Source: Rothia sp. HMSC078H08 (GTDB lineage Bacteria; Actinomycetota; Actinomycetes; Actinomycetales; Micrococcaceae). From it: a stretch of DNA of 64,000 nt. The stretch lies in contig NZ_KV795257.1 in NCBI RefSeq assembly GCF_001808955.1, positions 56,285-120,284 on the forward strand. Direction: 5' to 3'. A model generated the notes under the pieces. It was not told where the DNA came from, searched no databases, and saw only the letters and a list, made by a program, of their open reading frames with translations. This document shows positions 1 through 64,000 of this stretch, piece after piece; position 1 is the stretch's first letter, and each line of letters begins with the position of its first letter. The translations under genes and the position numbers were made by a program.

Positions 1-63
1 CAGCACGACTGGTACCTGTGGTGGGAGCAGCTCCCGGCGGTGCTCCTCATTGAAACGCCCTAA
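1..63 (+). CDS. C-terminal end of an unidentified protein (partial)
   Basis: Frame 1 is open from the window edge to a TAA at 61-63 and encodes 20 residues ending WEQLPAVLLIETP, rich in Trp and hydrophobic residues. A hairpin terminator follows 28 bases later, which fits a genuine gene end. Too little is present to name a family. Confidence 0.5.
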   Translation, partial: QHDWYLWWEQLPAVLLIETP

Positions 64-91
64 ACCAGCCTAGCTAGGCGAGTTAAAACGA

Positions 92-128
92 AGGGGCGGG
101 ATGAACCTACACGGTTCACTCCGCCCCT
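92..128. terminator. Bidirectional hairpin terminator
   Basis: An inverted repeat pairs AGGGGCGG/TGAACC with GGTTCA/CCGCCCCT around a short loop. It lies between the plus-strand gene end at 63 and the minus-strand bioN end at 143, so it can serve both. Confidence 0.7.
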
Positions 129-142
129 CTCGCGTATCTGCG

Positions 143-817
143 CTATTTCAGCTCGTCCACGTGTCGCGCCCGCAAAGCACGAGCGGTCGCCGTCGCGTAA
201 TCAACCGCCTGCACCACCCACGGAATCAGCAACCGCCAATACATGCGCTTGGGCAGGTTACGCGCCACTGCCGCCCTGCGCAACGCACCCCAACGGTCCA
301 TGAGCGCCGGAATCGACCGGACCATCAACGCAATCAGCAGACCCAGACGCTCTGGGGAAAGACCCACGAAACGCAACGGCGAACACAGCCTCACAAAGCC
401 ATCAATCAGAACCGGCAGGGGAGTGCTCACCAGCAGAGCGCGGGACGCATAAAAAGCCGTCAGCATAGTCGCGATAGCATCCGCGCCGGAGGCGTACTGG
501 CCCGTAAACACGTAATAGCCGACCATAATCAGTAGCAGCAGAGACAGCGTACGAACCACCAGCCACAGCTGGGAGGCGGGCACACCAGCCCACAACGCGC
601 AGAACGTGGAGGCAACCAAAGCCACCAGCGCCACCTGCCAGCCGGTCACCGCCAACAGCAGAAACAGCCCAAAGAAGAGCGTGCCCTTGAACCATAGCGG
701 CGCCCGATGCACCGGCGTGTTCAACGGCTGGTAGAAACCCACCAGCAGAGTACCGGGGATGAAATCCGAGCCCTGGCCGGCGGGGCGAGGATTCACGCGC
801 GGCGTGTTAGCGCCCAT
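143..817 (-). CDS. bioN: Biotin ECF transporter transmembrane subunit BioN (EcfT)
   Basis: This is the membrane coupling (T) subunit of the energy-coupling-factor biotin importer, transmitting ATP hydrolysis by BioM to the substrate-binding subunit BioY. The 224-residue protein has several hydrophobic segments between about residues 40 and 120. Near the end are the coupling motifs, seen here as ARN (185-187) and ARH (217-219), where T subunits usually carry Ala-Arg-Gly-like triplets. I chose the ATG at 817 because a GGAGG lies just upstream; it overlaps the end of bioM by 11 bases, indicating translational coupling. Order bioY-bioM-bioN on one strand supports the assignment. Confidence in the family is high; biotin specificity comes from the adjacent bioY. 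Confidence 0.88.
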   Translation of the reverse strand: MGANTPRVNPRPAGQGSDFIPGTLLVGFYQPLNTPVHRAPLWFKGTLFFGLFLLLAVTGWQVALVALVASTFCALWAGVPASQLWLVVRTLSLLLLIMVGYYVFTGQYASGADAIATMLTAFYASRALLVSTPLPVLIDGFVRLCSPLRFVGLSPERLGLLIALMVRSIPALMDRWGALRRAAVARNLPKRMYWRLLIPWVVQAVDYATATARALRARHVDELK

Positions 818-1694
818 GCGCGCCTCCTGCCGAATCCAGACCTTCGGTCGCACCCTCGTTGGGGAACCCCTCGGCACACCACGTGCGGTACTGCTGCACC
901 AGCTGCGCAGCATCCCCCTGAGCAAGCATATGCCCGTCATGAATAATCACGGCTTCATCGCAGGACGCCGCCAAATCCAGGTCGTGCGTGCTGAGCACCA
1001 GCATCTGATCCAGCGACTCCAAATGCTTGAGTAGCCGCGCGCGATTGCGCAAATCCAGCAGGGTGGTCGGCTCATCGAGCAGAAGAATCTGCGGGCGCGC
1101 CGCCAGCACGCTGGTGAGAGCGACCAGCTGCTTTTCGCCTCCTGAGAGGGTGAAAACGCTCTGGTTTTCAAGATGTTCGAGGCCGCGCTCGCGGAGCAGT
1201 TCACGAATTCGTTCGAGGCGCTGCTCACCGCTGAGGGCACTACCTTCAACGGTGGCGGCACGGCGCAGACTCAGGTCAATATCTTCGGCAACGGTGGGCA
1301 TAATCAGCTGCGCCTCCGGCTGGGCGAAGAGCATGCCCACGCCCTCAAAAGCGCCCTGCGAATGACCGCGAGCGCCCATCGAGCCGCGGCTCGGTGTCTC
1401 CAGAGTGTCGACACCGTTCACGCGCACAATACCTTCATCCGGGTGGGTGAGCCCATTGAAAAGCCCCAGTAGGGTGGACTTGCCGCTACCGTTCAGACCC
1501 AGCACTGCGGTGCGCTTCGCCGTGAACTGCAGGCTCACATCCTTGAGGATACGGCGATGCCCGCCTTCGGGCAGCTCGGTGAAAACACTCACCGATTCAA
1601 GCTCAAGGGCGGGCATGCTGGTAGAGGCGCTCACCGCCTGCTCGCCTTGCACCTGCTGCGGTGCAGGCTGGCGCGTGGAGCGGCGAAAAAACAT
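807..1694 (-). CDS. bioM: Biotin ECF transporter ATPase BioM
   Basis: ATP-binding subunit of the biotin ECF transporter. The 295-residue protein has a Walker A (GLNGSGKST, 66-74), a Q-loop (FAQPEAQ), the signature LSGGEKQLVAL and a Walker B ILLLDEP, in the order of a single ABC domain. About 28 residues precede the domain and are low in structure. The ATG at 1694 is preferred over an in-frame GTG at 1715 because GAGAGG sits 7 bases before it. Its 3' end overlaps bioN and it starts 32 bases after bioY, so the three form one operon. It energises uptake captured by BioY. Confidence 0.9.
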   Translation of the reverse strand: MFFRRSTRQPAPQQVQGEQAVSASTSMPALELESVSVFTELPEGGHRRILKDVSLQFTAKRTAVLGLNGSGKSTLLGLFNGLTHPDEGIVRVNGVDTLETPSRGSMGARGHSQGAFEGVGMLFAQPEAQLIMPTVAEDIDLSLRRAATVEGSALSGEQRLERIRELLRERGLEHLENQSVFTLSGGEKQLVALTSVLAARPQILLLDEPTTLLDLRNRARLLKHLESLDQMLVLSTHDLDLAASCDEAVIIHDGHMLAQGDAAQLVQQYRTWCAEGFPNEGATEGLDSAGGAHGR

Positions 1695-1726
1695 AGCTAT
1701 CCTCTCGTGTGGCACATTGTGTGCTT

Positions 1727-2368
1727 TTAACGCTGGGCAGAAGCCAGGGACGGGAAGGCGCGGCGTACCGACAAACCAACCAGAACCGCGATTGTGGACT
1801 TCACCAGATCCCAGGGAACGAATACCATTGCCGCGCTGAACGCGGCGTCAAAAGTCATGTGGGCGTTCACCATCATACCGGCGATACCGCAGGCGGTCAG
1901 AACCACAAAACCGCAGAAGTTCGCGACCAGAGCCATAAGGAAGGTCGCGCCAACCGAACGGGTGTTGCGGGTGAGCAGGTATGCGAGGGTACCGGCAATA
2001 GCGGCGAAGGGCAGGAAGCCGAGCAGGTAGCCGGCACTCGGGGAGGCGAGCGTACCCAAACCGGCGCCGCCCTTAGCGAAGATGGGCAGGCCAGCGAAAC
2101 CAACCAGCAGGTACAGCGCCACGGAGGCGGTGGCACGCTTGCCGCCGAGCACCTGTGCGGTGATGTAAATGCCGAGGGTCTGGAAGGTGAAGGGAACCGC
2201 AACGCCGCCCAAGCTGACGGCGGGCATGATGGCGAGCGCGGCGATGAAGCCCGCGAACACTGCGATGAGGGAGAGATCGGTGGCGAGGGAGGTCTTTGCC
2301 GCTACGTTACGGCGCGGTGCCTGAGTTGCCTGGGGTTCCTGGGCTGATTCGCGCACGGAATCGGTCAT
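1727..2368 (-). CDS. bioY: Biotin transporter substrate-binding subunit BioY
   Basis: S component of the biotin ECF transporter, the membrane protein that binds biotin. The 213-residue sequence carries family hallmarks: VPFTFQTLGIYI near residue 80, then a Gly-rich LVGFAGLPIFAKGGAGL and PSAGYLLGF stretch, with six predicted hydrophobic segments. The N-terminal 28 residues are polar and look cytosolic. The ATG is preceded by AAAGGAGT. It is the first gene of bioYMN; a TGAAC-N3-GTTC palindrome about 90 bases upstream is a likely biotin-responsive operator. No biotin synthesis genes are in the window. Confidence 0.93.
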   Translation of the reverse strand: MTDSVRESAQEPQATQAPRRNVAAKTSLATDLSLIAVFAGFIAALAIMPAVSLGGVAVPFTFQTLGIYITAQVLGGKRATASVALYLLVGFAGLPIFAKGGAGLGTLASPSAGYLLGFLPFAAIAGTLAYLLTRNTRSVGATFLMALVANFCGFVVLTACGIAGMMVNAHMTFDAAFSAAMVFVPWDLVKSTIAVLVGLSVRRAFPSLASAQR

Positions 2369-2459
2369 TGGGGTGGTACTCCTTTGATACGTATTGCTCT
2401 GCAGATTTTTCTACAGAGTTGAGGGTGGCGGTGGTTGACTGCTTGTCACAACCCAGTTT

Positions 2460-2472
2460 TGAACAATGTTCT
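2460..2472 (-). promoter_or_regulatory. Candidate BioQ operator upstream of bioY
   Basis: The sequence TGAACAATGTTCT contains the perfect palindrome GAAC-AAT-GTTC. It resembles the TGAAC-N3-GTTAC/GTTCA site of BioQ, the TetR-family repressor of biotin genes in Actinobacteria. It lies 92 bases before the bioY start, in the only upstream region of the operon. No bioQ gene is in the window, so the match is by motif only. Confidence 0.6.
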
Positions 2473-2659
2473 ATGAATGGTGTCCGGTATGTATAGTACA
2501 CCGCACACCACAAAAACAAAAGGTGCCCCACATGCGCACTCGGCACACCTGCACTAAAATTGATGAGGTGCTCTGCGCGCTCGCCGCTTCTAACCCAGCG
2601 AATCCCGCCTACCGAGCACTATCAACCCACACACCAGACCGCCATCCGGAAAGGCACCC

Positions 2660-4258
2660 ATGATTGCTGTACAGAACCTCGAATTGCGTGCAGGCGCGCG
2701 CCTGCTCATGGAAGAGGTCACCTTCCGCATCGATAAGGGCGACAAGATTGGTCTGGTGGGCCGCAACGGTGCTGGTAAGACCACTATGACTAAGGTGCTT
2801 GCCGGTCTGACCCTGCCCGCTGACGGCACGGTGACCCGCAGTGGCACTATCGGCTACCTTCCGCAGGACCCGAAGGTGGATGACATGAGCCAGCTGGCGC
2901 GTGACCGCATCCTTTCGGCGCGTGGCCTGGATGGTGTGGCGCGCAAGATGCGTCAGGCGCAGGACGATATGGCGAGTGAGGACCCGGCGGTGCGCGCTAA
3001 GGGTATGCGCCGCTACGACCGTCTTGAGGCTGAGTTCATTGCCGGCGGCGGCTACGCGGCTGAGTCGGAGGCGGCGGTCATCACCTCCAACCTGGACCTG
3101 CCGGAGCGTGTGCTCGCCCAACCGCTGTCCACTCTGTCGGGCGGTCAGCGTCGCCGCGTGGAGCTGGCGCGTATTCTCTTCTCCAATGCAGACACCATGC
3201 TGCTGGACGAGCCGACCAACCACCTGGATGCTGACTCCATCATGTGGCTGCGTGACTTCTTGAAGAACTTCTCGGGCGGCCTGATGGTCATTAGCCACGA
3301 TGTTGACCTGATGGAGCTGGTCGTCAACCGCGTCTTCTACCTGGACGCGAACCGCTGCGTGATTGACCAGTACAACATGGGCTGGAAGAACTACTTGCTT
3401 CAGCGTGAGCAGGATGAGCACCGCCGCAAGCGTGAGCGTGCGAATGCGCAGAAGAAGGCGAATGCTCTGATGGAGCAGGCGAATAAGATGCGCGCGAAGG
3501 CGACGAAGGCTGTTGCCGCTCAGCAGATGATTAAGCGTGCTGAGAAGCTTCTGCGCGGCCTGGAGGAGGAGCGTCAGAGCGATAAGGTTGCGGCGATTCG
3601 CTTCCCGGATCCGGCGCCGTGCGGTAAGACTCCGCTCTCTGCGCAGGGCCTGTCGAAGTCCTATGGCTCTCTGGAGATTTTCACGGACGTTGATTTGGCG
3701 ATTGACCGCGGTTCGCGAGTGGTGGTGCTGGGCCTGAACGGTGCCGGTAAGACCACTCTGCTGCGCATGCTGGCTGGTTCCACCGAGCCTGATACGGGTG
3801 AGGTTGTGTACGGTCACGGCGCGAAGCTGGGCTATTTTGCGCAGGAACACGAAATTCTTGATGGCGACCGCACTGTCTTTGAGAACATGAAGTCTGCCGC
3901 GCCGGATCTGGATGACACCCGCGTGCGCACGATTCTGGGTTCGTTCCTGTTCTCCGGTGATGACGTGGATAAGCCTGCCGGTGTGCTTTCCGGCGGTGAG
4001 AAGACCCGTCTGTCCCTGGCGACCCTGGTGGCGTCGAGTGCGAATGTGCTACTGCTCGATGAGCCGACCAACAACCTGGACCCCGCCTCGCGTGAGGAGA
4101 TTCTGAACGCGTTGAAGGCGTACCAGGGCGCTATCGTGATGGTTTCTCACGATGAGGGTGCCGTGGAGGCGCTGGATCCTGAGCGTGTGCTGCTTCTACC
4201 GGATGCGGTGGAGGACCTATGGTCGAAGGATTACCAGGATCTGATTTCGCTGGCTTAA
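2660..4258 (+). CDS. ABC-F family ATPase (ribosome-associated type)
   Basis: A soluble protein with two ABC domains and no membrane segments, the ABC-F architecture. Members act on the ribosome, as translation factors (EttA/Uup type) or antibiotic protection proteins. Domain 1 has GRNGAGKTT (about 35-43), LSGGQRRRVEL and LLLDEPTNHLD; domain 2 has GLNGAGKTT, LSGGEKTRLSL and LLLDEPTNNLD. Between them is a charged linker (about 245-305) rich in Lys, Arg, Ala and Glu, the expected P-site tRNA interaction motif region. At 532 residues it is normal length. GGAAAGG precedes the ATG. It stands alone, ending in a strong hairpin. I cannot tell a housekeeping factor from a resistance factor by sequence alone. 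Confidence 0.9.
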   Translation: MIAVQNLELRAGARLLMEEVTFRIDKGDKIGLVGRNGAGKTTMTKVLAGLTLPADGTVTRSGTIGYLPQDPKVDDMSQLARDRILSARGLDGVARKMRQAQDDMASEDPAVRAKGMRRYDRLEAEFIAGGGYAAESEAAVITSNLDLPERVLAQPLSTLSGGQRRRVELARILFSNADTMLLDEPTNHLDADSIMWLRDFLKNFSGGLMVISHDVDLMELVVNRVFYLDANRCVIDQYNMGWKNYLLQREQDEHRRKRERANAQKKANALMEQANKMRAKATKAVAAQQMIKRAEKLLRGLEEERQSDKVAAIRFPDPAPCGKTPLSAQGLSKSYGSLEIFTDVDLAIDRGSRVVVLGLNGAGKTTLLRMLAGSTEPDTGEVVYGHGAKLGYFAQEHEILDGDRTVFENMKSAAPDLDDTRVRTILGSFLFSGDDVDKPAGVLSGGEKTRLSLATLVASSANVLLLDEPTNNLDPASREEILNALKAYQGAIVMVSHDEGAVEALDPERVLLLPDAVEDLWSKDYQDLISLA

Positions 4259-4288
4259 AGCAATATCCGCTGACATCAAAGCATGGAG

Positions 4289-4320
4289 GAGGCTCCGGTA
4301 CCGTGTGGTGCCGGGGCCTC
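4289..4320 (+). terminator. Rho-independent terminator of the ABC-F gene
   Basis: A 14-base-pair stem (GAGGCTCCGGTACC pairing with GGTGCCGGGGCCTC, two G-U pairs) with a GTGT loop is followed by TTT. It starts 30 bases after the stop codon. Confidence 0.8.
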
Positions 4321-4847
4321 TTTGCGTGTATTGCGCGTTGTTTTATTGTCTGGTGGGTATTGTTTGTGGCGTATTGTCTGGGGTGTATTGTCCAGGGCGT
4401 ATTTTTGTGTTCTGAAAATGTGTTGCGGAGATATTGCCGGTATTTTTCTCGTGAATAGTGCGGAAAAATGTGACCTGAGCCGTGGGGTTGTATTGTTTTC
4501 TGAGCGTGTGTGCTGTTATTGCGTTCCTGTGCATGGGAACTGTGGGTTCTGACACACCAAACTCGCGGCGTATTTGACGGGAAATAATGTTGTCTTGTGG
4601 GTTTTTCTGAGGGAAAGAAAAGCTCTCGGGCGATATTTCAGGGGGTCTGTGTGGGCTTTTTAAATTTTTCATGTGTCTCTACATACATTGTGGGAAAAAT
4701 GGTAGAAACACAACATGCATGGGGCGTAGACTTGTAACTGTTCCCGCCACTGCGAGGACGCAAACGCGAAACATTAGGGCTCACTACCGATGGTGAGCTA
4801 ACGCGGGGGAGAAGAGATTCCCGCCCGCTCACGAAGGAGAACTACCA
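4321..4847 (+). other. AT-rich spacer and structured leader of the 28-residue peptide gene
   Basis: From 4321 to about 4730 the sequence is much richer in A and T than its surroundings and I see no supported gene on either strand. From about 4740 it becomes G+C rich and foldable: GCTCAC/GTGAGC (4779-4798) forms one hairpin and GCGGG/CCCGC (about 4802-4825) a second, ending just before the AAGGAG ribosome site of the peptide gene. This looks like a structured 5' leader. I did not match it to a known riboswitch class. Confidence 0.5.
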
Positions 4848-4934
4848 ATGCACAACACTGAGTTCGAGAAGTACCCCACCTCTGGTGAAGAGAACGTTGA
4901 GGTTGACGTCTTCTGGCCCATCCAGGACGCTTAA
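4848..4934 (+). CDS. Small acidic peptide (28 residues), unknown function
   Basis: An ATG 8 bases after AAGGAGA opens a 28-codon frame with TAA. The peptide starts MHNTEFEKYP, contains SGEENVEVDV and ends FWPIQDA. It has seven acidic residues against one Lys and one His, no Cys and no signal sequence. Codons (TTC, AAG, TAC, AAC, GAC, GTT, ACC) are those of highly expressed genes in this window, and a clear terminator follows 38 bases downstream, so a dedicated short mRNA is likely. It is too short for confident family assignment. It could be a micro-protein, a precursor peptide or the reading frame of a dual-function RNA; no maturation enzyme gene is adjacent. Confidence 0.6.
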   Translation: MHNTEFEKYPTSGEENVEVDVFWPIQDA

Positions 4935-4971
4935 TCTCTCGCCCCGATAGGTCGGGATAAGGATTAGAAAA

Positions 4972-5007
4972 GCGCCCCGCCGCTTCCGTAGGGAAGTGAC
5001 GGGGCGC
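4972..5007. terminator. Bidirectional terminator between peptide gene and YdjM-like gene
   Basis: A 16-base-pair stem (GCGCCCCG... with ...CGGGGCGC) carries one mismatch and one G-U pair around a four-base loop. AAAA precedes it and TTT follows it, so it can stop transcription from both convergent genes. Confidence 0.85.
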
Positions 5008-5044
5008 TTTGCTGTCCTTGGTGAGAATTTAGTTATGCGGCACG

Positions 5045-5773
5045 TTATGCGGCGTGAATACCCAGTCCGAACATTTGCAGAGGGTATTCGGTAAAGCCCA
5101 TCATGGCTGCCGCGTACCAGGCGACGTACCCGGTCAGTGCTAGAACGAGTGCCTTCTCGCGTACGCTGCCGGCATCACCCAGGATTGGCAGTGCCATGTA
5201 GCCGCTCTTTTTCCATAGGGGGGACGCCACCAGGGGCTTGATGACGATGGGGTAGAGGGGCAGCAGTCCGCGGGTTGTCAGTAGATCGCCAATGAGGTGA
5301 ATGGTCGCGCCGACCGAAATAGCCCAGGGGAGCAGTGCCAGCGAATCGGTTGTGTAGGCTGCGTACCCGAGGGCAACGGCGCCGATCCATCCACCCGGTG
5401 CGCCGAGCACGCGCAAGGCTAGACCGCCCGAGAATGCGGCAAGAAGCAGTGAGGCCCAGGGGATTCCGTTGTAGCTCAGGTTGGCACTGAAATAGGCAAC
5501 CGCCCAGAAAGCTATCAGACCCAAAATGGAGTGCGTTCCCTTGCGGTGTCCGCCGCTGACCGCCCCGACAATGCGTGCTACCCAGCGTGAAATGGGCGGA
5601 ATGGAGTTGGCGATACTGCCGTTGTGGTGGTCAATATCCGGTAGCATACCCGCACCGGCGCACGCCAGGGTGGTCACGATGAGGGTGGGGGTATCTGGAA
5701 CCTGCACTACTCCCGTCTCGACGAGCACTAGCCAGCCAGCTGCGGCGCTGACGGTGTGCGAATAGCCCATCAT
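5045..5773 (-). CDS. YdjM-like membrane-bound metal-dependent hydrolase (DUF457)
   Basis: A 242-residue membrane protein of the LexA-binding/YdjM family (PF04307). Conserved polar motifs lie between hydrophobic segments: GYSHT at the N-terminus, DIDHH near 50, GGHRKGTHS near 75 and HLIGDLLTTRG near 165; the His and Asp residues are the presumed metal ligands. The substrate of the family is not firmly known. Two ATGs lie side by side (5773 and 5770) behind AAGGAGG. It is convergent with the peptide gene. About 110 bases upstream is a perfect 8-8 palindrome that could regulate it; it is not the usual actinobacterial SOS box. Function is inferred from family motifs only. Confidence 0.8.
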   Translation of the reverse strand: MMGYSHTVSAAAGWLVLVETGVVQVPDTPTLIVTTLACAGAGMLPDIDHHNGSIANSIPPISRWVARIVGAVSGGHRKGTHSILGLIAFWAVAYFSANLSYNGIPWASLLLAAFSGGLALRVLGAPGGWIGAVALGYAAYTTDSLALLPWAISVGATIHLIGDLLTTRGLLPLYPIVIKPLVASPLWKKSGYMALPILGDAGSVREKALVLALTGYVAWYAAAMMGFTEYPLQMFGLGIHAA

Positions 5774-5883
5774 GGGGAGGTGCCTCCTTGAATGCGATTG
5801 CTCAGCGAGTGTGATTGCCCTGCGAGTGTGGTTGCCTGGGTGCCGGGATATTCACTCGAACTAATTAGAACAAATATAGCATA

Positions 5884-5903
5884 TATCGAAATTACTTTCG
5901 ATA
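5884..5903. promoter_or_regulatory. Perfect palindrome TATCGAAA-N4-TTTCGATA, candidate operator
   Basis: Two 8-base arms separated by TTAC form a perfect inverted repeat in a short AT-rich island (5850-5905), which also contains CTAATTAG and TATA-like strings. It lies upstream of the minus-strand YdjM-like gene where its promoter should be. The regulator is unknown. Confidence 0.5.
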
Positions 5904-5959
5904 AGCGGGGTTATCCCTCAAACGGCGCCACCTCAAGCGACATCACCTCTCAAGTGGCA

Positions 5960-6187
5960 CTACCCCTCAAACGGAAGAGTCTGCTTCCAGAACTCACGCT
6001 CGCGCAGGTAATTCTCCAGCCAGCCCACGTGCTCGGAGCACGCCAACCAGATCTTGCGACGCTCGGGGGTGTGCACCTTTGGGTTGTTCCAGAGCAGCTG
6101 AAATTCTGCCGCCTGCTGGCAGCCCTTGCGGGAGCACTTGGCGTACTCGGGCTGTGCATCCTGAGAAAGTGAACCGAGCAGATCCAT
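5960..6187 (-). CDS. Small conserved actinobacterial Cys protein (often labelled acetone carboxylase)
   Basis: A 75-residue soluble protein with CSRKGC near residue 18, LWNNPKVHTPERRKIWLAC in the middle and H about four residues later. The spaced Cys/His set (C, C, C, H) suggests a small zinc-binding fold. Proteins of this type are conserved in Micrococcaceae and relatives and are sometimes annotated acetone carboxylase, a label not justified by size or sequence. The ATG at 6187 has AAGGAT upstream. It lies alone between two intergenic stretches. Its function is unknown to me. Confidence 0.75.
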   Translation of the reverse strand: MDLLGSLSQDAQPEYAKCSRKGCQQAAEFQLLWNNPKVHTPERRKIWLACSEHVGWLENYLREREFWKQTLPFEG

Positions 6188-6473
6188 GTCTTCTTATCCT
6201 TACTATTGCGCCTCGACGTGCGGTGTTATTCCGTGCCCGCGCGACCGGGCAGAAAAGGGGTGCGGGCTGTTCCGCTTCAGCTAGTGTACGCGCCCGATGA
6301 GGCATGTAAAAGAAGGGGAGCAGGTGTTCAGTGTTCAAGAGTGGAGTGTAGCCTGCGGCACCTTTGCGCTAAAACGCGGTAAAATAGGGTTTGTCTGTCC
6401 ATCCGTCCACACCCCAACCGCGGAGTCGCTGCATCGGCTCCAATCGTGAGGGGTCGACTCATCAAGGAAGCTC

Positions 6474-7190
6474 ATGAGCGAGAACACTCCCAAGACCGTG
6501 CTGGTCACCGGCGGCAACCGAGGCATCGGCTACGAAATTGCCAAGGAATTCCAGGCAGCAGGCCACAACGTCTGCATCACCTACCGCAGCGGTGAAGCCC
6601 CCGAAGAATTTTTCGCCGTCAAGGCAGATGTACGCGATGCCGACAGCATTAACGAAGCTTTCAAGGAAATTGAAGCAGAATTCGGCCCCGTGGAGGTGCT
6701 GGTCGCCAACGCAGGTATCACCCGCGACATGCTGCTGATGCGCATGAAGGAATCCGACTTCACCGACGTGGTCGACACCAACCTCACCGGTTCTTTCCGT
6801 GTGGTTCAGCGCGCCATCAAGGGCATGCTGAAGCTCAAGCGCGGCCGCATCATCCTGGTTTCCTCCGTGGTGGGTCTGTACGGTTCCCCCGGCCAGGTCA
6901 ACTACTCCGCATCTAAGGCTGCACTGGTCGGTATGGCACGCTCCATCACCCGTGAGCTGGGCGGCCGTAACATCACCGCTAACGTGGTGGCACCGGGCTT
7001 CATTAACACCGCAATGACCGAGGTTCTGCCCGAAGAGACCAAGAAGAACTACCTCGCGTCCATCCCGGCTGGTCGTTTCGCGGAGGCAGAAGAGGTCGCT
7101 CGCGTGATTCGCTGGCTCGCATCCGATGAGGCTAGCTACATTTCTGGCGCTGTCATCCCCGTTGATGGCGGCCTGGGTATGGGTCACTAA
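6474..7190 (+). CDS. fabG: 3-oxoacyl-[ACP] reductase FabG
   Basis: NADPH-dependent short-chain dehydrogenase that reduces beta-ketoacyl-ACP in type II fatty acid synthesis. The 238-residue protein has the cofactor motif TGGNRGIG (about 12-19), NAG (about 80), catalytic Ser in LVSSVVG, the YSASK pair and the C-terminal SGAVIPVDGGLGMGH. It is shorter than many FabG proteins, lacking some of the segment between the cofactor motif and the Asp loop, as in actinobacterial FabG1. AAGGAAG precedes the ATG. A second SDR follows after 72 bases in the same direction, so the two are probably co-transcribed. A relaxed-specificity SDR is the alternative reading. Confidence 0.85.
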   Translation: MSENTPKTVLVTGGNRGIGYEIAKEFQAAGHNVCITYRSGEAPEEFFAVKADVRDADSINEAFKEIEAEFGPVEVLVANAGITRDMLLMRMKESDFTDVVDTNLTGSFRVVQRAIKGMLKLKRGRIILVSSVVGLYGSPGQVNYSASKAALVGMARSITRELGGRNITANVVAPGFINTAMTEVLPEETKKNYLASIPAGRFAEAEEVARVIRWLASDEASYISGAVIPVDGGLGMGH

Positions 7191-7262
7191 CCCCACCCGT
7201 ACGGACTGCACGAAGCGCCTGAGCGTGGGCGCACCCTTTCTAGACTTTAAGGACATAAAACT

Positions 7263-8006
7263 ATGGCACAGCTGACCGGCAAGACCATTATCATTACCGG
7301 CTCCTCCCGCGGCGTTGGCGCAGACACCGCACAGATTCTTGCCGCTGAGGGCGCGAACATTGTGGTGAACTACCGCTCCAAGGCACCGCGCGCGAACAAG
7401 ATCGTCAAGGCTATTGAAGAGGCTGGCGGCAAGGCAATCGCAGTGCAGGCTGACGTGACCAACAATGAGGACCTGCAGAATCTCGTCAACACCGCCGTGG
7501 AGACCTTCGGTTCCCTGGACTACCTGATCCTGAACGCGTCGGGCGGCATGGAAACCGGCATGGGCGAAGACTACGCAATGCGCCTGAACCGTGACGCACA
7601 GCTGAACCTGGCACGCCTGGCTGCAGAGAAGATGCCCGAAGGCGCACGCATCGTGTTCGTGACCAGCCACCAGGCGCACTTCATCCGCGAGGTTGAGACC
7701 ATGGACGAGTACAAGCCCGTCGCAGAGTCCAAGCGCGCAGGCGAAGACGCACTGATCGCCGAGATCCCCGCACTTTCCGAGAAGGGTATCTCCCTGGTCG
7801 TCGTGTCCGCTGACATGATTGAAGGCACCGTCACCGCGACCCTGCTGAACCGCCTGCACCCCGGCGCTATCGAGCAGCGCCGCGAGACCGCCGGCAAGCT
7901 CTACACCGTCAACGAGTTCGCGCAGGAAATCGCGAAGATGGTCACCGCAGACGTTGAGACCGGCCACGTTGAGCTGGTCGGCGGCGCACGCGGCTTCATC
8001 GACTAA
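7263..8006 (+). CDS. Short-chain dehydrogenase-like protein with altered active site
   Basis: A Rossmann-fold SDR of 247 residues. It keeps the nucleotide motif TGSSRGVG (about 12-19), the ADVTN loop and an NASGG segment at the usual NNAG place. Where classical enzymes have YxxxK it reads VAESK: the Lys remains but the Tyr position is Val, with a Tyr three residues earlier (EYKPVAESK). The Ser site reads FVTSHQ. It therefore belongs to an atypical SDR subgroup and may use a different chemistry or only bind NAD(P). It sits directly behind fabG and shares its codon preferences. Substrate unknown. Confidence 0.8.
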   Translation: MAQLTGKTIIITGSSRGVGADTAQILAAEGANIVVNYRSKAPRANKIVKAIEEAGGKAIAVQADVTNNEDLQNLVNTAVETFGSLDYLILNASGGMETGMGEDYAMRLNRDAQLNLARLAAEKMPEGARIVFVTSHQAHFIREVETMDEYKPVAESKRAGEDALIAEIPALSEKGISLVVVSADMIEGTVTATLLNRLHPGAIEQRRETAGKLYTVNEFAQEIAKMVTADVETGHVELVGGARGFID

Positions 8007-8017
8007 TAACTTCAGCC

Positions 8018-8105
8018 GCTATAGGTGCCGTTGCGGATGCGCCCGCCCCTCTGACAAGGTACATTTGATGAGGCGCGCCGCCCCTGACGCGGCGGCACCT
8101 ATAGC
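8018..8105. repeat. Long inverted repeat in the leader of the ABC ATPase gene
   Basis: GCTATAGGTGCCG (8018-8030) is perfectly complementary to CGGCACCTATAGC (8093-8105). The 62-base loop holds G+C-rich strings, and a further CTATAGC copy follows at about 8117. It starts 11 bases after the SDR stop codon. It may terminate the fabG operon or fold in the leader of the ABC ATPase gene; there is no T-run. Confidence 0.6.
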
Positions 8106-8252
8106 CCCTAAGGCTCCTATAGCTTCTAAGATTTTGCGCGAGAAACCCAATGTGGGGTACCCGCGCACTATGCGCCAACCGCTCCGATAACCCGGCACGG
8201 GTTGCGGGGTGAGGGGCGCATCCCATCCATCTAACTCACTGGAAGAAGAACC

Positions 8253-9041
8253 ATGAGCACCGTACTCAACCTTCAGAATGTCTCCGTGATTCGCGGCGGC
8301 CGCCCCATCCTTAACAACGTTTCGTGGACTGTGAACGAAGGTGAACGCTGGGTTGTTCTGGGCCCCAACGGCGCCGGTAAGTCCACTCTGCTGTCGGTTG
8401 CGGCAGCCCGCCTGCACCCGACCAGCGGCGAGGTTGAAATCCTTGACGAGACCCTCGGCGCTGTTGACGTGTTCGACCTGCGCCCGCGCATTGGTCTGTC
8501 CTCCGGTGCTTCGGCAAACCAGATTCCCGCCAACGAGAAGGTTTCCGACGTTGTCGTGACCGCAGCGTACGCTGTGTCCGGCCGCTGGAAGGAAGAATAC
8601 GACGTCATGGACGACGAGCGCGCCACCGAGCTGCTGGCTGAATGGGGTGTCGACACCCTCGCTGACCGCACCTTCGGCTCCCTCTCCGACGGCGAGCGTA
8701 AGCGTGCACTGATTGCCCGCGCCCTCATGACCGACCCCGAACTGCTGCTGCTGGACGAGCCCGGCGCAGGCATGGACATCTCCGGCCGTGAGGACCTGGT
8801 CGAGCGTCTGACCGCACTTGCCGCCGACCCCTACGCACCGGCTACCGTGCTCATCACCCACCACCTCGAGGAAATCCCGGCGGGCTTCACCCACGCTCTA
8901 CTGGTCCGTGACGGTGGCGTGGTCGCCGCCGGCCCGATCCTGTCCACCATTACCGAGGCGAACCTCGCAGCAACCTACGACATGGATCTGGCTCTGACCG
9001 TCACCTCCGCGGGTCGTTACTCCGCGTTCAAGCGCGCATGA
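8253..9041 (+). CDS. Stand-alone ABC-type ATPase
   Basis: A 262-residue single ABC domain: Walker A GPNGAGKST (about 38-46), signature LSDGERKRALIARAL (with Asp in place of the second Gly), Walker B LLLLDEP and an H-loop TVLITHH. The domain most resembles iron-complex importer ATPases (FepC type), but no permease or binding protein gene is nearby. Instead its last codons overlap the next gene, a SpoU methyltransferase, by ATGA, so the two are translationally coupled. It has its own SD (GGAAGAAGA). The transported substrate, if any, is unknown; a role tied to RNA metabolism is possible but unsupported. Confidence 0.85.
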   Translation: MSTVLNLQNVSVIRGGRPILNNVSWTVNEGERWVVLGPNGAGKSTLLSVAAARLHPTSGEVEILDETLGAVDVFDLRPRIGLSSGASANQIPANEKVSDVVVTAAYAVSGRWKEEYDVMDDERATELLAEWGVDTLADRTFGSLSDGERKRALIARALMTDPELLLLDEPGAGMDISGREDLVERLTALAADPYAPATVLITHHLEEIPAGFTHALLVRDGGVVAAGPILSTITEANLAATYDMDLALTVTSAGRYSAFKRA

Positions 9042-9916
9042 GCCGTGCCCCGAAGCAGCTGAGCGCCGAACAGATTGCTGAGCGTGCCGAGCGTGTCTAC
9101 GCCATTGAGTCGGTCACGGCTCTGGCGCAGGCACCCGAGCAGGCTTTGCGCTACTACACGCAGCTGACCGACGTGAAGCTCCGTAGCGCCATGGAGCCGC
9201 AGTGGGGTATTTACATTGCGGAGTCTTCGAAGGTGATTCGTCGTGCGCTCGCTGCCGGTCATCAGCCCGTTTCTTTCCTGATGAGTGAGAAGTGGGCTGA
9301 TGATTTGGCGGATGTTCTGCGCGCCCATCCTGAAACTCCCGCATATGTGGGCAGTGAGGAGCAGCTGGAGCAGGTGACCGGTTTTCATCTGCATCGTGGC
9401 GCGTTGGCGGCGATGGCTCGCCCGGCGCCGCAGCCTCTGGAGCAGTTGCTGCAGGGTGCCTCTCGCGTGGCGATTTTGGAAGATATCGTGGACCACACGA
9501 ATGTGGGCGCTATTTTCCGTTCGGCTGCCGCGCTGAACGTGGATGCTGTGCTGGTGACTCCGCGGTGCGCTGATCCGCTGTACCGCCGCTCGATTCGAGT
9601 GTCGATGGGTACCGTTTTTCAGGTGCCGTGGGCTCGCCTGGAGTCGTGGCCTGCTGACTTGCAGACCCTGCACGATCTGGGCTTTAAGAGCGCGGCGTTG
9701 GCTTTGGAGGAGGACTCGCTGACCCTGGAGGAGCTGTCTGCTCGCCGGGATGAGAAGCTTGCGCTGATTCTGGGCACGGAGGGGCACGGACTGTCGCCCC
9801 GCACCTTGGCGGCGTGTGATGATACGGTGATGATTCCGATGTCGCACGGTGTGGATTCTTTGAACGTTGCGGCGGCGAGCGCTGTGGCATTCTGGGAGAC
9901 CCGCCCACGTTCATAA
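9038..9916 (+). CDS. TrmH/SpoU-family RNA 2'-O-methyltransferase
   Basis: A SPOUT-class SAM-dependent methyltransferase of 292 residues. Motif 1 is HTNVGAIFRSAAAL (about 150-165), motif 2 ILGTEGHGLS (about 240) and motif 3 IPMSHGVDSLNVAAASAV (about 265-282), which build the trefoil-knot cofactor site. The N-terminal 110 residues form the RNA-binding part. The family methylates tRNA or 23S rRNA ribose; I cannot name the target nucleotide. The ATG overlaps the TGA of the preceding ATPase gene, so both are made from one mRNA. Confidence 0.88.
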   Translation: MSRAPKQLSAEQIAERAERVYAIESVTALAQAPEQALRYYTQLTDVKLRSAMEPQWGIYIAESSKVIRRALAAGHQPVSFLMSEKWADDLADVLRAHPETPAYVGSEEQLEQVTGFHLHRGALAAMARPAPQPLEQLLQGASRVAILEDIVDHTNVGAIFRSAAALNVDAVLVTPRCADPLYRRSIRVSMGTVFQVPWARLESWPADLQTLHDLGFKSAALALEEDSLTLEELSARRDEKLALILGTEGHGLSPRTLAACDDTVMIPMSHGVDSLNVAAASAVAFWETRPRS

Positions 9917-10131
9917 ACTGACTTCTAACCTGGTTCCTAACCCGCGTGAGTGCCTTCTTCGGGTGCCCTCGCGGTGTGTGGGTTGGTGCCTGTGAGGGAA
10001 CGTACTGGGATTTAATCCGTGAAGGTGGTACCCTTAATGGGTTGTGCACGCCCTATGCGGGCACAATGGTGATGCGCTCTGAGATTTTCTCGATAGCTGC
10101 ACATCGAAAAACCTACTCCATCTATATAAGG

Positions 10132-10153
10132 GCTACTGGCAAAATCCAGTAGC
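10132..10153 (+). promoter_or_regulatory. Perfect hairpin in the rpmE2 leader
   Basis: GCTACTGG and CCAGTAGC flank CAAAAT as a perfect 8-base-pair hairpin directly before the GAAGAAGG ribosome site of rpmE2. A TATATA box lies just upstream. The position suits translational autoregulation by the ribosomal protein, which is inference. Confidence 0.5.
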
Positions 10154-10168
10154 AGAAGAAGGTAATCA

Positions 10169-10423
10169 ATGAAGGCAGAAATCCACCCGGACTACAACCT
10201 GGTTCTGTTCCGCGACCTCGCATCCGGCAAGGTCTTCCTGACCCGTTCCACCATGACCTCGGACAAGACCGAGAAGTGGGAAGACGGCAACGAGTACCCG
10301 ATCGTCGAGGTTGAAATCTCGTCCGAGTCGCACCCGTTCTACACCGGTAAGCAGCGCATCATGGACTCCGCAGGTCGCGTCGAGCGCTTCAACGCACGCT
10401 TCGGCAACTTCGGCAAGAAGTAA
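10169..10423 (+). CDS. rpmE2: 50S ribosomal protein L31 type B
   Basis: L31 of the large ribosomal subunit, 84 residues starting [16 protein letters not shown], with the type B features: the [11 protein letters not shown] motif, the insertion typical of the longer form, and no Cys residues, so no zinc ribbon. Type B L31 usually replaces the zinc-containing form under zinc limitation; no obvious Zur box is seen upstream. GAAGAAGG is the ribosome site and a hairpin precedes it. It is monocistronic, ending in a clear terminator. Confidence 0.96.
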
Positions 10424-10456
10424 ATCTTCTTTCCCAGTTTTGCTTTTTAGCGAGAT

Positions 10457-10498
10457 CAATGCCCCGTTCTCCTTGGTTTTCAGGGAGGCGGGGCATTG
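10457..10498 (+). terminator. Terminator of rpmE2
   Basis: CAATGCCCCG pairs with CGGGGCATTG, extended by CTCC/GGGAG, starting 34 bases after the rpmE2 stop codon. The T-rich segment lies in the loop and before the stem rather than after it. Confidence 0.6.
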
Positions 10499-10749
10499 CG
10501 CGTTCTATGCGGGTAGCAGAATGGTTCGCGTGAACGTGAGGAAAGTTGTAATGTAAAACCTTTCGTTCACCGGTGCGTAGACCCGCTGACGGCGTTACAA
10601 TGGGAAAGTATTTTGCGAGCTGTGCATTTTCTGTGCCATCCAGCACAGCCCCATATCGGCGGGTTATTTTCCGGTTCTCTGTATTCTAGAGACTTCGCTG
10701 GATGCGCTGCGCGTCTCGCGTATCACCACCTCAAACAAAGGACAACTTA

Positions 10750-11940
10750 ATGAGCGACGCTCACTCTGAACCGTCGCAGAAGAAGAAATGGGTCAAGCGT
10801 ATTCTGCTGATCCTGCTGATTCTTCTGCTGGTTATTACCCTCGGTATTGGTTTCTTTATTTGGCGTGCTGGCCACACCTGGGATAGCAAGACCGAGAAGT
10901 TTGATTCCATCACTAAGGTGGATGAAGACCTCAGCAAAATTAAGGAGCAGCTTGGCGAGGCTAAGAAGCTCAACGTGACGGAGCTGAAGGCTCCGACCGT
11001 CACCAACTCGGATACCGGCAAGAACGGTACCAACGCTAACGGCACCGCCGATGCCGCTGCGGCTCTTGCAGCGAACGCCAGCGAACACGATAAGGACGGC
11101 GACGGTATCTTGGACAACGGATACAATTACGGCGTTATTAAGGGACCCGGCAAGAACATTCTGCTGCTCGGTAGCGATACCCGTACTGGTGCTGATGCAG
11201 CTCTGGTGAGCGGTTCCCGTGCGGACACCATCATGCTGATGCACATCCCGGCTGACGGCAAGGGTGTGTACATCATCTCGATTATGCGTGACACCTGGGT
11301 TGATATTCCCGGTTACGGTACGGCTAAGGTGAACGCGGCGCTAAACTACGGCGGTGTTTCCCTACAGGTTGCTACCATCGAAAACCTGGTGGGCGTCAAG
11401 ATCGACCATGTGGCTGAAATTGAGTTTGAAGGATTCAAGTCTCTCGTGAATGCCATTGGTGGCGTGGACGTCCAGGTTCCCTTCGCATTCACCAGTAATG
11501 TCTGGACCTTTACCCCGGGTCTGATGCACCTCAACGGCAGTGGCGCTCTGAGCTTTGTTCGTGAACGTTACTCTTTCGCTGATGGTGACTACCAGCGTGT
11601 TCGTAACCAGCGTGCATTCCTGCGCGGCCTATACAACACGATGAAGGCTAAGGGCGCGCTGAGCAATGTTGCTTCTTTCCAGTCTTCTATCGAGTCTCTG
11701 ACTGATTACATGCGTGTGGACTCCGGTCTGAATGCGGCGCAGATTGCTCAGATTGCGGCTCCGGTGTTGACCAGCGGTGACACTACGATGCGCATGACCA
11801 CTCTGCCGAACGCTGGCCCGGGTTGGTCCTATGACGGTCAGTCAATCATTCTGGTTAACCAGGCTGCAAATGCCCACCTGGCAAGCGCACTGCAGAATGA
11901 CACGATGGATCAGTTCATGGCTACTTACGGTCAGGACTAA
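10750..11940 (+). CDS. LytR-CpsA-Psr (LCP) family cell-wall glycopolymer transferase
   Basis: Membrane-anchored enzyme that attaches polyprenyl-linked glycopolymers to peptidoglycan on the outer face of the membrane. The 396-residue protein has a short basic cytoplasmic end, one transmembrane segment (about 15-38), a spacer of some 100 residues and the LCP domain beginning near 135 (GSDTRTG at 141-147, then RADTIMLMHI and SIMRDTWVDIPGYG, with the Arg/Asp residues that bind the pyrophosphate). The spacer contains DKDGDGILDNG (114-124), a calcium-loop-like motif unusual for the family. ATG at 10750 is chosen because AAAGGAC precedes it. There is no LytR C-terminal domain, unlike the second LCP gene at 57-58.5 kb. 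Confidence 0.9.
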   Translation: MSDAHSEPSQKKKWVKRILLILLILLLVITLGIGFFIWRAGHTWDSKTEKFDSITKVDEDLSKIKEQLGEAKKLNVTELKAPTVTNSDTGKNGTNANGTADAAAALAANASEHDKDGDGILDNGYNYGVIKGPGKNILLLGSDTRTGADAALVSGSRADTIMLMHIPADGKGVYIISIMRDTWVDIPGYGTAKVNAALNYGGVSLQVATIENLVGVKIDHVAEIEFEGFKSLVNAIGGVDVQVPFAFTSNVWTFTPGLMHLNGSGALSFVRERYSFADGDYQRVRNQRAFLRGLYNTMKAKGALSNVASFQSSIESLTDYMRVDSGLNAAQIAQIAAPVLTSGDTTMRMTTLPNAGPGWSYDGQSIILVNQAANAHLASALQNDTMDQFMATYGQD

Positions 11941-11953
11941 GATCTAACTCCTT

Positions 11954-11989
11954 GCGGGGGTGAACGCTTGTATGCGCTTTCACCCCCGC
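11954..11989 (+). terminator. Terminator of the LCP gene
   Basis: GCGGGGGTGAA pairs with TTCACCCCCGC, extended by CGC/GCG, starting 13 bases after the stop codon and followed by a short T-rich stretch. Confidence 0.8.
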
Positions 11990-12038
11990 TGTGTTTAACC
12001 GTTCCTAGTTAACCGTTCCTGGGAAAACAGGGTACGTG

Positions 12039-12080
12039 AAAGGGCGGCTACCTCACCGTAATGGTGGGTAGCCGCCCTTT
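12039..12080. terminator. Bidirectional terminator between convergent genes
   Basis: AAAGGGCGGCTACC pairs with GGTAGCCGCCCTTT, with CACC/GGTG closing the loop. It lies 26 bases after the end of the minus-strand HIRAN-like gene and also backs up the LCP terminator. Confidence 0.85.
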
Positions 12081-12105
12081 GTGCGTATGTTCTGAGGGGA
12101 GAGGC

Positions 12106-13359
12106 TTATGCCTTCGATTCGGGCTCTTCCTCTTCCTCGGTAGCCTCTTCGTCCTCGTATTCGTCGTAGGCTTCGTAGTCATCGTAGTAGGGCTGACGAC
12201 CAAAGTAGAATGCTACAGCCGCGACAGCGCCACCCAGGATAGCGATGAGGATGCCGAGCATCGGGGTCCACAGTATCGAGATCAGGCCGGCGACCAGAAC
12301 GGCGAGGCCTGCACCCTTGATCAGGTTCAGCAGGCGGTCACGCTCGTTCGGCTCGTAGTACTCCTCTTCTTCCAGGCTGTATTCGATGGCAGGCTTCTCT
12401 GCGGCGGGTTCACTGCGGGTCGACTCGGGGGCGGAGGAACCACCGGTCAGGGAGCTCATGAAACCGCGACGCTTCTTCGGCGCCTGCTGTGCAGAGGACT
12501 CCAGGTAGTGGCGTTCGCCTTCGGTGGGCACGAATGCCGGGGGCACCTCGTAGTCTTCACCAACGGGCAGTAGAGCCGGAACGTTGTTGGGCAGGGTCTC
12601 GTACCATTCCTGCGGAATATCGGCAGGGCGTGCAGCCTGAACGGTCAGGGACAGCTCGAGGGTGTTACCGCGAATAGTGCCCCATGCGCTGGTGAGGCGG
12701 TCGTTCTCGAACGCGTAGCGAATCACGGGTGCGAGCTGCTCAGACATCTGGGTGCTCAGGCGGCCCACGAGCTTACGGTCGTGGCGCACCTCCACGCTGT
12801 CAACAACGCGGCCGTCGGAGGTCTTGAGCTGGTTCGCTTCCAGGGTCAGGATCACGCGGCCTTCACCGCTGGGCGGCAGGATGCTGTGCAGGTATTCGGA
12901 GTGTTCCTTCTCGTCGAGCACCTTCATGGACGGGCCCTGGGGCAGCAGGGTTGCGCGGGTCGGTGCGTCGTTGAGGGGGAAGAGAGAACCGGGTGCGGAC
13001 AGGGAGAGCACACCGGTGCTCTTCACGTGCATGCTGCCGCCTTCAGCGCGTACGGCAACAGCGGAGAGCTGCAGATGCGCGATAGGTTCGTAGCCGGAGG
13101 CGACCACGCGGGTAATGGAATCCCAGTACGCGGCGGAGTCCTCCACGCTCATGCGGCCTACCTTGAATTCGTCAATGTAGACGGCGATGCTATTGGGCTC
13201 GTAGGGGTTATCCGGTTCGGGAACCAGGCGCGCTTCACCGTACCAGATCCGTTCACGGTCGATGTGCAGTTCCTCGAAAATTTGGAGGGTTTCTGCTTCG
13301 TAGTAATCATCGGTGACGATGTCAACGCTACCGCGGTCACCGAGTGCGTAATCGACCAC
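12106..13359 (-). CDS. HIRAN-like domain protein with C-terminal membrane hairpin
   Basis: A 417-residue protein. Residues 38-75 read like a HIRAN domain (EARLVPEPDNPYEPNSIAVY, then VGRMS), a fold that in other proteins recognises DNA ends or single strands. The middle (about 100-300) has no motif I recognise. A disordered Ser/Glu-rich stretch follows, then two adjacent hydrophobic segments (about 345-390) and a very acidic tail with runs of Glu and Asp-Tyr. HIRAN with a membrane anchor is uncommon. The start is GTG with AGAAGGAG upstream. It is a single-gene unit with no telling neighbours. Function unknown. Confidence 0.75.
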   Translation of the reverse strand: MVDYALGDRGSVDIVTDDYYEAETLQIFEELHIDRERIWYGEARLVPEPDNPYEPNSIAVYIDEFKVGRMSVEDSAAYWDSITRVVASGYEPIAHLQLSAVAVRAEGGSMHVKSTGVLSLSAPGSLFPLNDAPTRATLLPQGPSMKVLDEKEHSEYLHSILPPSGEGRVILTLEANQLKTSDGRVVDSVEVRHDRKLVGRLSTQMSEQLAPVIRYAFENDRLTSAWGTIRGNTLELSLTVQAARPADIPQEWYETLPNNVPALLPVGEDYEVPPAFVPTEGERHYLESSAQQAPKKRRGFMSSLTGGSSAPESTRSEPAAEKPAIEYSLEEEEYYEPNERDRLLNLIKGAGLAVLVAGLISILWTPMLGILIAILGGAVAAVAFYFGRQPYYDDYEAYDEYEDEEATEEEEEPESKA

Positions 13360-13747
13360 TGAAAACTCCTTCTGATATGTCTAAGCGAGCGGATACCTAG
13401 TCTATTCTCTCATGCTTTCAGAGCGGACAGCTCACAAAAACGGGTGACATTTATCTGTCTTTTAGCACCGGGTGCATATAGTTTTGCGTTTGGGGGAATC
13501 AGCCCCGGTAACGATGGCTCACGTCGCCGCACTAAAGGGCCGCGAACCCTCCGCGTGGAGCCTCCCGAAACAAAAATTTCGGCTGAGAAAGCCGCGAAAA
13601 AGACCACCGCTCGACACCACCCGGTTCACAACCGGGTAAGTGCCAAGCGGCGGTCTACATCAATCAGTTTGAGAACCTGGCGGGGGAGATCGGAACCTAG
13701 TCTAGGCACCGGTCCACACCCCGCCTCAGCTACTCAAACCATGCAGC
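13360..13747. other. Intergenic region between HIRAN-like gene and pepN
   Basis: This 388-base stretch carries the promoter of the minus-strand HIRAN-like gene at its left end and the pepN terminator at 13602-13655. A 108-codon plus-strand frame crossing it has no ribosome site and an Arg/Thr/Pro-rich translation, so I do not call it. Confidence 0.5.
13602..13655 (-). terminator. Terminator of pepN
   Basis: On the minus strand GACCGCCGCT pairs with AGCGGTGGTC around an inner perfect hairpin CCCGGTT/AACCGGG, and TTTTT follows immediately (AAAAA at 13597-13601 on the plus strand). It lies about 90 bases after the pepN stop. Confidence 0.8.
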
Positions 13748-16420
13748 TTAGTTCTGCAGGGAAGCGTTGAACTTCTGAGCCACAATCGAACGGTGGCCGT
13801 GGTCCTGAGCCTCCAGAACCAGACGACGCAGAGCCGAAGGAGCCTCGGGGTTCGCCTCCAGCCAACGCTGAGCCAGCGCCACGGAGGGGTTGCCCTCAAC
13901 ACCCAGACCCTCGGTGGAGCCGGTGTTGTACGGAGCCTTCGGGTACAGGCCACGTACAATGCGGGTCGCCATACCAATCGAACGAGACGCCCAGAGAGGC
14001 AACAGAGCCTCAAAGTAGGAGTCGTAGTAGGACTCACGCAGCTCAACCGGGCCACGAGCAAAACCGTTAATGGTCGAGGCCAGAGCGTCGTTCGACAGCG
14101 ACTCGTCTTCCATGATGGTCTTGTACGCGGCAGCCTTACGCTCAGCAGAGGGCAGGGCAGCAATCGCGTACGCGTAACCATTCGAAGAGATCGAGGAGGG
14201 GCTGTACTTCGCCGCACGGTCCAGATCCTCAACGGTCACCAGGTCGCGGCTTGCGAGCGCACCCAGTGCACTCCAACCCAGGTTCTGGTCGTAAGGAATG
14301 CCGGTTGCGTCAGCAATATCGCCGGTGGTGTCTTCGAAAGCACCGCGGGCAATATCGCGGCAGAGCTCTTCACCCTTGGTCGCGTTGGTGGAGACCGAAA
14401 TCAGGGCGCGCAGCAGAATCAGCTGTTCGTCGGAGCCGGGCTTAGCCTGCGCCAGTGCGGCTGCGAATGCGTCGTAGAGAGCGTCGTAGAGGCGCTCGCG
14501 GCCGGTGGGTGCGGAGAAGGTTGCGATAGCGACCTGTGCGTTGTTGACCATGGTGCCCAGCAGGGATGCGCTCGGTTCCTTGGAGACGTTGCGTACGACT
14601 GCGTCGACGTAGGTGGTGACGGGCAGGCGTGCATCGCGCACGTTCTCCCAGAGGGAGCCCCAGATGAGGCCGCGGGAGAGCGCGGATTCGAGGGTGGAGA
14701 CACCTTCGATAGCTGCCTGCAGGCCGTCTTCGTCGGTCAGAGCAACCTTGGCGTAGGTGTGGTCTTCTGCGTTAAGCATGAGCAGGTCAGCTTCGCCAAC
14801 GAGCTTCTTCTGCTCGTCGGTGAGCTCCACGCGGTGCTCGGAGACGGGCTCTGCCGGGTACTCGAGGGAGAGCAGGCCGGTGGAGACGAGCTTGCCGTCG
14901 GTCAGCGCGAAGGTTTCCAGCTTTGCAACGTGGGGGCGGCCCAGACCTGCGGGCTGCTGTGCGGGCAGTTCCTGAGTGAGGATCAGGTCGGTGAGCTGGC
15001 CGTCTTCGCCGTAGACGCGCTTGGTGCCCAGTGCGGACACGCCGGAGGTCTGCAGCCATGCGTTAGCCCATGCCTGCATGTCGCGGCCGGACACCTCGTT
15101 GAGTACCTGCAGGAAGTCGTTCAGGGAGGTGTTGCCCCACTCGAAGCGCTTGAAGTACACGCGTGCTGCCTCGATGAAGGTGTCGAAGCCGACGTAGGCG
15201 ACCAGCTGCTTGAGCACGGATGCGCCCTTTGCGTAGGTGATGCCGTCGAAGTTCTGCGATGCTGCTTCCAGGTGGGGGATGTCAGCGACGATGGGGTGGG
15301 TGGTGGGCAGCTGGTCCTGCATGTATGCCCATGCCTTGCGATTGTTCGCGAAGGTGACCCATGCGTCGTTGAAGTTGTTGGCTTCCTTAGCGCCGAGGGT
15401 GCCCATGAAGTCTGCGAAGGATTCCTTGAGCCACAGGTCGTCCCACCACTTCATGGTGACGAGGTCGCCGAACCACATGTGTGCCATTTCGTGACAGATG
15501 GTGTTGGTGCGGCCTTCGAGGTCGTCCTCGGTTGCGCCGGAGACGAAGATGTAGTCTTCGGTGAAGGTAACCAGGCCGGGGTTCTCCATTGCGCCGATGT
15601 TGTATTCGGGCACGAATGCCTGCTCGTACTTGGGGTACGGGTAGGGGTAGTCGAAGAGGTCCTGGAAGAAGTCCAGGCCGTTTTTGGTGACCATGAAGAT
15701 GTGGTCGTAGTCGAAGTGCGGCTTGAGGGACTGGCGGCAGTATGCGACCAGGGGGATGTCACCGCTGTTGACCTTGCTCTTGGGCTTGTAGGTGGTGGTT
15801 GCGGTGAAGTATTCGCCGGCAACGATTGCGGTGATGTAGGTGGAGATCTTGGCGGTGGGGGAGAAGACTCGCTTGGTGATGGAGTCGTCGGTGGGGTCTA
15901 CGACCTGGCTTTCGAGTACGCCGTTGGAGCTGACGACCCAGTCCTTGGGCGCGGTGATGCGGAAGTTGAAGACTGCCTTCAGGTCGGGCTGCTCGAAGTT
16001 CGGGAAGACTCGGCGGCAGTCGGAGGGCTCGTACTGGGTGTACAGGTAGACGCGACCGTCGGAGGGGTCGAAGTAGCGGTGCATACCTTCGCCGGAGCGG
16101 GAGTAGTAGGAGCGACCGTGGATGGTGAGTACGTTTTCTGCCTGCAGGTTGGACAGGGTGATGCGTGCGCCGTTGACGACATCAGCCAGGGTCAGTTCGG
16201 TGCCGTTGAGCTTAACGGAGTCGACGCTGTGGTGGATGTAGTCGATGAAGGTTTCTGCACCGGGGGTGTTGCAGGAGAATCGGACGGTGGTGACGGTGGG
16301 GTAGGACTCGAATTCGGGGTCCTTGGCGTTAGTCAGGTCGACATGCACGTCGTAGGTGTCGACACTGATGAGAGCCGAACGTTCTGCGGCTTCTTCGCGG
16401 GAGAGGTTCTCATTATTCAT
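13748..16420 (-). CDS. pepN: Aminopeptidase N (M1 family)
   Basis: Cytosolic zinc metallopeptidase that removes N-terminal residues from peptides in protein turnover. At 890 residues it has the usual length. The substrate motif GAMEN lies near residue 277 and the zinc site HEMAHMWFGD is followed by WLKESFA, giving the two His and one Glu ligands plus the catalytic Glu. The C-terminal half is the helical ERAP1-like domain. The ATG at 16420 lacks an SD, but TAGAAT stands 7 bases before it, so the mRNA is probably leaderless. A frame of 889 codons runs antisense across the whole gene and is a composition artefact. Confidence 0.96.
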   Translation of the reverse strand: MNNENLSREEAAERSALISVDTYDVHVDLTNAKDPEFESYPTVTTVRFSCNTPGAETFIDYIHHSVDSVKLNGTELTLADVVNGARITLSNLQAENVLTIHGRSYYSRSGEGMHRYFDPSDGRVYLYTQYEPSDCRRVFPNFEQPDLKAVFNFRITAPKDWVVSSNGVLESQVVDPTDDSITKRVFSPTAKISTYITAIVAGEYFTATTTYKPKSKVNSGDIPLVAYCRQSLKPHFDYDHIFMVTKNGLDFFQDLFDYPYPYPKYEQAFVPEYNIGAMENPGLVTFTEDYIFVSGATEDDLEGRTNTICHEMAHMWFGDLVTMKWWDDLWLKESFADFMGTLGAKEANNFNDAWVTFANNRKAWAYMQDQLPTTHPIVADIPHLEAASQNFDGITYAKGASVLKQLVAYVGFDTFIEAARVYFKRFEWGNTSLNDFLQVLNEVSGRDMQAWANAWLQTSGVSALGTKRVYGEDGQLTDLILTQELPAQQPAGLGRPHVAKLETFALTDGKLVSTGLLSLEYPAEPVSEHRVELTDEQKKLVGEADLLMLNAEDHTYAKVALTDEDGLQAAIEGVSTLESALSRGLIWGSLWENVRDARLPVTTYVDAVVRNVSKEPSASLLGTMVNNAQVAIATFSAPTGRERLYDALYDAFAAALAQAKPGSDEQLILLRALISVSTNATKGEELCRDIARGAFEDTTGDIADATGIPYDQNLGWSALGALASRDLVTVEDLDRAAKYSPSSISSNGYAYAIAALPSAERKAAAYKTIMEDESLSNDALASTINGFARGPVELRESYYDSYFEALLPLWASRSIGMATRIVRGLYPKAPYNTGSTEGLGVEGNPSVALAQRWLEANPEAPSALRRLVLEAQDHGHRSIVAQKFNASLQN

Positions 16421-16427
16421 GCTTTTT

Positions 16428-16433
16428 ATTCTA
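16428..16433 (-). promoter_or_regulatory. -10 box TAGAAT of pepN (leaderless)
   Basis: TAGAAT on the minus strand ends 7 bases before the pepN ATG, placing transcription start at or beside the A of ATG. No SD is present. Confidence 0.5.
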
Positions 16434-16562
16434 GTCGTTATGACCGAAAATATGGCAGTTGAGTGGGCGTGCCGGTCATATTACTCAAGGTGCGAGAAGA
16501 TCACCCGGGGTGTGGGGAACTAACCAACCTCGAATGTGTGACGCAGAACATGCTCTTTCGAT

Positions 16563-16591
16563 TTGCGGAGTATCCAGAAAGCCCGTATAGT
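16563..16591 (+). promoter_or_regulatory. Promoter of tRNA-Leu
   Basis: A -35 box TTGCGG and a -10 box TATAGT are separated by exactly 17 bases. The -10 box lies 51 bases before the mature tRNA start. Confidence 0.7.
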
Positions 16592-16642
16592 ATTACGTGT
16601 TGCTTCGAACGGCACCGAAAGGAAAACGTTCGAAAGTCACCT

Positions 16643-16728
16643 GCGCGGGTGGCGGAATAGGCAGACGCGCTAGCTTGAGGTGCTAGTCCTCGTATTAGAG
16701 GGTGGGGGTTCAAGTCCCCCCTCGCGCA
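16643..16728 (+). tRNA. tRNA-Leu (anticodon GAG)
   Basis: The acceptor stem GCGCGGG pairs with CTCGCGC (one G-U). The anticodon stem CTAGC/GCTAG encloses TTGAGGT, giving anticodon GAG, which reads CTC and CTT. There is a long class II variable arm and a T arm with GGGGG/CCCCC around TTCAAGT. The discriminator is A and CCA is not encoded. A promoter and a strong terminator flank it. Confidence 0.95.
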
Positions 16729-16734
16729 CAGATA

Positions 16735-16764
16735 ATCCCCGGTTCTTCGGAACCGGGGATTTTT
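16735..16764 (+). terminator. Terminator of tRNA-Leu
   Basis: ATCCCCGGTTC and GAACCGGGGAT form a perfect 11-base-pair stem with a TTCG tetraloop, followed by TTTT. Confidence 0.92.
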
Positions 16765-16823
16765 GTATGCTCGGTTTTGTATTCCCGGTTTTGTGCACCC
16801 GGTAAAAAGCGCACAAAAAAGTA

Positions 16824-16859
16824 GTGGGGTGGGGCTCCTCGAAAGGAACCTCACCCCAC
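16824..16859 (-). terminator. Terminator of the dehydrogenase gene
   Basis: GTGGGGTG pairs with CACCCCAC with further pairing inside. On the minus strand it is followed by a T-run (AAAAAA at about 16815-16820 on the plus strand). It is about 70 bases after the stop codon of the gene ending at 16931. Confidence 0.75.
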
Positions 16860-16930
16860 ACTAGCTACGCTAAGGAAGCTAGAAGAGTAGCTGCATCAGC
16901 TGAAACTGAATTACTCAGCACTCAGAGAGA

Positions 16931-18016
16931 TTACTCAGCCAGACGCTCCGGGTCGGTGGTGACCAGAATCTTCACAGCGGTCTCGTTGTGGTTGATCAGG
17001 GTGTCGAAGCCCTTGTCAATCAGGTCTTCCACAGCGATCTTGCCGGTGATGAAGGGCTTGAGGTCAATCTTGCCGGACTCAACGAGCTTGATGGTCTCCG
17101 GGTGGGAGTTCACGTATGCGATGGTGCCGCGGATATCGAGCTCCTTGAGCACAACCTTCTGAACATCCAGGGAAGCGGGCTTGCCCCAAATGGAGACGAT
17201 GACGACCTTACCGGTGGGCTTGAGAGCATCCAGAATCAGGTCCAGTGCGGGCTGAACGGAGGTGCACTCGAACGCGATATCAGCGCCACGGCCGTCGGTC
17301 AGCTTGTGAATCTCAGCCAGAACGTCAACCTCTGCGGGGGAGAAAGCGTAGTCAGCAACGCCGGAGTCCAGAGCCTTCTGGCGGCGCAGCGGGGACAGCT
17401 CAGAGATGATAACCTTAGCGCCCTTAGCCTTCAGAACTGCGGAGGTCAGCAGACCGATGGGGCCAGCACCGGTCACCAGTGCGAATGCGCCCTCTTCGAA
17501 CTCGCCTGCACGCTCAACAGCGTGGTAGCCAACGCTCAGGGGCTCAATCAGTGCAGCCTCGTCCAGGGGAATGTTGTTAGGAATCTTGTGAACCCAGCGG
17601 CGCTTGACGGCAACCTTCTCGGACAGACCGCCACCGCGACCTGCCAGACCAATGAAGTTCATGTCCTTAGACAGGTGGTAGTCCTTGGAGTCGGGGCCGG
17701 TGTAGACGTCATCACGAATGATGTAGGGCTCGACGACAACGTGGTCGCCAACCTCAAGGTCGTCTACGCCTTCGCCCAGTGCCTCAACAACACCGGAGAA
17801 TTCGTGACCGAGGGTGACGGGGGAGTCCTCGCCAGAAATGGGGTGGGGGTGACCGTGCTGGGGGCAGAAGATGGGGCCGTCCAGGTATTCGTGCAGGTCG
17901 GTACCGCAAATGCCGCACCAGGCGACCTTAATCAGAACCTCGCCCGCAGCTGCTTCGGGTGCGGGGATGTCTTCAATGCGGATGTCGTTACGGTCGTAGA
18001 AGCGTGCTGCCTTCAT
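16931..18016 (-). CDS. Zinc-type medium-chain dehydrogenase, 2,3-butanediol dehydrogenase-like
   Basis: A 361-residue medium-chain dehydrogenase. Catalytic zinc ligands are seen in WCGICGTDLHEY (Cys) and GHEFSGVVE (His, Glu); the NAD motif is VTGAGPIGLL (about 175-185). The segment that in many alcohol dehydrogenases holds four structural-zinc Cys has none here and reads GLAGRGGGLSEKVAV, as in Bacillus-type acetoin/2,3-butanediol dehydrogenase (BdhA). It probably interconverts acetoin and butanediol with NAD(H); sorbitol-type substrates are the alternative. The ATG at 18016 is used because AAGGAG lies upstream; an in-frame GTG 36 bases earlier has none. Two palindromes upstream suggest regulation. 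Confidence 0.85.
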   Translation of the reverse strand: MKAARFYDRNDIRIEDIPAPEAAAGEVLIKVAWCGICGTDLHEYLDGPIFCPQHGHPHPISGEDSPVTLGHEFSGVVEALGEGVDDLEVGDHVVVEPYIIRDDVYTGPDSKDYHLSKDMNFIGLAGRGGGLSEKVAVKRRWVHKIPNNIPLDEAALIEPLSVGYHAVERAGEFEEGAFALVTGAGPIGLLTSAVLKAKGAKVIISELSPLRRQKALDSGVADYAFSPAEVDVLAEIHKLTDGRGADIAFECTSVQPALDLILDALKPTGKVVIVSIWGKPASLDVQKVVLKELDIRGTIAYVNSHPETIKLVESGKIDLKPFITGKIAVEDLIDKGFDTLINHNETAVKILVTTDPERLAE

Positions 18017-18090
18017 GGGATTGGAGCTCCTTAGCGTGGTTGTGGCGCTCACTGCGGTGTGTGCTTGCCGGTACGGTTCGCGTCCTTGGG

Positions 18091-18131
18091 TCTGTCACTG
18101 TATTGACAGAGGCCCAAACGACATGGTTTGG
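18091..18131. promoter_or_regulatory. Two adjacent palindromes upstream of the dehydrogenase gene
   Basis: TCTGTCA-CTGTAT-TGACAGA (18091-18110) is a perfect 7-6-7 repeat, and CCAAAC-GACATG-GTTTGG (18114-18131) a perfect 6-6-6 repeat. They lie 75-115 bases before the start of the minus-strand dehydrogenase gene. They may be operators or stacked hairpins in its leader; outer TTGGG/CCCAA pairing around the first favours some RNA structure too. Confidence 0.5.
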
Positions 18132-18356
18132 ACCGGTTGTGAACTGTCCTGCCGGCATTCGCATCGCTAGCGCCGGATGGTGACGGGTGCGGCTGGATTG
18201 TCGCTCCCATGTGCTTAACGCTACTCCTATAAATCAAAGATTCCTAGGATATATACAAAATTTCTTTTATGTGACAGATATTTCTTTTTGGGTGTTTTCG
18301 ACTCCATCACGCCCGAGCATCTAGCGCCCGGCGAGCGCAGACGGTAGCGTAGAAGC

Positions 18357-19976
18357 ATGACTGACGCGAACGCACAGGGCACCGCCGCCCACACCCAGCC
18401 CACTTCTGACGGCTCCGGTCGAACGGCACCGAACCGACCCGCCGCAATAACCCGCCACTACGACGCGCCCGACGCTGATTGCGTGCGCGGTAGCGAGTAC
18501 TCCGAGATTCTTGCCCTCGAAACCGAGCGGCGTAAGCGTGCCGCTGAGCACCGCCGCAAGCGCGGGCACGCGCATCCCGAGCGGGAACATGCCGACCATG
18601 GTCAGCCCGAGCAGGAACGTAGCCACGGCGAGCGCCACGGTCATGGAAAGGGGCACGGTCATGGAAAGGGGCACGGCGCGCATCACGGTCACCGCCTCGA
18701 TGAAGATAGCGGGCTGGCGCATATTCGCCGCGACCTCGCCGATTCCGTAGCCACCCGCGCGGATTCTTTGACCGCAATTCTCAAGGCGATTCACACGCAC
18801 CCTGAGACTGCCTACGAGGAGTATTTCGCCTCCCGCACGCTCGTTGATGCGGTCCGCGAGGCCTACCCGAACCTCAGTAACCCGAACCTCAAGATCGAGT
18901 ACCCCGCCTTCGGTCTGGATACCGCGTTCAAAGTGGAGCTCACCAGCGCCGACTATGACCCTGCCAAGCACCGCACCATCGCGATTCTCTCCGAATATGA
19001 CGCGCTGCCGGGCATCGGTCACGGCTGCGGTCACAACGTCATTGCGGTATCCGGCCTGGGCGCTTTCCTTGCCCTGGCGGATGCGCTCGCCACCGGCCCC
19101 GAGGCGTTTAGCGGTAGGGTCCTCTATTACGGCACTCCTGCCGAAGAGTCCGATGCCGGTAAGGAGCTGATGGCGCGTGCCGGCGCGTTCGAGCAGGTGG
19201 ATGCCGCCATTATGGTGCACCCCTACTTTATCGATGTGGCTGATCAGGCGTGGTTGGGTCGCCGTGAATGTCGCGTGACCTACACGGGCGTGAGCGCGCA
19301 TGCTTCCTCGCACCCGTTTATGGGTCGTAACGCCCTGGACGCGGCGAATCTGGCGTATCAGGGTTTGGGTTTGTTGCGTCAGCAGATTCCCGGTTCTGAC
19401 CGTATTCACGCGATTATTGACCACGGCGGGGACGCCCCGAATCTGATTCCTGCCTCCGCGAGCCTGCATATTAATATCCGTTCTAAGTACGCGCCGACTT
19501 TGCGTGCGCTGTCGCGACGGGTTGAGGAGGTGCTGCGCGGTGCGGCGCTCATGGCTGGCGTGAGTGCGGAGGTGACGTGGGATTCTTCGCCGATGACCAT
19601 GCCGGTGCGTACGAACCGTCCGCTGTTGAAGCGTTGGGTTTCGGCTCAGCGTTCGGTGGGTCGCCACCCGTACCCGCCCGGAACGGTCAGTGACACCCTG
19701 GCGGCTTCTACTGATTTCGGTAATGTGAGCCTGCGCGTGCCCGGTATTCACCCGCTGATTCAGATTGCGCCCGAGGGTACCGGTATGCACACGGTGGAGT
19801 TCGCGCACTGTGCTGACACTCCGGCGGCGGTGGATGCTGCTCTGGATGCGGCGTTCGGTCTGGCGTCTGTGGCTTTGGACTTCCTGGTCGACGACGAGCT
19901 GGCGGATGCGGTTCGTGCTGATTTTGAGGCTTCCGGCGGCGCCGTGGATGTGGAGGGCTACTTTAGCGGCATGTGA
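18357..19976 (+). CDS. M20-family amidohydrolase (AbgB/HipO type) with His-rich N-terminal extension
   Basis: A zinc/manganese amidohydrolase of the M20 family, acting on N-acyl amino acids or aminobenzoyl conjugates. The catalytic part starts near residue 115: LHTHPE-like IHTHPETAYEE, EYDALPGIGHGCGHN (metal-binding His and Cys/His), then PAEES and a dimerisation domain with SAHASSHP. The first 115 residues are extra: charged, disordered, with GHGKGHGHGKGHGAHHGHR (about 94-112) encoded by an 18-base tandem repeat. That stretch could bind metal ions. There is no SD, but TAGCGT lies 6 bases before the ATG, so a leaderless start is likely. The physiological substrate is unknown. Confidence 0.82.
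   Translation: MTDANAQGTAAHTQPTSDGSGRTAPNRPAAITRHYDAPDADCVRGSEYSEILALETERRKRAAEHRRKRGHAHPEREHADHGQPEQERSHGERHGHGKGHGHGKGHGAHHGHRLDEDSGLAHIRRDLADSVATRADSLTAILKAIHTHPETAYEEYFASRTLVDAVREAYPNLSNPNLKIEYPAFGLDTAFKVELTSADYDPAKHRTIAILSEYDALPGIGHGCGHNVIAVSGLGAFLALADALATGPEAFSGRVLYYGTPAEESDAGKELMARAGAFEQVDAAIMVHPYFIDVADQAWLGRRECRVTYTGVSAHASSHPFMGRNALDAANLAYQGLGLLRQQIPGSDRIHAIIDHGGDAPNLIPASASLHINIRSKYAPTLRALSRRVEEVLRGAALMAGVSAEVTWDSSPMTMPVRTNRPLLKRWVSAQRSVGRHPYPPGTVSDTLAASTDFGNVSLRVPGIHPLIQIAPEGTGMHTVEFAHCADTPAAVDAALDAAFGLASVALDFLVDDELADAVRADFEASGGAVDVEGYFSGM
18636..18671 (+). repeat. 18-base tandem repeat inside the M20 gene
   Basis: CACGGTCATGGAAAGGGG occurs twice in tandem (18636-18653, 18654-18671), followed by a degenerate third partial copy. 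It encodes the repeated HGHGKG unit, keeps frame, and could vary in copy number. Confidence 0.85.
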
Positions 19977-20132
19977 GCTTGCTCAAAAGGTCAGAACGTC
20001 ATTATTTGGTTTTGTGAGTGAAAAACACCCCTCATAGCCCATAAAGTCACCAGCACCCATCGAAAAAAGCAAAATAACCCAACACAAAACGCAAAATCTG
20101 CGGCATAATAGAACATAACGAAGCAAGCTCAC
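19973..20132. repeat. 11-base inverted repeat flanking the AT-rich ldh upstream region
   Basis: GTGAGCTTGCT (19973-19983, covering the M20 stop codon) is the exact complement of AGCAAGCTCAC (20122-20132). About 138 AT-rich bases lie between. The remaining 120 bases to ldh hold no gene. Confidence 0.6.
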
Positions 20133-20252
20133 CGGGGAAGGACGCCCGCCCAAGGAAATTCAACCCCGAGGCACACACCCGCTTCCTTATAGACCACGCG
20201 AGAATCCTCTCGCACCACACGGATAACTCTCACGAAAAGAGGGCATACAGCA

Positions 20253-21212
20253 ATGAACGGTGTCAACAACCCCACCAAGCTCGGCGTCATCGGTGCAGGC
20301 GGCGTCGGTAGCGCAACCGCATACGCAGCTATGGTCCGCGGCTCCGCAGACGAAATCGTCCTGTACGACATCGACGGCAAGCGCGCACACGCTGAAGCAC
20401 TGGACATCGCACACGGTGCAATGTTCGCACACGAAGCAACCGTAACCGGTGGCGACGACATCGAGCTGTTGCGCGACTGCGACATGGTCATCATCACCGC
20501 TGGTGCTCGCCAGAAGCCGGGTCAGCCCCGCCTCGAACTGGCAGGCGCAAACGTCGCAATCCTCGAGAAGCTGCTGCCGAACATTCTGTCCGTAGCACCC
20601 AACGCGATTATCATGCTCGTCACCAACCCCTGTGACGTTCTCACCGTTGTGGCCCAGAAGATTACCGGCCTGCCCGCAAACCGCGTGCTGTCCTCCGGTA
20701 CCGTTCTGGACTCCTCCCGCCTGCGTTGGCTGATTGCTAACAAGGCTGGCGTCTCCATCAAGAGCGTTCACGCAAACGTTGTTGGCGAGCACGGCGACTC
20801 CGAGTTCCCCGTCTGGTCCGCAGCAAACATCGGTATGGTTCCCCTGACCGAGTGGGAGCAGGACGGCAAGCCCGTCTTCACCGAAGAGGTCCGTGCAGAA
20901 CTGGCAACCGAAGCTATGCGCGCAGCATACAAGGTCATCGAGGGCAAGGGTTCCACCAACTACGCAATCGGTATCTCCGGCGCACGTATCGCTGAGGCAT
21001 TCCTCGGCGGCCAGAACGCAGTGCTGCCCGTCTCCACCACCATTGCAGGCGAGCTGTACGGCTTCAAGGACGTTGCACTGTCCCTGCCCACCATCGTCAA
21101 CCGTGAGGGCATCCAGCGCGTGCTCGAGGTTCCCATGAACGAGGCTGAGCTGGCACAGCTGAAGGCATCCGCTGAGGCAATCCGCGCATCCGCAGCATCC
21201 CTGGGCTTCTAA
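20253..21212 (+). CDS. ldh: L-lactate dehydrogenase
   Basis: Cytosolic NAD-dependent enzyme reducing pyruvate to L-lactate in fermentation. The 319-residue protein has GAGGVGSATAYA (about 13-24), the substrate loop ARQKPGQPR whose Gln selects pyruvate over oxaloacetate (malate dehydrogenase has Arg), the active-site VVGEHGDSEFPVWS with catalytic His, and IIMLVTNPCDV. These distinguish it from malate dehydrogenase. AGAGGG precedes the ATG. It stands alone with a long AT-rich upstream region. I saw no convincing Rex site. Confidence 0.95.
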   Translation: MNGVNNPTKLGVIGAGGVGSATAYAAMVRGSADEIVLYDIDGKRAHAEALDIAHGAMFAHEATVTGGDDIELLRDCDMVIITAGARQKPGQPRLELAGANVAILEKLLPNILSVAPNAIIMLVTNPCDVLTVVAQKITGLPANRVLSSGTVLDSSRLRWLIANKAGVSIKSVHANVVGEHGDSEFPVWSAANIGMVPLTEWEQDGKPVFTEEVRAELATEAMRAAYKVIEGKGSTNYAIGISGARIAEAFLGGQNAVLPVSTTIAGELYGFKDVALSLPTIVNREGIQRVLEVPMNEAELAQLKASAEAIRASAASLGF

Positions 21213-21598
21213 AACCCCGGCTTCTCATTCTCTCGGGCTCAACCCGTAAGAAGCAAACATTCAGTAGGTGCAGCGTCAAGCTGAGCTAACCGACAGAAGA
21301 ACCCGCCGCACCCGGCACCCGCCTCTTGAGGGGTAGGGGACCTGGGGACGGCGGGTTCGCTGTGTCTGTAAGGTTTTTATGCGGGGTTTGATGCGCCGCG
21401 TGCTGCTTGGCTTGACCAATCTGGCTTGCCGAGCCTGACTCGACCAACCTGGGCTTACCGCTCTGGCTTTGGTGTTCTCTTCACGCCACCGAATTTACCC
21501 GCTGATTTACCTGCCGCACCCGTTCATAGTTCCGCGTTTAAACCGCCGCATGACCGCCCGGCGCACACCATCGGCCTGTAGGTAGTAGAATAAATGGC
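21213..21598 (+). other. Intergenic region after ldh
   Basis: This 386-base stretch has a possible ldh terminator (GAACCCGCCG 21299-21308 with CGGCGGGTTC 21349-21358, large loop, weak T content) and an imperfect repeat of CTTGACCAATCTGG / CTCGACCAACCTGG near 21410-21460. The right end holds the -10 box TAGAAT (21586-21591), 7 bases before the next start codon. I see no gene. Confidence 0.5.
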
Positions 21599-21874
21599 AT
21601 GAGCATTGATCCTCGCACCGAACTCACCCGCCTCCTTGACGCGCTGGAGGCGCACCTGACCGCCGTCGTCAACCGAACCGGCGAGCACGACTCTGCCGTC
21701 GATGAGGCATACGTAGAAATCGCCAACGCCTTCGAAGCCTACGAAGATGCCCTCTTCGAGGCGTACAACGAGGTCACTCCCTTGAGCGTCTACGGTGATG
21801 AAGACGAGGATGACCTTGAAGAAATCCTCGACGATGAAGACGACATCGACGACGATATTGAGTACGAGGACTAA
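21599..21874 (+). CDS. Small acidic helical protein, conserved in relatives
   Basis: A 91-residue soluble protein. Residues 1-60 are predicted helical (TELTRLLDALEAHLTAVVNR and FEAYEDALFEAYNEV); residues 65-91 are almost all Asp and Glu. No catalytic motif or membrane segment is present. It lies 170 bases upstream of recO in the same direction, a place where Micrococcaceae carry similar short acidic proteins of unknown role, sometimes labelled primosomal without evidence. There is no SD; TAGAAT ends 7 bases before the ATG, so translation is probably leaderless. Confidence 0.75.
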   Translation: MSIDPRTELTRLLDALEAHLTAVVNRTGEHDSAVDEAYVEIANAFEAYEDALFEAYNEVTPLSVYGDEDEDDLEEILDDEDDIDDDIEYED

Positions 21875-22043
21875 ATAGCGCCTCGCCCATACGTTACGAA
21901 CCGACCCCTGACCGGTACCCCCTACGCGGGGTAATACGGCAGGGGTCGAACCGTACCCACAACACCCGCGTAGATCTTGCCCTCAGCATCTACTGAGCAT
22001 CCACCACGCACCTACCGAGCATGTACCGAGAACGGAGACACCC

Positions 22044-22871
22044 GTGAGCGAACCCCGCACCTGGCGCGACGCCGCCCTCATCCTCCGCACCCAAAAACTC
22101 GGCGAAACCGACCGCATCATCATCATGCTCACCCGCGACGGCGGAATCACCCACGCCGTCGCCAAAGCCGTACGCAAACCCACCTCCAAATTCGGTGGAC
22201 GACTCGAACCGTTCATGCACACCGACCTGTCCTTCAGCCGCGGTCGTACTAATCTGCACACCATCACCCAGGCGGCGACCCTGCACGCCTACACCGCACC
22301 CATCATGGCGAACTACGATGCGTACACGTGCGCCTCCACCATCGCCGAACTCGCCGAAGACCTCACCCAAAACAACGCCGGAACCACCGAACTGTACACG
22401 CTCACCCACGGGGCATTCGCAACCCTAGCCCACGCGCAGCACACCCCCCAGCGCGTGCTCACCCGCTACCTGGCCCGCGCCATGGACCGCTCCGGCTGGC
22501 CCCTCATCGGCGAGCGATGCACCCGATGCGGCACCCCACTTACGCCCGAAGCCACGGCTCGGGAGGGCACGGCGGAAGCCCCGGGCCGATACCTTGCCTT
22601 CCACACTGCCCACACCTACGGCCAGTACACCGTCCTCTGCCCGAAGTGCGCCCCCGCCACTGATGCGCCCCTCACCGCTCTCACGGCCGAAGACCTGGCC
22701 TACGCGCTCGCCGCCGCCAGCCCCAACCCGAGCGCCTGGGAAACCATCGACGCCGCACCCCGCGGAACCGCCGATAAAATCCTCAAACTCTACCTCGCCA
22801 CCACCCAAAATCTGCTGGAGCACCCTCTCAAAACCTTCGGGGCGCTCGAGGCGGAAACCCCCGCAAAATAA
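22044..22871 (+). CDS. recO: DNA repair protein RecO
   Basis: Mediator of RecA loading in the RecF pathway: displaces SSB and anneals DNA. The 275-residue protein has the N-terminal OB fold ([24 protein letters not shown]) and a helical domain with a zinc finger built from CTRCG (about 160) and CPKC (about 202), the Cys set of many RecO proteins. The start is GTG with GGAGA upstream. uppS follows 106 bases later on the same strand, a common actinobacterial recO-uppS order. Confidence 0.92.
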
Positions 22872-22977
22872 CACCCGAAGCGCCCGCCCATGCGTGCCGT
22901 GCCACGGTAAAATAGCTAACAGCATAACTCGGCAGACAACCCCGGGGGAGAACCCCCGCCAGGGAAGAAAGGCACAC

Positions 22978-23766
22978 ATGGCACGCACCCAGCCCGTACC
23001 CCCGCCCCCGCACCCCACCGGGGCAACCCCGCCTCCCATCCCGAAGAAGTTCATCCCCCAGCACGTCGCCGTCGTCATGGACGGCAACGGGCGCTGGGCC
23101 AACGAACGCGGCCTGCCCCGCACCGAGGGCCACCGCGCCGGCGAGGCGGCACTGCTGGACGTTGTTGCGGGCGCTATCGAAATGGGCATCCCGTACGTGA
23201 CCGCCTATGCGTTCTCCACCGAAAACTGGAAGCGCTCACCCAGCGAAGTCGCGTTCATCATGCGTTTCTCCACCGAGGTGCTGCAGCGCCAGCTCGAAAC
23301 CCTCAAGACCTGGGGTGTGCGCATCCGCTGGGCCGGTCGCCGACCCAAGCTATGGAAGAGCGTCATCGAAGAGCTCGAGCTCTGCGAGCGCGAAACCATC
23401 GACAACACCGTCTGCACCCTCACCATGTGCGTGAACTACGGCGGCCGCGCAGAAATTGCTGACGCGGCCGCAGCCATCGCGGCAGACGCAGCCGCGGGCA
23501 AGCTCAAGCCCGGCAGCATCACCGAAAAGACCATCCAGAAGTACCTGGACGAACCCGACCTACCCGACGTTGACCTGTTCCTGCGTTCCTCCGGTGAGCA
23601 GCGCATCTCGAACTTCCTGCTGTGGCAGAGCGCCTACGCTGAGATGATTTTCATGAACGTGCTCTGGCCCGACGTCGACCGCCGCACCCTCTGGGAAGCC
23701 GTCGAAGAGTACGCGCGCCGCGACCGCCGCTACGGGGGCGCAGTCGACGCCATCGCCGCCGAGTAG
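22978..23766 (+). CDS. uppS: Polyprenyl (decaprenyl-type) diphosphate synthase, cis
   Basis: Cis-prenyltransferase that makes the C50-C55 lipid carrier for cell-wall precursors. The 262-residue protein shows all family motifs: [13 protein letters not shown] (Asp binds Mg), [14 protein letters not shown], and the C-terminal [23 protein letters not shown]. The ATG at 22978 is 6 bases after AAAGG; an upstream open extension overlaps recO and is not used. The leader has a perfect CGGGGG-AGAA-CCCCCG hairpin (22943-22958) and a TAAAAT box near 22908. Product length cannot be told from sequence. Confidence 0.94.
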
Positions 23767-23859
23767 GCCGACCACTAAGCCCAGGCGTTAGCGCCCCAAC
23801 GCGACGACCCGGTTCGCCGCCCACAAACCACCCATACCCTCCAACACTAGGGAGAACAA

Positions 23860-24948
<1,089 letters not shown>

Positions 24949-25009
24949 AAGGTTTACGCCTCGCCGGGTAACTGGCGGGGGAGGGAGCCTCACGCTCCCG
25001 GCGTGCTGA

Positions 25010-25056
25010 GGGGGCACCGTTCTCTACCCGTTGGGGTGGATGCGGTGCCCCCTTTT
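25010..25056 (+). terminator. Terminator of pyrD
   Basis: GGGGGCACCG and CGGTGCCCCC form a perfect 10-base-pair stem followed directly by TTTT. Confidence 0.85.
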
Positions 25057-25096
25057 GCGTTTCTGCGCGGGCAAACAGCTCGCGTAATTGGACGAA

Positions 25097-25129
25097 CAAC
25101 AACCGGGCAACAACCGGGCAACAACCGGA
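25097..25129 (+). repeat. Three tandem 11-base repeats
   Basis: CAACAACCGGG occurs three times head to tail (last base of copy three differs) in the spacer between pyrD and the lipoprotein gene. Role unknown; it could vary in number. Confidence 0.8.
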
Positions 25130-25225
25130 CGATGGGAATAGACCAATAACGGGTTCTAGGCGCGCACCCCCGCATAATGGAGATAGACGGGAAATCATGC
25201 ACTACAACGATGTGGAGGACCACCC

Positions 25226-25870
25226 ATGACCCCCAACGCGCTGAACCGCCGCTCGATGCTGACCGGAGGCTCGCTCCTCGGCCTCGGCACCCTACTCACC
25301 GCCTGCGTGCCGCACGACATCACAACTGCAGGAGACGGATCCACCGCCTCCGGCAGGGCCGCCACCAACAGTAGCTCAAGCACCGGCAACAGCGCCGGCG
25401 AATACCGCAAAGCAGACGCCAAAGGCCCCGCCCAAAACGTTCCCAAACCCAACGCCCCCGAAGACGGCTACCGCGAAAAGACCGCCGCCGGCATCCGCAA
25501 AACCATGGACGCCTGGAACCAGTGGATTAACTACGGCATCCAAACCGGCGACTACAGCAAAGCACGCGAATTCCTCTCCTCGACAAACGACGGAGAACTC
25601 AAAATCTACCGGGAAATAGAAGCACTCTACCGGCGCGGCGGCTGGGTCATCGACGGCATCCAATACTTCAAGCCCGTCGGCGAGCCCTGGACCGAGGACG
25701 ACCAAACCTACCGCCTGAAAACCCGCCACGAATGGGACAAAGAAACCGACGTGGAACCAGATGGTCGCCAAGAAACCTGGAGCAGCGACAAGGAAGAAGA
25801 AATCTACATCTTCGCCCTCGAACACCGCGACGGCAGGTGGCAGATTCTCTACTCCCAAATCGACGTCTAA
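25226..25870 (+). CDS. Lipoprotein with DUF6318-like domain
   Basis: A 214-residue secreted lipoprotein. The signal is NRRSMLTGGSLLGLGTLL followed by the lipobox LTAC (Cys near 27); the twin Arg hints at Tat export. Residues 30-75 are a Ser/Gly/Ala-rich linker, and the rest a compact domain (YREKTAAGIRKTMDAW, RRGGWVIDGIQYF) of the kind found in actinobacterial lipoproteins and classified, from memory, as DUF6318. Function unknown. GTGGAGG precedes the ATG. It is convergent with the DUF3043 gene. Confidence 0.82.
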   Translation: MTPNALNRRSMLTGGSLLGLGTLLTACVPHDITTAGDGSTASGRAATNSSSSTGNSAGEYRKADAKGPAQNVPKPNAPEDGYREKTAAGIRKTMDAWNQWINYGIQTGDYSKAREFLSSTNDGELKIYREIEALYRRGGWVIDGIQYFKPVGEPWTEDDQTYRLKTRHEWDKETDVEPDGRQETWSSDKEEEIYIFALEHRDGRWQILYSQIDV

Positions 25871-25912
25871 GCGTTACATTCGCCGCATAAGAGGGTAGCG
25901 GGCATAAAACTA

Positions 25913-25945
25913 GGGGAGAGGCCCAAACAATCAGGACCTCTCCCC
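25913..25945. terminator. Bidirectional terminator
   Basis: GGGGAGAGG and CCTCTCCCC form a perfect 9-base-pair stem between the convergent lipoprotein and DUF3043 genes. Confidence 0.75.
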
Positions 25946-25998
25946 ACACCCCACAAACACAACCCCCAACACGGGACCGCGCCACAGGGCACTAACAA

Positions 25999-26658
25999 CT
26001 AGCGCGGGTACTCGCCGTACTTCACCATCGGAACCGGGCGGCGCATACGACGAATCATCATCACACGGTTAAACGCATACATGCCAGAACCACGCTGAAC
26101 CTCGCCAAACTTAGCAATCAGCTTCTTCTTCAGGCTGCGCCACAAAATGAAGTAGTCAACAACCCACAGAATCATCAGCGCATACATTGCGTACACGGAA
26201 CCGTAATAAATCGGTGCCGCCGCAGTAGACGTACCAGCCACACCCTGAGCAATCCAGCCGCCAACCAGCAGAACCAACAGAACAATCAGCATGAAATCGC
26301 CCAGGTTACGGCGCGCATCCACATAATCACGGATGTAACGACGCTGCGGACCCTGATCCACAAGAGGCAAGAAACGCTGATCACCGCCACGCAACGCCTC
26401 ATTCTGACGAGCACGAAGCTTAGCGTTATCCTCACGCTCACGACGACGAAGCTCAGCACGCGCCTCACGATCATTCGCAAGCGCATGATCACCGCCGCCC
26501 ACCAGAGGCCTATGACGAGCCGCCTCCCGCTCCTTACGCGAAGGAGTCGGACGGCCCTTCTTCGGGGTAAACTTCGGATCAACCGGAGCCTGCGGCTCCT
26601 CTACAACCTGCGGCTGAGCAGCTTCAGTCTCAGCCTTCTTATTCTTACGACCAAACAC
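25999..26658 (-). CDS. DUF3043 family membrane protein
   Basis: A 219-residue protein of the actinobacterial DUF3043 family. The first 115 residues are charged and contain KFTPKKGRPTPSRKEREAARHRPL, the family signature, and an Arg/Glu-rich coiled-coil-like stretch. Two transmembrane segments follow (about 120-142 and 155-178), then a basic C-terminus. No enzymatic motif is visible. The GTG at 26658 is chosen: the signature begins shortly after it and TATGAT stands 6 bases upstream, suggesting a leaderless mRNA. The open frame extending beyond this start has unnatural composition. Confidence 0.82.
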   Translation of the reverse strand: MFGRKNKKAETEAAQPQVVEEPQAPVDPKFTPKKGRPTPSRKEREAARHRPLVGGGDHALANDREARAELRRREREDNAKLRARQNEALRGGDQRFLPLVDQGPQRRYIRDYVDARRNLGDFMLIVLLVLLVGGWIAQGVAGTSTAAAPIYYGSVYAMYALMILWVVDYFILWRSLKKKLIAKFGEVQRGSGMYAFNRVMMIRRMRRPVPMVKYGEYPR

Positions 26659-26794
26659 CCTCCCATCATACCCGACACACACAGATACACCCCCTCCACA
26701 ACAAAACCACGTCAGAGCCTGAAACACCACAGCCCCACCCCACCGCAAGACCCCGAATAACACACCCCCACACCCCGCGATGTAAGGTAGAAAC

Positions 26795-28189
26795 ATGACT
26801 ACTGAATTCACCCACCACAGCGCCCTCAACGACGCAATCAACGAACGATTCGAAGCCACCCTACAAACCCTCACCGACCTCGTCGCCATTCCCTCCATCG
26901 CCTGGGAATCCCACGACCTCACCCAGGTCGACCGCAGTGCAGAAGCAGCCGCCGCACTCGCCCGCAAGGCAGGCTTCGACAACGCACGCATCGAACGCGC
27001 CACCTACACCACCGCCGACGGCACCGAAAAGCAGGGCATGCCCGCCGTCATCGCCCAGCGCCCCGCCGCCGAAGGCTACCCGACCATCCTGCTCTACGCC
27101 CACCACGACGTACAGCCCGCCGGCAACCTCGACCTCTGGAACATCGAACCCTTCGTCGCCACCCGCAAGGGCGACCGCCTCTACGGCCGCGGCGCAGCAG
27201 ACGACAAAGCAGGCATCCTCGTACACCTCGCCGCGCTCGCAGCCATCAACGAAACCCTCGGCGATGACTTCAAACTCGGCGTGAAACTCTTCATCGAAGG
27301 CGAAGAAGAAGCAGGCTCACCCTCCTTCGTCTCCTTCCTCAACACCTACCGCGACGAACTATCCGCCGACTACATCATCGTCGCAGACTCCGCCAACTGG
27401 CGCGCCGGCGTACCCGCACTCACCACCAGCCTGCGCGGCGTCGCATCCGGCGACATCGAAGTACGCGTCGGCAGCCACGCCATCCACTCCGGCATGTTCG
27501 GCGGCCCCATGCTCGACGCACACACCCTCATGGCACAGCTCCTCGCAACCCTGCACGACGCCACCGGCGCCGTAGCCGTCGAAGGCCTACACCGAGCCCC
27601 CGAACCCGAACTCGAATACGCCGAAGCGGACTTCCGCAACGACTCCGGAATCCTCGACTCCGTACCCCTCGCAGGCACCGGAACCGTCGCCTCCCGTCTG
27701 TGGACCCAGCCGGCCATCTCCGTCATCGGCATGGACATCCCCTCCATCGCAACCTCCTCCAACACCCTGGCAGTCCTCTCCCGAGCACGCATCAGCACCC
27801 GTCTCGCACCCGGCGACACCCCCGAAAACGCACACCGCGCGCTCGCCGAGCACATCAAGGCCCACGCACCCCACGGCGCCGAGGTCAGCTACACCGCCGT
27901 GGATTCCGGCATGCCCTTCTCGACCGAGGTGGACGCAGACGGTGCGCAGACCGCTCTGGACGCCATGCGCGCCGCCTGGGACCTGGAACCCGTGCAGACC
28001 GGCATGGGCGGCTCCATTCCGTTCATCGCCGACCTGAAGCAGACCTTCCCGCAGGCACAGATTCTGGTCACCGGTGTGGAAGACCCCGACACCCGCGCCC
28101 ACAGCGCCAACGAGTCCCTGTACATCCCGGACTTCAAGAACGCAATCCTGGCGGAGGCACTGCTGCTCAGCGCACTCGGCGCTCGCTAA
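26795..28189 (+). CDS. M20-family dipeptidase
   Basis: Cytosolic metallodipeptidase of 464 residues (M20, carnosinase/DapE-like branch). Metal-site motifs are AHHDVQPAG (about 108), GRGAADDKAG (about 132) and EGEEEAGSPS (about 168), with GGSIPF near 410 typical of the subgroup. It likely degrades peptides; exact specificity is unknown. TAAGGT ends 6 bases before the ATG with no SD, suggesting leaderless translation. Synonymous codon choice changes within the gene: Leu CTC and Glu GAA dominate to about 27,880 and CTG/GAG afterwards. Confidence 0.88.
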   Translation: MTTEFTHHSALNDAINERFEATLQTLTDLVAIPSIAWESHDLTQVDRSAEAAAALARKAGFDNARIERATYTTADGTEKQGMPAVIAQRPAAEGYPTILLYAHHDVQPAGNLDLWNIEPFVATRKGDRLYGRGAADDKAGILVHLAALAAINETLGDDFKLGVKLFIEGEEEAGSPSFVSFLNTYRDELSADYIIVADSANWRAGVPALTTSLRGVASGDIEVRVGSHAIHSGMFGGPMLDAHTLMAQLLATLHDATGAVAVEGLHRAPEPELEYAEADFRNDSGILDSVPLAGTGTVASRLWTQPAISVIGMDIPSIATSSNTLAVLSRARISTRLAPGDTPENAHRALAEHIKAHAPHGAEVSYTAVDSGMPFSTEVDADGAQTALDAMRAAWDLEPVQTGMGGSIPFIADLKQTFPQAQILVTGVEDPDTRAHSANESLYIPDFKNAILAEALLLSALGAR

Positions 28190-28255
28190 ACGCGCTCGCT
28201 GACCAGCACCCACTCGGCTAGAAAGCTTCAAGAAGCGCGGGGGAGAAACATCCAC

Positions 28256-28299
28256 AAAAAGTGGGGGAGAAGGGTCACAAACCCCAACCCCCACTTTTT
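28256..28299. terminator. Terminator after the dipeptidase gene
   Basis: AAAAAGTGGGGG pairs perfectly with CCCCCACTTTTT around a 20-base loop that itself holds GGGT/ACCC. It is symmetrical in A and T runs. Confidence 0.85.
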
Positions 28300-28480
28300 C
28301 GGTATCCTAGAAGCAGAATTATTTGTCAAGCCCCCACATCAACACTCACGCCCCCGGCGAACTATGCACACCCTAGGTTGTACATCAAACACCCGGGCGC
28401 GTATCGTGAAGGCTAAAACACCCACACGCGACGCACACGCGACGCACACGGGCAACCAACAAAACAAAAGGACAACACCA

Positions 28481-28834
28481 ATGAGTGCAACCACCATCGA
28501 ACTGCCGACCCACGGCGTCAACCTCACCGAAGTAGCACAGACCAAGGTCCGCACCCTCCTCGAACAGGAAGGCCGCACCGACCTGCGCCTGCGCATCGCC
28601 GTCCAGCCCGGCGGCTGCTCCGGCCTCATCTACCAGCTCTACTTCGACGAGCGCGTCCTCGACGGCGACGCAGTCCGCGACTTCGACGGCGTAGAGGTTA
28701 TCGTCGACAAGATGAGCGCACCCTACCTCGACGGCTCCACCATCGACTTCGAAGACACCATCGAAAAGCAGGGCTTCTCCATCGACAACCCCAACGCAGC
28801 AGGCTCCTGCGCATGCGGTGACTCCTTCCACTAA
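28481..28834 (+). CDS. erpA: Iron-sulfur cluster insertion protein ErpA (HesB/IscA family)
   Basis: A-type carrier that delivers Fe-S clusters to apoproteins. The 117-residue protein has the three family Cys: QPGGCSG (about 43) and CACGD near the C-terminus, and the motif VIVDKMSAPYLDGSTIDFED. AAAGGACAAC precedes the ATG at 28481; a longer frame upstream has no ribosome site. The 145-base leader is rich in ACGCGACGCAC repeats. It is followed by a terminator and then trpD. Confidence 0.94.
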   Translation: MSATTIELPTHGVNLTEVAQTKVRTLLEQEGRTDLRLRIAVQPGGCSGLIYQLYFDERVLDGDAVRDFDGVEVIVDKMSAPYLDGSTIDFEDTIEKQGFSIDNPNAAGSCACGDSFH

Positions 28835-28875
28835 ACCGAAGACACCCACCACTAAAGCGCAACACGCCTAACAAA

Positions 28876-28926
28876 CCCCCGTCTCGCATACTGCACCCAA
28901 CCGTGCAGATACGCGACGGGGGTTTT
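28876..28926 (+). terminator. Terminator between erpA and trpD
   Basis: CCCCCGTC and GACGGGGG form the base of a long stem with further pairs and an inner GCAC/GTGC, followed by TTTT. The final T belongs to the -10 box of trpD. Confidence 0.85.
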
Positions 28927-28937
28927 ACACTTAAAAC

Positions 28938-30011
28938 ATGACTACGCACGAAATCACCTGGAAATACATCCTCAACCAACTGATTAAGCACCAGAACCTC
29001 AGCGACACCGAAGTCGCCTGGGCCATGGACCAAATCATGACCGGCCAAACCGAACAGCCAATCCTCGCATCCTTCCTCACCGCCCTCCACTCCAAGGGCG
29101 AAACCCCCGAAGAACTCGGCGCGCTCGCAGCCGGCATGATCGCCAAAGCCGAGACCGTCGACATCGACCCCCACGCCGTAGACATCGTCGGCACCGGCGG
29201 CGACCAGCAAAACACCGTCAACATCTCCACCATGGCCGCCCTCGTCATCGCAGGAGCCGGTGCAACCGTCGTCAAGCACGGCAACCGCGCCTCCACCTCC
29301 AAATCCGGCTCCGCAGACGTCCTCGAAGCCCTCGGAATCCGCCTCGACATGCCCATTCCCGCCGTCGCCGAGTGCGCTCGCGAGACCGGCATCACGTTCC
29401 TGTTTGCCATGACCTTCCACCCGGCCATGCGCCACGTGGGCCCGACCCGCCGCCTGCTGGGTATTCCGACCGCGTTCAACTACCTGGGCCCCATGACCAA
29501 CCCGGCCCGCGTGAAGTCCTCGGCAATTGGCGTGGCAAACCCGGTCATGGCTGAGAAGATGGCTCACGTCTTCGCCGAGCGCGGCGATCACGCCCTGATT
29601 TTCCGCGGAGACGACGGCCTGGACGAGCTGACCATCGCCACCACGAGCCGCCTGTGGGAGGCTGTAGACGGCAAACTGACCGAGTACCGTTTTGACCCGA
29701 CCGAGTACGGCCTGCAGAACGCACCGCTGGAGCAGCTGCGAGGCGGCGACGCCGAGTACAACGCGGGTGTGTTCCGCGCCATTTTGGCGGGGGAGGGGGA
29801 GTCCCCGAAGAGCCCGCTGCGCGCTATTCACGACGCCGTGCTCATCAACGCGGCCGCAGGCCTGGTGGCCTACCGCCCGACCAACGGTGAGAGCTTTGAG
29901 ACGCGCTTCACTCAGGCCCTGGCCGATGCGCGCGAGTCCATTGCATCCGGTGCAGCGGAGCGAGTGCTCAACGCCTGGGTAGAGTTCAGCGAAAAGCACG
30001 CGGAGGGCTAG
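28938..30011 (+). CDS. trpD: Anthranilate phosphoribosyltransferase
   Basis: Second step of tryptophan synthesis, joining anthranilate and PRPP. The 357-residue protein has the PRPP loop VGTGGDQQNTVNIST (about 76-90), KHGNRASTSKSGSADVLEALG and the C-terminal helical motif typical of the family. It is separate from other trp genes, as is usual in Actinobacteria. There is no SD; TACACT ends 6 bases before the ATG and directly follows the erpA terminator, so transcription probably begins at the start codon. Codon choice changes sharply near 29,370 from CTC/GAA to CTG/GAG. Confidence 0.95.
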   Translation: MTTHEITWKYILNQLIKHQNLSDTEVAWAMDQIMTGQTEQPILASFLTALHSKGETPEELGALAAGMIAKAETVDIDPHAVDIVGTGGDQQNTVNISTMAALVIAGAGATVVKHGNRASTSKSGSADVLEALGIRLDMPIPAVAECARETGITFLFAMTFHPAMRHVGPTRRLLGIPTAFNYLGPMTNPARVKSSAIGVANPVMAEKMAHVFAERGDHALIFRGDDGLDELTIATTSRLWEAVDGKLTEYRFDPTEYGLQNAPLEQLRGGDAEYNAGVFRAILAGEGESPKSPLRAIHDAVLINAAAGLVAYRPTNGESFETRFTQALADARESIASGAAERVLNAWVEFSEKHAEG

Positions 30012-30624
30012 GGAATCAGTAGCCAGAGGCGAGAGCCTCGGGGCTGATTTCAGAAGCCGAGCTGAGAAGGGCTAGGAGCTCTGGGGGTCGAAAGCTCTAG
30101 AAATCCTCTAGAAATCGATAGATAGCAGGCACCCGAGACGAACAGAGTGCACCGAAGGGTGCGGGGTCTCGGGTGCCTGTCGCTTAACGGAACGACGAGG
30201 AGATGTGAGCGGCGTAGAGAGTTCGAGCGTGTAGCTGAGCGTCGAGAAAGCCGAGGTGCCCGGAACGTAGAACAGCGGACGAGGACAGCGTAGTCGCACC
30301 ACGAGGAGCGCAGGCTCGACCGACCCGTGCCAGCCAGAGTATCGAAAGCACCGGTGAACCGTCGGTGGGGTAGTGAAAAATAGGTCTACTTTACATAATG
30401 TATATTATCGGCTTTTTAGGGAGGTCTAGAATGAACCAAAGATTCCCCGTATCTAAATAAAGTCTTAACAGTTCATGTATTAACCTCACTCAGTCACCAT
30501 AACCGTCGCCAGTACTCAATCCACCTGAAATAATGGATATACCCCGCATCACGAAGGTGCTGTCGCCTCGTATGCAGATTCAATGTCAACCACGCCGGTT
30601 GATGTACATCAAAGGAGAAAACTC
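30012..30624. other. Structured non-coding region between trpD and nfeD
   Basis: No convincing gene lies in these 613 bases. It holds a GAGGC-GAGA-GCCTC hairpin (30026-30039); a tandem CTCTAGAAATC pair (30095-30116); a perfect 14-base-pair stem, CAGGCACCCGAGAC with GTCTCGGGTGCCTG (30126-30139 and 30166-30179), with an inner GCACC/GGTGC; a purine-rich tract with GACGAGGA at 30194 and 30278 and ACGAGGA at 30301; and an AT-rich promoter-like island with ATAAT-GTAT-ATTAT (30395-30408). A non-coding RNA is possible. Confidence 0.5.
30431..30460 (+). CDS. Nine-codon mini reading frame behind a strong SD (doubtful)
   Basis: GGGAGG stands 6 bases before an ATG that opens MNQRFPVSK and stops at TAA. 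The SD is among the best in this region, but the peptide is tiny and 164 bases separate it from nfeD. It could be a leader peptide or chance. Confidence 0.25.
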   Translation: MNQRFPVSK

Positions 30625-31074
30625 GTGGATTGGCTCTTTGAGACACCCTGGACACTCTGGGTTGCACTCGCCCTCGTTTTCGCCGTCATAGAAATGCTCA
30701 GCCTCGACCTGTTCTTTCTCATGCTGGCGATCAGCGCAGGCGTCACCGCAGCAATATCGCCCTTCGTGGATAACATGCTGATTCGAACCGTTATTTTCGT
30801 GGTTATCTGCCTGATTCTGGTTCTTGGCCTGCGCCCGCCGCTGCTGAAGAAACTCAATAAATCAGCTACCGGAGCTGTCACTAATGCCGAAGCACTCATT
30901 GGCGCTGAGGTGCGCGTCACTCAAGATGTGACTGGTGAAACCGGTTTGGTGGTACTGGCCGGCGATACCTGGACGGCGCGCACCGCCTCCGGAACGCTCC
31001 CTGCCGGATCACACGCGAGGGTACGAGCCATTGAGGGCGCTACCGCAATCGTAGAGCCTCTCCCCCACACCTAA
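30625..31074 (+). CDS. NfeD-like membrane protein
   Basis: A 149-residue membrane protein of the short NfeD family, partners of SPFH/flotillin proteins in membrane domain organisation. Three hydrophobic segments occupy about residues 8-75, followed by an OB-fold-like domain (LIGAEVRVTQDVTGETGLVVLAGDTWTAR family pattern, here split over residues 90-125). GTG at 30625 follows AAAGGAG at ideal distance; an in-frame ATG 42 bases earlier lacks an SD. The SPFH partner gene follows after 78 bases. Confidence 0.88.
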   Translation: MDWLFETPWTLWVALALVFAVIEMLSLDLFFLMLAISAGVTAAISPFVDNMLIRTVIFVVICLILVLGLRPPLLKKLNKSATGAVTNAEALIGAEVRVTQDVTGETGLVVLAGDTWTARTASGTLPAGSHARVRAIEGATAIVEPLPHT

Positions 31075-31152
31075 GACCCATCTGAATACCGGCTCTAGAA
31101 GCAGGTTCAGATACCAAAAACACACCATATAACTCACCGATAAGGAGAAACA

Positions 31153-32148
31153 ATGCCTATCAGCCTTATTTTGACGGTCCTACTCATCCTCTTCGTACTG
31201 ACGATGCTCGCAAAGACCGTGCGCGTCATCCCGCAGGGACGAGCCGGCATCGTTGAACGACTGGGTAAGTTCCACGCCGTTCTCAACCCCGGCCTGCACA
31301 TCGTCATCCCCGTAGTTGACCGCGTGCTGCCCCTGATTGACCTGCGCGAACAGGTGGTTTCCTTCCCCTCGCAGTCCGTGATTACCGAAGACAACCTCGT
31401 GGTTGGTATCGACACCGTCGTGTACTTCCAGGTCACCGACCCCCGCTCGGCAACCTACGAAATCACCAACTACATTCGCGCCGTGGACGAGCTGACCAGC
31501 GCAACCCTGCGTAACGTCGTTGGTGGCCTGAACCTGGAGCAGACCCTCACCTCCCGCGACCAGATCAACGCGGAACTGCGAGGTGTACTCGACTCCACCA
31601 CCGGCCGCTGGGGCCTGCGCGTCTCCCGCGTGGACATCAAGGAAATCCAGCCCCCGGTGTCCATCCAGGACTCCATGGAGAAGCAGATGCGTGCAGAGCG
31701 TGACCGCCGCGCCGCAATCCTCACCGCAGAAGGCCAGAAGCAGTCCGACATTCTGACCGCAGAAGGTGAATCCCGCGCAGCCATCCTGCGTGCAGAGGGC
31801 GAAAAGCAGGCACAGATCCTTCGTGCGGAAGGTGACGCACAGTCCGCAATCCTGCGCGCAAACGGTGAAGCCGAAGCCGTGCAGAAGGTCTTCGCCGCAA
31901 TCCACGAATCCAACCCCAGCCAGCAGTTGCTCACCTACCAGTACCTGCAGACCCTGCCCAAGCTCGCCGAAGGCGACGCCAACAAGCTCTGGTTCATCCC
32001 GACCGAACTGGGCGATGCACTGCGCGGCCTGGGCAACGCATTCGGCACCCTGCCCGCATCCGACCTTGCGGACGCACCGAAGAAGCCCGCAGCAGAGGCT
32101 CCCAAGAGCGCACCGCAGGCCCCCGGAAGCTACGGCATCAACGGCTAA
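31153..32148 (+). CDS. SPFH/band 7 (stomatin-like, QmcA type) membrane protein
   Basis: A 331-residue protein with an N-terminal membrane anchor (about 3-20), the band 7 domain (VIPQGRAGIVERLGKF, DLREQVVSFPSQSV, about 22-180), then a striking run of five 11-residue repeats (188-242) with consensus AILRAEGEKQA, which should form a hendecad coiled coil for oligomerisation. A Pro/Ala-rich tail ends the protein. SPFH proteins assemble in ring-like or raft-like membrane arrays and regulate proteases. GGAGAA precedes the ATG. Pairing with nfeD immediately upstream is the classic arrangement. Confidence 0.93.
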   Translation: MPISLILTVLLILFVLTMLAKTVRVIPQGRAGIVERLGKFHAVLNPGLHIVIPVVDRVLPLIDLREQVVSFPSQSVITEDNLVVGIDTVVYFQVTDPRSATYEITNYIRAVDELTSATLRNVVGGLNLEQTLTSRDQINAELRGVLDSTTGRWGLRVSRVDIKEIQPPVSIQDSMEKQMRAERDRRAAILTAEGQKQSDILTAEGESRAAILRAEGEKQAQILRAEGDAQSAILRANGEAEAVQKVFAAIHESNPSQQLLTYQYLQTLPKLAEGDANKLWFIPTELGDALRGLGNAFGTLPASDLADAPKKPAAEAPKSAPQAPGSYGING

Positions 32149-32265
32149 ACGCGGAATCTAACGCATAAAAAGGCGCGAATCACCAAAAATCACGCCGAAT
32201 AAACACCACCACGCTGGGCGGGTGGAGACTATTACCGATATAATGGATGTTTTGTAAACGTTCGA

Positions 32266-32292
32266 GGGAATAGCTCTCCCCCGCCCAACGTT
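32266..32292 (+). promoter_or_regulatory. SigR-type promoter of rbpA
   Basis: GGGAAT, 18 bases, then GTT reproduces the SigR (thiol-stress ECF sigma factor) consensus GGAAT-N18-GTT exactly, with the predicted start some 40 bases before the rbpA ATG. In Streptomyces rbpA is a SigR target. A separate TATAAT (32239-32244) just upstream may be a housekeeping promoter. Confidence 0.65.
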
Positions 32293-32337
32293 ATGCCTAA
32301 AGCGCCACAAGGCGCACCCGACGACACTGGAGGAAAA

Positions 32338-32676
32338 ATGAGCGATCGTAGCCTGCGCGGTATGCGCCTGGGTTCCCAGTCGATGGAAACCGAATCGAAC
32401 GTACAGCCCGCGCCCCGCCAGCGCGTCGAATACCGTACCGCAGACGGTGACCGCGTTTTCGTGACCTTCGCGGCAGAGGCAGAAATCCCCTCGGTATGGA
32501 CCGCAAAGTCCGGCAAGGAAGCATACCTCGTCAACGGCGACTCCACCGCAGACGCCGAAGAAGAGAAGCCCGCACGTACCCACTGGGACATGCTCATGGA
32601 ACGTCGCAGCATCGAAGAGCTGGAAAAGACCCTGGAAGACCGCCTGGAATACTACCGCAAGCACTACGCGCTCTAA
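32338..32676 (+). CDS. rbpA: RNA polymerase-binding protein RbpA
   Basis: Actinobacterial transcription activator that binds the group I sigma factor and RNA polymerase and stabilises open complexes. The 112-residue protein has LRGMRLGSQSMETE at the N-terminus, the core barrel (about 30-70, no Cys and so no zinc), and the sigma-interacting helix THWDMLMERRSIEELEKTLEDRLEYYRK at the C-terminus (key part THWDMLMERRSIEELE). GGAGG precedes the ATG. It is convergent with ppm1, the same neighbour as in mycobacteria. A SigR-type promoter lies upstream. Confidence 0.96.
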   Translation: MSDRSLRGMRLGSQSMETESNVQPAPRQRVEYRTADGDRVFVTFAAEAEIPSVWTAKSGKEAYLVNGDSTADAEEEKPARTHWDMLMERRSIEELEKTLEDRLEYYRKHYAL

Positions 32677-32709
32677 AAGCGCTGTAGACACGCCGTAGAA
32701 AGGCTGTAG

Positions 32710-32750
32710 AAGCCCGCTAAGAGCCATTTGCGCTCTGAGCGGGCTTTCTT
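32710..32750 (+). terminator. Terminator of rbpA
   Basis: AAGCCCGCT and AGCGGGCTT pair, with inner GAGC/GCTC, followed by a T-rich TCTTCTTTT tract. Confidence 0.85.
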
Positions 32751-32808
32751 CTTTTGGTGGTGGCTTCGTCGATACGTGAGCCAGGAAAGAGTGCCAGAGA
32801 AAACAGAA

Positions 32809-32849
32809 AAAGGCCGGGGCGGATACGTTATGTATCCGCCCCGGCCTTT
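32809..32849. terminator. Bidirectional terminator between rbpA and ppm1
   Basis: AAAGGCCGGGGCGGATAC pairs perfectly with GTATCCGCCCCGGCCTTT around a short loop, one of the strongest hairpins in the window, with A-runs before and T-runs after. It ends 28 bases from the ppm1 stop. Confidence 0.9.
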
Positions 32850-32876
32850 CGTATAAGTCTCAGAACGAGGGATGTT

Positions 32877-33611
32877 TTACTTGCCCAGAGCCTTCTTGAG
32901 CTTCTGAACACGGTTGGTCAGACCCCAGCGAGTCACCTTAGACATGGAATCGAAGATAATGTTGCCGTCCATCTTCGAAGCGCCAATCTCACGCTCAACG
33001 AAAGTAATCGGAACCTCAACAATATTCAGACCAGCCTGCTCAGAACGCCACGCCAAATCCACCTGGAACACGTAGCCCTTCGAGTCAATACCGTCAAGGT
33101 TCAGGCGCTGCAGAGCGTCACGACGGTACGCACGGAAACCAGCGGTAATGTCCTTGATGGAGGTGCCCAGAATCAGGCGGGTGTACAGGTTAGCGCCGCG
33201 AGAGAGAATCTGGCGGTGAGCCGGCCAGTTCTTGGTCTTGCCGCCGGGCACGTAACGCGAACCAATAGCCAGGTCAGCGCCCGCCTCCACTGCACGAACC
33301 AGGGAAGGAAGCTGCTCAGGCTGGTGCGAGCAGTCAGCGTCCATTTCAATCAGAATGTCGTAGCCTGCCTCAAGGCCCCAATCGAAGCCGGCGAGGTATG
33401 CGCCCCCCAGACCGTCCTTAACGGTGCGGTGCAGAACGTGAATCTGGGAATCCTTAGCCGACAGCTCATCAGCAATCTGGCCGGTGCCGTCGGGGCTGTT
33501 ATCATCCACCACGAGAATGTCCACCTCGGGAGCTGCCTTGCGAAGACGCTCTACCACGACGGGCAGGTTCTCCTTCTCGTTATACGTCGGGATGACAGTT
33601 AGAACGCGCAT
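32877..33611 (-). CDS. ppm1: Polyprenol monophosphomannose synthase
   Basis: GT2 glycosyltransferase making polyprenyl-phosphate mannose, the donor for extracellular lipoglycan and protein mannosylation. The 244-residue protein has [10 protein letters not shown] (about 8-17), [11 protein letters not shown], the metal-binding [10 protein letters not shown] (DAD motif, about 92-101), and a C-terminal amphipathic region without transmembrane helices. It lacks the fused Lnt-like acyltransferase domain of the mycobacterial two-domain form. ATG at 33611 has GGGAGT upstream. The rbpA/ppm1 convergent pair matches mycobacteria. Confidence 0.93.
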
Positions 33612-33745
33612 ATTACTCCCTCACAGGTGCATATAAAACAGGCAGTGTAGATATCCAGTATACCGGGTAAACATGTGGGCAGCTGAACCAGCGGGGGCTT
33701 CCACTGCCCCTAAACTGCCTAAAAAGGTGCTGATAAGCTAAAAAA

Positions 33746-34924
33746 TTAGTTACTTTCAGTGTAAATAGATTCCAGGATGGGCAGAGGCGAATCCTCATCC
33801 AGCACCGGAAGCAACGGAATGCGAGCGCGGGGGTCGGTGCTCCACGACGCGACGCGGGAGTCGGGTGCCTGGACCATGAGGGCTTCGACGCGCCATTGTG
33901 CGACGTATGCGGGGGTATCGGGGGTGAGCTGGCCGGTGAAGGGGTTGTCTTCGTGGGCGAGGCGGTATACGCCGCGGGTGAGGGCGGCGAAGGCGCTACG
34001 TGCGGAGATGCCGTGTTCGTCGTTGACGAGTTCGCGGATGAGGGACCAGGCGCCGGGTGCGTACAGCTGAGCATCAGAACCCAGCGCGATGGAGGTGCCT
34101 GCTGCGTTTGCGCGGCGGGCTACGGAAGCTACCGACTCACGTACCTCTCCCCCGGCGTGTGCGAGGAGTGCTTGGACGGTGTCGTTGGCGGTTTCGTCTT
34201 CTTCGGGTTCGCAGACGCTGAGGCCGAGGTTGATGCGTGCTTCTGCCAGCTGGGTGAGGTATTCGTCGGTGATGGGGTCTTGCGGGGTGCTGATTGCTGC
34301 GTCGAGGCGGATGGAGAGCCAGGGGCGGGTTTCGCGTACGGCGAGCGCTGCGTCGGCTGCGGTGGTGAATCCGGTGGATGCGTCGATGGAGAGCAGGAGT
34401 GCGGCGTCTTCGGCTACCTGTGCTGCTGCGGGTGCCTCGTCGGGTGCGACAGAGATACCGACCAGCTGCAGGCCCTTGACGGCGCGTTCGCCTTCGGTGA
34501 GGGGGCGTAGTGCCTTGATAGCGCTGATGAGCTCGTCGGTTTCAATGCCGGTGGCGTTGAGGATGAGGCGGATGTCGGGGGTACCGTGTTCGGCGCTGTA
34601 GTAGCTGAGTGCGGAGACGAGGTCGGGTACGTCTTCCATGCCGGCGAGCAGGGTGTGGGTGTGGTAGCCGGCTGCGCGGTATGCCTGCAGGTAGTCGAGG
34701 ATTTCGGGTGCTTCTTTGCCTGCGACCGGTGCCAGTGCGCGTGCAAAGGCGGGGGTCAGCAGGGCGCCGTCGAGTTCGGTGATGGTGGCGGACTCGTCAG
34801 CAATAGAACGTGCCCCGGAGTCGGAACCAACCCAGCGGACGAAGCCGTCCTCGACCAGCATTGCGGTTGCGTACGGGTCGACGGGGCTGTACACGCTACC
34901 ATCTACGAAAATACGGGTAGACAT
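33746..34924 (-). CDS. Amidohydrolase-fold protein lacking the metal ligands
   Basis: A 392-residue protein with amidohydrolase layout: a small N-terminal beta part (IFVDGSVYSPVDPYATAMLV), the junction GALLTPAFARALAPVAG, and a barrel containing TPDTPAY and GSDAQLY near the end. In active members the junction reads GFVDxHxH; here both His are replaced (ARALA), and I find no later conserved His pair. It is probably a pseudoenzyme or has changed chemistry. ATG at 34924 has AAAGGAT upstream; an upstream extension is not supported. It follows ppm1 in the opposite order of transcription, 134 bases away. Biological role unknown. Confidence 0.72.
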   Translation of the reverse strand: MSTRIFVDGSVYSPVDPYATAMLVEDGFVRWVGSDSGARSIADESATITELDGALLTPAFARALAPVAGKEAPEILDYLQAYRAAGYHTHTLLAGMEDVPDLVSALSYYSAEHGTPDIRLILNATGIETDELISAIKALRPLTEGERAVKGLQLVGISVAPDEAPAAAQVAEDAALLLSIDASTGFTTAADAALAVRETRPWLSIRLDAAISTPQDPITDEYLTQLAEARINLGLSVCEPEEDETANDTVQALLAHAGGEVRESVASVARRANAAGTSIALGSDAQLYAPGAWSLIRELVNDEHGISARSAFAALTRGVYRLAHEDNPFTGQLTPDTPAYVAQWRVEALMVQAPDSRVASWSTDPRARIPLLPVLDEDSPLPILESIYTESN

Positions 34925-35025
34925 TAGAATCCTTTCACCATTGAGGCGCGCCGGAGCGCACACGAGGGCGGGCACGTCGATTGTGCTCGCGTAGCTTAGC
35001 TGAGCGTCTCATTTGAGTATAGAAG

Positions 35026-35109
35026 CACCCCCGCTGCCTGTGGTAGTTCGTTCGTCCTTAGATGAGGCGGAACTTAGATGATGTAGAACAATGCACAGTA
35101 GCGGGGGTG
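35026..35109. repeat. 10-base inverted repeat with long loop between helY and the amidohydrolase-like gene
   Basis: CACCCCCGCT (35026-35035) is complementary to AGCGGGGGTG (35100-35109). It lies 60 bases beyond the end of helY and may act in termination; no T-run is present. Confidence 0.4.
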
Positions 35110-35167
35110 GTGGCCCGAACTGGTCGGGCGCGGTGTAGCACTATGTACGGTGTAGCTAAGGCGCGGG

Positions 35168-38100
35168 CTAGACGTCCAGGGCGACTACGCCGCGGCGTAC
35201 CGCCTCAATCGCTTCTTCACAGCGGGCTCGAATGACCGGGTCCAGTGAGCGGATGTGCGCGATTTGGTCCAGGGCGTCCAGTACCTGCTTTGCCCAACGT
35301 ACGAAGTCGCCGGCGGCAAGGCCGGTGTCCTCGATTGCCTTTGCGAGGTGCGCGCCGTTCGCCCAGGCGTACATGGGCTCGACCAGGCCGAAGTCGCATG
35401 CGGGGGTCGGGTTGACCTTGAACTGTTCCTCGGCTGCGTTCAGGTCGGCGAGGCGCTGCGTAATCGTCGCAATGGGTGCGCGCAGGGACGGGTGCGGGTA
35501 GTGCGCCAGGTACTCCACCGCGTCGCGCTTGCCCTGGTAGGTTAGCGCGGCAACGGTTGCAGCGATGGCGGCGGGCTCCAGGCCGTCGAGGAAGTGCGCA
35601 TCCAGGCACAGGGCGGTCAGCAGATCGCGCTCGCCGTAGATGCGGCGCAGAGCCTGGCCGCCGGTGGTCAGCGACAGTTCGCCGTCCTCGGTGCGTTCCA
35701 CGTAGCCGTAGCTCTCCAGAAGGCGCGAAATGCGGTTGAAGACCTGCGCAATCGTGTTGGTGCGACGCGCAATCTGACGGCGCAACCCTTCGGTTTCGGA
35801 GTTGAGCTTCTGCCAGCGTTCGGCCCAGCGCATATGGTTCGCGCGGTCGGAACAGCCGTGGCACGGATGGTTACGTAGCTGAGCCTGCAGAGCCTCCAGC
35901 TGCGCGTCAATGCTGTTCTGACGAGCCGGAATGTTCTGCTGCGCGAGCGCACGCGGGGCGCGGCCGTCGTAGAGCGCCTGGCGCATGCGGCTTGCGGTGT
36001 CGCGGCGTTCCTTGGGGGTCTTGAGGCTCAGGCGCTTGGGAATCTTGATGCGTGAGACCGGTTCGACGGCACCCTCAAAGTCGCGGGTTGAGGCGGTGCG
36101 CTGGTGCGCGTCCTCGGTGACGATGCCGATGCGCGGGTCGGCGTGAGAATCGGAGCGGGTGATGACGACTGCGTAGCCGCGGGAGCGGCCGTGCGGAATG
36201 TAGATGATGTCGCCGGGCAGTAGCTGTTGGATGCTGTGGTGTGCCTGCGCGCGGGCGTGGCGTTCGTTGCTCTTGGATGCCTTCTTTTCCAGTTCAGCGA
36301 TGTGGCGGCTGAGCTGGACGTATTCGGTGAAGTCGCCCAGGTGGCATGCCATTGCTTCGCGGTAGCCTTCTAGGGCGCTTTCGTTTTTGCGTACTCGGGA
36401 GGCGACGCCCACGACCGATTTGTCTGCCTGGAACTGTGCGAAGGAGGATTCTAGGATTTTGCGGGTGCGTTCGGCGCCGTAGGAGGCGATGAGGTTTGCC
36501 GCCATGTTGTAGGTGGGGCGGAATGAGGAGTTCAGCGGGTAGGTGCGGGTTGAGGCGAGGGTTGCCACGTGTTCTGGGGACATGCCGGGGCGCCACATGA
36601 CCACGGCGTGGCCTTCGATGTCGATGCCGCGGCGGCCTGCGCGTCCGGTTAGCTGGGTGTACTCGCCGGGGGTGATGTCTACGTGGGATTCACCGTTGTA
36701 TTTGGTGAGCTTCTCCAAGATCACGGTGCGTGCGGGCATGTTGATGCCCAGTGCGAGGGTTTCGGTGGCGAAGACCAGCTTAATCAGGCCCTGGGCGAAG
36801 AGGGTTTCGACGACCTCCTTGAATAGGGGTAGCAGGCCGGCGTGGTGTGCGGCGATACCGCGAATCAGGCCGTCACGCCACTCGTAGTAGCCGAGGGTGT
36901 TCAGGTCGCGGGTGTCCAGGTGAGCGGTCGCTTCCGCAATGTAGGCGCGGATGGTCTGCTGCTGTTCGGGGGTGGTCAGCGTAATATCGGCGGATACGCA
37001 GTGGCTGACCGCGCCGTCGCAACCGGCACGGGAGAAGATAAAGCAGATTGCGGGCAGCAGGCCCTGCTTGTCGAGGGCGCGCACCATCTCCGGGCGGGTA
37101 ATGCGCTGCGGACGCAGAGGCTTCTGCTCACCGCGCGCATCAAAATCTCGGTTGTTACTGAAACGGTCACGACGGTTCGAGCCGCCGCGCTCGCCGCTGC
37201 TGAACGTCTCATTGAGCCAGCCTTCACGGCGGTGACGGAAACGTTCACGCTTGCCGCCGTAGCGTCCGCGGCCCGGGCTCGAACGGAAGCCGGGGCGTAG
37301 CGCCTTCAGCTGCGGGTTCAGGCGCAGACCGGCAAGCAGCGGGTTAGCGCCCGCCTCCACGGATGCGCCGCGTTGCTTAGCCTTCTGTGCCTTCTTCGCC
37401 TGCTTGCGGGAGAGCTTCTCCTCCGGCTCCTGGTTCTTGCCCTGGGTGTGGTTTTTGCCCTGTGCGGAGTTGTCCTCGGGTACGAACAGGTCCACCACGC
37501 GGTGACCGACCATCATGTGCTGCCACAGCGGCACCGGGCGGTGCTCCGAAACAATAATGTCCGTGCCGCCGCGCACCGTATCCAGCCACGCGCCGAACTC
37601 CTCAACGTTCGACACCGTAGCCGACAGGGAAATGACGTTCACATGCTCGGGAAGGTGAATAATCGCCTCTTCCCACACTGCACCACGGAAACGGTCCGCC
37701 AGGTAGTGCACCTCATCCATGACCACATAGCCCAGGCCGGTCAGCGTGGTCGAGTTGGCGTAGAGCATGTTGCGCAGCACCTCGGTGGTCATCACGACCA
37801 CGGGTGCTTCCGTGTTAATGCTCGTATCGCCGGTGAGCAGACCCACGTAATCCTCACCGTACGCGCACACAAAGTCGTGGTACTTCTGGTTGCTCAGCGC
37901 CTTAATGGGGGTCGTGTAGAACGCCTTCATGCCGCGGCGCAACGCCAGGTAGATACCGAACTCACCCACAATGGTCTTACCGGCACCGGTGGGCGCGGCA
38001 ACGAGGACGGAGCGGTCCGCCTCCACGGCGGCACACGCCTGACGCTGAAAATCATCCAGCGGAAATTCAAGGGACGCCTCAAAAGCGCCGAGGGCGGTCT

Positions 38101-38224
38101 TTGCGTAGGCGGCGCGCTCTCGGGATGCGGTGTAGGCGGCAGCGTAGTCGGTGCGCTCCGCCGGGGTCTGTGCGTTAGAAGCGTTAGAAGTGTGTGCGTC
38201 GGACTGTGCGTGGTGCTTGCTCAT
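35168..38224 (-). CDS. helY: Ski2/Mtr4-like RNA helicase HelY
   Basis: Superfamily 2 DExH helicase of 1018 residues. Motifs in order: APTGAGKT (about 77-84), TPIKALSNQK, DEVHYLADRFRG (about 170), SATVSN, then FATETLALGINMPAR and QLTGRAGRRGID, followed by the winged-helix and helical-bundle domains of the Ski2 group. Between the two RecA domains (about 265-385) is a Lys- and Arg/Gly-rich insertion (GRGRYGGKRERFRHRREGW and neighbours) probably contacting RNA. It is the last gene of the pafBC-tatA-tatC-helY direction, the same order as in mycobacteria. ATG at 38224 is used; TACACT lies 9 bases upstream. Confidence 0.92.
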   Translation of the reverse strand: MSKHHAQSDAHTSNASNAQTPAERTDYAAAYTASRERAAYAKTALGAFEASLEFPLDDFQRQACAAVEADRSVLVAAPTGAGKTIVGEFGIYLALRRGMKAFYTTPIKALSNQKYHDFVCAYGEDYVGLLTGDTSINTEAPVVVMTTEVLRNMLYANSTTLTGLGYVVMDEVHYLADRFRGAVWEEAIIHLPEHVNVISLSATVSNVEEFGAWLDTVRGGTDIIVSEHRPVPLWQHMMVGHRVVDLFVPEDNSAQGKNHTQGKNQEPEEKLSRKQAKKAQKAKQRGASVEAGANPLLAGLRLNPQLKALRPGFRSSPGRGRYGGKRERFRHRREGWLNETFSSGERGGSNRRDRFSNNRDFDARGEQKPLRPQRITRPEMVRALDKQGLLPAICFIFSRAGCDGAVSHCVSADITLTTPEQQQTIRAYIAEATAHLDTRDLNTLGYYEWRDGLIRGIAAHHAGLLPLFKEVVETLFAQGLIKLVFATETLALGINMPARTVILEKLTKYNGESHVDITPGEYTQLTGRAGRRGIDIEGHAVVMWRPGMSPEHVATLASTRTYPLNSSFRPTYNMAANLIASYGAERTRKILESSFAQFQADKSVVGVASRVRKNESALEGYREAMACHLGDFTEYVQLSRHIAELEKKASKSNERHARAQAHHSIQQLLPGDIIYIPHGRSRGYAVVITRSDSHADPRIGIVTEDAHQRTASTRDFEGAVEPVSRIKIPKRLSLKTPKERRDTASRMRQALYDGRAPRALAQQNIPARQNSIDAQLEALQAQLRNHPCHGCSDRANHMRWAERWQKLNSETEGLRRQIARRTNTIAQVFNRISRLLESYGYVERTEDGELSLTTGGQALRRIYGERDLLTALCLDAHFLDGLEPAAIAATVAALTYQGKRDAVEYLAHYPHPSLRAPIATITQRLADLNAAEEQFKVNPTPACDFGLVEPMYAWANGAHLAKAIEDTGLAAGDFVRWAKQVLDALDQIAHIRSLDPVIRARCEEAIEAVRRGVVALDV

Positions 38225-38434
38225 AGTATGTCCAGTGTAACGGTTCGCCCGCCGCGAGCCTCCAGAAAGCATCCTGCACGGGCACTAATCCGGTATGGGC
38301 GAACAGCGAGCGCATCCGGCGCGGTATAACGCTCCCTGTGAATCTCGCTATGGAGGTGCCGTGCGAGCCGACGTTAGAAGCTTTCCCGGCATGCGAATCT
38401 GGGCACTCTAATCTGGGTATGTCTGGGCATGCGA

Positions 38435-38471
38435 AAGGGGCGGGATACAGGTTCTCTGTACCCCGCCCCTT
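38435..38471 (-). terminator. Terminator of tatC
   Basis: AAGGGGCGGGATACAG and CTGTACCCCGCCCCTT pair with one mismatch around a five-base loop, between tatC and helY. Confidence 0.75.
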
Positions 38472-38502
38472 GCGGCTACGTCGCTCAATGCGAACTATTT
38501 AG

Positions 38503-39384
38503 TTAGGAAGTCTTCTCTTCCTCGAAGTAACCCATCTTCGCCAGGTCTTCACTGCTGGTTGCGGTGTTCAGGCTTGCTTCATCCGACCCCTGTGCCAGCT
38601 TGGCAAGCTTGCGGTCGCGGCGCTTGTCGTTGATCATGCAGATGCCGATCGCTGCGAAGAAGAAAATCAGCAGCGGCGCCATGAGCACGAACATCATCAT
38701 GATGTCGCTACCGGGTGCGGTCAGCGCTGCAATCACTGCAACGAGCACGACAACCCAACGCCAGGACTTCAGGATGGTCTTGCCTCGGATGAGGCCGAGC
38801 ATGTTAATGCCAACCAGAATCACCGGGATGATGAACGCGCAGGAGAACGTCACAACGAACTTCAGGATGAAGGAGATGTACACGCCCGCGTCAATGTAGT
38901 TACTTTCGTTGACGGGGGTGAACTTCAGCAGTGCGTAGACCACGCCGGGGAGGGTGAAGTACGAAATGGCGACACCGCAGGCAAACGCGAAAATAGATGC
39001 GGTGAGGAAGCCGAAGAGATACTTCTTCTCCTTGGTGTGCAGTGCCGGAAGCAGGAATCGCAGCGCCTGGTAGAGCCAGACGGGAGAGGCGATCACCAGG
39101 CCGATGTACATACCGACCTTCAGCAGCTGGTCGAAAGGAGATGCGACGCTACCGTAGTTCAGGTTTGCGTTGCGGCCGGTTTCTGCGTTGATCTGCTGCA
39201 GGGGTGCAGAGATCATTTCGATGAAAGGCTGGTAGAGGAAGACCGTACCGATGATGGCTGCGATGATGGTTGCGATAGCCGCTTTGATGAGGCGGTCGCG
39301 GAATTCGCGCAGGTGTTCCTTGAGTTCCATGCGTGCTTCAGGATTGATTTTGCGGTTGCGCACGTCCTGGTCGGGTGTTGCCAC
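38503..39384 (-). CDS. tatC: Sec-independent protein translocase TatC
   Basis: Receptor subunit of the twin-arginine translocase in the cytoplasmic membrane. The 293-residue protein has the N-terminal MELKEHLREFRDRL motif that contacts the signal peptide, six hydrophobic segments, and the conserved region VSPF-like ASPFDQLLKVGMYIGLVIASP plus FAFACGVAISYF. The C-terminus is an extended charged tail. The start is GTG with AGAGGA upstream. tatA lies 133 bases upstream with a terminator between them, so tatC may have its own promoter or depend on read-through. Confidence 0.95.
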   Translation of the reverse strand: MATPDQDVRNRKINPEARMELKEHLREFRDRLIKAAIATIIAAIIGTVFLYQPFIEMISAPLQQINAETGRNANLNYGSVASPFDQLLKVGMYIGLVIASPVWLYQALRFLLPALHTKEKKYLFGFLTASIFAFACGVAISYFTLPGVVYALLKFTPVNESNYIDAGVYISFILKFVVTFSCAFIIPVILVGINMLGLIRGKTILKSWRWVVVLVAVIAALTAPGSDIMMMFVLMAPLLIFFFAAIGICMINDKRRDRKLAKLAQGSDEASLNTATSSEDLAKMGYFEEEKTS

Positions 39385-39462
39385 GTGGTGTCCTCTGGGT
39401 GTCGGTGCCGTGTGTGATTCGGCTGAGGGGGTCTGGTGGGGTGTTTATGGGGTGGTGCCGCA

Positions 39463-39496
39463 AAACCCGTGCCGGCCGGTGGGCTGGCACGGGTTT
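39463..39496 (-). terminator. Terminator between tatA and tatC
   Basis: AAACCCGTGCC and GGCACGGGTTT form a perfect 11-base-pair stem with T following on the minus strand (AAAA at 39462-39465 on the plus strand). Confidence 0.75.
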
Positions 39497-39517
39497 GGTG
39501 CATCGGTGGCGGGACCG

Positions 39518-39763
39518 TTACTTGGTTTCGGTCTTGCCGTCCTTGCCGTTGTCTACGACCTCAGCGGTGACGACCTCTTCGCCGTCCTTCTCGCGGGGGT
39601 CCTTCTTGGAGTCGTTCTTCAGACCCTCAACTTCGGTCTTGAAGATGCGCATGGACTGGCCGAGGCTGCGTGCCATGCCGGGCAGCTTGGGTGCGCCGAA
39701 GAGCAGGACGATGAGGAGGATAACGACGATGATGGTCGCGGGGTGGCTGAAAATCTGGCCCAT
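39518..39763 (-). CDS. tatA: Sec-independent protein translocase TatA
   Basis: Pore-forming subunit of the twin-arginine translocase. The 81-residue protein has one short membrane segment (about 8-24), the [21 protein letters not shown] hinge and amphipathic helix (hinge FGAPKLP), and a charged Lys/Asp/Glu tail. AAAGG precedes the ATG. Its place between pafBC and tatC matches mycobacteria. No tatB is present, as in other Gram-positives. Confidence 0.95.
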
Positions 39764-39780
39764 GGTGGTGTGCCTTTCTG

Positions 39781-40119
39781 TTAGAGCAGGTCTCCGATGT
39801 TTTGAGGTTGGCCGAGTCGATCTCGTCGGGAGACCCGTCGCTTGATCCGCTCAGACCTGCGTGTCTGCTTACCTTGTTCGTAGTTATTGTATGCCTCGGT
39901 GATGGGTGTGAATACCCCGAGGGTGGTGTCTCGTGGGAGTTTTCGGCTTGCGTTCGCTTGCGCTGCGTCGAATTGTCCCTCGATTGACTCGACCCAGGTT
40001 ACGGTTTCGTCAAGGAGTGTGAAACCGCGAGTGAGTGCTTTGTAGGTGAACCATGCCAAATAGAGGAGCGAGCAGATGATGAGCGCGCCCCATAGCAAAA
40101 TCCAGAACCACCAAGACAT
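39781..40119 (-). CDS. Small single-span membrane protein, unknown
   Basis: A 112-residue protein with an N-terminal transmembrane segment ([20 protein letters not shown]) followed by a helical region and a very basic C-terminus ([18 protein letters not shown]). It starts at ATG 40119: TATAAT on the minus strand ends 7 bases earlier, so a leaderless mRNA is likely. It ends 17 bases before tatA and is probably co-transcribed with it. I do not recognise the family; a Tat-related or envelope role is only suggested by position. Confidence 0.7.
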
Positions 40120-40200
40120 GAGCACCATTATACAAGTTTTAGGTTAATGTTTTGGCGCCTTAGATGGGTTTTTAGGGTGTTTTTGCTTGTGGGTGAAGTT

Positions 40201-42486
40201 CTATTTTTCTGCGGGCACACCCCTGCGGCTGCTCGCGTTGAGGGTTTGCAACTGGTCAAGCAACGCCGCGCGCAGGTGCGCAGGACCGACCAGTTCGAGG
40301 GCACCTCGGTGCGCGATGACGGTGTCGAGGATGTTCTTATCGCCAGCGCCGTGGGCGTTGTTGTAGTAGTGAATACGCACGTACTGGGTGCGTGAAGCCT
40401 TCTTCACGTGGTGGGTGCTTCGACGCATGTACGTTGCGGTGAGAGTATCGAGCGGCTCGCCGCTGGGAATATGCTCGGTCGGGTGAATACGCAACTCAGC
40501 AAAGGGGTTGGTCTGAGTACTGTGCTGCTGCGCGTGCCAATGCGGGACGGTGTCACCGGTGACCGGGTGGGCACGACCCGCACCCGCCTCGTGGATGTGG
40601 TTGATGCGGGTGAGGCGGAAGTTACGCCAGAAAGTGGGGGTCTTCTCCCCTGCCTCATAATCCGCCACCTCGCTGTTTCCCGCCTGGCTGTCGGCAGTCT
40701 CACTGTTTCCTGCCTCGCCGGTGGCTGCGTGAGCAAAAGCCTCGGGTACGTACTCGGGGACTTGCTCACCACGCGCGGCATAGTAGCGTTCCTCAGCGGT
40801 ACGGCACCACGCATGCAGGTACATGTGGTCGCGGTGCAACACCAGCGCATACGGATCCACCAGACGATCCGCGGCACGCTCAGAGGTACCGTAACCAATG
40901 GTCACGGCGTTGCCGCTGCTCAGGGCGGCAGTCGCCTCCTGCAGCAGAGGCTCCTCCGGGGCGAAGCACAGGTGCTGCGCATAAACGGGCGCGTTCGGGT
41001 ACGCGGCGGCGAGCGCCTGGCGGATACTGCCCAGGCGCGCATCCGCCGGGTGCAGAATATCTGCGGCGGACAGGGTGAAAACGAGGATAGCGAGCTCAGT
41101 GTCGGTGAGGCGGGCGTAGTTCAGCAGCGTGTGCGGGGTCGCGCCGCCAAAGTCCGGCAGCAGATTAATGTAGCTGGGCTTGAGGGCGTCCGGGTCCTTG
41201 GGGTCGGCGTCGAAAGGTACGGTGTCTACCTGCGCGAAAATCTCGGGAATGATGGTCTTGCCGAGGTCGCGGTTTTTGTCGGTGTCCACGCTGTAGAGGG
41301 CGTTGAGCTGGTTCAATGGCATGGGCTCTTCACCGTGGGCGCTCGCCCAGCGGTCGGCACGGTGCAGACCCAAAATCAGGTCGACGAGGGCATCGAGGAC
41401 ATTATTGCGGTTACGCTGGTCAATCTTGCTCCACGTGCCGGGGTCCTCGACCGCTCCGCTGTGCAGGTCGGTGAGGGTGCGCAAGAGCTGCTGCTGGGCG
41501 GCGTAGCTATCACGCTGGCGGGTGGGCGCGTCCTCAGATTCGGCGGGCGGCTCGATAACGCAGCTGTAGCTCGTCGCCGCCACGGCGCTATCAATCGTGC
41601 CGTACGAGGGCACGGTGAAGGGCGCCGACAGCGTGGAATCGGCGTTGACCTCGGCAACAATCAGGCTTTCTTCGTAGCCCTTAATGTCTTCAAGCCAGTT
41701 CTTGGCATTGAACGTCGCGTTAATGGGGGTCGAATCAATACGCGAAAGCATCGTGAGCTTCTGAATACGGCTGGCGCGGAACGTGTACTCCTTACGCGCC
41801 GCGCTCTCAGTGTAGTAGCCGACAAAGTACCAGGTGCCGTAACGGTAACCAATACCGGCAACACTGACCTTCTCCTGCGTGCGGGTCGCACCGGCGGCAG
41901 TCTGGTAGGTGAACGTGACCGTCTTACGCTCCGCATAGGCGGTAAACAGCTCGTTCAGGTGCGGGTTATCGCTAAAGTAAATGCGCTGAAGGGGCTCACG
42001 GTAGCTGTACAGGTTCTTCGCGCGCTGACGCTTACCGGTCTTCGGGTCCTGAATCTTTGCGGCGGCGAGCGCCTCATCGGTGAGGTGCTCGCTCGTGAGC
42101 GCAATCTTGCGCAGGATGCGGTAGGCGTCATCCTGCAGTTCGGTGCCTTCCCAACCGCGCAGGATGGTGTTGATGAGGCGGAATTCCTCAGCGGTAGGGT
42201 TCCAGGCGGGCAGCTGTGCGGCGTCGCTGGTTTCGAGGCGGTAGCGCTCCCCCAGGTCCGTGGTCACGTGGGTGATGCGCGCGCCGGCATCACGCAGGGT
42301 CTGCTTGGCTCGCTCAAAGGCGCGTTCCTGCGACTCGCTGAGGGAGCCGTTCGCGCGCGTCTTGACACCGAGCAGGGTCAGTAGCTCGTTGCGGCTGATG
42401 CCCTGGGTTCGGGTTGCGGTGTCGGGTGCCTCGGCGGCGGTGGCGAGGCGGTGAAGAGTCATGTAAAGCTGAGCTGCGGTGGACAT
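40201..42486 (-). CDS. pafBC: Fused PafB-PafC WYL-domain transcription regulator
   Basis: PafBC activates the RecA-independent DNA damage response in Actinobacteria. Here the two proteins are one chain of 761 residues: N-terminal winged helix (about 1-110), first WYL domain (about 170-260, GYRYGTWYFVGYY), an incomplete second winged helix region (about 390-520) and a second WYL domain (GYGTSERAADRLVDPYALVLHRDHMYLHAWC, key part VDPYALVLHRDHMYLHAW) extending to the end. A nine-residue repeat (EAGNSETAD, QAGNSEVAD) interrupts the second WYL domain. TATGAT ends 6 bases before the ATG, suggesting a leaderless transcript. It lies between the Pup genes and tatA, the mycobacterial position. Confidence 0.9.
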   Translation of the reverse strand: MSTAAQLYMTLHRLATAAEAPDTATRTQGISRNELLTLLGVKTRANGSLSESQERAFERAKQTLRDAGARITHVTTDLGERYRLETSDAAQLPAWNPTAEEFRLINTILRGWEGTELQDDAYRILRKIALTSEHLTDEALAAAKIQDPKTGKRQRAKNLYSYREPLQRIYFSDNPHLNELFTAYAERKTVTFTYQTAAGATRTQEKVSVAGIGYRYGTWYFVGYYTESAARKEYTFRASRIQKLTMLSRIDSTPINATFNAKNWLEDIKGYEESLIVAEVNADSTLSAPFTVPSYGTIDSAVAATSYSCVIEPPAESEDAPTRQRDSYAAQQQLLRTLTDLHSGAVEDPGTWSKIDQRNRNNVLDALVDLILGLHRADRWASAHGEEPMPLNQLNALYSVDTDKNRDLGKTIIPEIFAQVDTVPFDADPKDPDALKPSYINLLPDFGGATPHTLLNYARLTDTELAILVFTLSAADILHPADARLGSIRQALAAAYPNAPVYAQHLCFAPEEPLLQEATAALSSGNAVTIGYGTSERAADRLVDPYALVLHRDHMYLHAWCRTAEERYYAARGEQVPEYVPEAFAHAATGEAGNSETADSQAGNSEVADYEAGEKTPTFWRNFRLTRINHIHEAGAGRAHPVTGDTVPHWHAQQHSTQTNPFAELRIHPTEHIPSGEPLDTLTATYMRRSTHHVKKASRTQYVRIHYYNNAHGAGDKNILDTVIAHRGALELVGPAHLRAALLDQLQTLNASSRRGVPAEK

Positions 42487-42542
42487 GGTTCAATCATACC
42501 GTGTGTGTTCCGCGGCACTTACTTTGCGTGCGGGTACGCAAA

Positions 42543-42583
42543 AGCCCGGTGCCCCTCCCACAAACGGGAGAAAGCACCGGGCT
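42543..42583 (-). terminator. Terminator of the FKBP gene
   Basis: AGCCCGGTGC and GCACCGGGCT form a perfect 10-base-pair stem with an inner CTCCC/GGGAG hairpin; TTTT follows on the minus strand. Confidence 0.85.
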
Positions 42584-42615
42584 ACACGTCTCTTACGCGA
42601 GAACCTGGCTAGTCC

Positions 42616-43011
42616 TTAGCGGACGTCCAGCAGGTCCACCACGAAAATCAGGGACTCGCCGGGCTTAATGACCGAGCCAGCGCCGCGGTCACCGTACGCC
42701 ATGTCGGCGGGAATCTCCAGGCGACGACGGCCGCCGACCTTCATGCCGAGCAGGCCCTCATCCCAGCCGCGGATAACCTGGCCAACGCCCACCTGGAACG
42801 GCAGCGGCTCGCCGCGGTTCCAGGACGCGTCAAACTCTTCACCGGTGGAGAATGCCACACCAACGTAGTGGGTGAGCACGCGGGAGCCGGGAACAACCTC
42901 AGCGCCTGCGCCCTCAATCAGGTCGGTGATGACCAGCTCGGTGGGGGCGTCGCCCTCGGGGAAATCGATTTCAGGCTTTTCGCGGTCGAGGTTACGCTGA
43001 CCGAAAGACAT
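42616..43011 (-). CDS. Cytosolic FKBP-type peptidyl-prolyl isomerase
   Basis: A 131-residue single-domain FKBP that catalyses proline cis-trans isomerisation. Conserved active-site elements are THYVGVAFSTGEEFDASWNRGEPLPF, of which YVG, FD and PLPF line the pocket, then GQVIRGWDEGLLGMKVGGRR and PADMAYG. There is no signal peptide. AAAGGAG precedes the ATG. It lies downstream of a lipoprotein with the same domain, after 115 bases containing a GCGCTCGCCG hairpin. Confidence 0.93.
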   Translation of the reverse strand: MSFGQRNLDREKPEIDFPEGDAPTELVITDLIEGAGAEVVPGSRVLTHYVGVAFSTGEEFDASWNRGEPLPFQVGVGQVIRGWDEGLLGMKVGGRRRLEIPADMAYGDRGAGSVIKPGESLIFVVDLLDVR

Positions 43012-43125
43012 GGGTGTCTCCTTTGATTGGTTCGAAATGAATCGAAATAGTGGGTGCGCTCGCCGCCCATACAGGATAAGCGGCGAGCGCTGTATAAAAC
43101 ACTATATAAAAATGTGGGCGCCGGG

Positions 43126-44184
43126 CTACTGTGCGGTTGCCGAAGCGGACGCTGCCGGGGTTGCGGTCGCAGAAGCCTCAGCGGTTGCCGAAGCGGACGC
43201 CTCCGCAGCAGCTGCGCTAGAAGCCGCCTGAGCACGCTGCAGGGTCTGCGGGTTCTCCTCCGCACCCAGAATATCAACAACGAACACCAGAGTGCCCGAA
43301 GGCTTGGAACCGCCGGTGTCGTTACCGTACGCCAGGTCCGCCGGGATGACCAGCTCAACGCGGGAGCCGACCTTCTTGCCCTTCAGGCCCTGAGTCCAGC
43401 CCTTGATAACGCCCTGCAGGGAGATGCCCATCGGGGTGGCGGCGGCGTAGTTGCCGTCAACGACCTTACCGTCGGAGTACTGCACGCCAATGTAGCGCAC
43501 GTACACGGTGTCGGTTTCCTTGACCTCGGCGCCCTCGCCCTCGATGAGGGTCTTAGCGGTCAGCTCGGTGACCTCCGGCTTGTTATCGGGCAGCTTAATT
43601 TCAGCCTTGCCGGTGGACTCATCCAGGGTGAAGGACGGCAGCGACGGGTCAGCCTCAACAGCCTTACCGGTTGCGTACTTGGGCAGCTTCGTCTTCACGG
43701 TGTACACCTCAACGTTGGTTGCGGCGCCGGGCGAAGCGGTCGTAGTGGTCACACCCGCGGTGCTGCGCTGCTGCAGAACGTTGGTAGTGTACGAGAAAGA
43801 ACCGCCAACCTTAATCTTCTTCAGGGTTTCGTACACCTGCGGTGCAGCCTGCTTCAGCTGATCGTTAATCGGCAGCAGAATCGGCTCGCTGGAGTAAGTG
43901 GAACCGTTAAGCTTGCCGTCGGTGCCGTTGAACACGGCAGCCTCAACGAGCACGTAGTCACCATCGTTGATGGACTCGCCGTTACCTTCCTCAATCACGT
44001 ACGCGGAGGGGCTAGAAGCGGCAAAGGGGGTCGCGAAGGACGCCTCAGGCTCAGCGGTCGCGTTCTTCAAGGTGTACTTCACCTTAGACAGGTCGCCGCT
44101 GGACTGCGCGCCACATGCAGACAGTGCAAGCGCGAGAGCAGCCGCGCTGGCACCGAAAATAGTGAGCTTAGAGCGTTTGGTCAT
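43126..44184 (-). CDS. Lipoprotein with FKBP-type isomerase domain
   Basis: An exported lipid-anchored prolyl isomerase of 352 residues. The signal ends in the lipobox LSAC (Cys near 24). A first, degenerate FKBP-like domain (about 55-175) is followed by a canonical one (about 215-310: VYVRYIGVQYSDGKVVDG, GVIKGWTQGLKGKKVGSR, PADLAYG). The tail is an Ala/Ser/Thr-rich low-complexity stretch that may span the wall. ATG at 44184 has AGAGGAT upstream. It probably folds proteins outside the membrane. It is placed between pafA and pafBC. Confidence 0.9.
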   Translation of the reverse strand: MTKRSKLTIFGASAAALALALSACGAQSSGDLSKVKYTLKNATAEPEASFATPFAASSPSAYVIEEGNGESINDGDYVLVEAAVFNGTDGKLNGSTYSSEPILLPINDQLKQAAPQVYETLKKIKVGGSFSYTTNVLQQRSTAGVTTTTASPGAATNVEVYTVKTKLPKYATGKAVEADPSLPSFTLDESTGKAEIKLPDNKPEVTELTAKTLIEGEGAEVKETDTVYVRYIGVQYSDGKVVDGNYAAATPMGISLQGVIKGWTQGLKGKKVGSRVELVIPADLAYGNDTGGSKPSGTLVFVVDILGAEENPQTLQRAQAASSAAAAEASASATAEASATATPAASASATAQ

Positions 44185-44388
44185 AGTGTTATCCTCTGGG
44201 GTTTTCTGTGAGAGTGGGGCGTGTGAGTGCCCGTGTGCCACAGAACAGTTTACAGGTATAGGTTTAGCTGTTTTATGCTACGGCACGTAGCTGTGTTCAG
44301 GCTGTGTCGCGGCCGAGGCGTTCCCGAAGGTTGACAACCCTGACCGCCGGCGGGTTTCCCCTCATCAGAGAGTTTCTAGCAATGCTGT

Positions 44389-45861
44389 TTAGCAGGGCGG
44401 CGGAAATGCCGCCTCCTGATGCTGACGCGCCTTAGACGCCAACAGGCTCAGCACCTCCTCCAGCTCCTCGCTGCCGGTAGCAAACGGGTCCTTACACACC
44501 AGCGTGTGCTGCGGGTAGGCGTTGAGCTTTAAATGCACCCAATCCACGGTGAACTGCTCCCCCGCCGCAACCGCCGCATTAATGAAACGCGAACGCTGCA
44601 GAGCGCGAGTGTTCGGCGGCTGAGTCTTCGCCGCCTCCGCGGCACCCTCAGGCAGGATGCGCTTGACCGCACCGCGACGAACCAGCGCGTGGAAGACGCT
44701 ACGCTCCGGGTCGATGTCGTGGTACGCCAAATCCAGCTGACGGATGCGGGCGCTCGCATAATCGGCAGGCTGACCAGCCGCGCGGGCACGGGCAATATAC
44801 GCATCCAGAAGCTTCTTCTTAATCGCCCAGTCAATCTCAGTGTCAATGCTGCTGTAGTCGCCGGACTCGATAGCGTCCAGGGTGCGCTGCCACAGGTCCA
44901 GGGCGTATTCCACGTGGTGGTGGTGCGCGCCGTACTGCTGCACGTACTGGCGTGCCGCATCCAGGTAGTGACGCTGAACGCTCAACGCCGTGTAGTGCTT
45001 ACCGTCGGTGGTTTCGAAGGTTGCGGTGCCGGTCAGGTCGTGGCTGATAGCGCGCAGAGCCGCCGGAACAGACACAATATCCAGGCTGGTGACCGGGAAG
45101 CGGTCTTCCAGCATGCGTAGCACCAGGTCGGTGCTGGCAATCTTCAGCAGGGTCGTCGGCTCCGCCATGTTCGAATCGCCATTAATGACGTGCATGCGAC
45201 GGAACTTCGAAGCGTCCGCGTGCGGCTCATCGCGGGTGTTAATGAGCGGGCGAGCGCGCGAAGTTGAGGTGGACGCCGCCTCCCAAATATGGTCGGCACG
45301 CTGCGAGAACGAATACGAAGGCACACCCGTGCTGGACGCCGGGTCGGTCGAACCGGGCACCGGGCCGCCGTTCGGGTGGGTCTTACCGGCACCGACCAGA
45401 ATCTGGCGGGTCACCAGGAACGGCACGAGCTGGGCAATCAGGTCGTTGAACTGCAGTTTGCGGCTGATCAGGTAGTTCTCGTGGCTGCCGTAGGAGTTGC
45501 CCGCCGAATCCACATTGTTCTTGAACAGGTACAGTTCACCGTCGAGAGGGCGGCCCTCCGAGCCTGCGAGCAGGCGCTTGCGGGCGGTACGCGCCAGATC
45601 AGCGAAAAGCAGCTCACCGGCGCGTTCCTGCGCGAGCAGTTCGTCAATGCTGCCGCATTCGGCGGAGGCGTACTCGGGGTGCGAACCCACGTCAAGGTAG
45701 AGCCTACCGCCGTTGGGCAGGAAGACGTTCGTTGAACGCCACTGATCCAGGACGGGCTTGAAAAGGGCGGCGGCGGACTCTTCGATGCTCAGCCGACCGA
45801 GCCCGTGCGGGACGTAGCTGAGCCCGAATTCGCTTTCAATGCCGAAAATACGGTGTTCCAT
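44389..45861 (-). CDS. pafA: Pup-protein ligase PafA
   Basis: ATP-dependent ligase that joins the C-terminal Glu of Pup to lysines of target proteins. The 490-residue protein has the glutamine-synthetase-like fold: GIESEFG (7-13) with metal-binding Glu residues, NGGRLYLDVGSHPEYASAE with the catalytic Asp, NNVDSAGNSYGSHENYLISR, and NTRDEPHADASKFRR. All motifs are intact. The ATG lies 29 bases after the pup stop and has only a weak SD, so it likely depends on pup translation. In mycobacteria prcB and prcA sit between pup and pafA; here nothing does. Confidence 0.97.
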   Translation of the reverse strand: MEHRIFGIESEFGLSYVPHGLGRLSIEESAAALFKPVLDQWRSTNVFLPNGGRLYLDVGSHPEYASAECGSIDELLAQERAGELLFADLARTARKRLLAGSEGRPLDGELYLFKNNVDSAGNSYGSHENYLISRKLQFNDLIAQLVPFLVTRQILVGAGKTHPNGGPVPGSTDPASSTGVPSYSFSQRADHIWEAASTSTSRARPLINTRDEPHADASKFRRMHVINGDSNMAEPTTLLKIASTDLVLRMLEDRFPVTSLDIVSVPAALRAISHDLTGTATFETTDGKHYTALSVQRHYLDAARQYVQQYGAHHHHVEYALDLWQRTLDAIESGDYSSIDTEIDWAIKKKLLDAYIARARAAGQPADYASARIRQLDLAYHDIDPERSVFHALVRRGAVKRILPEGAAEAAKTQPPNTRALQRSRFINAAVAAGEQFTVDWVHLKLNAYPQHTLVCKDPFATGSEELEEVLSLLASKARQHQEAAFPPPC

Positions 45862-45890
45862 GATGCTGACCCGGCGCGCAGGTGCGCCGG

Positions 45891-46085
45891 TTACTCGCCG
45901 CCCTTCTGGACGAAGCCGGTGACGAAATCTTCAGCGTTCTCAGCGAGCAGGCCGTCAATTTCGTCGAGCAGGTCGTCGACCTCGCTCACGTCAGAGACAA
46001 CGTGGGAGGCGGCGAGGGTCAGTTCCTGCTCCTGCTCGGCTGCGGTGGTTTCGGTCTGCTGTGCGCTGATGCGTTCGCGGCTCAT
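45891..46085 (-). CDS. pup: Prokaryotic ubiquitin-like protein Pup
   Basis: The 64-residue intrinsically disordered tag. It ends in Gly-Gly-Glu, so it is ready for PafA without deamidation (many species encode GGQ). The central LTLAASHVVSDVSEVDDLLDEIDGLL region contains the helix that binds the Mpa coiled coil, and the conserved C-terminal part reads NAEDFVTGFVQKGGE. GAGGAGAG precedes the ATG. It lies between dop and pafA on one strand. Confidence 0.97.
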   Translation of the reverse strand: MSRERISAQQTETTAAEQEQELTLAASHVVSDVSEVDDLLDEIDGLLAENAEDFVTGFVQKGGE

Positions 46086-46143
46086 GGTTCTCTCCTCAAG
46101 GGGTTTTCGGTTGTGGACAAATAAGTTTTTAGTGGGGTTGGGT

Positions 46144-46187
46144 GCGGGGTATAAGGGTTTTGGTACCCGGACCTTACTGCACCCCGC
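46144..46187 (-). terminator. Hairpin between dop and pup
   Basis: GCGGGGT with TAAGG pairs to CCTTA with ACCCCGC, with a small internal bulge. It lies 90 bases after dop and 60 before pup, so it may attenuate read-through into pup. No strong T-run. Confidence 0.45.
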
Positions 46188-46275
46188 CTGTGGGTTATGT
46201 GGTTTTTACTCTTCTGAATGGGGGTATTCGCCCCGGGGAAGAATGTGAGTTTATGTGGGTTTAGGGGGTGTGCTG

Positions 46276-48099
46276 CTAGCGCAGGCGGTTCAGCAACGCA
46301 TCCGAATGGTTTACCTCATCCAGCAGCGGCTCCACCTGGGCGGCACCGTAGCGGGTCGGCTCCATCATCGTAAAACGAGTCAGATCCTTCGAATACCTGC
46401 CGCGGCACGAGACCGTATCCCAGTTAATACCCAGAATCTCCTCCGGCCAGCGGGACATCAGCGTGCCACGTAAAAACGCGCGCGTCTCACGCGGCGGCTC
46501 GGTCGTCGCACGCTCAATCTGCTCCGCAGAGAACAGCGTGCGCATACGGCCACGCGCCACCAGACGGTGATACAGGCTCTTCGACGGGTCAATATCAGCG
46601 TACTGCAAATCCAAAGCCTTCAACTTCGGATTCGCATAATCTACGCCCTGAGCGACATAACCGCGCACCAGCGCATACTTCGCCACCCAATCCAGACGAT
46701 CCGCCAGCGAGAGCGGGTTGGTTTCCAGGGCATCCAGAACCTCACCCCACAGGTTGAGGATCTGCGCGGTCGCAGCATCCACACCTGCCGGGTTCGACTC
46801 CTCGTGCGCGCGGGATGCCTCATAGTAGGCGCGCTGAATCTGCAGGGCACTCGCCGAACCACTCGTGGACACCGGGTTCGGCAGGGTCGCCGAAGACGGC
46901 GCCAACGGCAGCTGAACCGACAGCGATAGGTCGTGGCTGACCGCGTGCATCGCCGCCACCGGATCGGACAGACGCACACCCGGCAGCACCGGGTGCTGCT
47001 CGCTGTGCGACTCAATCAGGTTCATGACCAGCGCCGCCGTGCCGAACTTCAACAGGTTCGAGTAGTGCGAGAGGTTCGCGTCCGCCGGAATCACGTGCAG
47101 GCGGCGGTACTTCGACTCATCCGCATGCGGCTCATCGCGCGTATTCACAATCGGGCGGCGAATCGTGGTCTCCAGGCCAATCGTGCGCTCAAAGAAATCA
47201 GCACGCGAACTAATCTGAAAACCCGGAACCTCACCGTGTGTACCAATACCCACACGGCCCGCACCCGTAAAAATCGCGCGGGTCGCAAAGAAGGGCAGGA
47301 GCGCATCCGCAACCTGCTCAAACGGAACATAACGGCTAATCAGGTAGTTTTCGTGGGCGCCGTACGACTGGCCCTTCGAGTCGGTGTTGTTCTTGTACAG
47401 CTTCACCTGCGGCAAATCCTGCGCGTGGTTGCCCAGCTCCACCAGCGACTCGTACGCCAGCGCGTCACCGGCAGCGTCATAGAGCACCGCGTCGGCGGGG
47501 GTCAGAACCTCCGGCGAGGAATACTCCGGATGCGCATGATCCACATACAGGCGCGCACCATTAGGCAGAATCGCGTTCATGGTCACGCGGTCCCAATCCA
47601 GACGCTCCGGGAAACCACCGCGGCCGTGTACACCGGCGAGCGCATCCAGGGCGCTCCGCGGCTCAGCGGGCTCACCCGGTGCCTGAACGCCCGCCTCACG
47701 CATAATCTCCAGGGCGATGTCTTCGCTGGTCAGCTCGGTACGGGTGTGCGTCATCTGGCTTGAGTGGGCGGTGGAGGCGTCCTGAACCTGACCGAACGCA
47801 TCACGCAGCGGCGACTCGGACTCGCCCAGCCACTGACCCTCGGGGGCGGCGGGTGCGGGTTCGGTCGAGTAGTTCTCTGCCTGGCGTGCCTGCTCGGCGG
47901 TTAGCTCATCCGCCAGGGCGCGGCGCTGCAGCTGCTCGCGGAAGGCGGCGCCGCGGCGGAAGGCGAGCTTGGCGTAGGTGTTGACCACCAGTGCGGACAG
48001 CACGGTCGGGTTGGTGCCCGGTGCGGAGGGCGCGATGACGCCGTACTCGGTTTCGGCACCCATAATGCGGTGCACGCCGTAGCTGGGGGTGGAGTTCAT
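46276..48099 (-). CDS. dop: Pup deamidase/depupylase Dop
   Basis: PafA homologue that removes Pup from substrates. It has GAETEYG (14-20), NGARLYVDHAHPEYSSPE with the nucleophilic Asp, NNTDSKGQSYGAHENYLISR and NTRDEPHADESKYRR. At 607 residues it is about 100 longer than usual; the extra lies at about residues 58-160, around an ESPLRDAFG motif, in two disordered or helical inserts (for example LADELTAEQARQAENYSTEP). Since Pup already ends in Glu, only depupylation should be needed. AGGAGAA precedes the ATG. Confidence 0.95.
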   Translation of the reverse strand: MNSTPSYGVHRIMGAETEYGVIAPSAPGTNPTVLSALVVNTYAKLAFRRGAAFREQLQRRALADELTAEQARQAENYSTEPAPAAPEGQWLGESESPLRDAFGQVQDASTAHSSQMTHTRTELTSEDIALEIMREAGVQAPGEPAEPRSALDALAGVHGRGGFPERLDWDRVTMNAILPNGARLYVDHAHPEYSSPEVLTPADAVLYDAAGDALAYESLVELGNHAQDLPQVKLYKNNTDSKGQSYGAHENYLISRYVPFEQVADALLPFFATRAIFTGAGRVGIGTHGEVPGFQISSRADFFERTIGLETTIRRPIVNTRDEPHADESKYRRLHVIPADANLSHYSNLLKFGTAALVMNLIESHSEQHPVLPGVRLSDPVAAMHAVSHDLSLSVQLPLAPSSATLPNPVSTSGSASALQIQRAYYEASRAHEESNPAGVDAATAQILNLWGEVLDALETNPLSLADRLDWVAKYALVRGYVAQGVDYANPKLKALDLQYADIDPSKSLYHRLVARGRMRTLFSAEQIERATTEPPRETRAFLRGTLMSRWPEEILGINWDTVSCRGRYSKDLTRFTMMEPTRYGAAQVEPLLDEVNHSDALLNRLR

Positions 48100-48237
48100 G
48101 GGTTTCTCCTGAAGGGTTCCTATATAAAGTCTGGACCTGCGGTAATGCCGGTTGTATAGCGGGGTAAGCGCGAGGTGTGGGCTGAGCGCGCAGGTTAGCG
48201 GGTGCGCGCCGTCCGACTCATGGCGCGGGCGCTCGGT

Positions 48238-50064
48238 TTAGCGCGGCGGCTCCACCGACACCAGACGGCCACGTACACCGGCAACGGTGAGCGCGTCCTC
48301 AATATCGGGCAGCGGCGGCAAGTCCACCTGATCCTCAAACTCGGCGCGTACCGCCTCCAGCAGGTGGCGGGTACCAATACCCACACCCGCTGCGTTATCG
48401 CCGGCAGTCAGCGCCTGCAGTTGCTCCTTAATCGCCGCCTTCTTTGCGCGATCCACAATATTGCGAATCACCGCGCCCGAAGCGAAATCGCCGCGGTACA
48501 GCGTGTGAGTGGACAGGTTCGCGCTCGCACCAGAACCAACGACCATGGAAGAATCCACAGTCGCCACAGCGTACGCCGTGGAGGGGGTGCGCGCGTACAG
48601 CTGACCTGCCGCCGCCGCAATCATCGCGGTCAGGGCGGCGCGGGTCGAGCCGGCGGCTGCCACCTCCGCAACGTCCAGGGGCAGGTCCTCGGTCAGGTAC
48701 AGGCCGAAAATCTCTGCCGCACCGGCGGCGTCCGGGCGGTTAATGCGGATTTTCAGGTCGAGTCGGCCCGGGCGCATCACGGCGGCATCAATCAGGTCTT
48801 CACGGTTGGTCGCGCCAATAACAATGACGTTCTGCAGCGACTCCACACCGTCAATTTCGGCAAGCAGCTGCGGCACGATGGTCGTCTCAATATCGGAGGA
48901 ACGACCCGAACCGCGCATACGGAACAGCGACTCCATCTCGTCAAAGAACACGACGACCGGGTGGCCCGCCTCCGCCTTCTCACGGGCGGCAACAAAAATA
49001 TCGCGGATCTGACGCTCCGTCTCACCGACGAACTTATCGAGCAGCTCGGGGCCCTTAATGTTCAAGAAGTAGCCGCGAGTAGCCGAACCCGGGTTCAGCG
49101 CAGCCGCACGAGCCGCCAGGGAATTCGCCACAGCCTTAGCAATCATGGTCTTACCGTTACCGGGAGGACCGTAGAGCAGAATACCCTTGGGCGGTGCCAG
49201 GTGGTAGCGCTCAAAAATCTCGGGGTGCAGGTAGGGCAGCTCCACCGCGTCGCGAATCTGCTCAATCTGCGCGCCCAGGCCACCAATCTGCTCGTAGGTG
49301 ACGTCCGGAATCTCTTCCAGGACCAGCTCCTGCGAGCGGGAGGCGGGAACCTGCGAGGTCAGCATGCGGGTGCGGGTGTCGAGGGTGACCGCGTCGCCGG
49401 TGCGCAGCTGCTCAATGTCGAGGGAACCAGCCACGCGCGCCACCTGCTGAGCACCCGAGGACGTATCAACCAGCACGCGCTGCTCATCCAGCACCTCACG
49501 CACGGTCACCACGTCACCGAAGGGCTCGGTGTCCAGGGCGAGCACCGCCTCGGTCTTGTCGTTGAGCAGCACGGTCATGCCGGGGGTCAGCGTCGACAGG
49601 TCAATGAGCGGGGACACGGGAATACGCATCATGCGGCCGCTCACCTGAACATCCAGGTACGTATCAATCTCGGCGGGGGTCTTATCATCAGCGACCTGCT
49701 CGTAGGTCATGGTCTGACCCTCATGCACCGCCAGCACAATCGCCGAATTCAGCGGCGGCATAACGTTCTGCGACAGGGACGCGCGCAGACGCTCCACCTG
49801 GTAGCGCATGCTGGTGATGGCCTCGACGAGCTTGCGGTTCTTCTCCCCCGCACCACGAATCTGTCGGCTCATATTGTCGCGGGTTGCCTCCGCCGCGGAG
49901 AGTCGGCGCAGCACGGCGTCATACTCCTGCGCGCTGACGGGCTGACTGCCGGGCAGGGAGGTCGACCCGAAAGCAGCCGAGTAGTGCGGTGCCGCGCTGG
50001 CTGCACTGTGGGCGGTGCCGTATTGGGGGGTTCCTGCCTGATCTGCAGATTCGTGGGTGGACAC
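48238..50064 (-). CDS. mpa: Proteasome-type AAA+ ATPase Mpa/ARC
   Basis: Ring-forming unfoldase that recognises Pup through its N-terminal coiled coil (about 45-98). Two OB domains follow, then the AAA module with Walker A GPPGNGKT (299-306), Walker B VVFFDEMES and the arginine-finger region RPGRLD. In species with a 20S proteasome the chain ends in Gln-Tyr-Leu, which docks into the core; here it ends VSVEPPR with no such tail. With prcBA absent from the locus, it likely unfolds pupylated proteins without delivering them to a proteasome. Start is GTG with AAAGGAG upstream. Confidence 0.95.
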   Translation of the reverse strand: MSTHESADQAGTPQYGTAHSAASAAPHYSAAFGSTSLPGSQPVSAQEYDAVLRRLSAAEATRDNMSRQIRGAGEKNRKLVEAITSMRYQVERLRASLSQNVMPPLNSAIVLAVHEGQTMTYEQVADDKTPAEIDTYLDVQVSGRMMRIPVSPLIDLSTLTPGMTVLLNDKTEAVLALDTEPFGDVVTVREVLDEQRVLVDTSSGAQQVARVAGSLDIEQLRTGDAVTLDTRTRMLTSQVPASRSQELVLEEIPDVTYEQIGGLGAQIEQIRDAVELPYLHPEIFERYHLAPPKGILLYGPPGNGKTMIAKAVANSLAARAAALNPGSATRGYFLNIKGPELLDKFVGETERQIRDIFVAAREKAEAGHPVVVFFDEMESLFRMRGSGRSSDIETTIVPQLLAEIDGVESLQNVIVIGATNREDLIDAAVMRPGRLDLKIRINRPDAAGAAEIFGLYLTEDLPLDVAEVAAAGSTRAALTAMIAAAAGQLYARTPSTAYAVATVDSSMVVGSGASANLSTHTLYRGDFASGAVIRNIVDRAKKAAIKEQLQALTAGDNAAGVGIGTRHLLEAVRAEFEDQVDLPPLPDIEDALTVAGVRGRLVSVEPPR

Positions 50065-50096
50065 GGTAGCTCCTTTAGCTGTTCGTCCTAATCGGT

Positions 50097-50182
50097 GGCT
50101 ACTCGCTGCGGATACGGGGTATTAGGTAAGGCGAGTAGCCCGGTGAGTGCACCGCGGGGGCTCCAGGCAACGCCCGTGCCCC
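50097..50182 (-). other. Two hairpins between trmI and mpa
   Basis: GGCTACTCGC (50097-50106) pairs perfectly with GCGAGTAGCC (50131-50140), and GCGGGGG (50154-50160) with CCCCCGC (50176-50182). Neither has a T-run, so they may reduce read-through from trmI or stabilise mRNA ends. Confidence 0.5.
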
Positions 50183-50204
50183 CGCAGGTCAAAGGTGGTT
50201 CAAA

Positions 50205-51281
50205 TTATTCGGCGGATTCAGTCGCCTCAGCTGCTGCGCTGTCGTTTTGCGCGGTACCGTTCTGTTCGAGCGCAATCTCGTTCGCGCGTGCGGCGTGAGC
50301 GGCAAGGTTCTTCGCATCGCGGGCTGCGCGGCGAATCTTCTTATCGGTCACCTCACGCTCACCCACGTTCATGGGAATCCACGCGTTCATATCCTCTTCA
50401 GAGAAATCAGTCTTGGACGCGCGACGCTTCGGTGCCAGACGCACCGCACCGTCAGCCAGGCGACGAGCCACGACCAGGAACGCGGTGTGTGCAACCATGC
50501 GGTGGTCGGGGCGGACCGCCAGGCCCTCCACGTGCCAGCCGCGCACAATGGTTTCGTCGCATTCGGGTTCGGTGAAGCGGCCGTCCAGGCGCATGCCCTC
50601 AACCAGGCGGGACATCTGGGTCACGGTCGCAACGTAGCAGATGAGCACGCCGCCGGGTGCGAGCGCCTCCGCTACAGCGTCCAGGCATTCCCAGGGTGCG
50701 AGCATGTCGAGTACGACGCGGTCGACGCTGCCGGGCTCTTCAACCTGCGGAAGGGTGTCCTGCAGGTCGCCGATGCTCAGCTTCCACGCCGGGTGGGGTC
50801 CACCGAACATGGTTTCGATGTTGCCGCGGGCGACGTCTGCGAACTCTTCACGACGTTCGAAGGAGTGCACGCAACCGTAGTCGCCGACTGCACGCAGCAG
50901 CGCGATGGACAGTGCACCGGAGCCGACGCCGGCCTCGACGACGCGTGCGCCGGGGAAGATGTCTGCCTTGACGATGATCTGGGCGGCGTCCTTGGGGTAG
51001 ACGACGGCTGCGCCGCGCGGCATGGAGAGCACGAAGTCCTTGTAGAGGGGGCGCAGCGCCTGGTAGAGGATGCCGTGAGTGTTGGCGATGACGGTGCCTT
51101 CGGGTGCGCCGATGAGGTCGTCGTGCTTGAGGAAGCCCTTGTGGGAGTGGTATTCGCCGCCTTCGGCGAGGGTGATGGTGGTGATGCGGCCGCGTTCGTC
51201 AGTGATTTGGACGCGCTCGCCGGGGCGGAAGGGGCCGCGGCGGTTGATTGCGCCGGTAGGGGTGTGGGTGCCGCTGCTCAC
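50205..51281 (-). CDS. trmI: tRNA (adenine-58-N1)-methyltransferase TrmI
   Basis: SAM-dependent enzyme methylating A58 in the T loop of tRNAs. The 358-residue protein has an N-terminal beta domain (GPFRPGERVQITDERGR), the SAM motif VVEAGVGSGALSIALLRAVG (about 108-127) and LDMLAPWECLDAVAEAL containing the catalytic Asp. The last 80 residues are a charged, Ala-rich extension. GTG start with GAGGAG upstream. The trmI-mpa neighbourhood is conserved in Actinobacteria. Confidence 0.94.
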   Translation of the reverse strand: MSSGTHTPTGAINRRGPFRPGERVQITDERGRITTITLAEGGEYHSHKGFLKHDDLIGAPEGTVIANTHGILYQALRPLYKDFVLSMPRGAAVVYPKDAAQIIVKADIFPGARVVEAGVGSGALSIALLRAVGDYGCVHSFERREEFADVARGNIETMFGGPHPAWKLSIGDLQDTLPQVEEPGSVDRVVLDMLAPWECLDAVAEALAPGGVLICYVATVTQMSRLVEGMRLDGRFTEPECDETIVRGWHVEGLAVRPDHRMVAHTAFLVVARRLADGAVRLAPKRRASKTDFSEEDMNAWIPMNVGEREVTDKKIRRAARDAKNLAAHAARANEIALEQNGTAQNDSAAAEATESAE

Positions 51282-51445
51282 GGGGTGGTTCTCCTCGGGT
51301 TTGGGTCAGTCTGTGCTGTTCGCCGTCGCGGCGAACTGTGGACGGAAAAAATCCTTTTCTATTTTAGCGGAGTCTGCAAATCGGCTGTGGCGCATTACCC
51401 CGCGGGCGTGATAACCAGTCATCGGGTTCTACAACCGGTTAAACG

Positions 51446-51495
51446 CAAAAGGGGGGGGTGACCCTGGAGTTATTCCAGAGTCACCCACCCCTTTT
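51446..51495. terminator. Bidirectional terminator
   Basis: CAAAAGGGG pairs with CCCCTTTTG, extended by GTGAC/GTCAC and CTGGA/TCCAG inside. It lies between the small gene after mshC and the trmI upstream region. Confidence 0.85.
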
Positions 51496-51511
51496 GTTGC
51501 CCTCAGAAGCC

Positions 51512-51634
51512 CTACGCTTCCTTCTGCGCCTCGTACGCGCGAACCTCAGCTAACATCTCTGCGGCAAGCGCATCGACCGTCTCACGGTCATACGGGCGAA
51601 GAGCGTACAGCTCCTCCATAACCGACGAAGCCAT
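51512..51634 (-). CDS. Candidate 40-residue protein after mshC
   Basis: A frame of 40 codons opens with ATG one base after the mshC stop codon (TAAGATG) and ends with TAG 17 bases before a terminator. The peptide, MASSVMEELYALRPYDRET followed by VDALAAEMLAEVRAYEAQKEA (key helix LAAEMLAEVRAYEAQ), is strongly helical and amphipathic. There is no SD of its own, so it would rely on coupling to mshC. Homologues were not checked. It could be an antitoxin-like fragment or a regulatory micro-protein. Confidence 0.5.
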   Translation of the reverse strand: MASSVMEELYALRPYDRETVDALAAEMLAEVRAYEAQKEA

Positions 51635-51635
51635 C

Positions 51636-52943
51636 TTAGAGGACCACGCCCAGGCGTGCCGCCAGGATGTCACGCACCAGCGCGCCACCACCGACGGTGG
51701 TGTCCGCCAGAGCCTTCACAGCCCACGCATCCACAGCAGCCAGCGCCGCCGGAGCGTTCAGGTCCTCGCCGAGCGCCTCACGCACAGCGGTCAGTAGCTC
51801 AACCGCCGCCTCATCGCTCGAACCCTCGCGGCCCTCGGCCACCGACACCGCGTGACGGTAGGTATCCAGGCGGGCCTTCGCGTGCTCGAGCAGCTCGTCG
51901 GTCCAGAACCAATCCGAACGGTAGTGCTGACCCATAATCGCCAGGCGAATCGCGTTCGCGTCCTCACCGGCGGCGCGCAGGCGCGAAACCAGCACCAGGT
52001 TGCCGCGGGACTTGCTCATCTTGTGGCCATCCAAACCGACCATGCCGGTGTGCGCGTAATGCTTAGCGTGCGGGCGTGCAGACACAGCCCACGAATGGCC
52101 CGCACCCAGGTCGTGGTGCGGGAAAGTCAGGTCGTTACCGCCAGCCTGAACGGTCAGCGAACCATCCACAAAACGGCGGGCAATCATCGTGCACTCGATG
52201 TGCCAGCCGGGGCGGCCCGCGCCCAGCTCGCCGGCATCCCAGCTCGGCTCGCCCTCACGCTCAACACGCCACAGCAGCGGATCCAGTGCGTCACGCTTAC
52301 CGGCACGGTTCGGGTCGCCGCCGCGCTCAGCGAAAATCTCCAGCATCTCATCACGGCTCAAGTGGCAGACCTCGCCGGGCGCCCACGAGTAGCCCTCGGC
52401 ATTCGCGGGCAGCTCACGCACGGCCTTCAGATCCAGGTACACGTCACCGTCAGGATGCACCACACCCTGCTCGTCCGTGAAACCGGGCACGCGGTACGCC
52501 AGACCGCGGCGGAACAGGTCCTCAATCAGCGGGAACAGCCACTCAATGGACTCCACCACACCCACATAGTGCGCCGGCGGAATCACGTTCAGCGCCTTCA
52601 TATCGGTGCGGAACAGCTCCGTCTGATCCTCAGCCAGCTCACGCCAATCCACGTTCGTGGCGGTCGCACGCTCAAGCAGCGGGTCATCCACATCGGTCAC
52701 GTTCTGCACGTAGGTGACCGGCACGCCCGCATCCAGCCAGGCGCGGTGCAGCAAGTCAAAAGCAACATAGGTGGAGGCGTGACCCATATGCGTCGCGTCG
52801 TACGGGGTGATACCGCAGACGTACAGGCTCGCCGCCTTATCCTCCTGAACCTGAACAATCTCACCGGCAGAAGTATCAAAAATGCGCGGCAGCGCAGCCT
52901 GACCGGGCAGAGTCACAGAGGCGGGGGCATCCCAAGCTCGCAT
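51636..52943 (-). CDS. mshC: Cysteine:glucosaminyl-inositol ligase MshC (mycothiol synthesis)
   Basis: Joins cysteine to GlcN-inositol in the third step of mycothiol synthesis. It belongs to the class I cysteinyl-tRNA synthetase fold: [16 protein letters not shown] (zinc Cys and HxGH), [10 protein letters not shown] (second zinc Cys) and KMSKSRGN. The [15 protein letters not shown] start, the short length (435 residues) and the missing anticodon-binding domain separate it from CysS. ATG at 52943 has AAAGGA upstream. uppP precedes it on the same strand, as in mycobacteria. Mycothiol is the major thiol buffer of Actinobacteria, which fits the SigR-type promoter seen at rbpA. Confidence 0.93.
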
Positions 52944-53042
52944 GGGTTTCCTTTCTGTAAAAACGCCCACAACCGGTGGACGCGCCACACCCGCCGCCCA
53001 ACCTCAGGGCATGCGGATGCCAAAAAATCTACTCCAATAAGA

Positions 53043-53075
53043 ATACCCGCCCGTGAGAAACTCACGGACGGGTAT
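53043..53075 (-). terminator. Terminator of uppP
   Basis: ATACCCGCCCGTGAG and CTCACGGACGGGTAT pair with one mismatch around AAA; a T-rich tract follows on the minus strand. Confidence 0.85.
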
Positions 53076-53101
53076 GTCATATCACGCTGAGGGCTAAAGC
53101 C

Positions 53102-53950
53102 TTAGAACGCCGAAGAAGTAGCGTTCAGAACGCCAGTGCCCAGGCCAACGAAAATCAGGATACCGAGCGCAATGCGGTACCAAATGAAAATGCCGTAGGA
53201 CTTCGAAGACACGTACTTCAAGAACCAGCCAATCATCAGGTAACCCACCACGAACGCGACCAGAGTCGCAACGATAGTCGAGGGGATACCGTAGTAGCCA
53301 GTCGCCTCAGCACCAGTGAACACCTTGAACGTCTTGTACAGGCCAGACATGAACACTGCCGGCAGAGCCAGAAGGAACGAGTAACGAGCCGCAGCCTCAC
53401 GGGTGTAACCCATGAACAGACCCGCAGTAATCGTACCGCCCGAACGGGAAACACCCGGGATCAGCGCCAACGCCTGTGCGAAACCATACAGAATACCGTG
53501 ACGGACAGTCAGGTCCTTCAGCTCACGCTGCTCACGGCCGAAACGGTCCGCAAGACCCAGGAACACCGCGAAGACAATCAGCATGGTCGCCACAATCCAC
53601 AGGCTGCGGAACTGGGTGTCAATGTAGTCTTCCAGCAGCAGGCCCAGAACGCCGATGGGCAGGGAGCCGATAATAATCAGCCAACCCATGCGGGCATCCG
53701 GGTCGTTACGTGGTACGCGGCCGGTCAAGGACCCGAACCAGGACTTCAGGATGCGAACAATATCGCGCCAGAAGAAAATCAGAACCGCAGTCTCAGTACC
53801 CAGCTGGGTGATTGCGGTAAACGCGGCGCCCGGGTCAGCCCTCTCCGGCAGGATCTGACCAACAATGTTCAGATGCGCCGATGATGAAATCGGCAGAAAT
53901 TCGGTAAGGCCCTGAACGAAGCCCAAAATAATTGCTTGAATCCATTCCAC
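53102..53950 (-). CDS. uppP: Undecaprenyl-diphosphatase UppP (BacA)
   Basis: Integral membrane phosphatase recycling undecaprenyl diphosphate to the monophosphate carrier used in wall synthesis; it also confers bacitracin tolerance. The 282-residue protein has [13 protein letters not shown] (about 14-26) and [13 protein letters not shown] (about 165-177), the two catalytic motifs, and about eight hydrophobic segments. The GTG at 53950 gives the standard N-terminus [20 protein letters not shown] ends 7 bases before it without an SD, suggesting leaderless translation. The open frame upstream has no family similarity. Confidence 0.94.
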
Positions 53951-54182
53951 GCATTCAAGGATACAGGAGGCGCACCCGCCCGGGGCGGTTCGCCGAAGGT
54001 GATGTGGAACTTCCGCAAACCGCCCCGTCCACACTGTGAAACGCTCAGGGTACCGTTTCAGGGGGTACACCGCGGTACATCCGGGGCTTATCCACGGCCC
54101 CTCCACGGTTCAAGGAGGCCGCGCAAACACCTCAAATGCGCGCTCTCCGGCGCGTCAAAGGTGCGTCACCGGCGCAAGCGTA

Positions 54183-54716
54183 CTAGCCGCACGACCAGTC
54201 AAAAACACCAGTCTCAAAATCAAAAACAGCGCTACCGCACCCAAAATTCAGCACATCAAACTCATCGAACTCAATATAACGAGCCGTCAGACCCTCCGGC
54301 AGAGCCTGCGCATAAAAATGAGTGCCACCCAGGTGAGTACCCACCGCAATCAGCGGCTTAGCCCACTCAAACCACGCCGAATCATCCGCATCCCAATCGA
54401 AAGGACTCAGATAACCAGTCTGCGGGTCAACATTCTCAAACACATCACTGGGGACCTTACCGGCATTCGGGTCATCCGTCGGAACCCACCCCACCAGAGC
54501 AGGCTTACGAGCCAGCGGCTGCTGCTGATCCGCCAAAGCCCAGGCGCTGAAGCTCTCCTCCTCACCACGATGCTCACCGGGCCGGCGCACATCCTGCGGC
54601 GGCTCCGTACGGGACGAGAACTCCTCCTCACTCAGGTACAGCACCGCAAACTCGGCATCCAAAATATCGCGCAACAACAACTGGTACGGATGCACCCGCG
54701 CCTGCGCATACTGCAC
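54183..54716 (-). CDS. Hypothetical protein, probably frameshifted at its N-terminus
   Basis: A 177-residue soluble protein with LLLRDILDAEFAVLYLSEEE at the start, a variable acidic middle, and a C-terminal part rich in Phe, Trp and Asp (SPFDWDADDSAWFEWAKPL, FDFETGVFDWSCG). I do not recognise the family. The GTG at 54716 has no SD. At 54754-54756 an ATG with GAGAGGA upstream opens another frame that stops after seven codons; removing one A from the AAAA at 54750-54753 would join it to this frame as MKATNAASDDPFEVQYAQ. It is therefore either mutated at the start or read by slippage. Confidence 0.6.
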   Translation of the reverse strand: MQYAQARVHPYQLLLRDILDAEFAVLYLSEEEFSSRTEPPQDVRRPGEHRGEEESFSAWALADQQQPLARKPALVGWVPTDDPNAGKVPSDVFENVDPQTGYLSPFDWDADDSAWFEWAKPLIAVGTHLGGTHFYAQALPEGLTARYIEFDEFDVLNFGCGSAVFDFETGVFDWSCG

Positions 54717-54831
54717 CTCAAACGGGTCATCACTAGCAGCATTCGTAGCTTTTCATGAGAGTTCCTCTCTGCAGACTATTCGCCCCACAGCACGCCGATG
54801 CACACAACACCTGCGCACATTAAACGCGTAA

Positions 54832-54868
54832 GGGGCGGGATACATACTCCCAGTATGCGTCCCGCCCC
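54832..54868 (-). terminator. Terminator after leuA
   Basis: GGGGCGGGATACATACT and AGTATGCGTCCCGCCCC pair with two mismatches around CCC, 60 bases after the leuA stop. Confidence 0.75.
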
Positions 54869-54927
54869 CGCTTCATGCGCGGCTAACGGTCACCCGAAAA
54901 CCTTGCACAAAGCATGTACGCTATCGC

Positions 54928-56763
<1,836 letters not shown>

Positions 56764-56808
56764 TCAAGGCGGTGCATCAGAAAGGATGCGAAGGTGAGAT
56801 GCCGCGTC

Positions 56809-56855
56809 AAAAAGCCGGAACGGTTGCGGCAGATTCTAGCGTGCCCCGTTCCGGC
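56809..56855 (-). terminator. Attenuator terminator of leuA
   Basis: On the minus strand GCCGGAACGG pairs perfectly with CCGTTCCGGC and TTTTT follows at once (AAAAA 56809-56813 on the plus strand). The leader peptide stop codon lies in its loop, so a ribosome stalled at the Leu codons would alter folding. Upstream, GCGGGGTTACCCGC (56881-56894) is a candidate pause hairpin. Confidence 0.88.
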
Positions 56856-56919
56856 GAATAAGCAGCAGGTTCACTGCCTGGCGGGTAACCCCGCGCTTGC
56901 TCTCACCGTCAATAGTCAT
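56836..56919 (-). CDS. leuL: leu leader peptide
   Basis: A 27-residue frame starting MTIDGESKRG, with control codons Leu-Leu-Leu-Ile (CTG CTG CTT ATT) at 18-21 and ending RRNGAR. GGAGG stands just before its ATG. The branched-chain cluster, the stop codon inside the terminator loop and the position before leuA are those of attenuation-controlled leuA genes of other Actinobacteria. Confidence 0.85.
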   Translation of the reverse strand: MTIDGESKRGVTRQAVNLLLIRRNGAR

Positions 56920-56999
56920 GCCTCCACGCTATCACAGGGGTCGGAGGCGGTGGCAGGGCACCCGGGAAGCCGTCCATCATCTGGAAAGAATCAACGACA

Positions 57000-57036
57000 A
57001 AGGGGCGCAGCCACCATTTCTGGCGCTACGCCCCTT
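57000..57036 (-). terminator. Terminator of the second LCP gene
   Basis: AAGGGGCG with AGC/CCA pairs to TGG with GCT and CGCCCCTT around a short loop, 45 bases after the stop; TTT follows on the minus strand. Confidence 0.8.
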
Positions 57037-57080
57037 CACTCAATATTCACGTATCTGCGCTATGTTCTACTAGCTACAAC

Positions 57081-58520
57081 CTAGTAGGCGAAAGCAGTCT
57101 GGCACTTGTGCTGATCAGCAGTCTGACCGGTCGCGTTACCCGCAATCGCAGCCTCCTGCTTCTCCATCGCCTCACCGGACGGGAAGTCAGTACCAATCGT
57201 CACCGACACGCCCAGAACCTCTTCAGTAGCCACCACGCGGGTTACGTTCAGCTTCGCGGCGATTTCCTTCGCTTCCGCCTCGTAACCGGTCGAGTAGAAC
57301 ACCGTGGTGAAGTTCGTCGGGTTAGCGGAAGTACCGGGAGTAACATTCGTGTAGCCTAGGCCCTCAATCACCGAAGCGATTGTAGCCGAGCGACCATCCA
57401 GACCGGTCGCGTTGTACACGTTCACCGGAACCGTACGATCGAGCTGAACCGGAGCGGCAGAAGTAGCCGGTGCCTCCGGAGCCTTCTCTTCCTTCAGCGA
57501 CTTATCATCACGCAGACGCTGGAACACGTTCGCAGCATCCGCAGAAACCTGCAGGCGGTTCTCATCCTGGCTCCACGGCTCAGTCGGCACCGTCGCAAAC
57601 ACAACATTCGACAGGTCCACGCCGCCGAGAGCCGCACCAACACCCACCAGAGTGCTGATATTGCCCAGGTTCTTATCCACCGTCACGTTCTGAGTAATCG
57701 CCTCAGCAATGTTAATCAGACGGCCTGGATTCGACAGAGTACCCTCGCTCTTCACCTTACGTAGCAGCGAAGACAAGAAGCCCTGCTGAGCCTGAATACG
57801 ACCAATATCGGAACCATCCGAGAAGCCGTGGCGGCTACGCAAAAACGCAAGAGCCTGCTCACCCTCAACAGTGGAAGTACCCGCAGGAAGCTTCAGACCG
57901 CTGTACTCGTCATCAATCGGAGCGTCCACACAGACCTGAACGCCACCAACAACCTTCGACAGCTCCTTCACAGCGTTAAAGTCCACCAGCATAAAGTGGT
58001 CAATATTCACGCCGGTCAGCTTGCTAATGGTCGCCACAGTACAACCGGCACCACCGCGAGACAGAGACTCGTTAATCTGAACGTTCTCCTCAGCCGGGTA
58101 CACGGTGCCGCTCTCAGGGTCAGTACACTGCGGCACATCAACCATCAAGTCACGCGGGAACGACAGCACGCTCACGTTCTTGCGGTCCTTGCTGATCTGC
58201 AGAAGCATCATCACGTCCGCGCGAGCCTCAGAATTGCGGTCATCCTCATTACCGTACGCGCCGTTATTGCCCTTACGGGTATCGGAACCAATCACGAGAA
58301 TGTCCAAAGCGCCGTTCTCCAGGCCGTCCTTGTAATTGCTGATGTTCAGCTCCTGAGTATGCAGATTATTGCGCATACGCAGAGCCAACACGCCACCAAA
58401 GCCAACAACAATGACGAGCATGCAAGCAGTAAGCAGAGCAATCCACTTATTGCGATTTGAAGTCATCACCGTCGTGCGCATATGACGACCGGTGCTTCGT
58501 AAACGAGGTGCCTGGGGCAT
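57081..58520 (-). CDS. LCP family transferase with LytR C-terminal domain
   Basis: Second LytR-CpsA-Psr enzyme of the window, 479 residues. One transmembrane segment (about 28-48), LCP domain (about 75-300: VIGSDTRKGNNG, RADVMMLLQI, SFPRDLMVDVPQC, FLRSRHGFSDGSDIGR, with the Arg and Asp ligands of the polyprenyl phosphate) and a LytR_C domain (about 360-450: VPVNVYNATGLDGRS). The tail has an extra Cys. Likely attaches wall glycopolymers such as teichuronic-type or arabinogalactan-like polymers; the polymer is unknown. ATG at 58520 has AAAAGG upstream. Confidence 0.92.
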   Translation of the reverse strand: MPQAPRLRSTGRHMRTTVMTSNRNKWIALLTACMLVIVVGFGGVLALRMRNNLHTQELNISNYKDGLENGALDILVIGSDTRKGNNGAYGNEDDRNSEARADVMMLLQISKDRKNVSVLSFPRDLMVDVPQCTDPESGTVYPAEENVQINESLSRGGAGCTVATISKLTGVNIDHFMLVDFNAVKELSKVVGGVQVCVDAPIDDEYSGLKLPAGTSTVEGEQALAFLRSRHGFSDGSDIGRIQAQQGFLSSLLRKVKSEGTLSNPGRLINIAEAITQNVTVDKNLGNISTLVGVGAALGGVDLSNVVFATVPTEPWSQDENRLQVSADAANVFQRLRDDKSLKEEKAPEAPATSAAPVQLDRTVPVNVYNATGLDGRSATIASVIEGLGYTNVTPGTSANPTNFTTVFYSTGYEAEAKEIAAKLNVTRVVATEEVLGVSVTIGTDFPSGEAMEKQEAAIAGNATGQTADQHKCQTAFAY

Positions 58521-58602
58521 ACCTTTTCTCTTTCTGCCGGTGAGCAAGTGCTTTCTCAGAGTAACACTCTTCCCTATGAGCGCCGAATGAGTAGGAAAAC
58601 TA

Positions 58603-59760
58603 CTAGAATCCCAGGCGATTCAACGCACGCGCGTCAGACTGCCATTCCTTCGCAACCTTCACATGAATATTCAGGTAAATGCGGGTACCGAGCATCGCCT
58701 CAATCTGCTCACGAGCCTTCGTACCAATCTTGCGCAGATTCGAGCCGCCCTTACCGATAATGATGTACTTCTGCGACTCACGCTCCACAAACAGGTTCAC
58801 GTGCACATCCAGCAGCGGGTTATCCGCCGGGCGGCCCTCACGGAACTGCATCTCCTCAACCGTCACAGCAATCGAGTGGGGCAGCTCCTCGCGGGCACCC
58901 TCCAGAGCTGCCTCACGCACCAGCTCCGCAATGAGGGTTGCCTCCGGCTCATCGGTCAGCTCACCGTCCGGGTACAGCGGCGGCGACAGCGGAGTGTACT
59001 GCGCCAGCAGGTCAGCGACCGCATCCACCTGGAAATGCTTCACAGCAGACACCGGGATAATCGCAGCCCAGCCGCCCTTACCGTCAACCGGCATCGGCTC
59101 AGACACCTCACCCGCACGGCGCTTAGCCGCAGGACCCGAACCCTTCGCGAAAGGCACAGCATCATTCTTGCCGCCCTTACCCTTGGGGCCCTTACCCTTC
59201 TGCTTCGCACGATGCGCGGCACGCTTAGCACGAGCCGCACGCTCAGCGCTCATGACCTCCTCGCCGAGTGCCTCAACAGCCAGCAGCTGCTCACGCAACT
59301 CCTCAGAGCTCACAGTGTCAGCCTTCGTCACAATCGCGACGACCGGCTTATTGCTCGACGCCACCAGCTGCGACGCAATGTAACGGTCACCCGGACCGAT
59401 CTTCTCATTCGCCGGAATGCAGAAGCCCAGCACATCCACCTGCGAAAGGGTGCTCGCCACCAGGTCGTTCAGACGCTCACCCAGCAGAGTGCGGGGGCGG
59501 TGAATACCCGGGGTGTCCACCAGAATCAGCTGGTACTCGTCCTTGTGCACAATACCGCGAATCGTGTGGCGGGTCGTCTGCGGACGGTTCGAGGTGATAG
59601 CCACCTTCTGGCCAACCATAGCGTTCGTCAGAGTGGACTTACCGGCGTTGGGGCGGCCCACCAGCGACGCGAAGCCCGAACGGAAATTCTCCGGGTAGGT
59701 CGGTAGCGGGGTGCTCAAGTCCAGCGTGCTCAAATCGAGCGGGGTGTACTCCTGGTCCAT
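58603..59760 (-). CDS. era: GTPase Era
   Basis: Essential GTPase for 16S rRNA maturation and 30S assembly. The 385-residue protein has G1 GRPNAGKST (35-43), G2 RPQTTRHTIRG, G3 VDTPGIH, G4 TKAD and G5 VSAV, and a C-terminal KH domain (KYIIIGKGGSNLRKIG). It is about 80 residues longer than typical Era because of a basic, Gly-rich insertion (about 165-230, AKQKGKGPKGKGGK) between G4 and G5. AAGGAGA precedes the ATG. The order phoH-ybeY-corC-era is the standard ribosome-maturation operon. Confidence 0.95.
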   Translation of the reverse strand: MDQEYTPLDLSTLDLSTPLPTYPENFRSGFASLVGRPNAGKSTLTNAMVGQKVAITSNRPQTTRHTIRGIVHKDEYQLILVDTPGIHRPRTLLGERLNDLVASTLSQVDVLGFCIPANEKIGPGDRYIASQLVASSNKPVVAIVTKADTVSSEELREQLLAVEALGEEVMSAERAARAKRAAHRAKQKGKGPKGKGGKNDAVPFAKGSGPAAKRRAGEVSEPMPVDGKGGWAAIIPVSAVKHFQVDAVADLLAQYTPLSPPLYPDGELTDEPEATLIAELVREAALEGAREELPHSIAVTVEEMQFREGRPADNPLLDVHVNLFVERESQKYIIIGKGGSNLRKIGTKAREQIEAMLGTRIYLNIHVKVAKEWQSDARALNRLGF

Positions 59761-59885
59761 TGTGTTTCTCCTTATCAACCCCGTGCGGGGCGTATGGGAT
59801 GCCAGCCTCATCTGCCTGCGCCTTCCGGGGGCGGGGCGGCCGGCTCAAAGTGTGTATGGGATGATGCGGCGTCTATATTCGATGT

Positions 59886-61352
59886 CTAGCGGTTGCCGTG
59901 CTGATCGGTTGCCGGTTCAGCCTCTGCAATGTCTCCCGGAAGATCCGGATGCGCGTGCGGCTCAGCCACAGCGGGCGGCTCGGTATCCACTGTGAGGATG
60001 TCAGCAACCTCCGCGGAATTAGGCTCCGAGGAAGATGCCGCGGAACCTTCAGCACCCTGCTGCTCATCACGAGGCGGCTCATACCACGCCTGCAACATAT
60101 CCACCTGGTGGCGGCGACCCGACGAACCAATCGCACGAATATGAATGCCGTCAATCTCAATCTCAGAACCGATAATCGGCACCATGCCCAGATGCTTAGC
60201 GAGCAGACCGCCCACCGTATCAACATCTTCATCGTCGAGCTCACGACCGAAAATCTCGCCCAGCTCATCAATACCCAGACGGGCAGAGAGACGGAACGTA
60301 CCGTCATCATTCAGTGTGTAATCGGGGCTCTCACGGTCGTACTCGTCAGAAATGTCACCGACCAGTTCCTCAATCAGGTCCTCAAGGGTAATCAGGCCGG
60401 CGGTGCCGCCGTACTCGTCAACAATGATCGCCACGTGCGTGGACTCACGCTGCATCTCACGCAGCAAATCCATGGCGCGCTTCGACTCGGGCTCAAAACG
60501 TGCCGGACGCATCAACTCAACCACGGTCGGCAGGGCGGTACCCTCGGGAGCCTCACCGTGCAGGATGAAGGCGCGCATCGCGTCCTTCAGGTAAAGCACG
60601 CCCAGAATCTCATCGCTCGAATCACCAATCACCGGCATACGCGAATAACCCGAACGCAGGAACAGACTCAGCGCCTCACGCAGAGGAGTGTCGCGGCTAG
60701 CGGTGAGCATGTCGGTACGCGGAACCATGAGCGAACGGATGCGGGTATCGTCCATCTCAAAGACGGACTGCACCATCTGCGCCTCGTCATCTTCAATGGT
60801 TTCAGCGTCGGAGGCGCGGTCCAGGAACTCGCGCAGCTCCTCTTCATCGAACACACCCACCGGGGCCTCAGCCGAACGTTCCGGCGCCAGGCGCACGCTG
60901 AGCTTATCGAGCAGACCAGTCGCCGGGCTCAGCAGAACCGACAGGTAGTGCACCGGGCGAGCCAGCACACGAATCGACGCGACCGGGCGGTTACGTCCCA
61001 GAGCACGCGCTAGCACATGCAGAATCGGGTAGCCCACCAGCGCAACGATCACGAGGGTCAACACGACGGCGAGCGCGTGCACCTCAACCAGGTTCAGCAG
61101 GCAGGTCATGGTGGCGAGCACCGCGGTGGCTGCCGCAATGAGGCGGGTCAGGCGCAGCGGGTGCGTGTACGCCTCGGAGTCACCGTCGAGGGTGCGCTGC
61201 AGGACGCGCGCACCGAGGGTGTCCGGGTGTGCCTCCACGGCTTCTTCCGCCTCGTTGTGCGGCAAGTAGGTGAACGCGGTTTCGGCGATTGCCGCGACCA
61301 CGGTCAGGCAGAGCGCGAGAACGGCGAGGAGGGCTGTGAGTAGAATGTCCAC
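59886..61352 (-). CDS. HlyC/CorC-family CNNM-like membrane protein
   Basis: Membrane protein of 488 residues with the N-terminal DUF21 region (four hydrophobic segments within about 1-150), two CBS domains (about 205-335: MVPRTDMLTASRDTPLREAL, VIIVDEYGGTAGLITLEDL, key EYGGTAGLIT) and a CorC/HlyC domain (about 345-430). The family is linked to magnesium/cobalt export and membrane integrity. A long acidic tail ends it. GTG start with GGGGAG upstream, 9 bases after ybeY. In Actinobacteria this gene regularly separates ybeY from era. Confidence 0.9.
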   Translation of the reverse strand: MDILLTALLAVLALCLTVVAAIAETAFTYLPHNEAEEAVEAHPDTLGARVLQRTLDGDSEAYTHPLRLTRLIAAATAVLATMTCLLNLVEVHALAVVLTLVIVALVGYPILHVLARALGRNRPVASIRVLARPVHYLSVLLSPATGLLDKLSVRLAPERSAEAPVGVFDEEELREFLDRASDAETIEDDEAQMVQSVFEMDDTRIRSLMVPRTDMLTASRDTPLREALSLFLRSGYSRMPVIGDSSDEILGVLYLKDAMRAFILHGEAPEGTALPTVVELMRPARFEPESKRAMDLLREMQRESTHVAIIVDEYGGTAGLITLEDLIEELVGDISDEYDRESPDYTLNDDGTFRLSARLGIDELGEIFGRELDDEDVDTVGGLLAKHLGMVPIIGSEIEIDGIHIRAIGSSGRRHQVDMLQAWYEPPRDEQQGAEGSAASSSEPNSAEVADILTVDTEPPAVAEPHAHPDLPGDIAEAEPATDQHGNR

Positions 61353-61361
61353 GCCGCTCCC

Positions 61362-61883
61362 CTAGTGTCGAGTTTCGACCGGTGCCGGGCGGCCCAGGAA
61401 CTCTTCGAGGATGGAGCGCTGAATGCCGAACATTTCAGCTTCCTCTTCGGCGGTGCCGTGGTCGTAGCCCAGGCAGTGCAGAATGCCGTGGGTGGTGAGC
61501 AAGCACAGCTCGTCCAGGGTGCTGTGACCTGCATCTGCGCCCTGACGTGCGGCGACGGGCGGGCAGAGGATGATGTCACCGAGCATGCCGCTGGAGGGAT
61601 TTTCGGGGGTTCCCGGTTCCAGCTCGTCCATGGGGAAGCTCATCACGTCGGTTGCGCCGGGCAGGTCCATCCACTCGATGTGCACGCGTTCCATTTCGTC
61701 TTCGTTCACGATGGCGATGGACAGGTAGGTGTCATCGGCAAGGTGCATGCGTTTGAAGGCGTGCTCGACGAGGCGGGTGAGCACCTCGGTGTCTACCGCT
61801 TCGAAAGATTCGCGGATGAAGGCGTCGGTTGCCGGGTCGGCACCGGTTGCGGGTTCTTCACAGTCGAATTCGATCTCTGCCAC
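61362..61883 (-). CDS. ybeY: Endoribonuclease YbeY
   Basis: Zinc-dependent single-strand endoribonuclease in 16S rRNA 3' maturation and ribosome quality control. The 173-residue protein has the metal motif HGILHCLGYDH (about 132-142), the family VLVFPM-like DVMSFPMDE and LGDIILCPP. An acidic N-terminal stretch of about 25 residues precedes the domain. GTG start; the SD GGAAGG lies in the end of phoH and the gap to phoH is 3 bases. Confidence 0.95.
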   Translation of the reverse strand: MAEIEFDCEEPATGADPATDAFIRESFEAVDTEVLTRLVEHAFKRMHLADDTYLSIAIVNEDEMERVHIEWMDLPGATDVMSFPMDELEPGTPENPSSGMLGDIILCPPVAARQGADAGHSTLDELCLLTTHGILHCLGYDHGTAEEEAEMFGIQRSILEEFLGRPAPVETRH

Positions 61884-61886
61884 CGT

Positions 61887-63035
61887 TTAGCGTCCTTCCG
61901 GGGTGGTCTGTGCGTTGTCGGAGTTTGCCTGGTTCTGCGCGGCGTTCTTTTCAACGTTCTTTTCGGAGCCGCCGTTAATACCAGCGCGGTCCAGCAGCTT
62001 CTCAGCTGCGGCCTCGATGGTGGCGCGCTTGACCTTGCGGTTGCGCTTGCGTTCCATTGCCTTCTGGTCTTCGCCCCACTGATCGTAGGCGGACACAATA
62101 TTCGAGACCAGGGTGTGGCGCACCACGTCGGAGGATTCCAGGATGCTGAAGTGAATGTCCTCCACGCCCTGCAGAATGTTGCGCACCTGCTTCAGGCCGG
62201 ATGCGGCGCCACCGGGCAGGTCAACCTGGGTGATATCGCCGGTGATGACCATCTTCGAACCGAAGCCTAGGCGGGTCAGGAACATCTTCATCTGCTCGGC
62301 GGTGGTGTTCTGCGCCTCGTCGAGGATGATGAACGCGTCGTTGAGGGTGCGGCCGCGCATGTACGCCAGCGGTGCGACCTCAATGGTGCCCGCCTCCATG
62401 AGCTTGGGGATGGTTTCGGGCTCGAGCATGTCGTGCAGTGCGTCGTAGAGCGGGCGCAGGTACGGGTCAATCTTCTCGTTGAGGGTGCCGGGCAGGAAGC
62501 CCAGACGCTCGCCGGCCTCCACGGCGGGGCGGGTGAGGATAATGCGGTTCACTTCGTGGGTCTGCAGCGCCTGCACTGCCTTCGCCATGGCGAGGTAGGT
62601 CTTACCGGTACCCGCCGGGCCGATGCCGAAGATGACGGTGTTCGCGTCGATAGCGTCCACGTACTTCTTCTGGTTAATGGTCTTGGGGCGGATCGTGGTG
62701 CCGCGGGTGGAGAGGATGCTGGTGGACAGCGAGTGCGCCGGGTTGCTCAGTTCGTCACCGAGCATGCCCATGAGGCGGTGAATGACCTGCACGGTAATCT
62801 GCGTGTCGTGGCTGGAGAGCACACGCAGTTCGTTCAGCAGCTTAGCGGCGGTGTTGACGGCCTCGGAGGGGCCGGTGATGAGCACGTCCAGGTCCTTGGG
62901 ACGCAGGCTAATCTGCTCGAAGTAGTCCTCGATAATTGCCAGGTGCGCGTCCTGCGGGCCGAGCACGGCAATCATTTCTGCGGCGCTCTTGAAGGATACG
63001 GTGCGCGCGGTCGAGAGAGGTCGGGAGGTAGTCAT
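61887..63035 (-). CDS. phoH: PhoH-like ATPase
   Basis: P-loop ATPase of 382 residues, putatively an RNA helicase acting with YbeY. An N-terminal KH-like part (about 20-110) precedes the domain with Walker A GPAGTGKT (about 138-145), [15 protein letters not shown], Walker [11 protein letters not shown] and [11 protein letters not shown] disordered Asn/Gln-rich tail ends it. Good SD (GGGAGG-like, TCGGGAGG) before nothing on this strand; the ATG follows CAAGGAGCC. It starts the phoH-ybeY-corC-era run. Confidence 0.93.
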
Positions 63036-63118
63036 ATGGGCTCCTTGGCTAGTGATGTATTTACAAGTATAGATGGGTGTGATGCGCCACGCCCTGGTGG
63101 ATTCCTGTCAGCGGCGCT

Positions 63119-63892
63119 CTACCAGCGGCCCAGCACCACGTTCAGGGTGCACATGGCGGCAGAACCGGCGGTGGAGGAACGCAGCACCTCGTCACCGAGC
63201 AACGCCAGCTGCGCGCCGGCGTCGGTGAAGAGCTGCACTTCGCGGTCGCTAATGCCGCCTTCGGGTCCGACGAGCAGGTAGATTTCTTCGGGCAGGTTCT
63301 CTGCCTCGACAAGCTTGCGTGCCAGAGCGCTGAGGCGTTCGGTCGCCTGCTCATGCAGGATGAACACGGCGGCGGACTGCTCAGAGCCGGCTACTTCTTC
63401 AATGAGCTCCACCAGGTCGGCGGTGCTGTACAGGTCGTACACTTCGGGAATGAGCGCGCGGCGCGACTGCTTCGCCGCGGCGGTGACGGTGTTCTGCCAC
63501 TTGGTGTGTGCCTTGGAGGCGCGCTCCCCCTTCCAACGCACGATGGAACGGTCCGCGCTCCACGGAAGCACACCGTACACGCCCAGCTCGGTCGCGGTTT
63601 CGATGGCGAGCAGGTCGCGGCCGTCCTTCGCGAGCGCCTGCACCAGGTAGATGGAGGGCACGCTACGTTCCTCGCGCAGCTCCTGCACCTGCACGCTCAC
63701 GCCGTCCGCATTGATGGAGGCGACCGTACCGAGTGCGCGGCGGCCGGTGCCGTCGCCCAGGTCGATGCGTTCGCCGAGCTCAAGGCGCTTGACGAGGGCG
63801 TGCTTGCCTTCGGAGCCGCCGAGCGCACAGGTGGCGCCGGGGGTGAGTGCGTCGTATTCTTCCGTGCTGATGTAGAAGATGGGGGCGCTCAT
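63119..63892 (-). CDS. rsmE: 16S rRNA (uracil-1498-N3)-methyltransferase RsmE
   Basis: SPOUT methyltransferase that modifies U1498 at the decoding centre. The 257-residue protein has an N-terminal PUA-like domain (about 1-75, GSEGKHALVKRL) and the knot domain with EQATERL, LLVGPEGGISDREV (about 205-218) and LGDEVLRSSTAGSAA (about 234-248), all diagnostic. AAGGAGA precedes the ATG. It lies 83 bases upstream of phoH on the same strand and probably shares transcription with it. The remaining 108 bases to the window edge contain no gene. Confidence 0.95.
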   Translation of the reverse strand: MSAPIFYISTEEYDALTPGATCALGGSEGKHALVKRLELGERIDLGDGTGRRALGTVASINADGVSVQVQELREERSVPSIYLVQALAKDGRDLLAIETATELGVYGVLPWSADRSIVRWKGERASKAHTKWQNTVTAAAKQSRRALIPEVYDLYSTADLVELIEEVAGSEQSAAVFILHEQATERLSALARKLVEAENLPEEIYLLVGPEGGISDREVQLFTDAGAQLALLGDEVLRSSTAGSAAMCTLNVVLGRW

Positions 63893-64000
63893 GGTTCTCC
63901 TTGAGGTGCGGGCTGAAAGCGTGGGTGGAGTGTGAAATAGGTGTATAGCTTAGCGCGGGCGCGTACAGCGCAATGCTGACAGGAATGCGGCGGGGGCGGG

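Follow-up and report, generated by a model that had tools for sequence, protein, structure and literature searches.

Pupylation without a proteasome has been published for corynebacteria (PMC8223512 and PMC12288473), and the ARC unfoldase of C. glutamicum is reported to disassemble pupylated ferritin/BfrB. Legends to co-occurrence figures in the literature name M. luteus and Kocuria rhizophila, and Propionibacterium acnes is described as carrying a 20S core without ARC or Bpa (PMC4254994). Judged by its genes, which include pup, pafA, dop and ARC, the Rothia locus analysed here belongs to a known type, the proteasome-free pupylation described in Corynebacterium. The parallel with corynebacteria, which a preliminary description of this DNA had drawn, agrees both with the published work and with a C. 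glutamicum control genome, where, as in Rothia, the Pup ligase family and ARC are present and PF00227 and Bpa are absent. Experiments on the Rothia Pup system were sought in the open-licence literature, and none was found.

The window (the whole stretch of 64,000 nucleotides that was analysed) belongs to Rothia, a human-associated genus, and within it to the R. mucilaginosa group. On the minus strand, from 50064 down to 44389, the genes run mpa (ARC), dop, pup and pafA. All four score above their NCBIfam cut-offs, and both this order and the 29-base gap between pup and pafA are as the preliminary description had given them. The locus and its neighbours are as follows.

50205..51281, minus strand: upstream neighbour, a TrmI-like tRNA methyltransferase (PF14801, PF08704)
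48238..50064, minus strand: mpa/ARC, a ring-shaped AAA unfoldase of 608 aa (TIGR03689, 610 bits; cut-off 505)
46276..48099, minus strand: dop, depupylase/deamidase of 607 aa with a lengthened Dop loop (TIGR03688, 529 bits; cut-off 492; alignment)
45891..46085, minus strand: pup, a 64-aa tag with a GGE end (PF05639; TIGR03687, 62.7 bits; cut-off 41.5; read in the DNA)
45862..45890, minus strand: the 29-base pup-pafA gap, site of prcB-prcA in proteasome-bearing relatives (read in the DNA)
44389..45861, minus strand: pafA, Pup ligase of 490 aa (TIGR03686, 577 bits; cut-off 551)
43126..44241, minus strand: neighbour, an FKBP-type prolyl isomerase of 371 aa (PF00254)
42616..43011, minus strand: neighbour, a small FKBP-type prolyl isomerase of 131 aa (PF00254)
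40201..42486, minus strand: neighbour, a WYL-domain regulator of 761 aa (PF13280 in two stretches; no NCBIfam match)

In the Arthrobacter locus L023, prcBA sits between pup and pafA. We infer the name of the 761-aa regulator, which is probably a fused PafBC. The FKBP pair was considered as a speciality of proteasome-free loci and rejected, given that the same pair follows pafA in proteasome-bearing Micrococcaceae. Because mpa, dop, pup and pafA stand together at the fetched locus in 34 of the 35 Rothia genomes, their grouping is not a matter of chance. The exception, G016 (by its length the same contig as L003), seemed at first to lack pafA, an idea that was dropped when the contig proved to carry the gene at a distance of about 60 kb.

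In Mpa, profile searches find an AAA domain and two OB domains, the nearest solved match by sequence is Mpa 5kwa, and the predicted model has a coiled coil (45-100) followed by OB, AAA and beta-grasp domains. Three regions of the gene are as follows.

49012..49170, minus strand: motor motifs, from Walker A GPPGNGKT (residue 299) to the pore loop KFVGETER (344) (read from the sequence)
48496..48576, minus strand: beta-hairpin region of the beta-grasp domain (residues 497-523), with the mycobacterial ANGDK docking loop replaced and 11 residues added (alignment to 5kwa)
48238..48267, minus strand: C-terminal end of Mpa, where the last predicted beta-grasp strand (600-605 in the model) is followed by VSVEPPR and the stop, linker and GQYL docking tail being absent (reading-frame check)

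The chain finishes GRLVSVEPPR-stop, the very end first noted, and measures 28 residues from the DLP motif to its terminus, about 23 fewer than the 51-56 residues in 73 distinct GQYL-bearing Mpa proteins. To judge from these comparisons, Mpa has lost both known docking elements, the GQYL tail and the beta-hairpin. The hairpin is altered in 67 of 73 distinct Mpa proteins that have neither GQYL nor GxYL, as against 1 of 66 that come with a 20S core and GQYL, and it is kept in the remaining 6 of the 73. The rest of the motor is retained, including Walker B FFDEME (373), the sensor and the arginine finger MRPGRLDLK (430).

It is important to consider whether a proteasome might be encoded elsewhere in the isolate, or whether a sequencing error might mask the tail, as the preliminary description had itself allowed. 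The absence of 20S genes is established for kin of the isolate, which leaves this explanation some room. However, PF00227 is found in none of the 35 congeneric genomes searched (kin, not the isolate's own genome), and a search at E<=10 likewise found no 20S gene in four genomes of kin, one of them L001, where Mpa shares 99% identity with that of the window. No GQYL end appears in any of the three frames within 700 bases past the mpa stop, and on this evidence, together with the DNA as read, a frameshift hiding such an end was rejected. Moreover, a sequencing error is very unlikely because the same VSVEPPR end recurs in three other genomes (L001/G021, G001, G010), with VSVEPAR in a fourth (L002/G035). 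We regard this explanation as scarcely credible.

Bpa (PF10759) is also missing from all 35 Rothia genomes (25 + 10 searched). Thus the components of a Pup-proteasome system are lacking throughout: prcB/prcA in the window's own locus and in kin, the GQYL tail in Mpa, and Bpa in kin. Three other genomes (G063, G065 and G068) were set aside as candidates for a proteasome-free state, since all keep Bpa and G063 and G068 keep the GQYL tail. The loci of G063 and G068 stop at contig ends.

Such extensive loss might suggest that the locus is what remains, in decay, of a proteasome system since lost: neither the proteasome nor Bpa nor either docking element is left, and G002 has a broken mpa and G024 a cut one. 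Selection and gene retention argue against decay. Compared with L002 and G001, respectively, dN/dS is 0.065 and 0.035 for pafA, 0.016 and 0.07 for pup, 0.062 and 0.068 for dop, and 0.066 and 0.048 for mpa, so that all four genes fall between 0.016 and 0.07 in two close pairs; the value for pup is higher (0.25) against the more distant G011. The conserved grouping described above likewise opposes decay, which we consider very improbable. The tag enzymes and the ARC motor motifs are intact and under purifying selection.

The preferred reading, to which we assign a probability of roughly three in four, is that the complete Rothia pupylation locus runs a predicted cycle of tagging, unfolding and release rather than a degradation route; this reading includes the tail-first ancestry discussed below. 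PafA would couple Pup to target lysines, and prior deamidation would be needless because Pup already ends in Glu. The ARC hexamer would take hold of Pup with its coiled coils and draw the Pup end into its pore, unfolding or disassembling the target. The target would then be released on the far side of the ring, because neither a GQYL tail nor a docking hairpin holds a 20S core there, and Dop would strip off Pup and recycle it. The unfolding, release and recycling steps follow the precedent of C. glutamicum and mycobacteria. Because no proteasome was found in the genus and its Mpa is without both docking elements, the evidence from kin and from sequence, within its reach, rules out 20S degradation of tagged proteins. 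A choice among unfolding, sequestration and signalling lies beyond what sequence can tell.

One line of the original case for non-proteasomal use of the tag falls away. Pup does finish GFVQKGGE, as reported, but within Rothia the end is GGQ in 29 of 35 genomes and GGE in 6, all at the same proteasome-free locus, and GGE also occurs in proteasome-bearing Cellulosimicrobium loci. Because GGE and GGQ each occur with and without a proteasome, the GGE end is uninformative on the fate of the tag. The absence of 20S genes in kin and the missing docking elements continue to support that part of the claim.

Two further accounts of the tag compete with the cycle of tagging, unfolding and release. In one, the tag would still be a mark for degradation, ARC making some other kind of contact by which it delivers Pup-tagged proteins to ClpP, FtsH or a protease yet to be named. 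The intact motor motifs suit this account, and unfolded protein presumably must end up somewhere. Nevertheless, a conserved replacement tail was looked for on Rothia Mpa and not seen, its last residues varying among species (EPPR, AGAF, VSEV, GRGE, FPKE and others), and we judge the account improbable. Slightly less improbable, yet still doubtful, is that the tag, put on by PafA and taken off by Dop, simply signals or inhibits, with ARC acting as a separate chaperone. PafA and Dop are indeed constrained as strongly as ARC. However, mpa keeps company with dop, pup and pafA at nearly every fetched Rothia locus, and an ARC match is present in 59 of the 62 genomes searched (two matches being partial).

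For the cycle that we favour, analogy with C. glutamicum makes protein cages, ferritin and Dps among them, the first guess as clients. Ferritin genes occur in 17 of the 35 Rothia genomes, including G001 and G021, and another 17 have Dps only; G017 (65% complete) has neither, and G003 gives a further, weak PF00210 hit (20.9 bits, under the cut-off) that matched neither ferritin nor Dps. On gene content, ferritin is thus rejected as a general client for half of the genus, and its opening cannot be the system's general purpose in Rothia because 17 of the 35 genomes have only Dps. The Rothia locus extends proteasome-free Pup systems to a human-associated genus, and shows that ferritin opening cannot be the sole purpose of such systems.

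The relatives matter more, for they include apparent intermediates of proteasome loss, several with the tail lost and the core kept and one with the core lost and the tail kept. Counted by parsimony, with losses only, on the sampled Micrococcaceae tree, the tail was lost 3 times and the 20S genes 9 times. The docking tail, and probably Bpa, would have gone in the ancestor of a Micrococcaceae clade; the 20S genes would have followed in several later losses, with selection maintaining the tagging half. Five tail-less, Bpa-less genomes retain 20S genes, and comparison of three of them shows these genes under constraint. In G036 and genus g139 the docking residues of the alpha ring are changed and the catalytic motifs are intact, with strong purifying selection in g139. 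A lysine-to-arginine change in the PrcA pocket was weighed as proof of uncoupling and is weakened as such, since L051, whose Mpa has a GQYL end, carries the arginine too. G368 presents the opposite order, with prcBA lost and the GQYL tail intact. When tail and 20S were compared by independent pairs on the Micrococcaceae tree, five pairs fell on starred branches, two concordant and three without a tail difference (p 0.5, not significant). For Rothia itself, tail before core comes from parsimony only, both being already gone inside the genus.

We hold in even balance the scenario in which dismantling of the bacterial proteasome began on the docking side, in the Micrococcaceae ancestor of Rothia, Micrococcus, G036 and g139: the ARC tail and hairpin were lost, Bpa disappeared, ARC became a stand-alone unfoldase, and the 20S core persisted uncoupled, as in G036 and g139, before being lost repeatedly. 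If true, G036 and g139 run a 20S proteasome without a known ring activator, and Pup was useful without a proteasome before the proteasome was lost. These apparent intermediates allow testing of Pup and ARC without a protease, and of a 20S core without known activators.

Set against the Pup-proteasome system of mycobacteria and Arthrobacter, Rothia lacks prcBA, GQYL, the hairpin and Bpa, although Arthrobacter shares its mpa, dop, pup, pafA order and its neighbours. Comparison of Mpa C-termini across Micrococcaceae, a check suggested with the preliminary description, finds GQYL absent at the fetched loci of Micrococcus, Citricoccus and Glutamicibacter, which, like Rothia, have no prcBA between pup and pafA; the Dop loop of the R. 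mucilaginosa clade is longer than theirs. G036 and g139 resemble P. acnes in having a bacterial 20S core without a known GQYL-bearing activator, but unlike P. acnes they retain an ARC whose tail is gone. Rothia resembles C. glutamicum, in which the docking hairpin is likewise described as not conserved, and differs from it in that a ferritin client is not universal in the genus.

The preliminary description placed a complete Pup tagging locus in the order mpa, dop, pup, pafA, and we recovered all four genes on the minus strand at the positions it gave. Their scores all exceed the curated cut-offs of the corresponding NCBIfam equivalogs:

50064-48238, minus strand, mpa (ARC)
48099-46276, minus strand, dop
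46085-45891, minus strand, pup
45861-44389, minus strand, pafA

Read directly from the DNA, 29 bases (45862-45890) separate pup from pafA and the Mpa chain ends in VSVEPPR, both as described earlier. No GQYL end, the proteasome-docking tail of Mpa, is hidden by a frameshift in any frame over the 700 bases past the mpa stop. The corresponding pup-pafA interval of Arthrobacter (locus L023) contains the 20S genes prcB and prcA. TrmI lies upstream of the locus; downstream follow two genes for FKBP isomerases and one for a WYL-domain regulator, and these neighbours are common to most of the proteasome-bearing Micrococcaceae loci fetched. Separately, a 7-bp GC-rich RNA hairpin (-15.9 kcal/mol) occupies the gap at 45862-45890; genome G001 has the same hairpin, G010 and G035 have nearly the same one, and it is absent from six other Rothia loci compared. 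Dop is 603-608 aa long in the Rothia mucilaginosa clade (the window, L001, L002 and L003) versus 529-530 aa in four other Rothia, and the extra length consists mostly of additions around the Dop loop (window 47600-47970). This loop influences the substrate choice of mycobacterial Dop, according to the abstract of PMC9556782.

Among the best 80 of 437 confirmed loci, Mpa of the window is 99% identical to that of Rothia sp. RSM386 (L001) and, over the best segment, 93% identical to that of R. mucilaginosa 141_RMUC (L002). Gene absence was counted in such related genomes, the kin of the window's isolate, and there the claim that the proteasome is missing holds beyond the locus: PF00227, which covers both 20S subunits, has matches in 0 of 35 genus genomes, and a search relaxed to E<=10 in four genomes, among them that of L001, gave none either. 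Across all 59 relatives searched, Rothia included, 16 have matches. Bpa (PF10759) is likewise found in 0 of 35 Rothia genomes. All 35 have an Mpa; the copy of G024 is cut, that of G002 is broken, and none of the remaining 33 has a GQYL end. In 34 of the 35 genomes, the fetched locus contains all four Pup genes together. In G016 (L003), pafA lies about 60 kb from mpa-dop-pup on the same contig. The broken mpa of G002 (L165), a single-contig genome that is 95% complete, reflects either sequencing error or true loss. In a Micrococcus MAG (L041), opposite-strand genes appear to lie between dop and pup.

The changes in Mpa extend beyond its last residues. Counted from the DLP motif onwards, the window Mpa has only 28 residues, versus 51-56 in 73 distinct GQYL-bearing proteins; among the 44 of 76 distinct non-GQYL Mpa that carry the motif, the median is 38.5 (range 28-96). 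An AlphaFold model built from 25 sequences (mean pLDDT 75.7, pTM 0.54), whose top 30 structural matches are all mycobacterial Mpa, places the last beta-grasp strand at residues 600-605 of 608, so the chain stops at the point at which a linker and docking tail would be expected. A second docking element of mycobacterial Mpa is the hairpin 501-ANGDK-505; the consulted portions of PMC8755798 and PMC9599533 report that altering it reduces degradation and that it is unconserved in 20S-less species such as Corynebacterium glutamicum. In the window Mpa this hairpin is replaced and lengthened. Across 149 distinct Mpa from 175 rows, with two broken or cut copies excluded, the hairpin pattern is kept in 65 of 66 proteins that have both 20S and GQYL and is changed in 67 of 73 that have neither GQYL nor GxYL, the remaining 6 tail-lost proteins retaining it. 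The Walker A, Walker B, pore loop, sensor and arginine finger motifs are found in 99-101 of 101 non-GQYL rows (some genomes being counted twice), the exceptions being L126, with a variant pore loop, and the two copies that are cut or broken.

Selection on the tagging genes was estimated as dN/dS by the Nei-Gojobori method (own script), comparing the window with L002, G001 and the more distant G011, in that order. Values were 0.065, 0.035 and 0.056 for pafA and 0.016, 0.07 and 0.25 for pup; dop (0.062, 0.068) and mpa (0.066, 0.048) have saturated synonymous sites against G011. Given the low values of all four genes against L002 and G001, we reject a decaying locus.

More widely, PF00227 was found in 240 and PF03136 (PafA/Dop) in 251 of 296 genomes sampled across the class, 12 having the ligase family without PF00227 and one (G291) the reverse. 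Three of the 12 (G063, G065 and G068) retain Bpa and were set aside as probable assembly gaps, leaving nine. The single PF00227 match of G291, where neither Pup ligase nor Mpa was matched, may be an orphan 20S or an HslV-like protein. In the family sample, PF00227 was found in 162 of 295 genomes, and the locus was read in 35 further genomes, most genera contributing one or two. Dop, PafA and Mpa minus its last 25 residues gave a quickly computed tree of 71 rows, 67 from Micrococcaceae and 4 from the outgroup; it contains a 38-row clade including Rothia (SH-aLRT 99) in which no row has GQYL. Five of these rows have a 20S core: G036 and four of the five genomes examined of one genus, g139. In G036, G447, G463 and G505 prcBA lies between pup and pafA; the locus of G516 is cut, and its 20S is known from the family-sample search.

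Parsimony requires at fewest 3 changes for the tail and 6 for the 20S, or 3 and 9 with losses only. Grouping the 33 20S-less rows of the clade together, a group chosen after seeing the tree, is rejected (p-AU 5e-69), and an independent-pairs test of tail against 20S had too few pairs to inform. For PrcB and PrcA, the sequences from G036 and three g139 genomes fall in a single clade (100) whose long branch lies inside the Micrococcaceae group, and this nesting favours descent over re-acquisition. Parsimony places a single loss of the tail within the clade, ahead of the core, though separate losses may have occurred; the tree from which we infer this order was quickly made and has some long branches. 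The opposite order is seen in G368 (L195, L218), where prcBA is gone and the GQYL of Mpa intact. A short prcA-like stretch remains (22 bits), Bpa is shortened yet ends in GQYL, and the core loss is apparently recent. Two further genomes without prcBA have altered Mpa tails, GTYL in G300 and GRYL in G185.

For g139 prcB and prcA, dN/dS is 0.056-0.12 (three pairs), similar to 0.064-0.215 in two GQYL-bearing control pairs, and these values are rough because synonymous divergence exceeds 1 in many pairs. Judged from these ratios, the 20S genes of the three g139 genomes compared are under purifying selection. Inspection by eye shows that PrcB retains the TTI, GDRRAT and EKVF motifs, which we take to hold the catalytic residues, in both G036 and g139. 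In PrcA of the same genomes, two docking positions differ: the H0 lysine (K in all 55 rows not belonging to the tail-less set) is Q or A, and the GKYNEF lysine (K in 54 of those 55) is R. Published work names a conserved lysine of the alpha subunit as the partner of the tail; the GKYNEF lysine is presumably this residue. A core with a tail-less Mpa also occurs in three Brevibacterium species (L061, L073, L076), which have Bpa, and in G058 (L128, L182); both retain the GKYNEF-type lysine.

Bpa is said to accompany every 20S-bearing actinobacterium, Propionibacterium acnes, whose 20S comes with neither ARC nor Bpa, being noted as an exception (PMC4254994). We found no Bpa in 11 20S-bearing genomes, which suggests further exceptions to the rule: the tail-less G036, G447, G463, G505, G516 (71% complete) and G058, together with G374, G384, G409 and G194 (GQYL) and G048 (GHYL, 89% complete), in which Mpa tail and 20S coexist. 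The open-licence literature searched yielded no paper on pupylation in Rothia, the passages of the one paper that mentions both dealing with other matters, and, judged by titles and abstract openings, none on a tail-less Mpa beside a 20S core.

Ferritin was considered as a client. Matches to PF00210 above the cut-off fall into two score groups in Rothia (>105 and <95 bits), and the deciding gene was fetched for every genus genome with a match. Each of the 17 high-scoring genes gives a match to a Rothia ferritin but not to Dps, and the sole match in each of 17 genomes without a high score is Dps-like, not ferritin. NCBIfam assigned one ferritin tested to non-heme ferritin and two Dps tested to Dps, the ferritin and one Dps scoring below the curated cut-off. 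Thus, ferritin is present in 17 of 35 Rothia genomes, Dps only in 17 and neither in G017 (65% complete), so that 34 have some iron cage; G001 and G021, nearest the window, carry both. The ferritins are of two distant kinds (L087-L106, L220-L242): seven like that of G001, confined to R. mucilaginosa-like genomes, and ten distant (55-65 bits), in ten other genomes. The fetched locus of every one of the 17 Dps-only genomes contains mpa, dop, pup and pafA, although the mpa of G024 (72% complete) is cut and in G012 pafA reaches the contig end. Ferritin therefore cannot be the general client.

From knowledge of the family, a cycle of tagging, unfolding and release is likely in Rothia. The Rothia locus itself is a further case of an already known kind of Pup system; what deserves following is the set of relatives apparently caught between losses of tail and core. 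The consulted part of a review (PMC8223512) notes that 20S genes are missing from an actinobacterial subgroup, likely by secondary loss, and names C. glutamicum and Micrococcus luteus among the organisms in its figure legend. Mpa of the window and that of C. glutamicum are alike in that neither conserves the ANGDK docking hairpin. In C. glutamicum, as reviews relate, ARC opens pupylated ferritin and iron is released; the gene for this reported target is missing from half of the genus Rothia.
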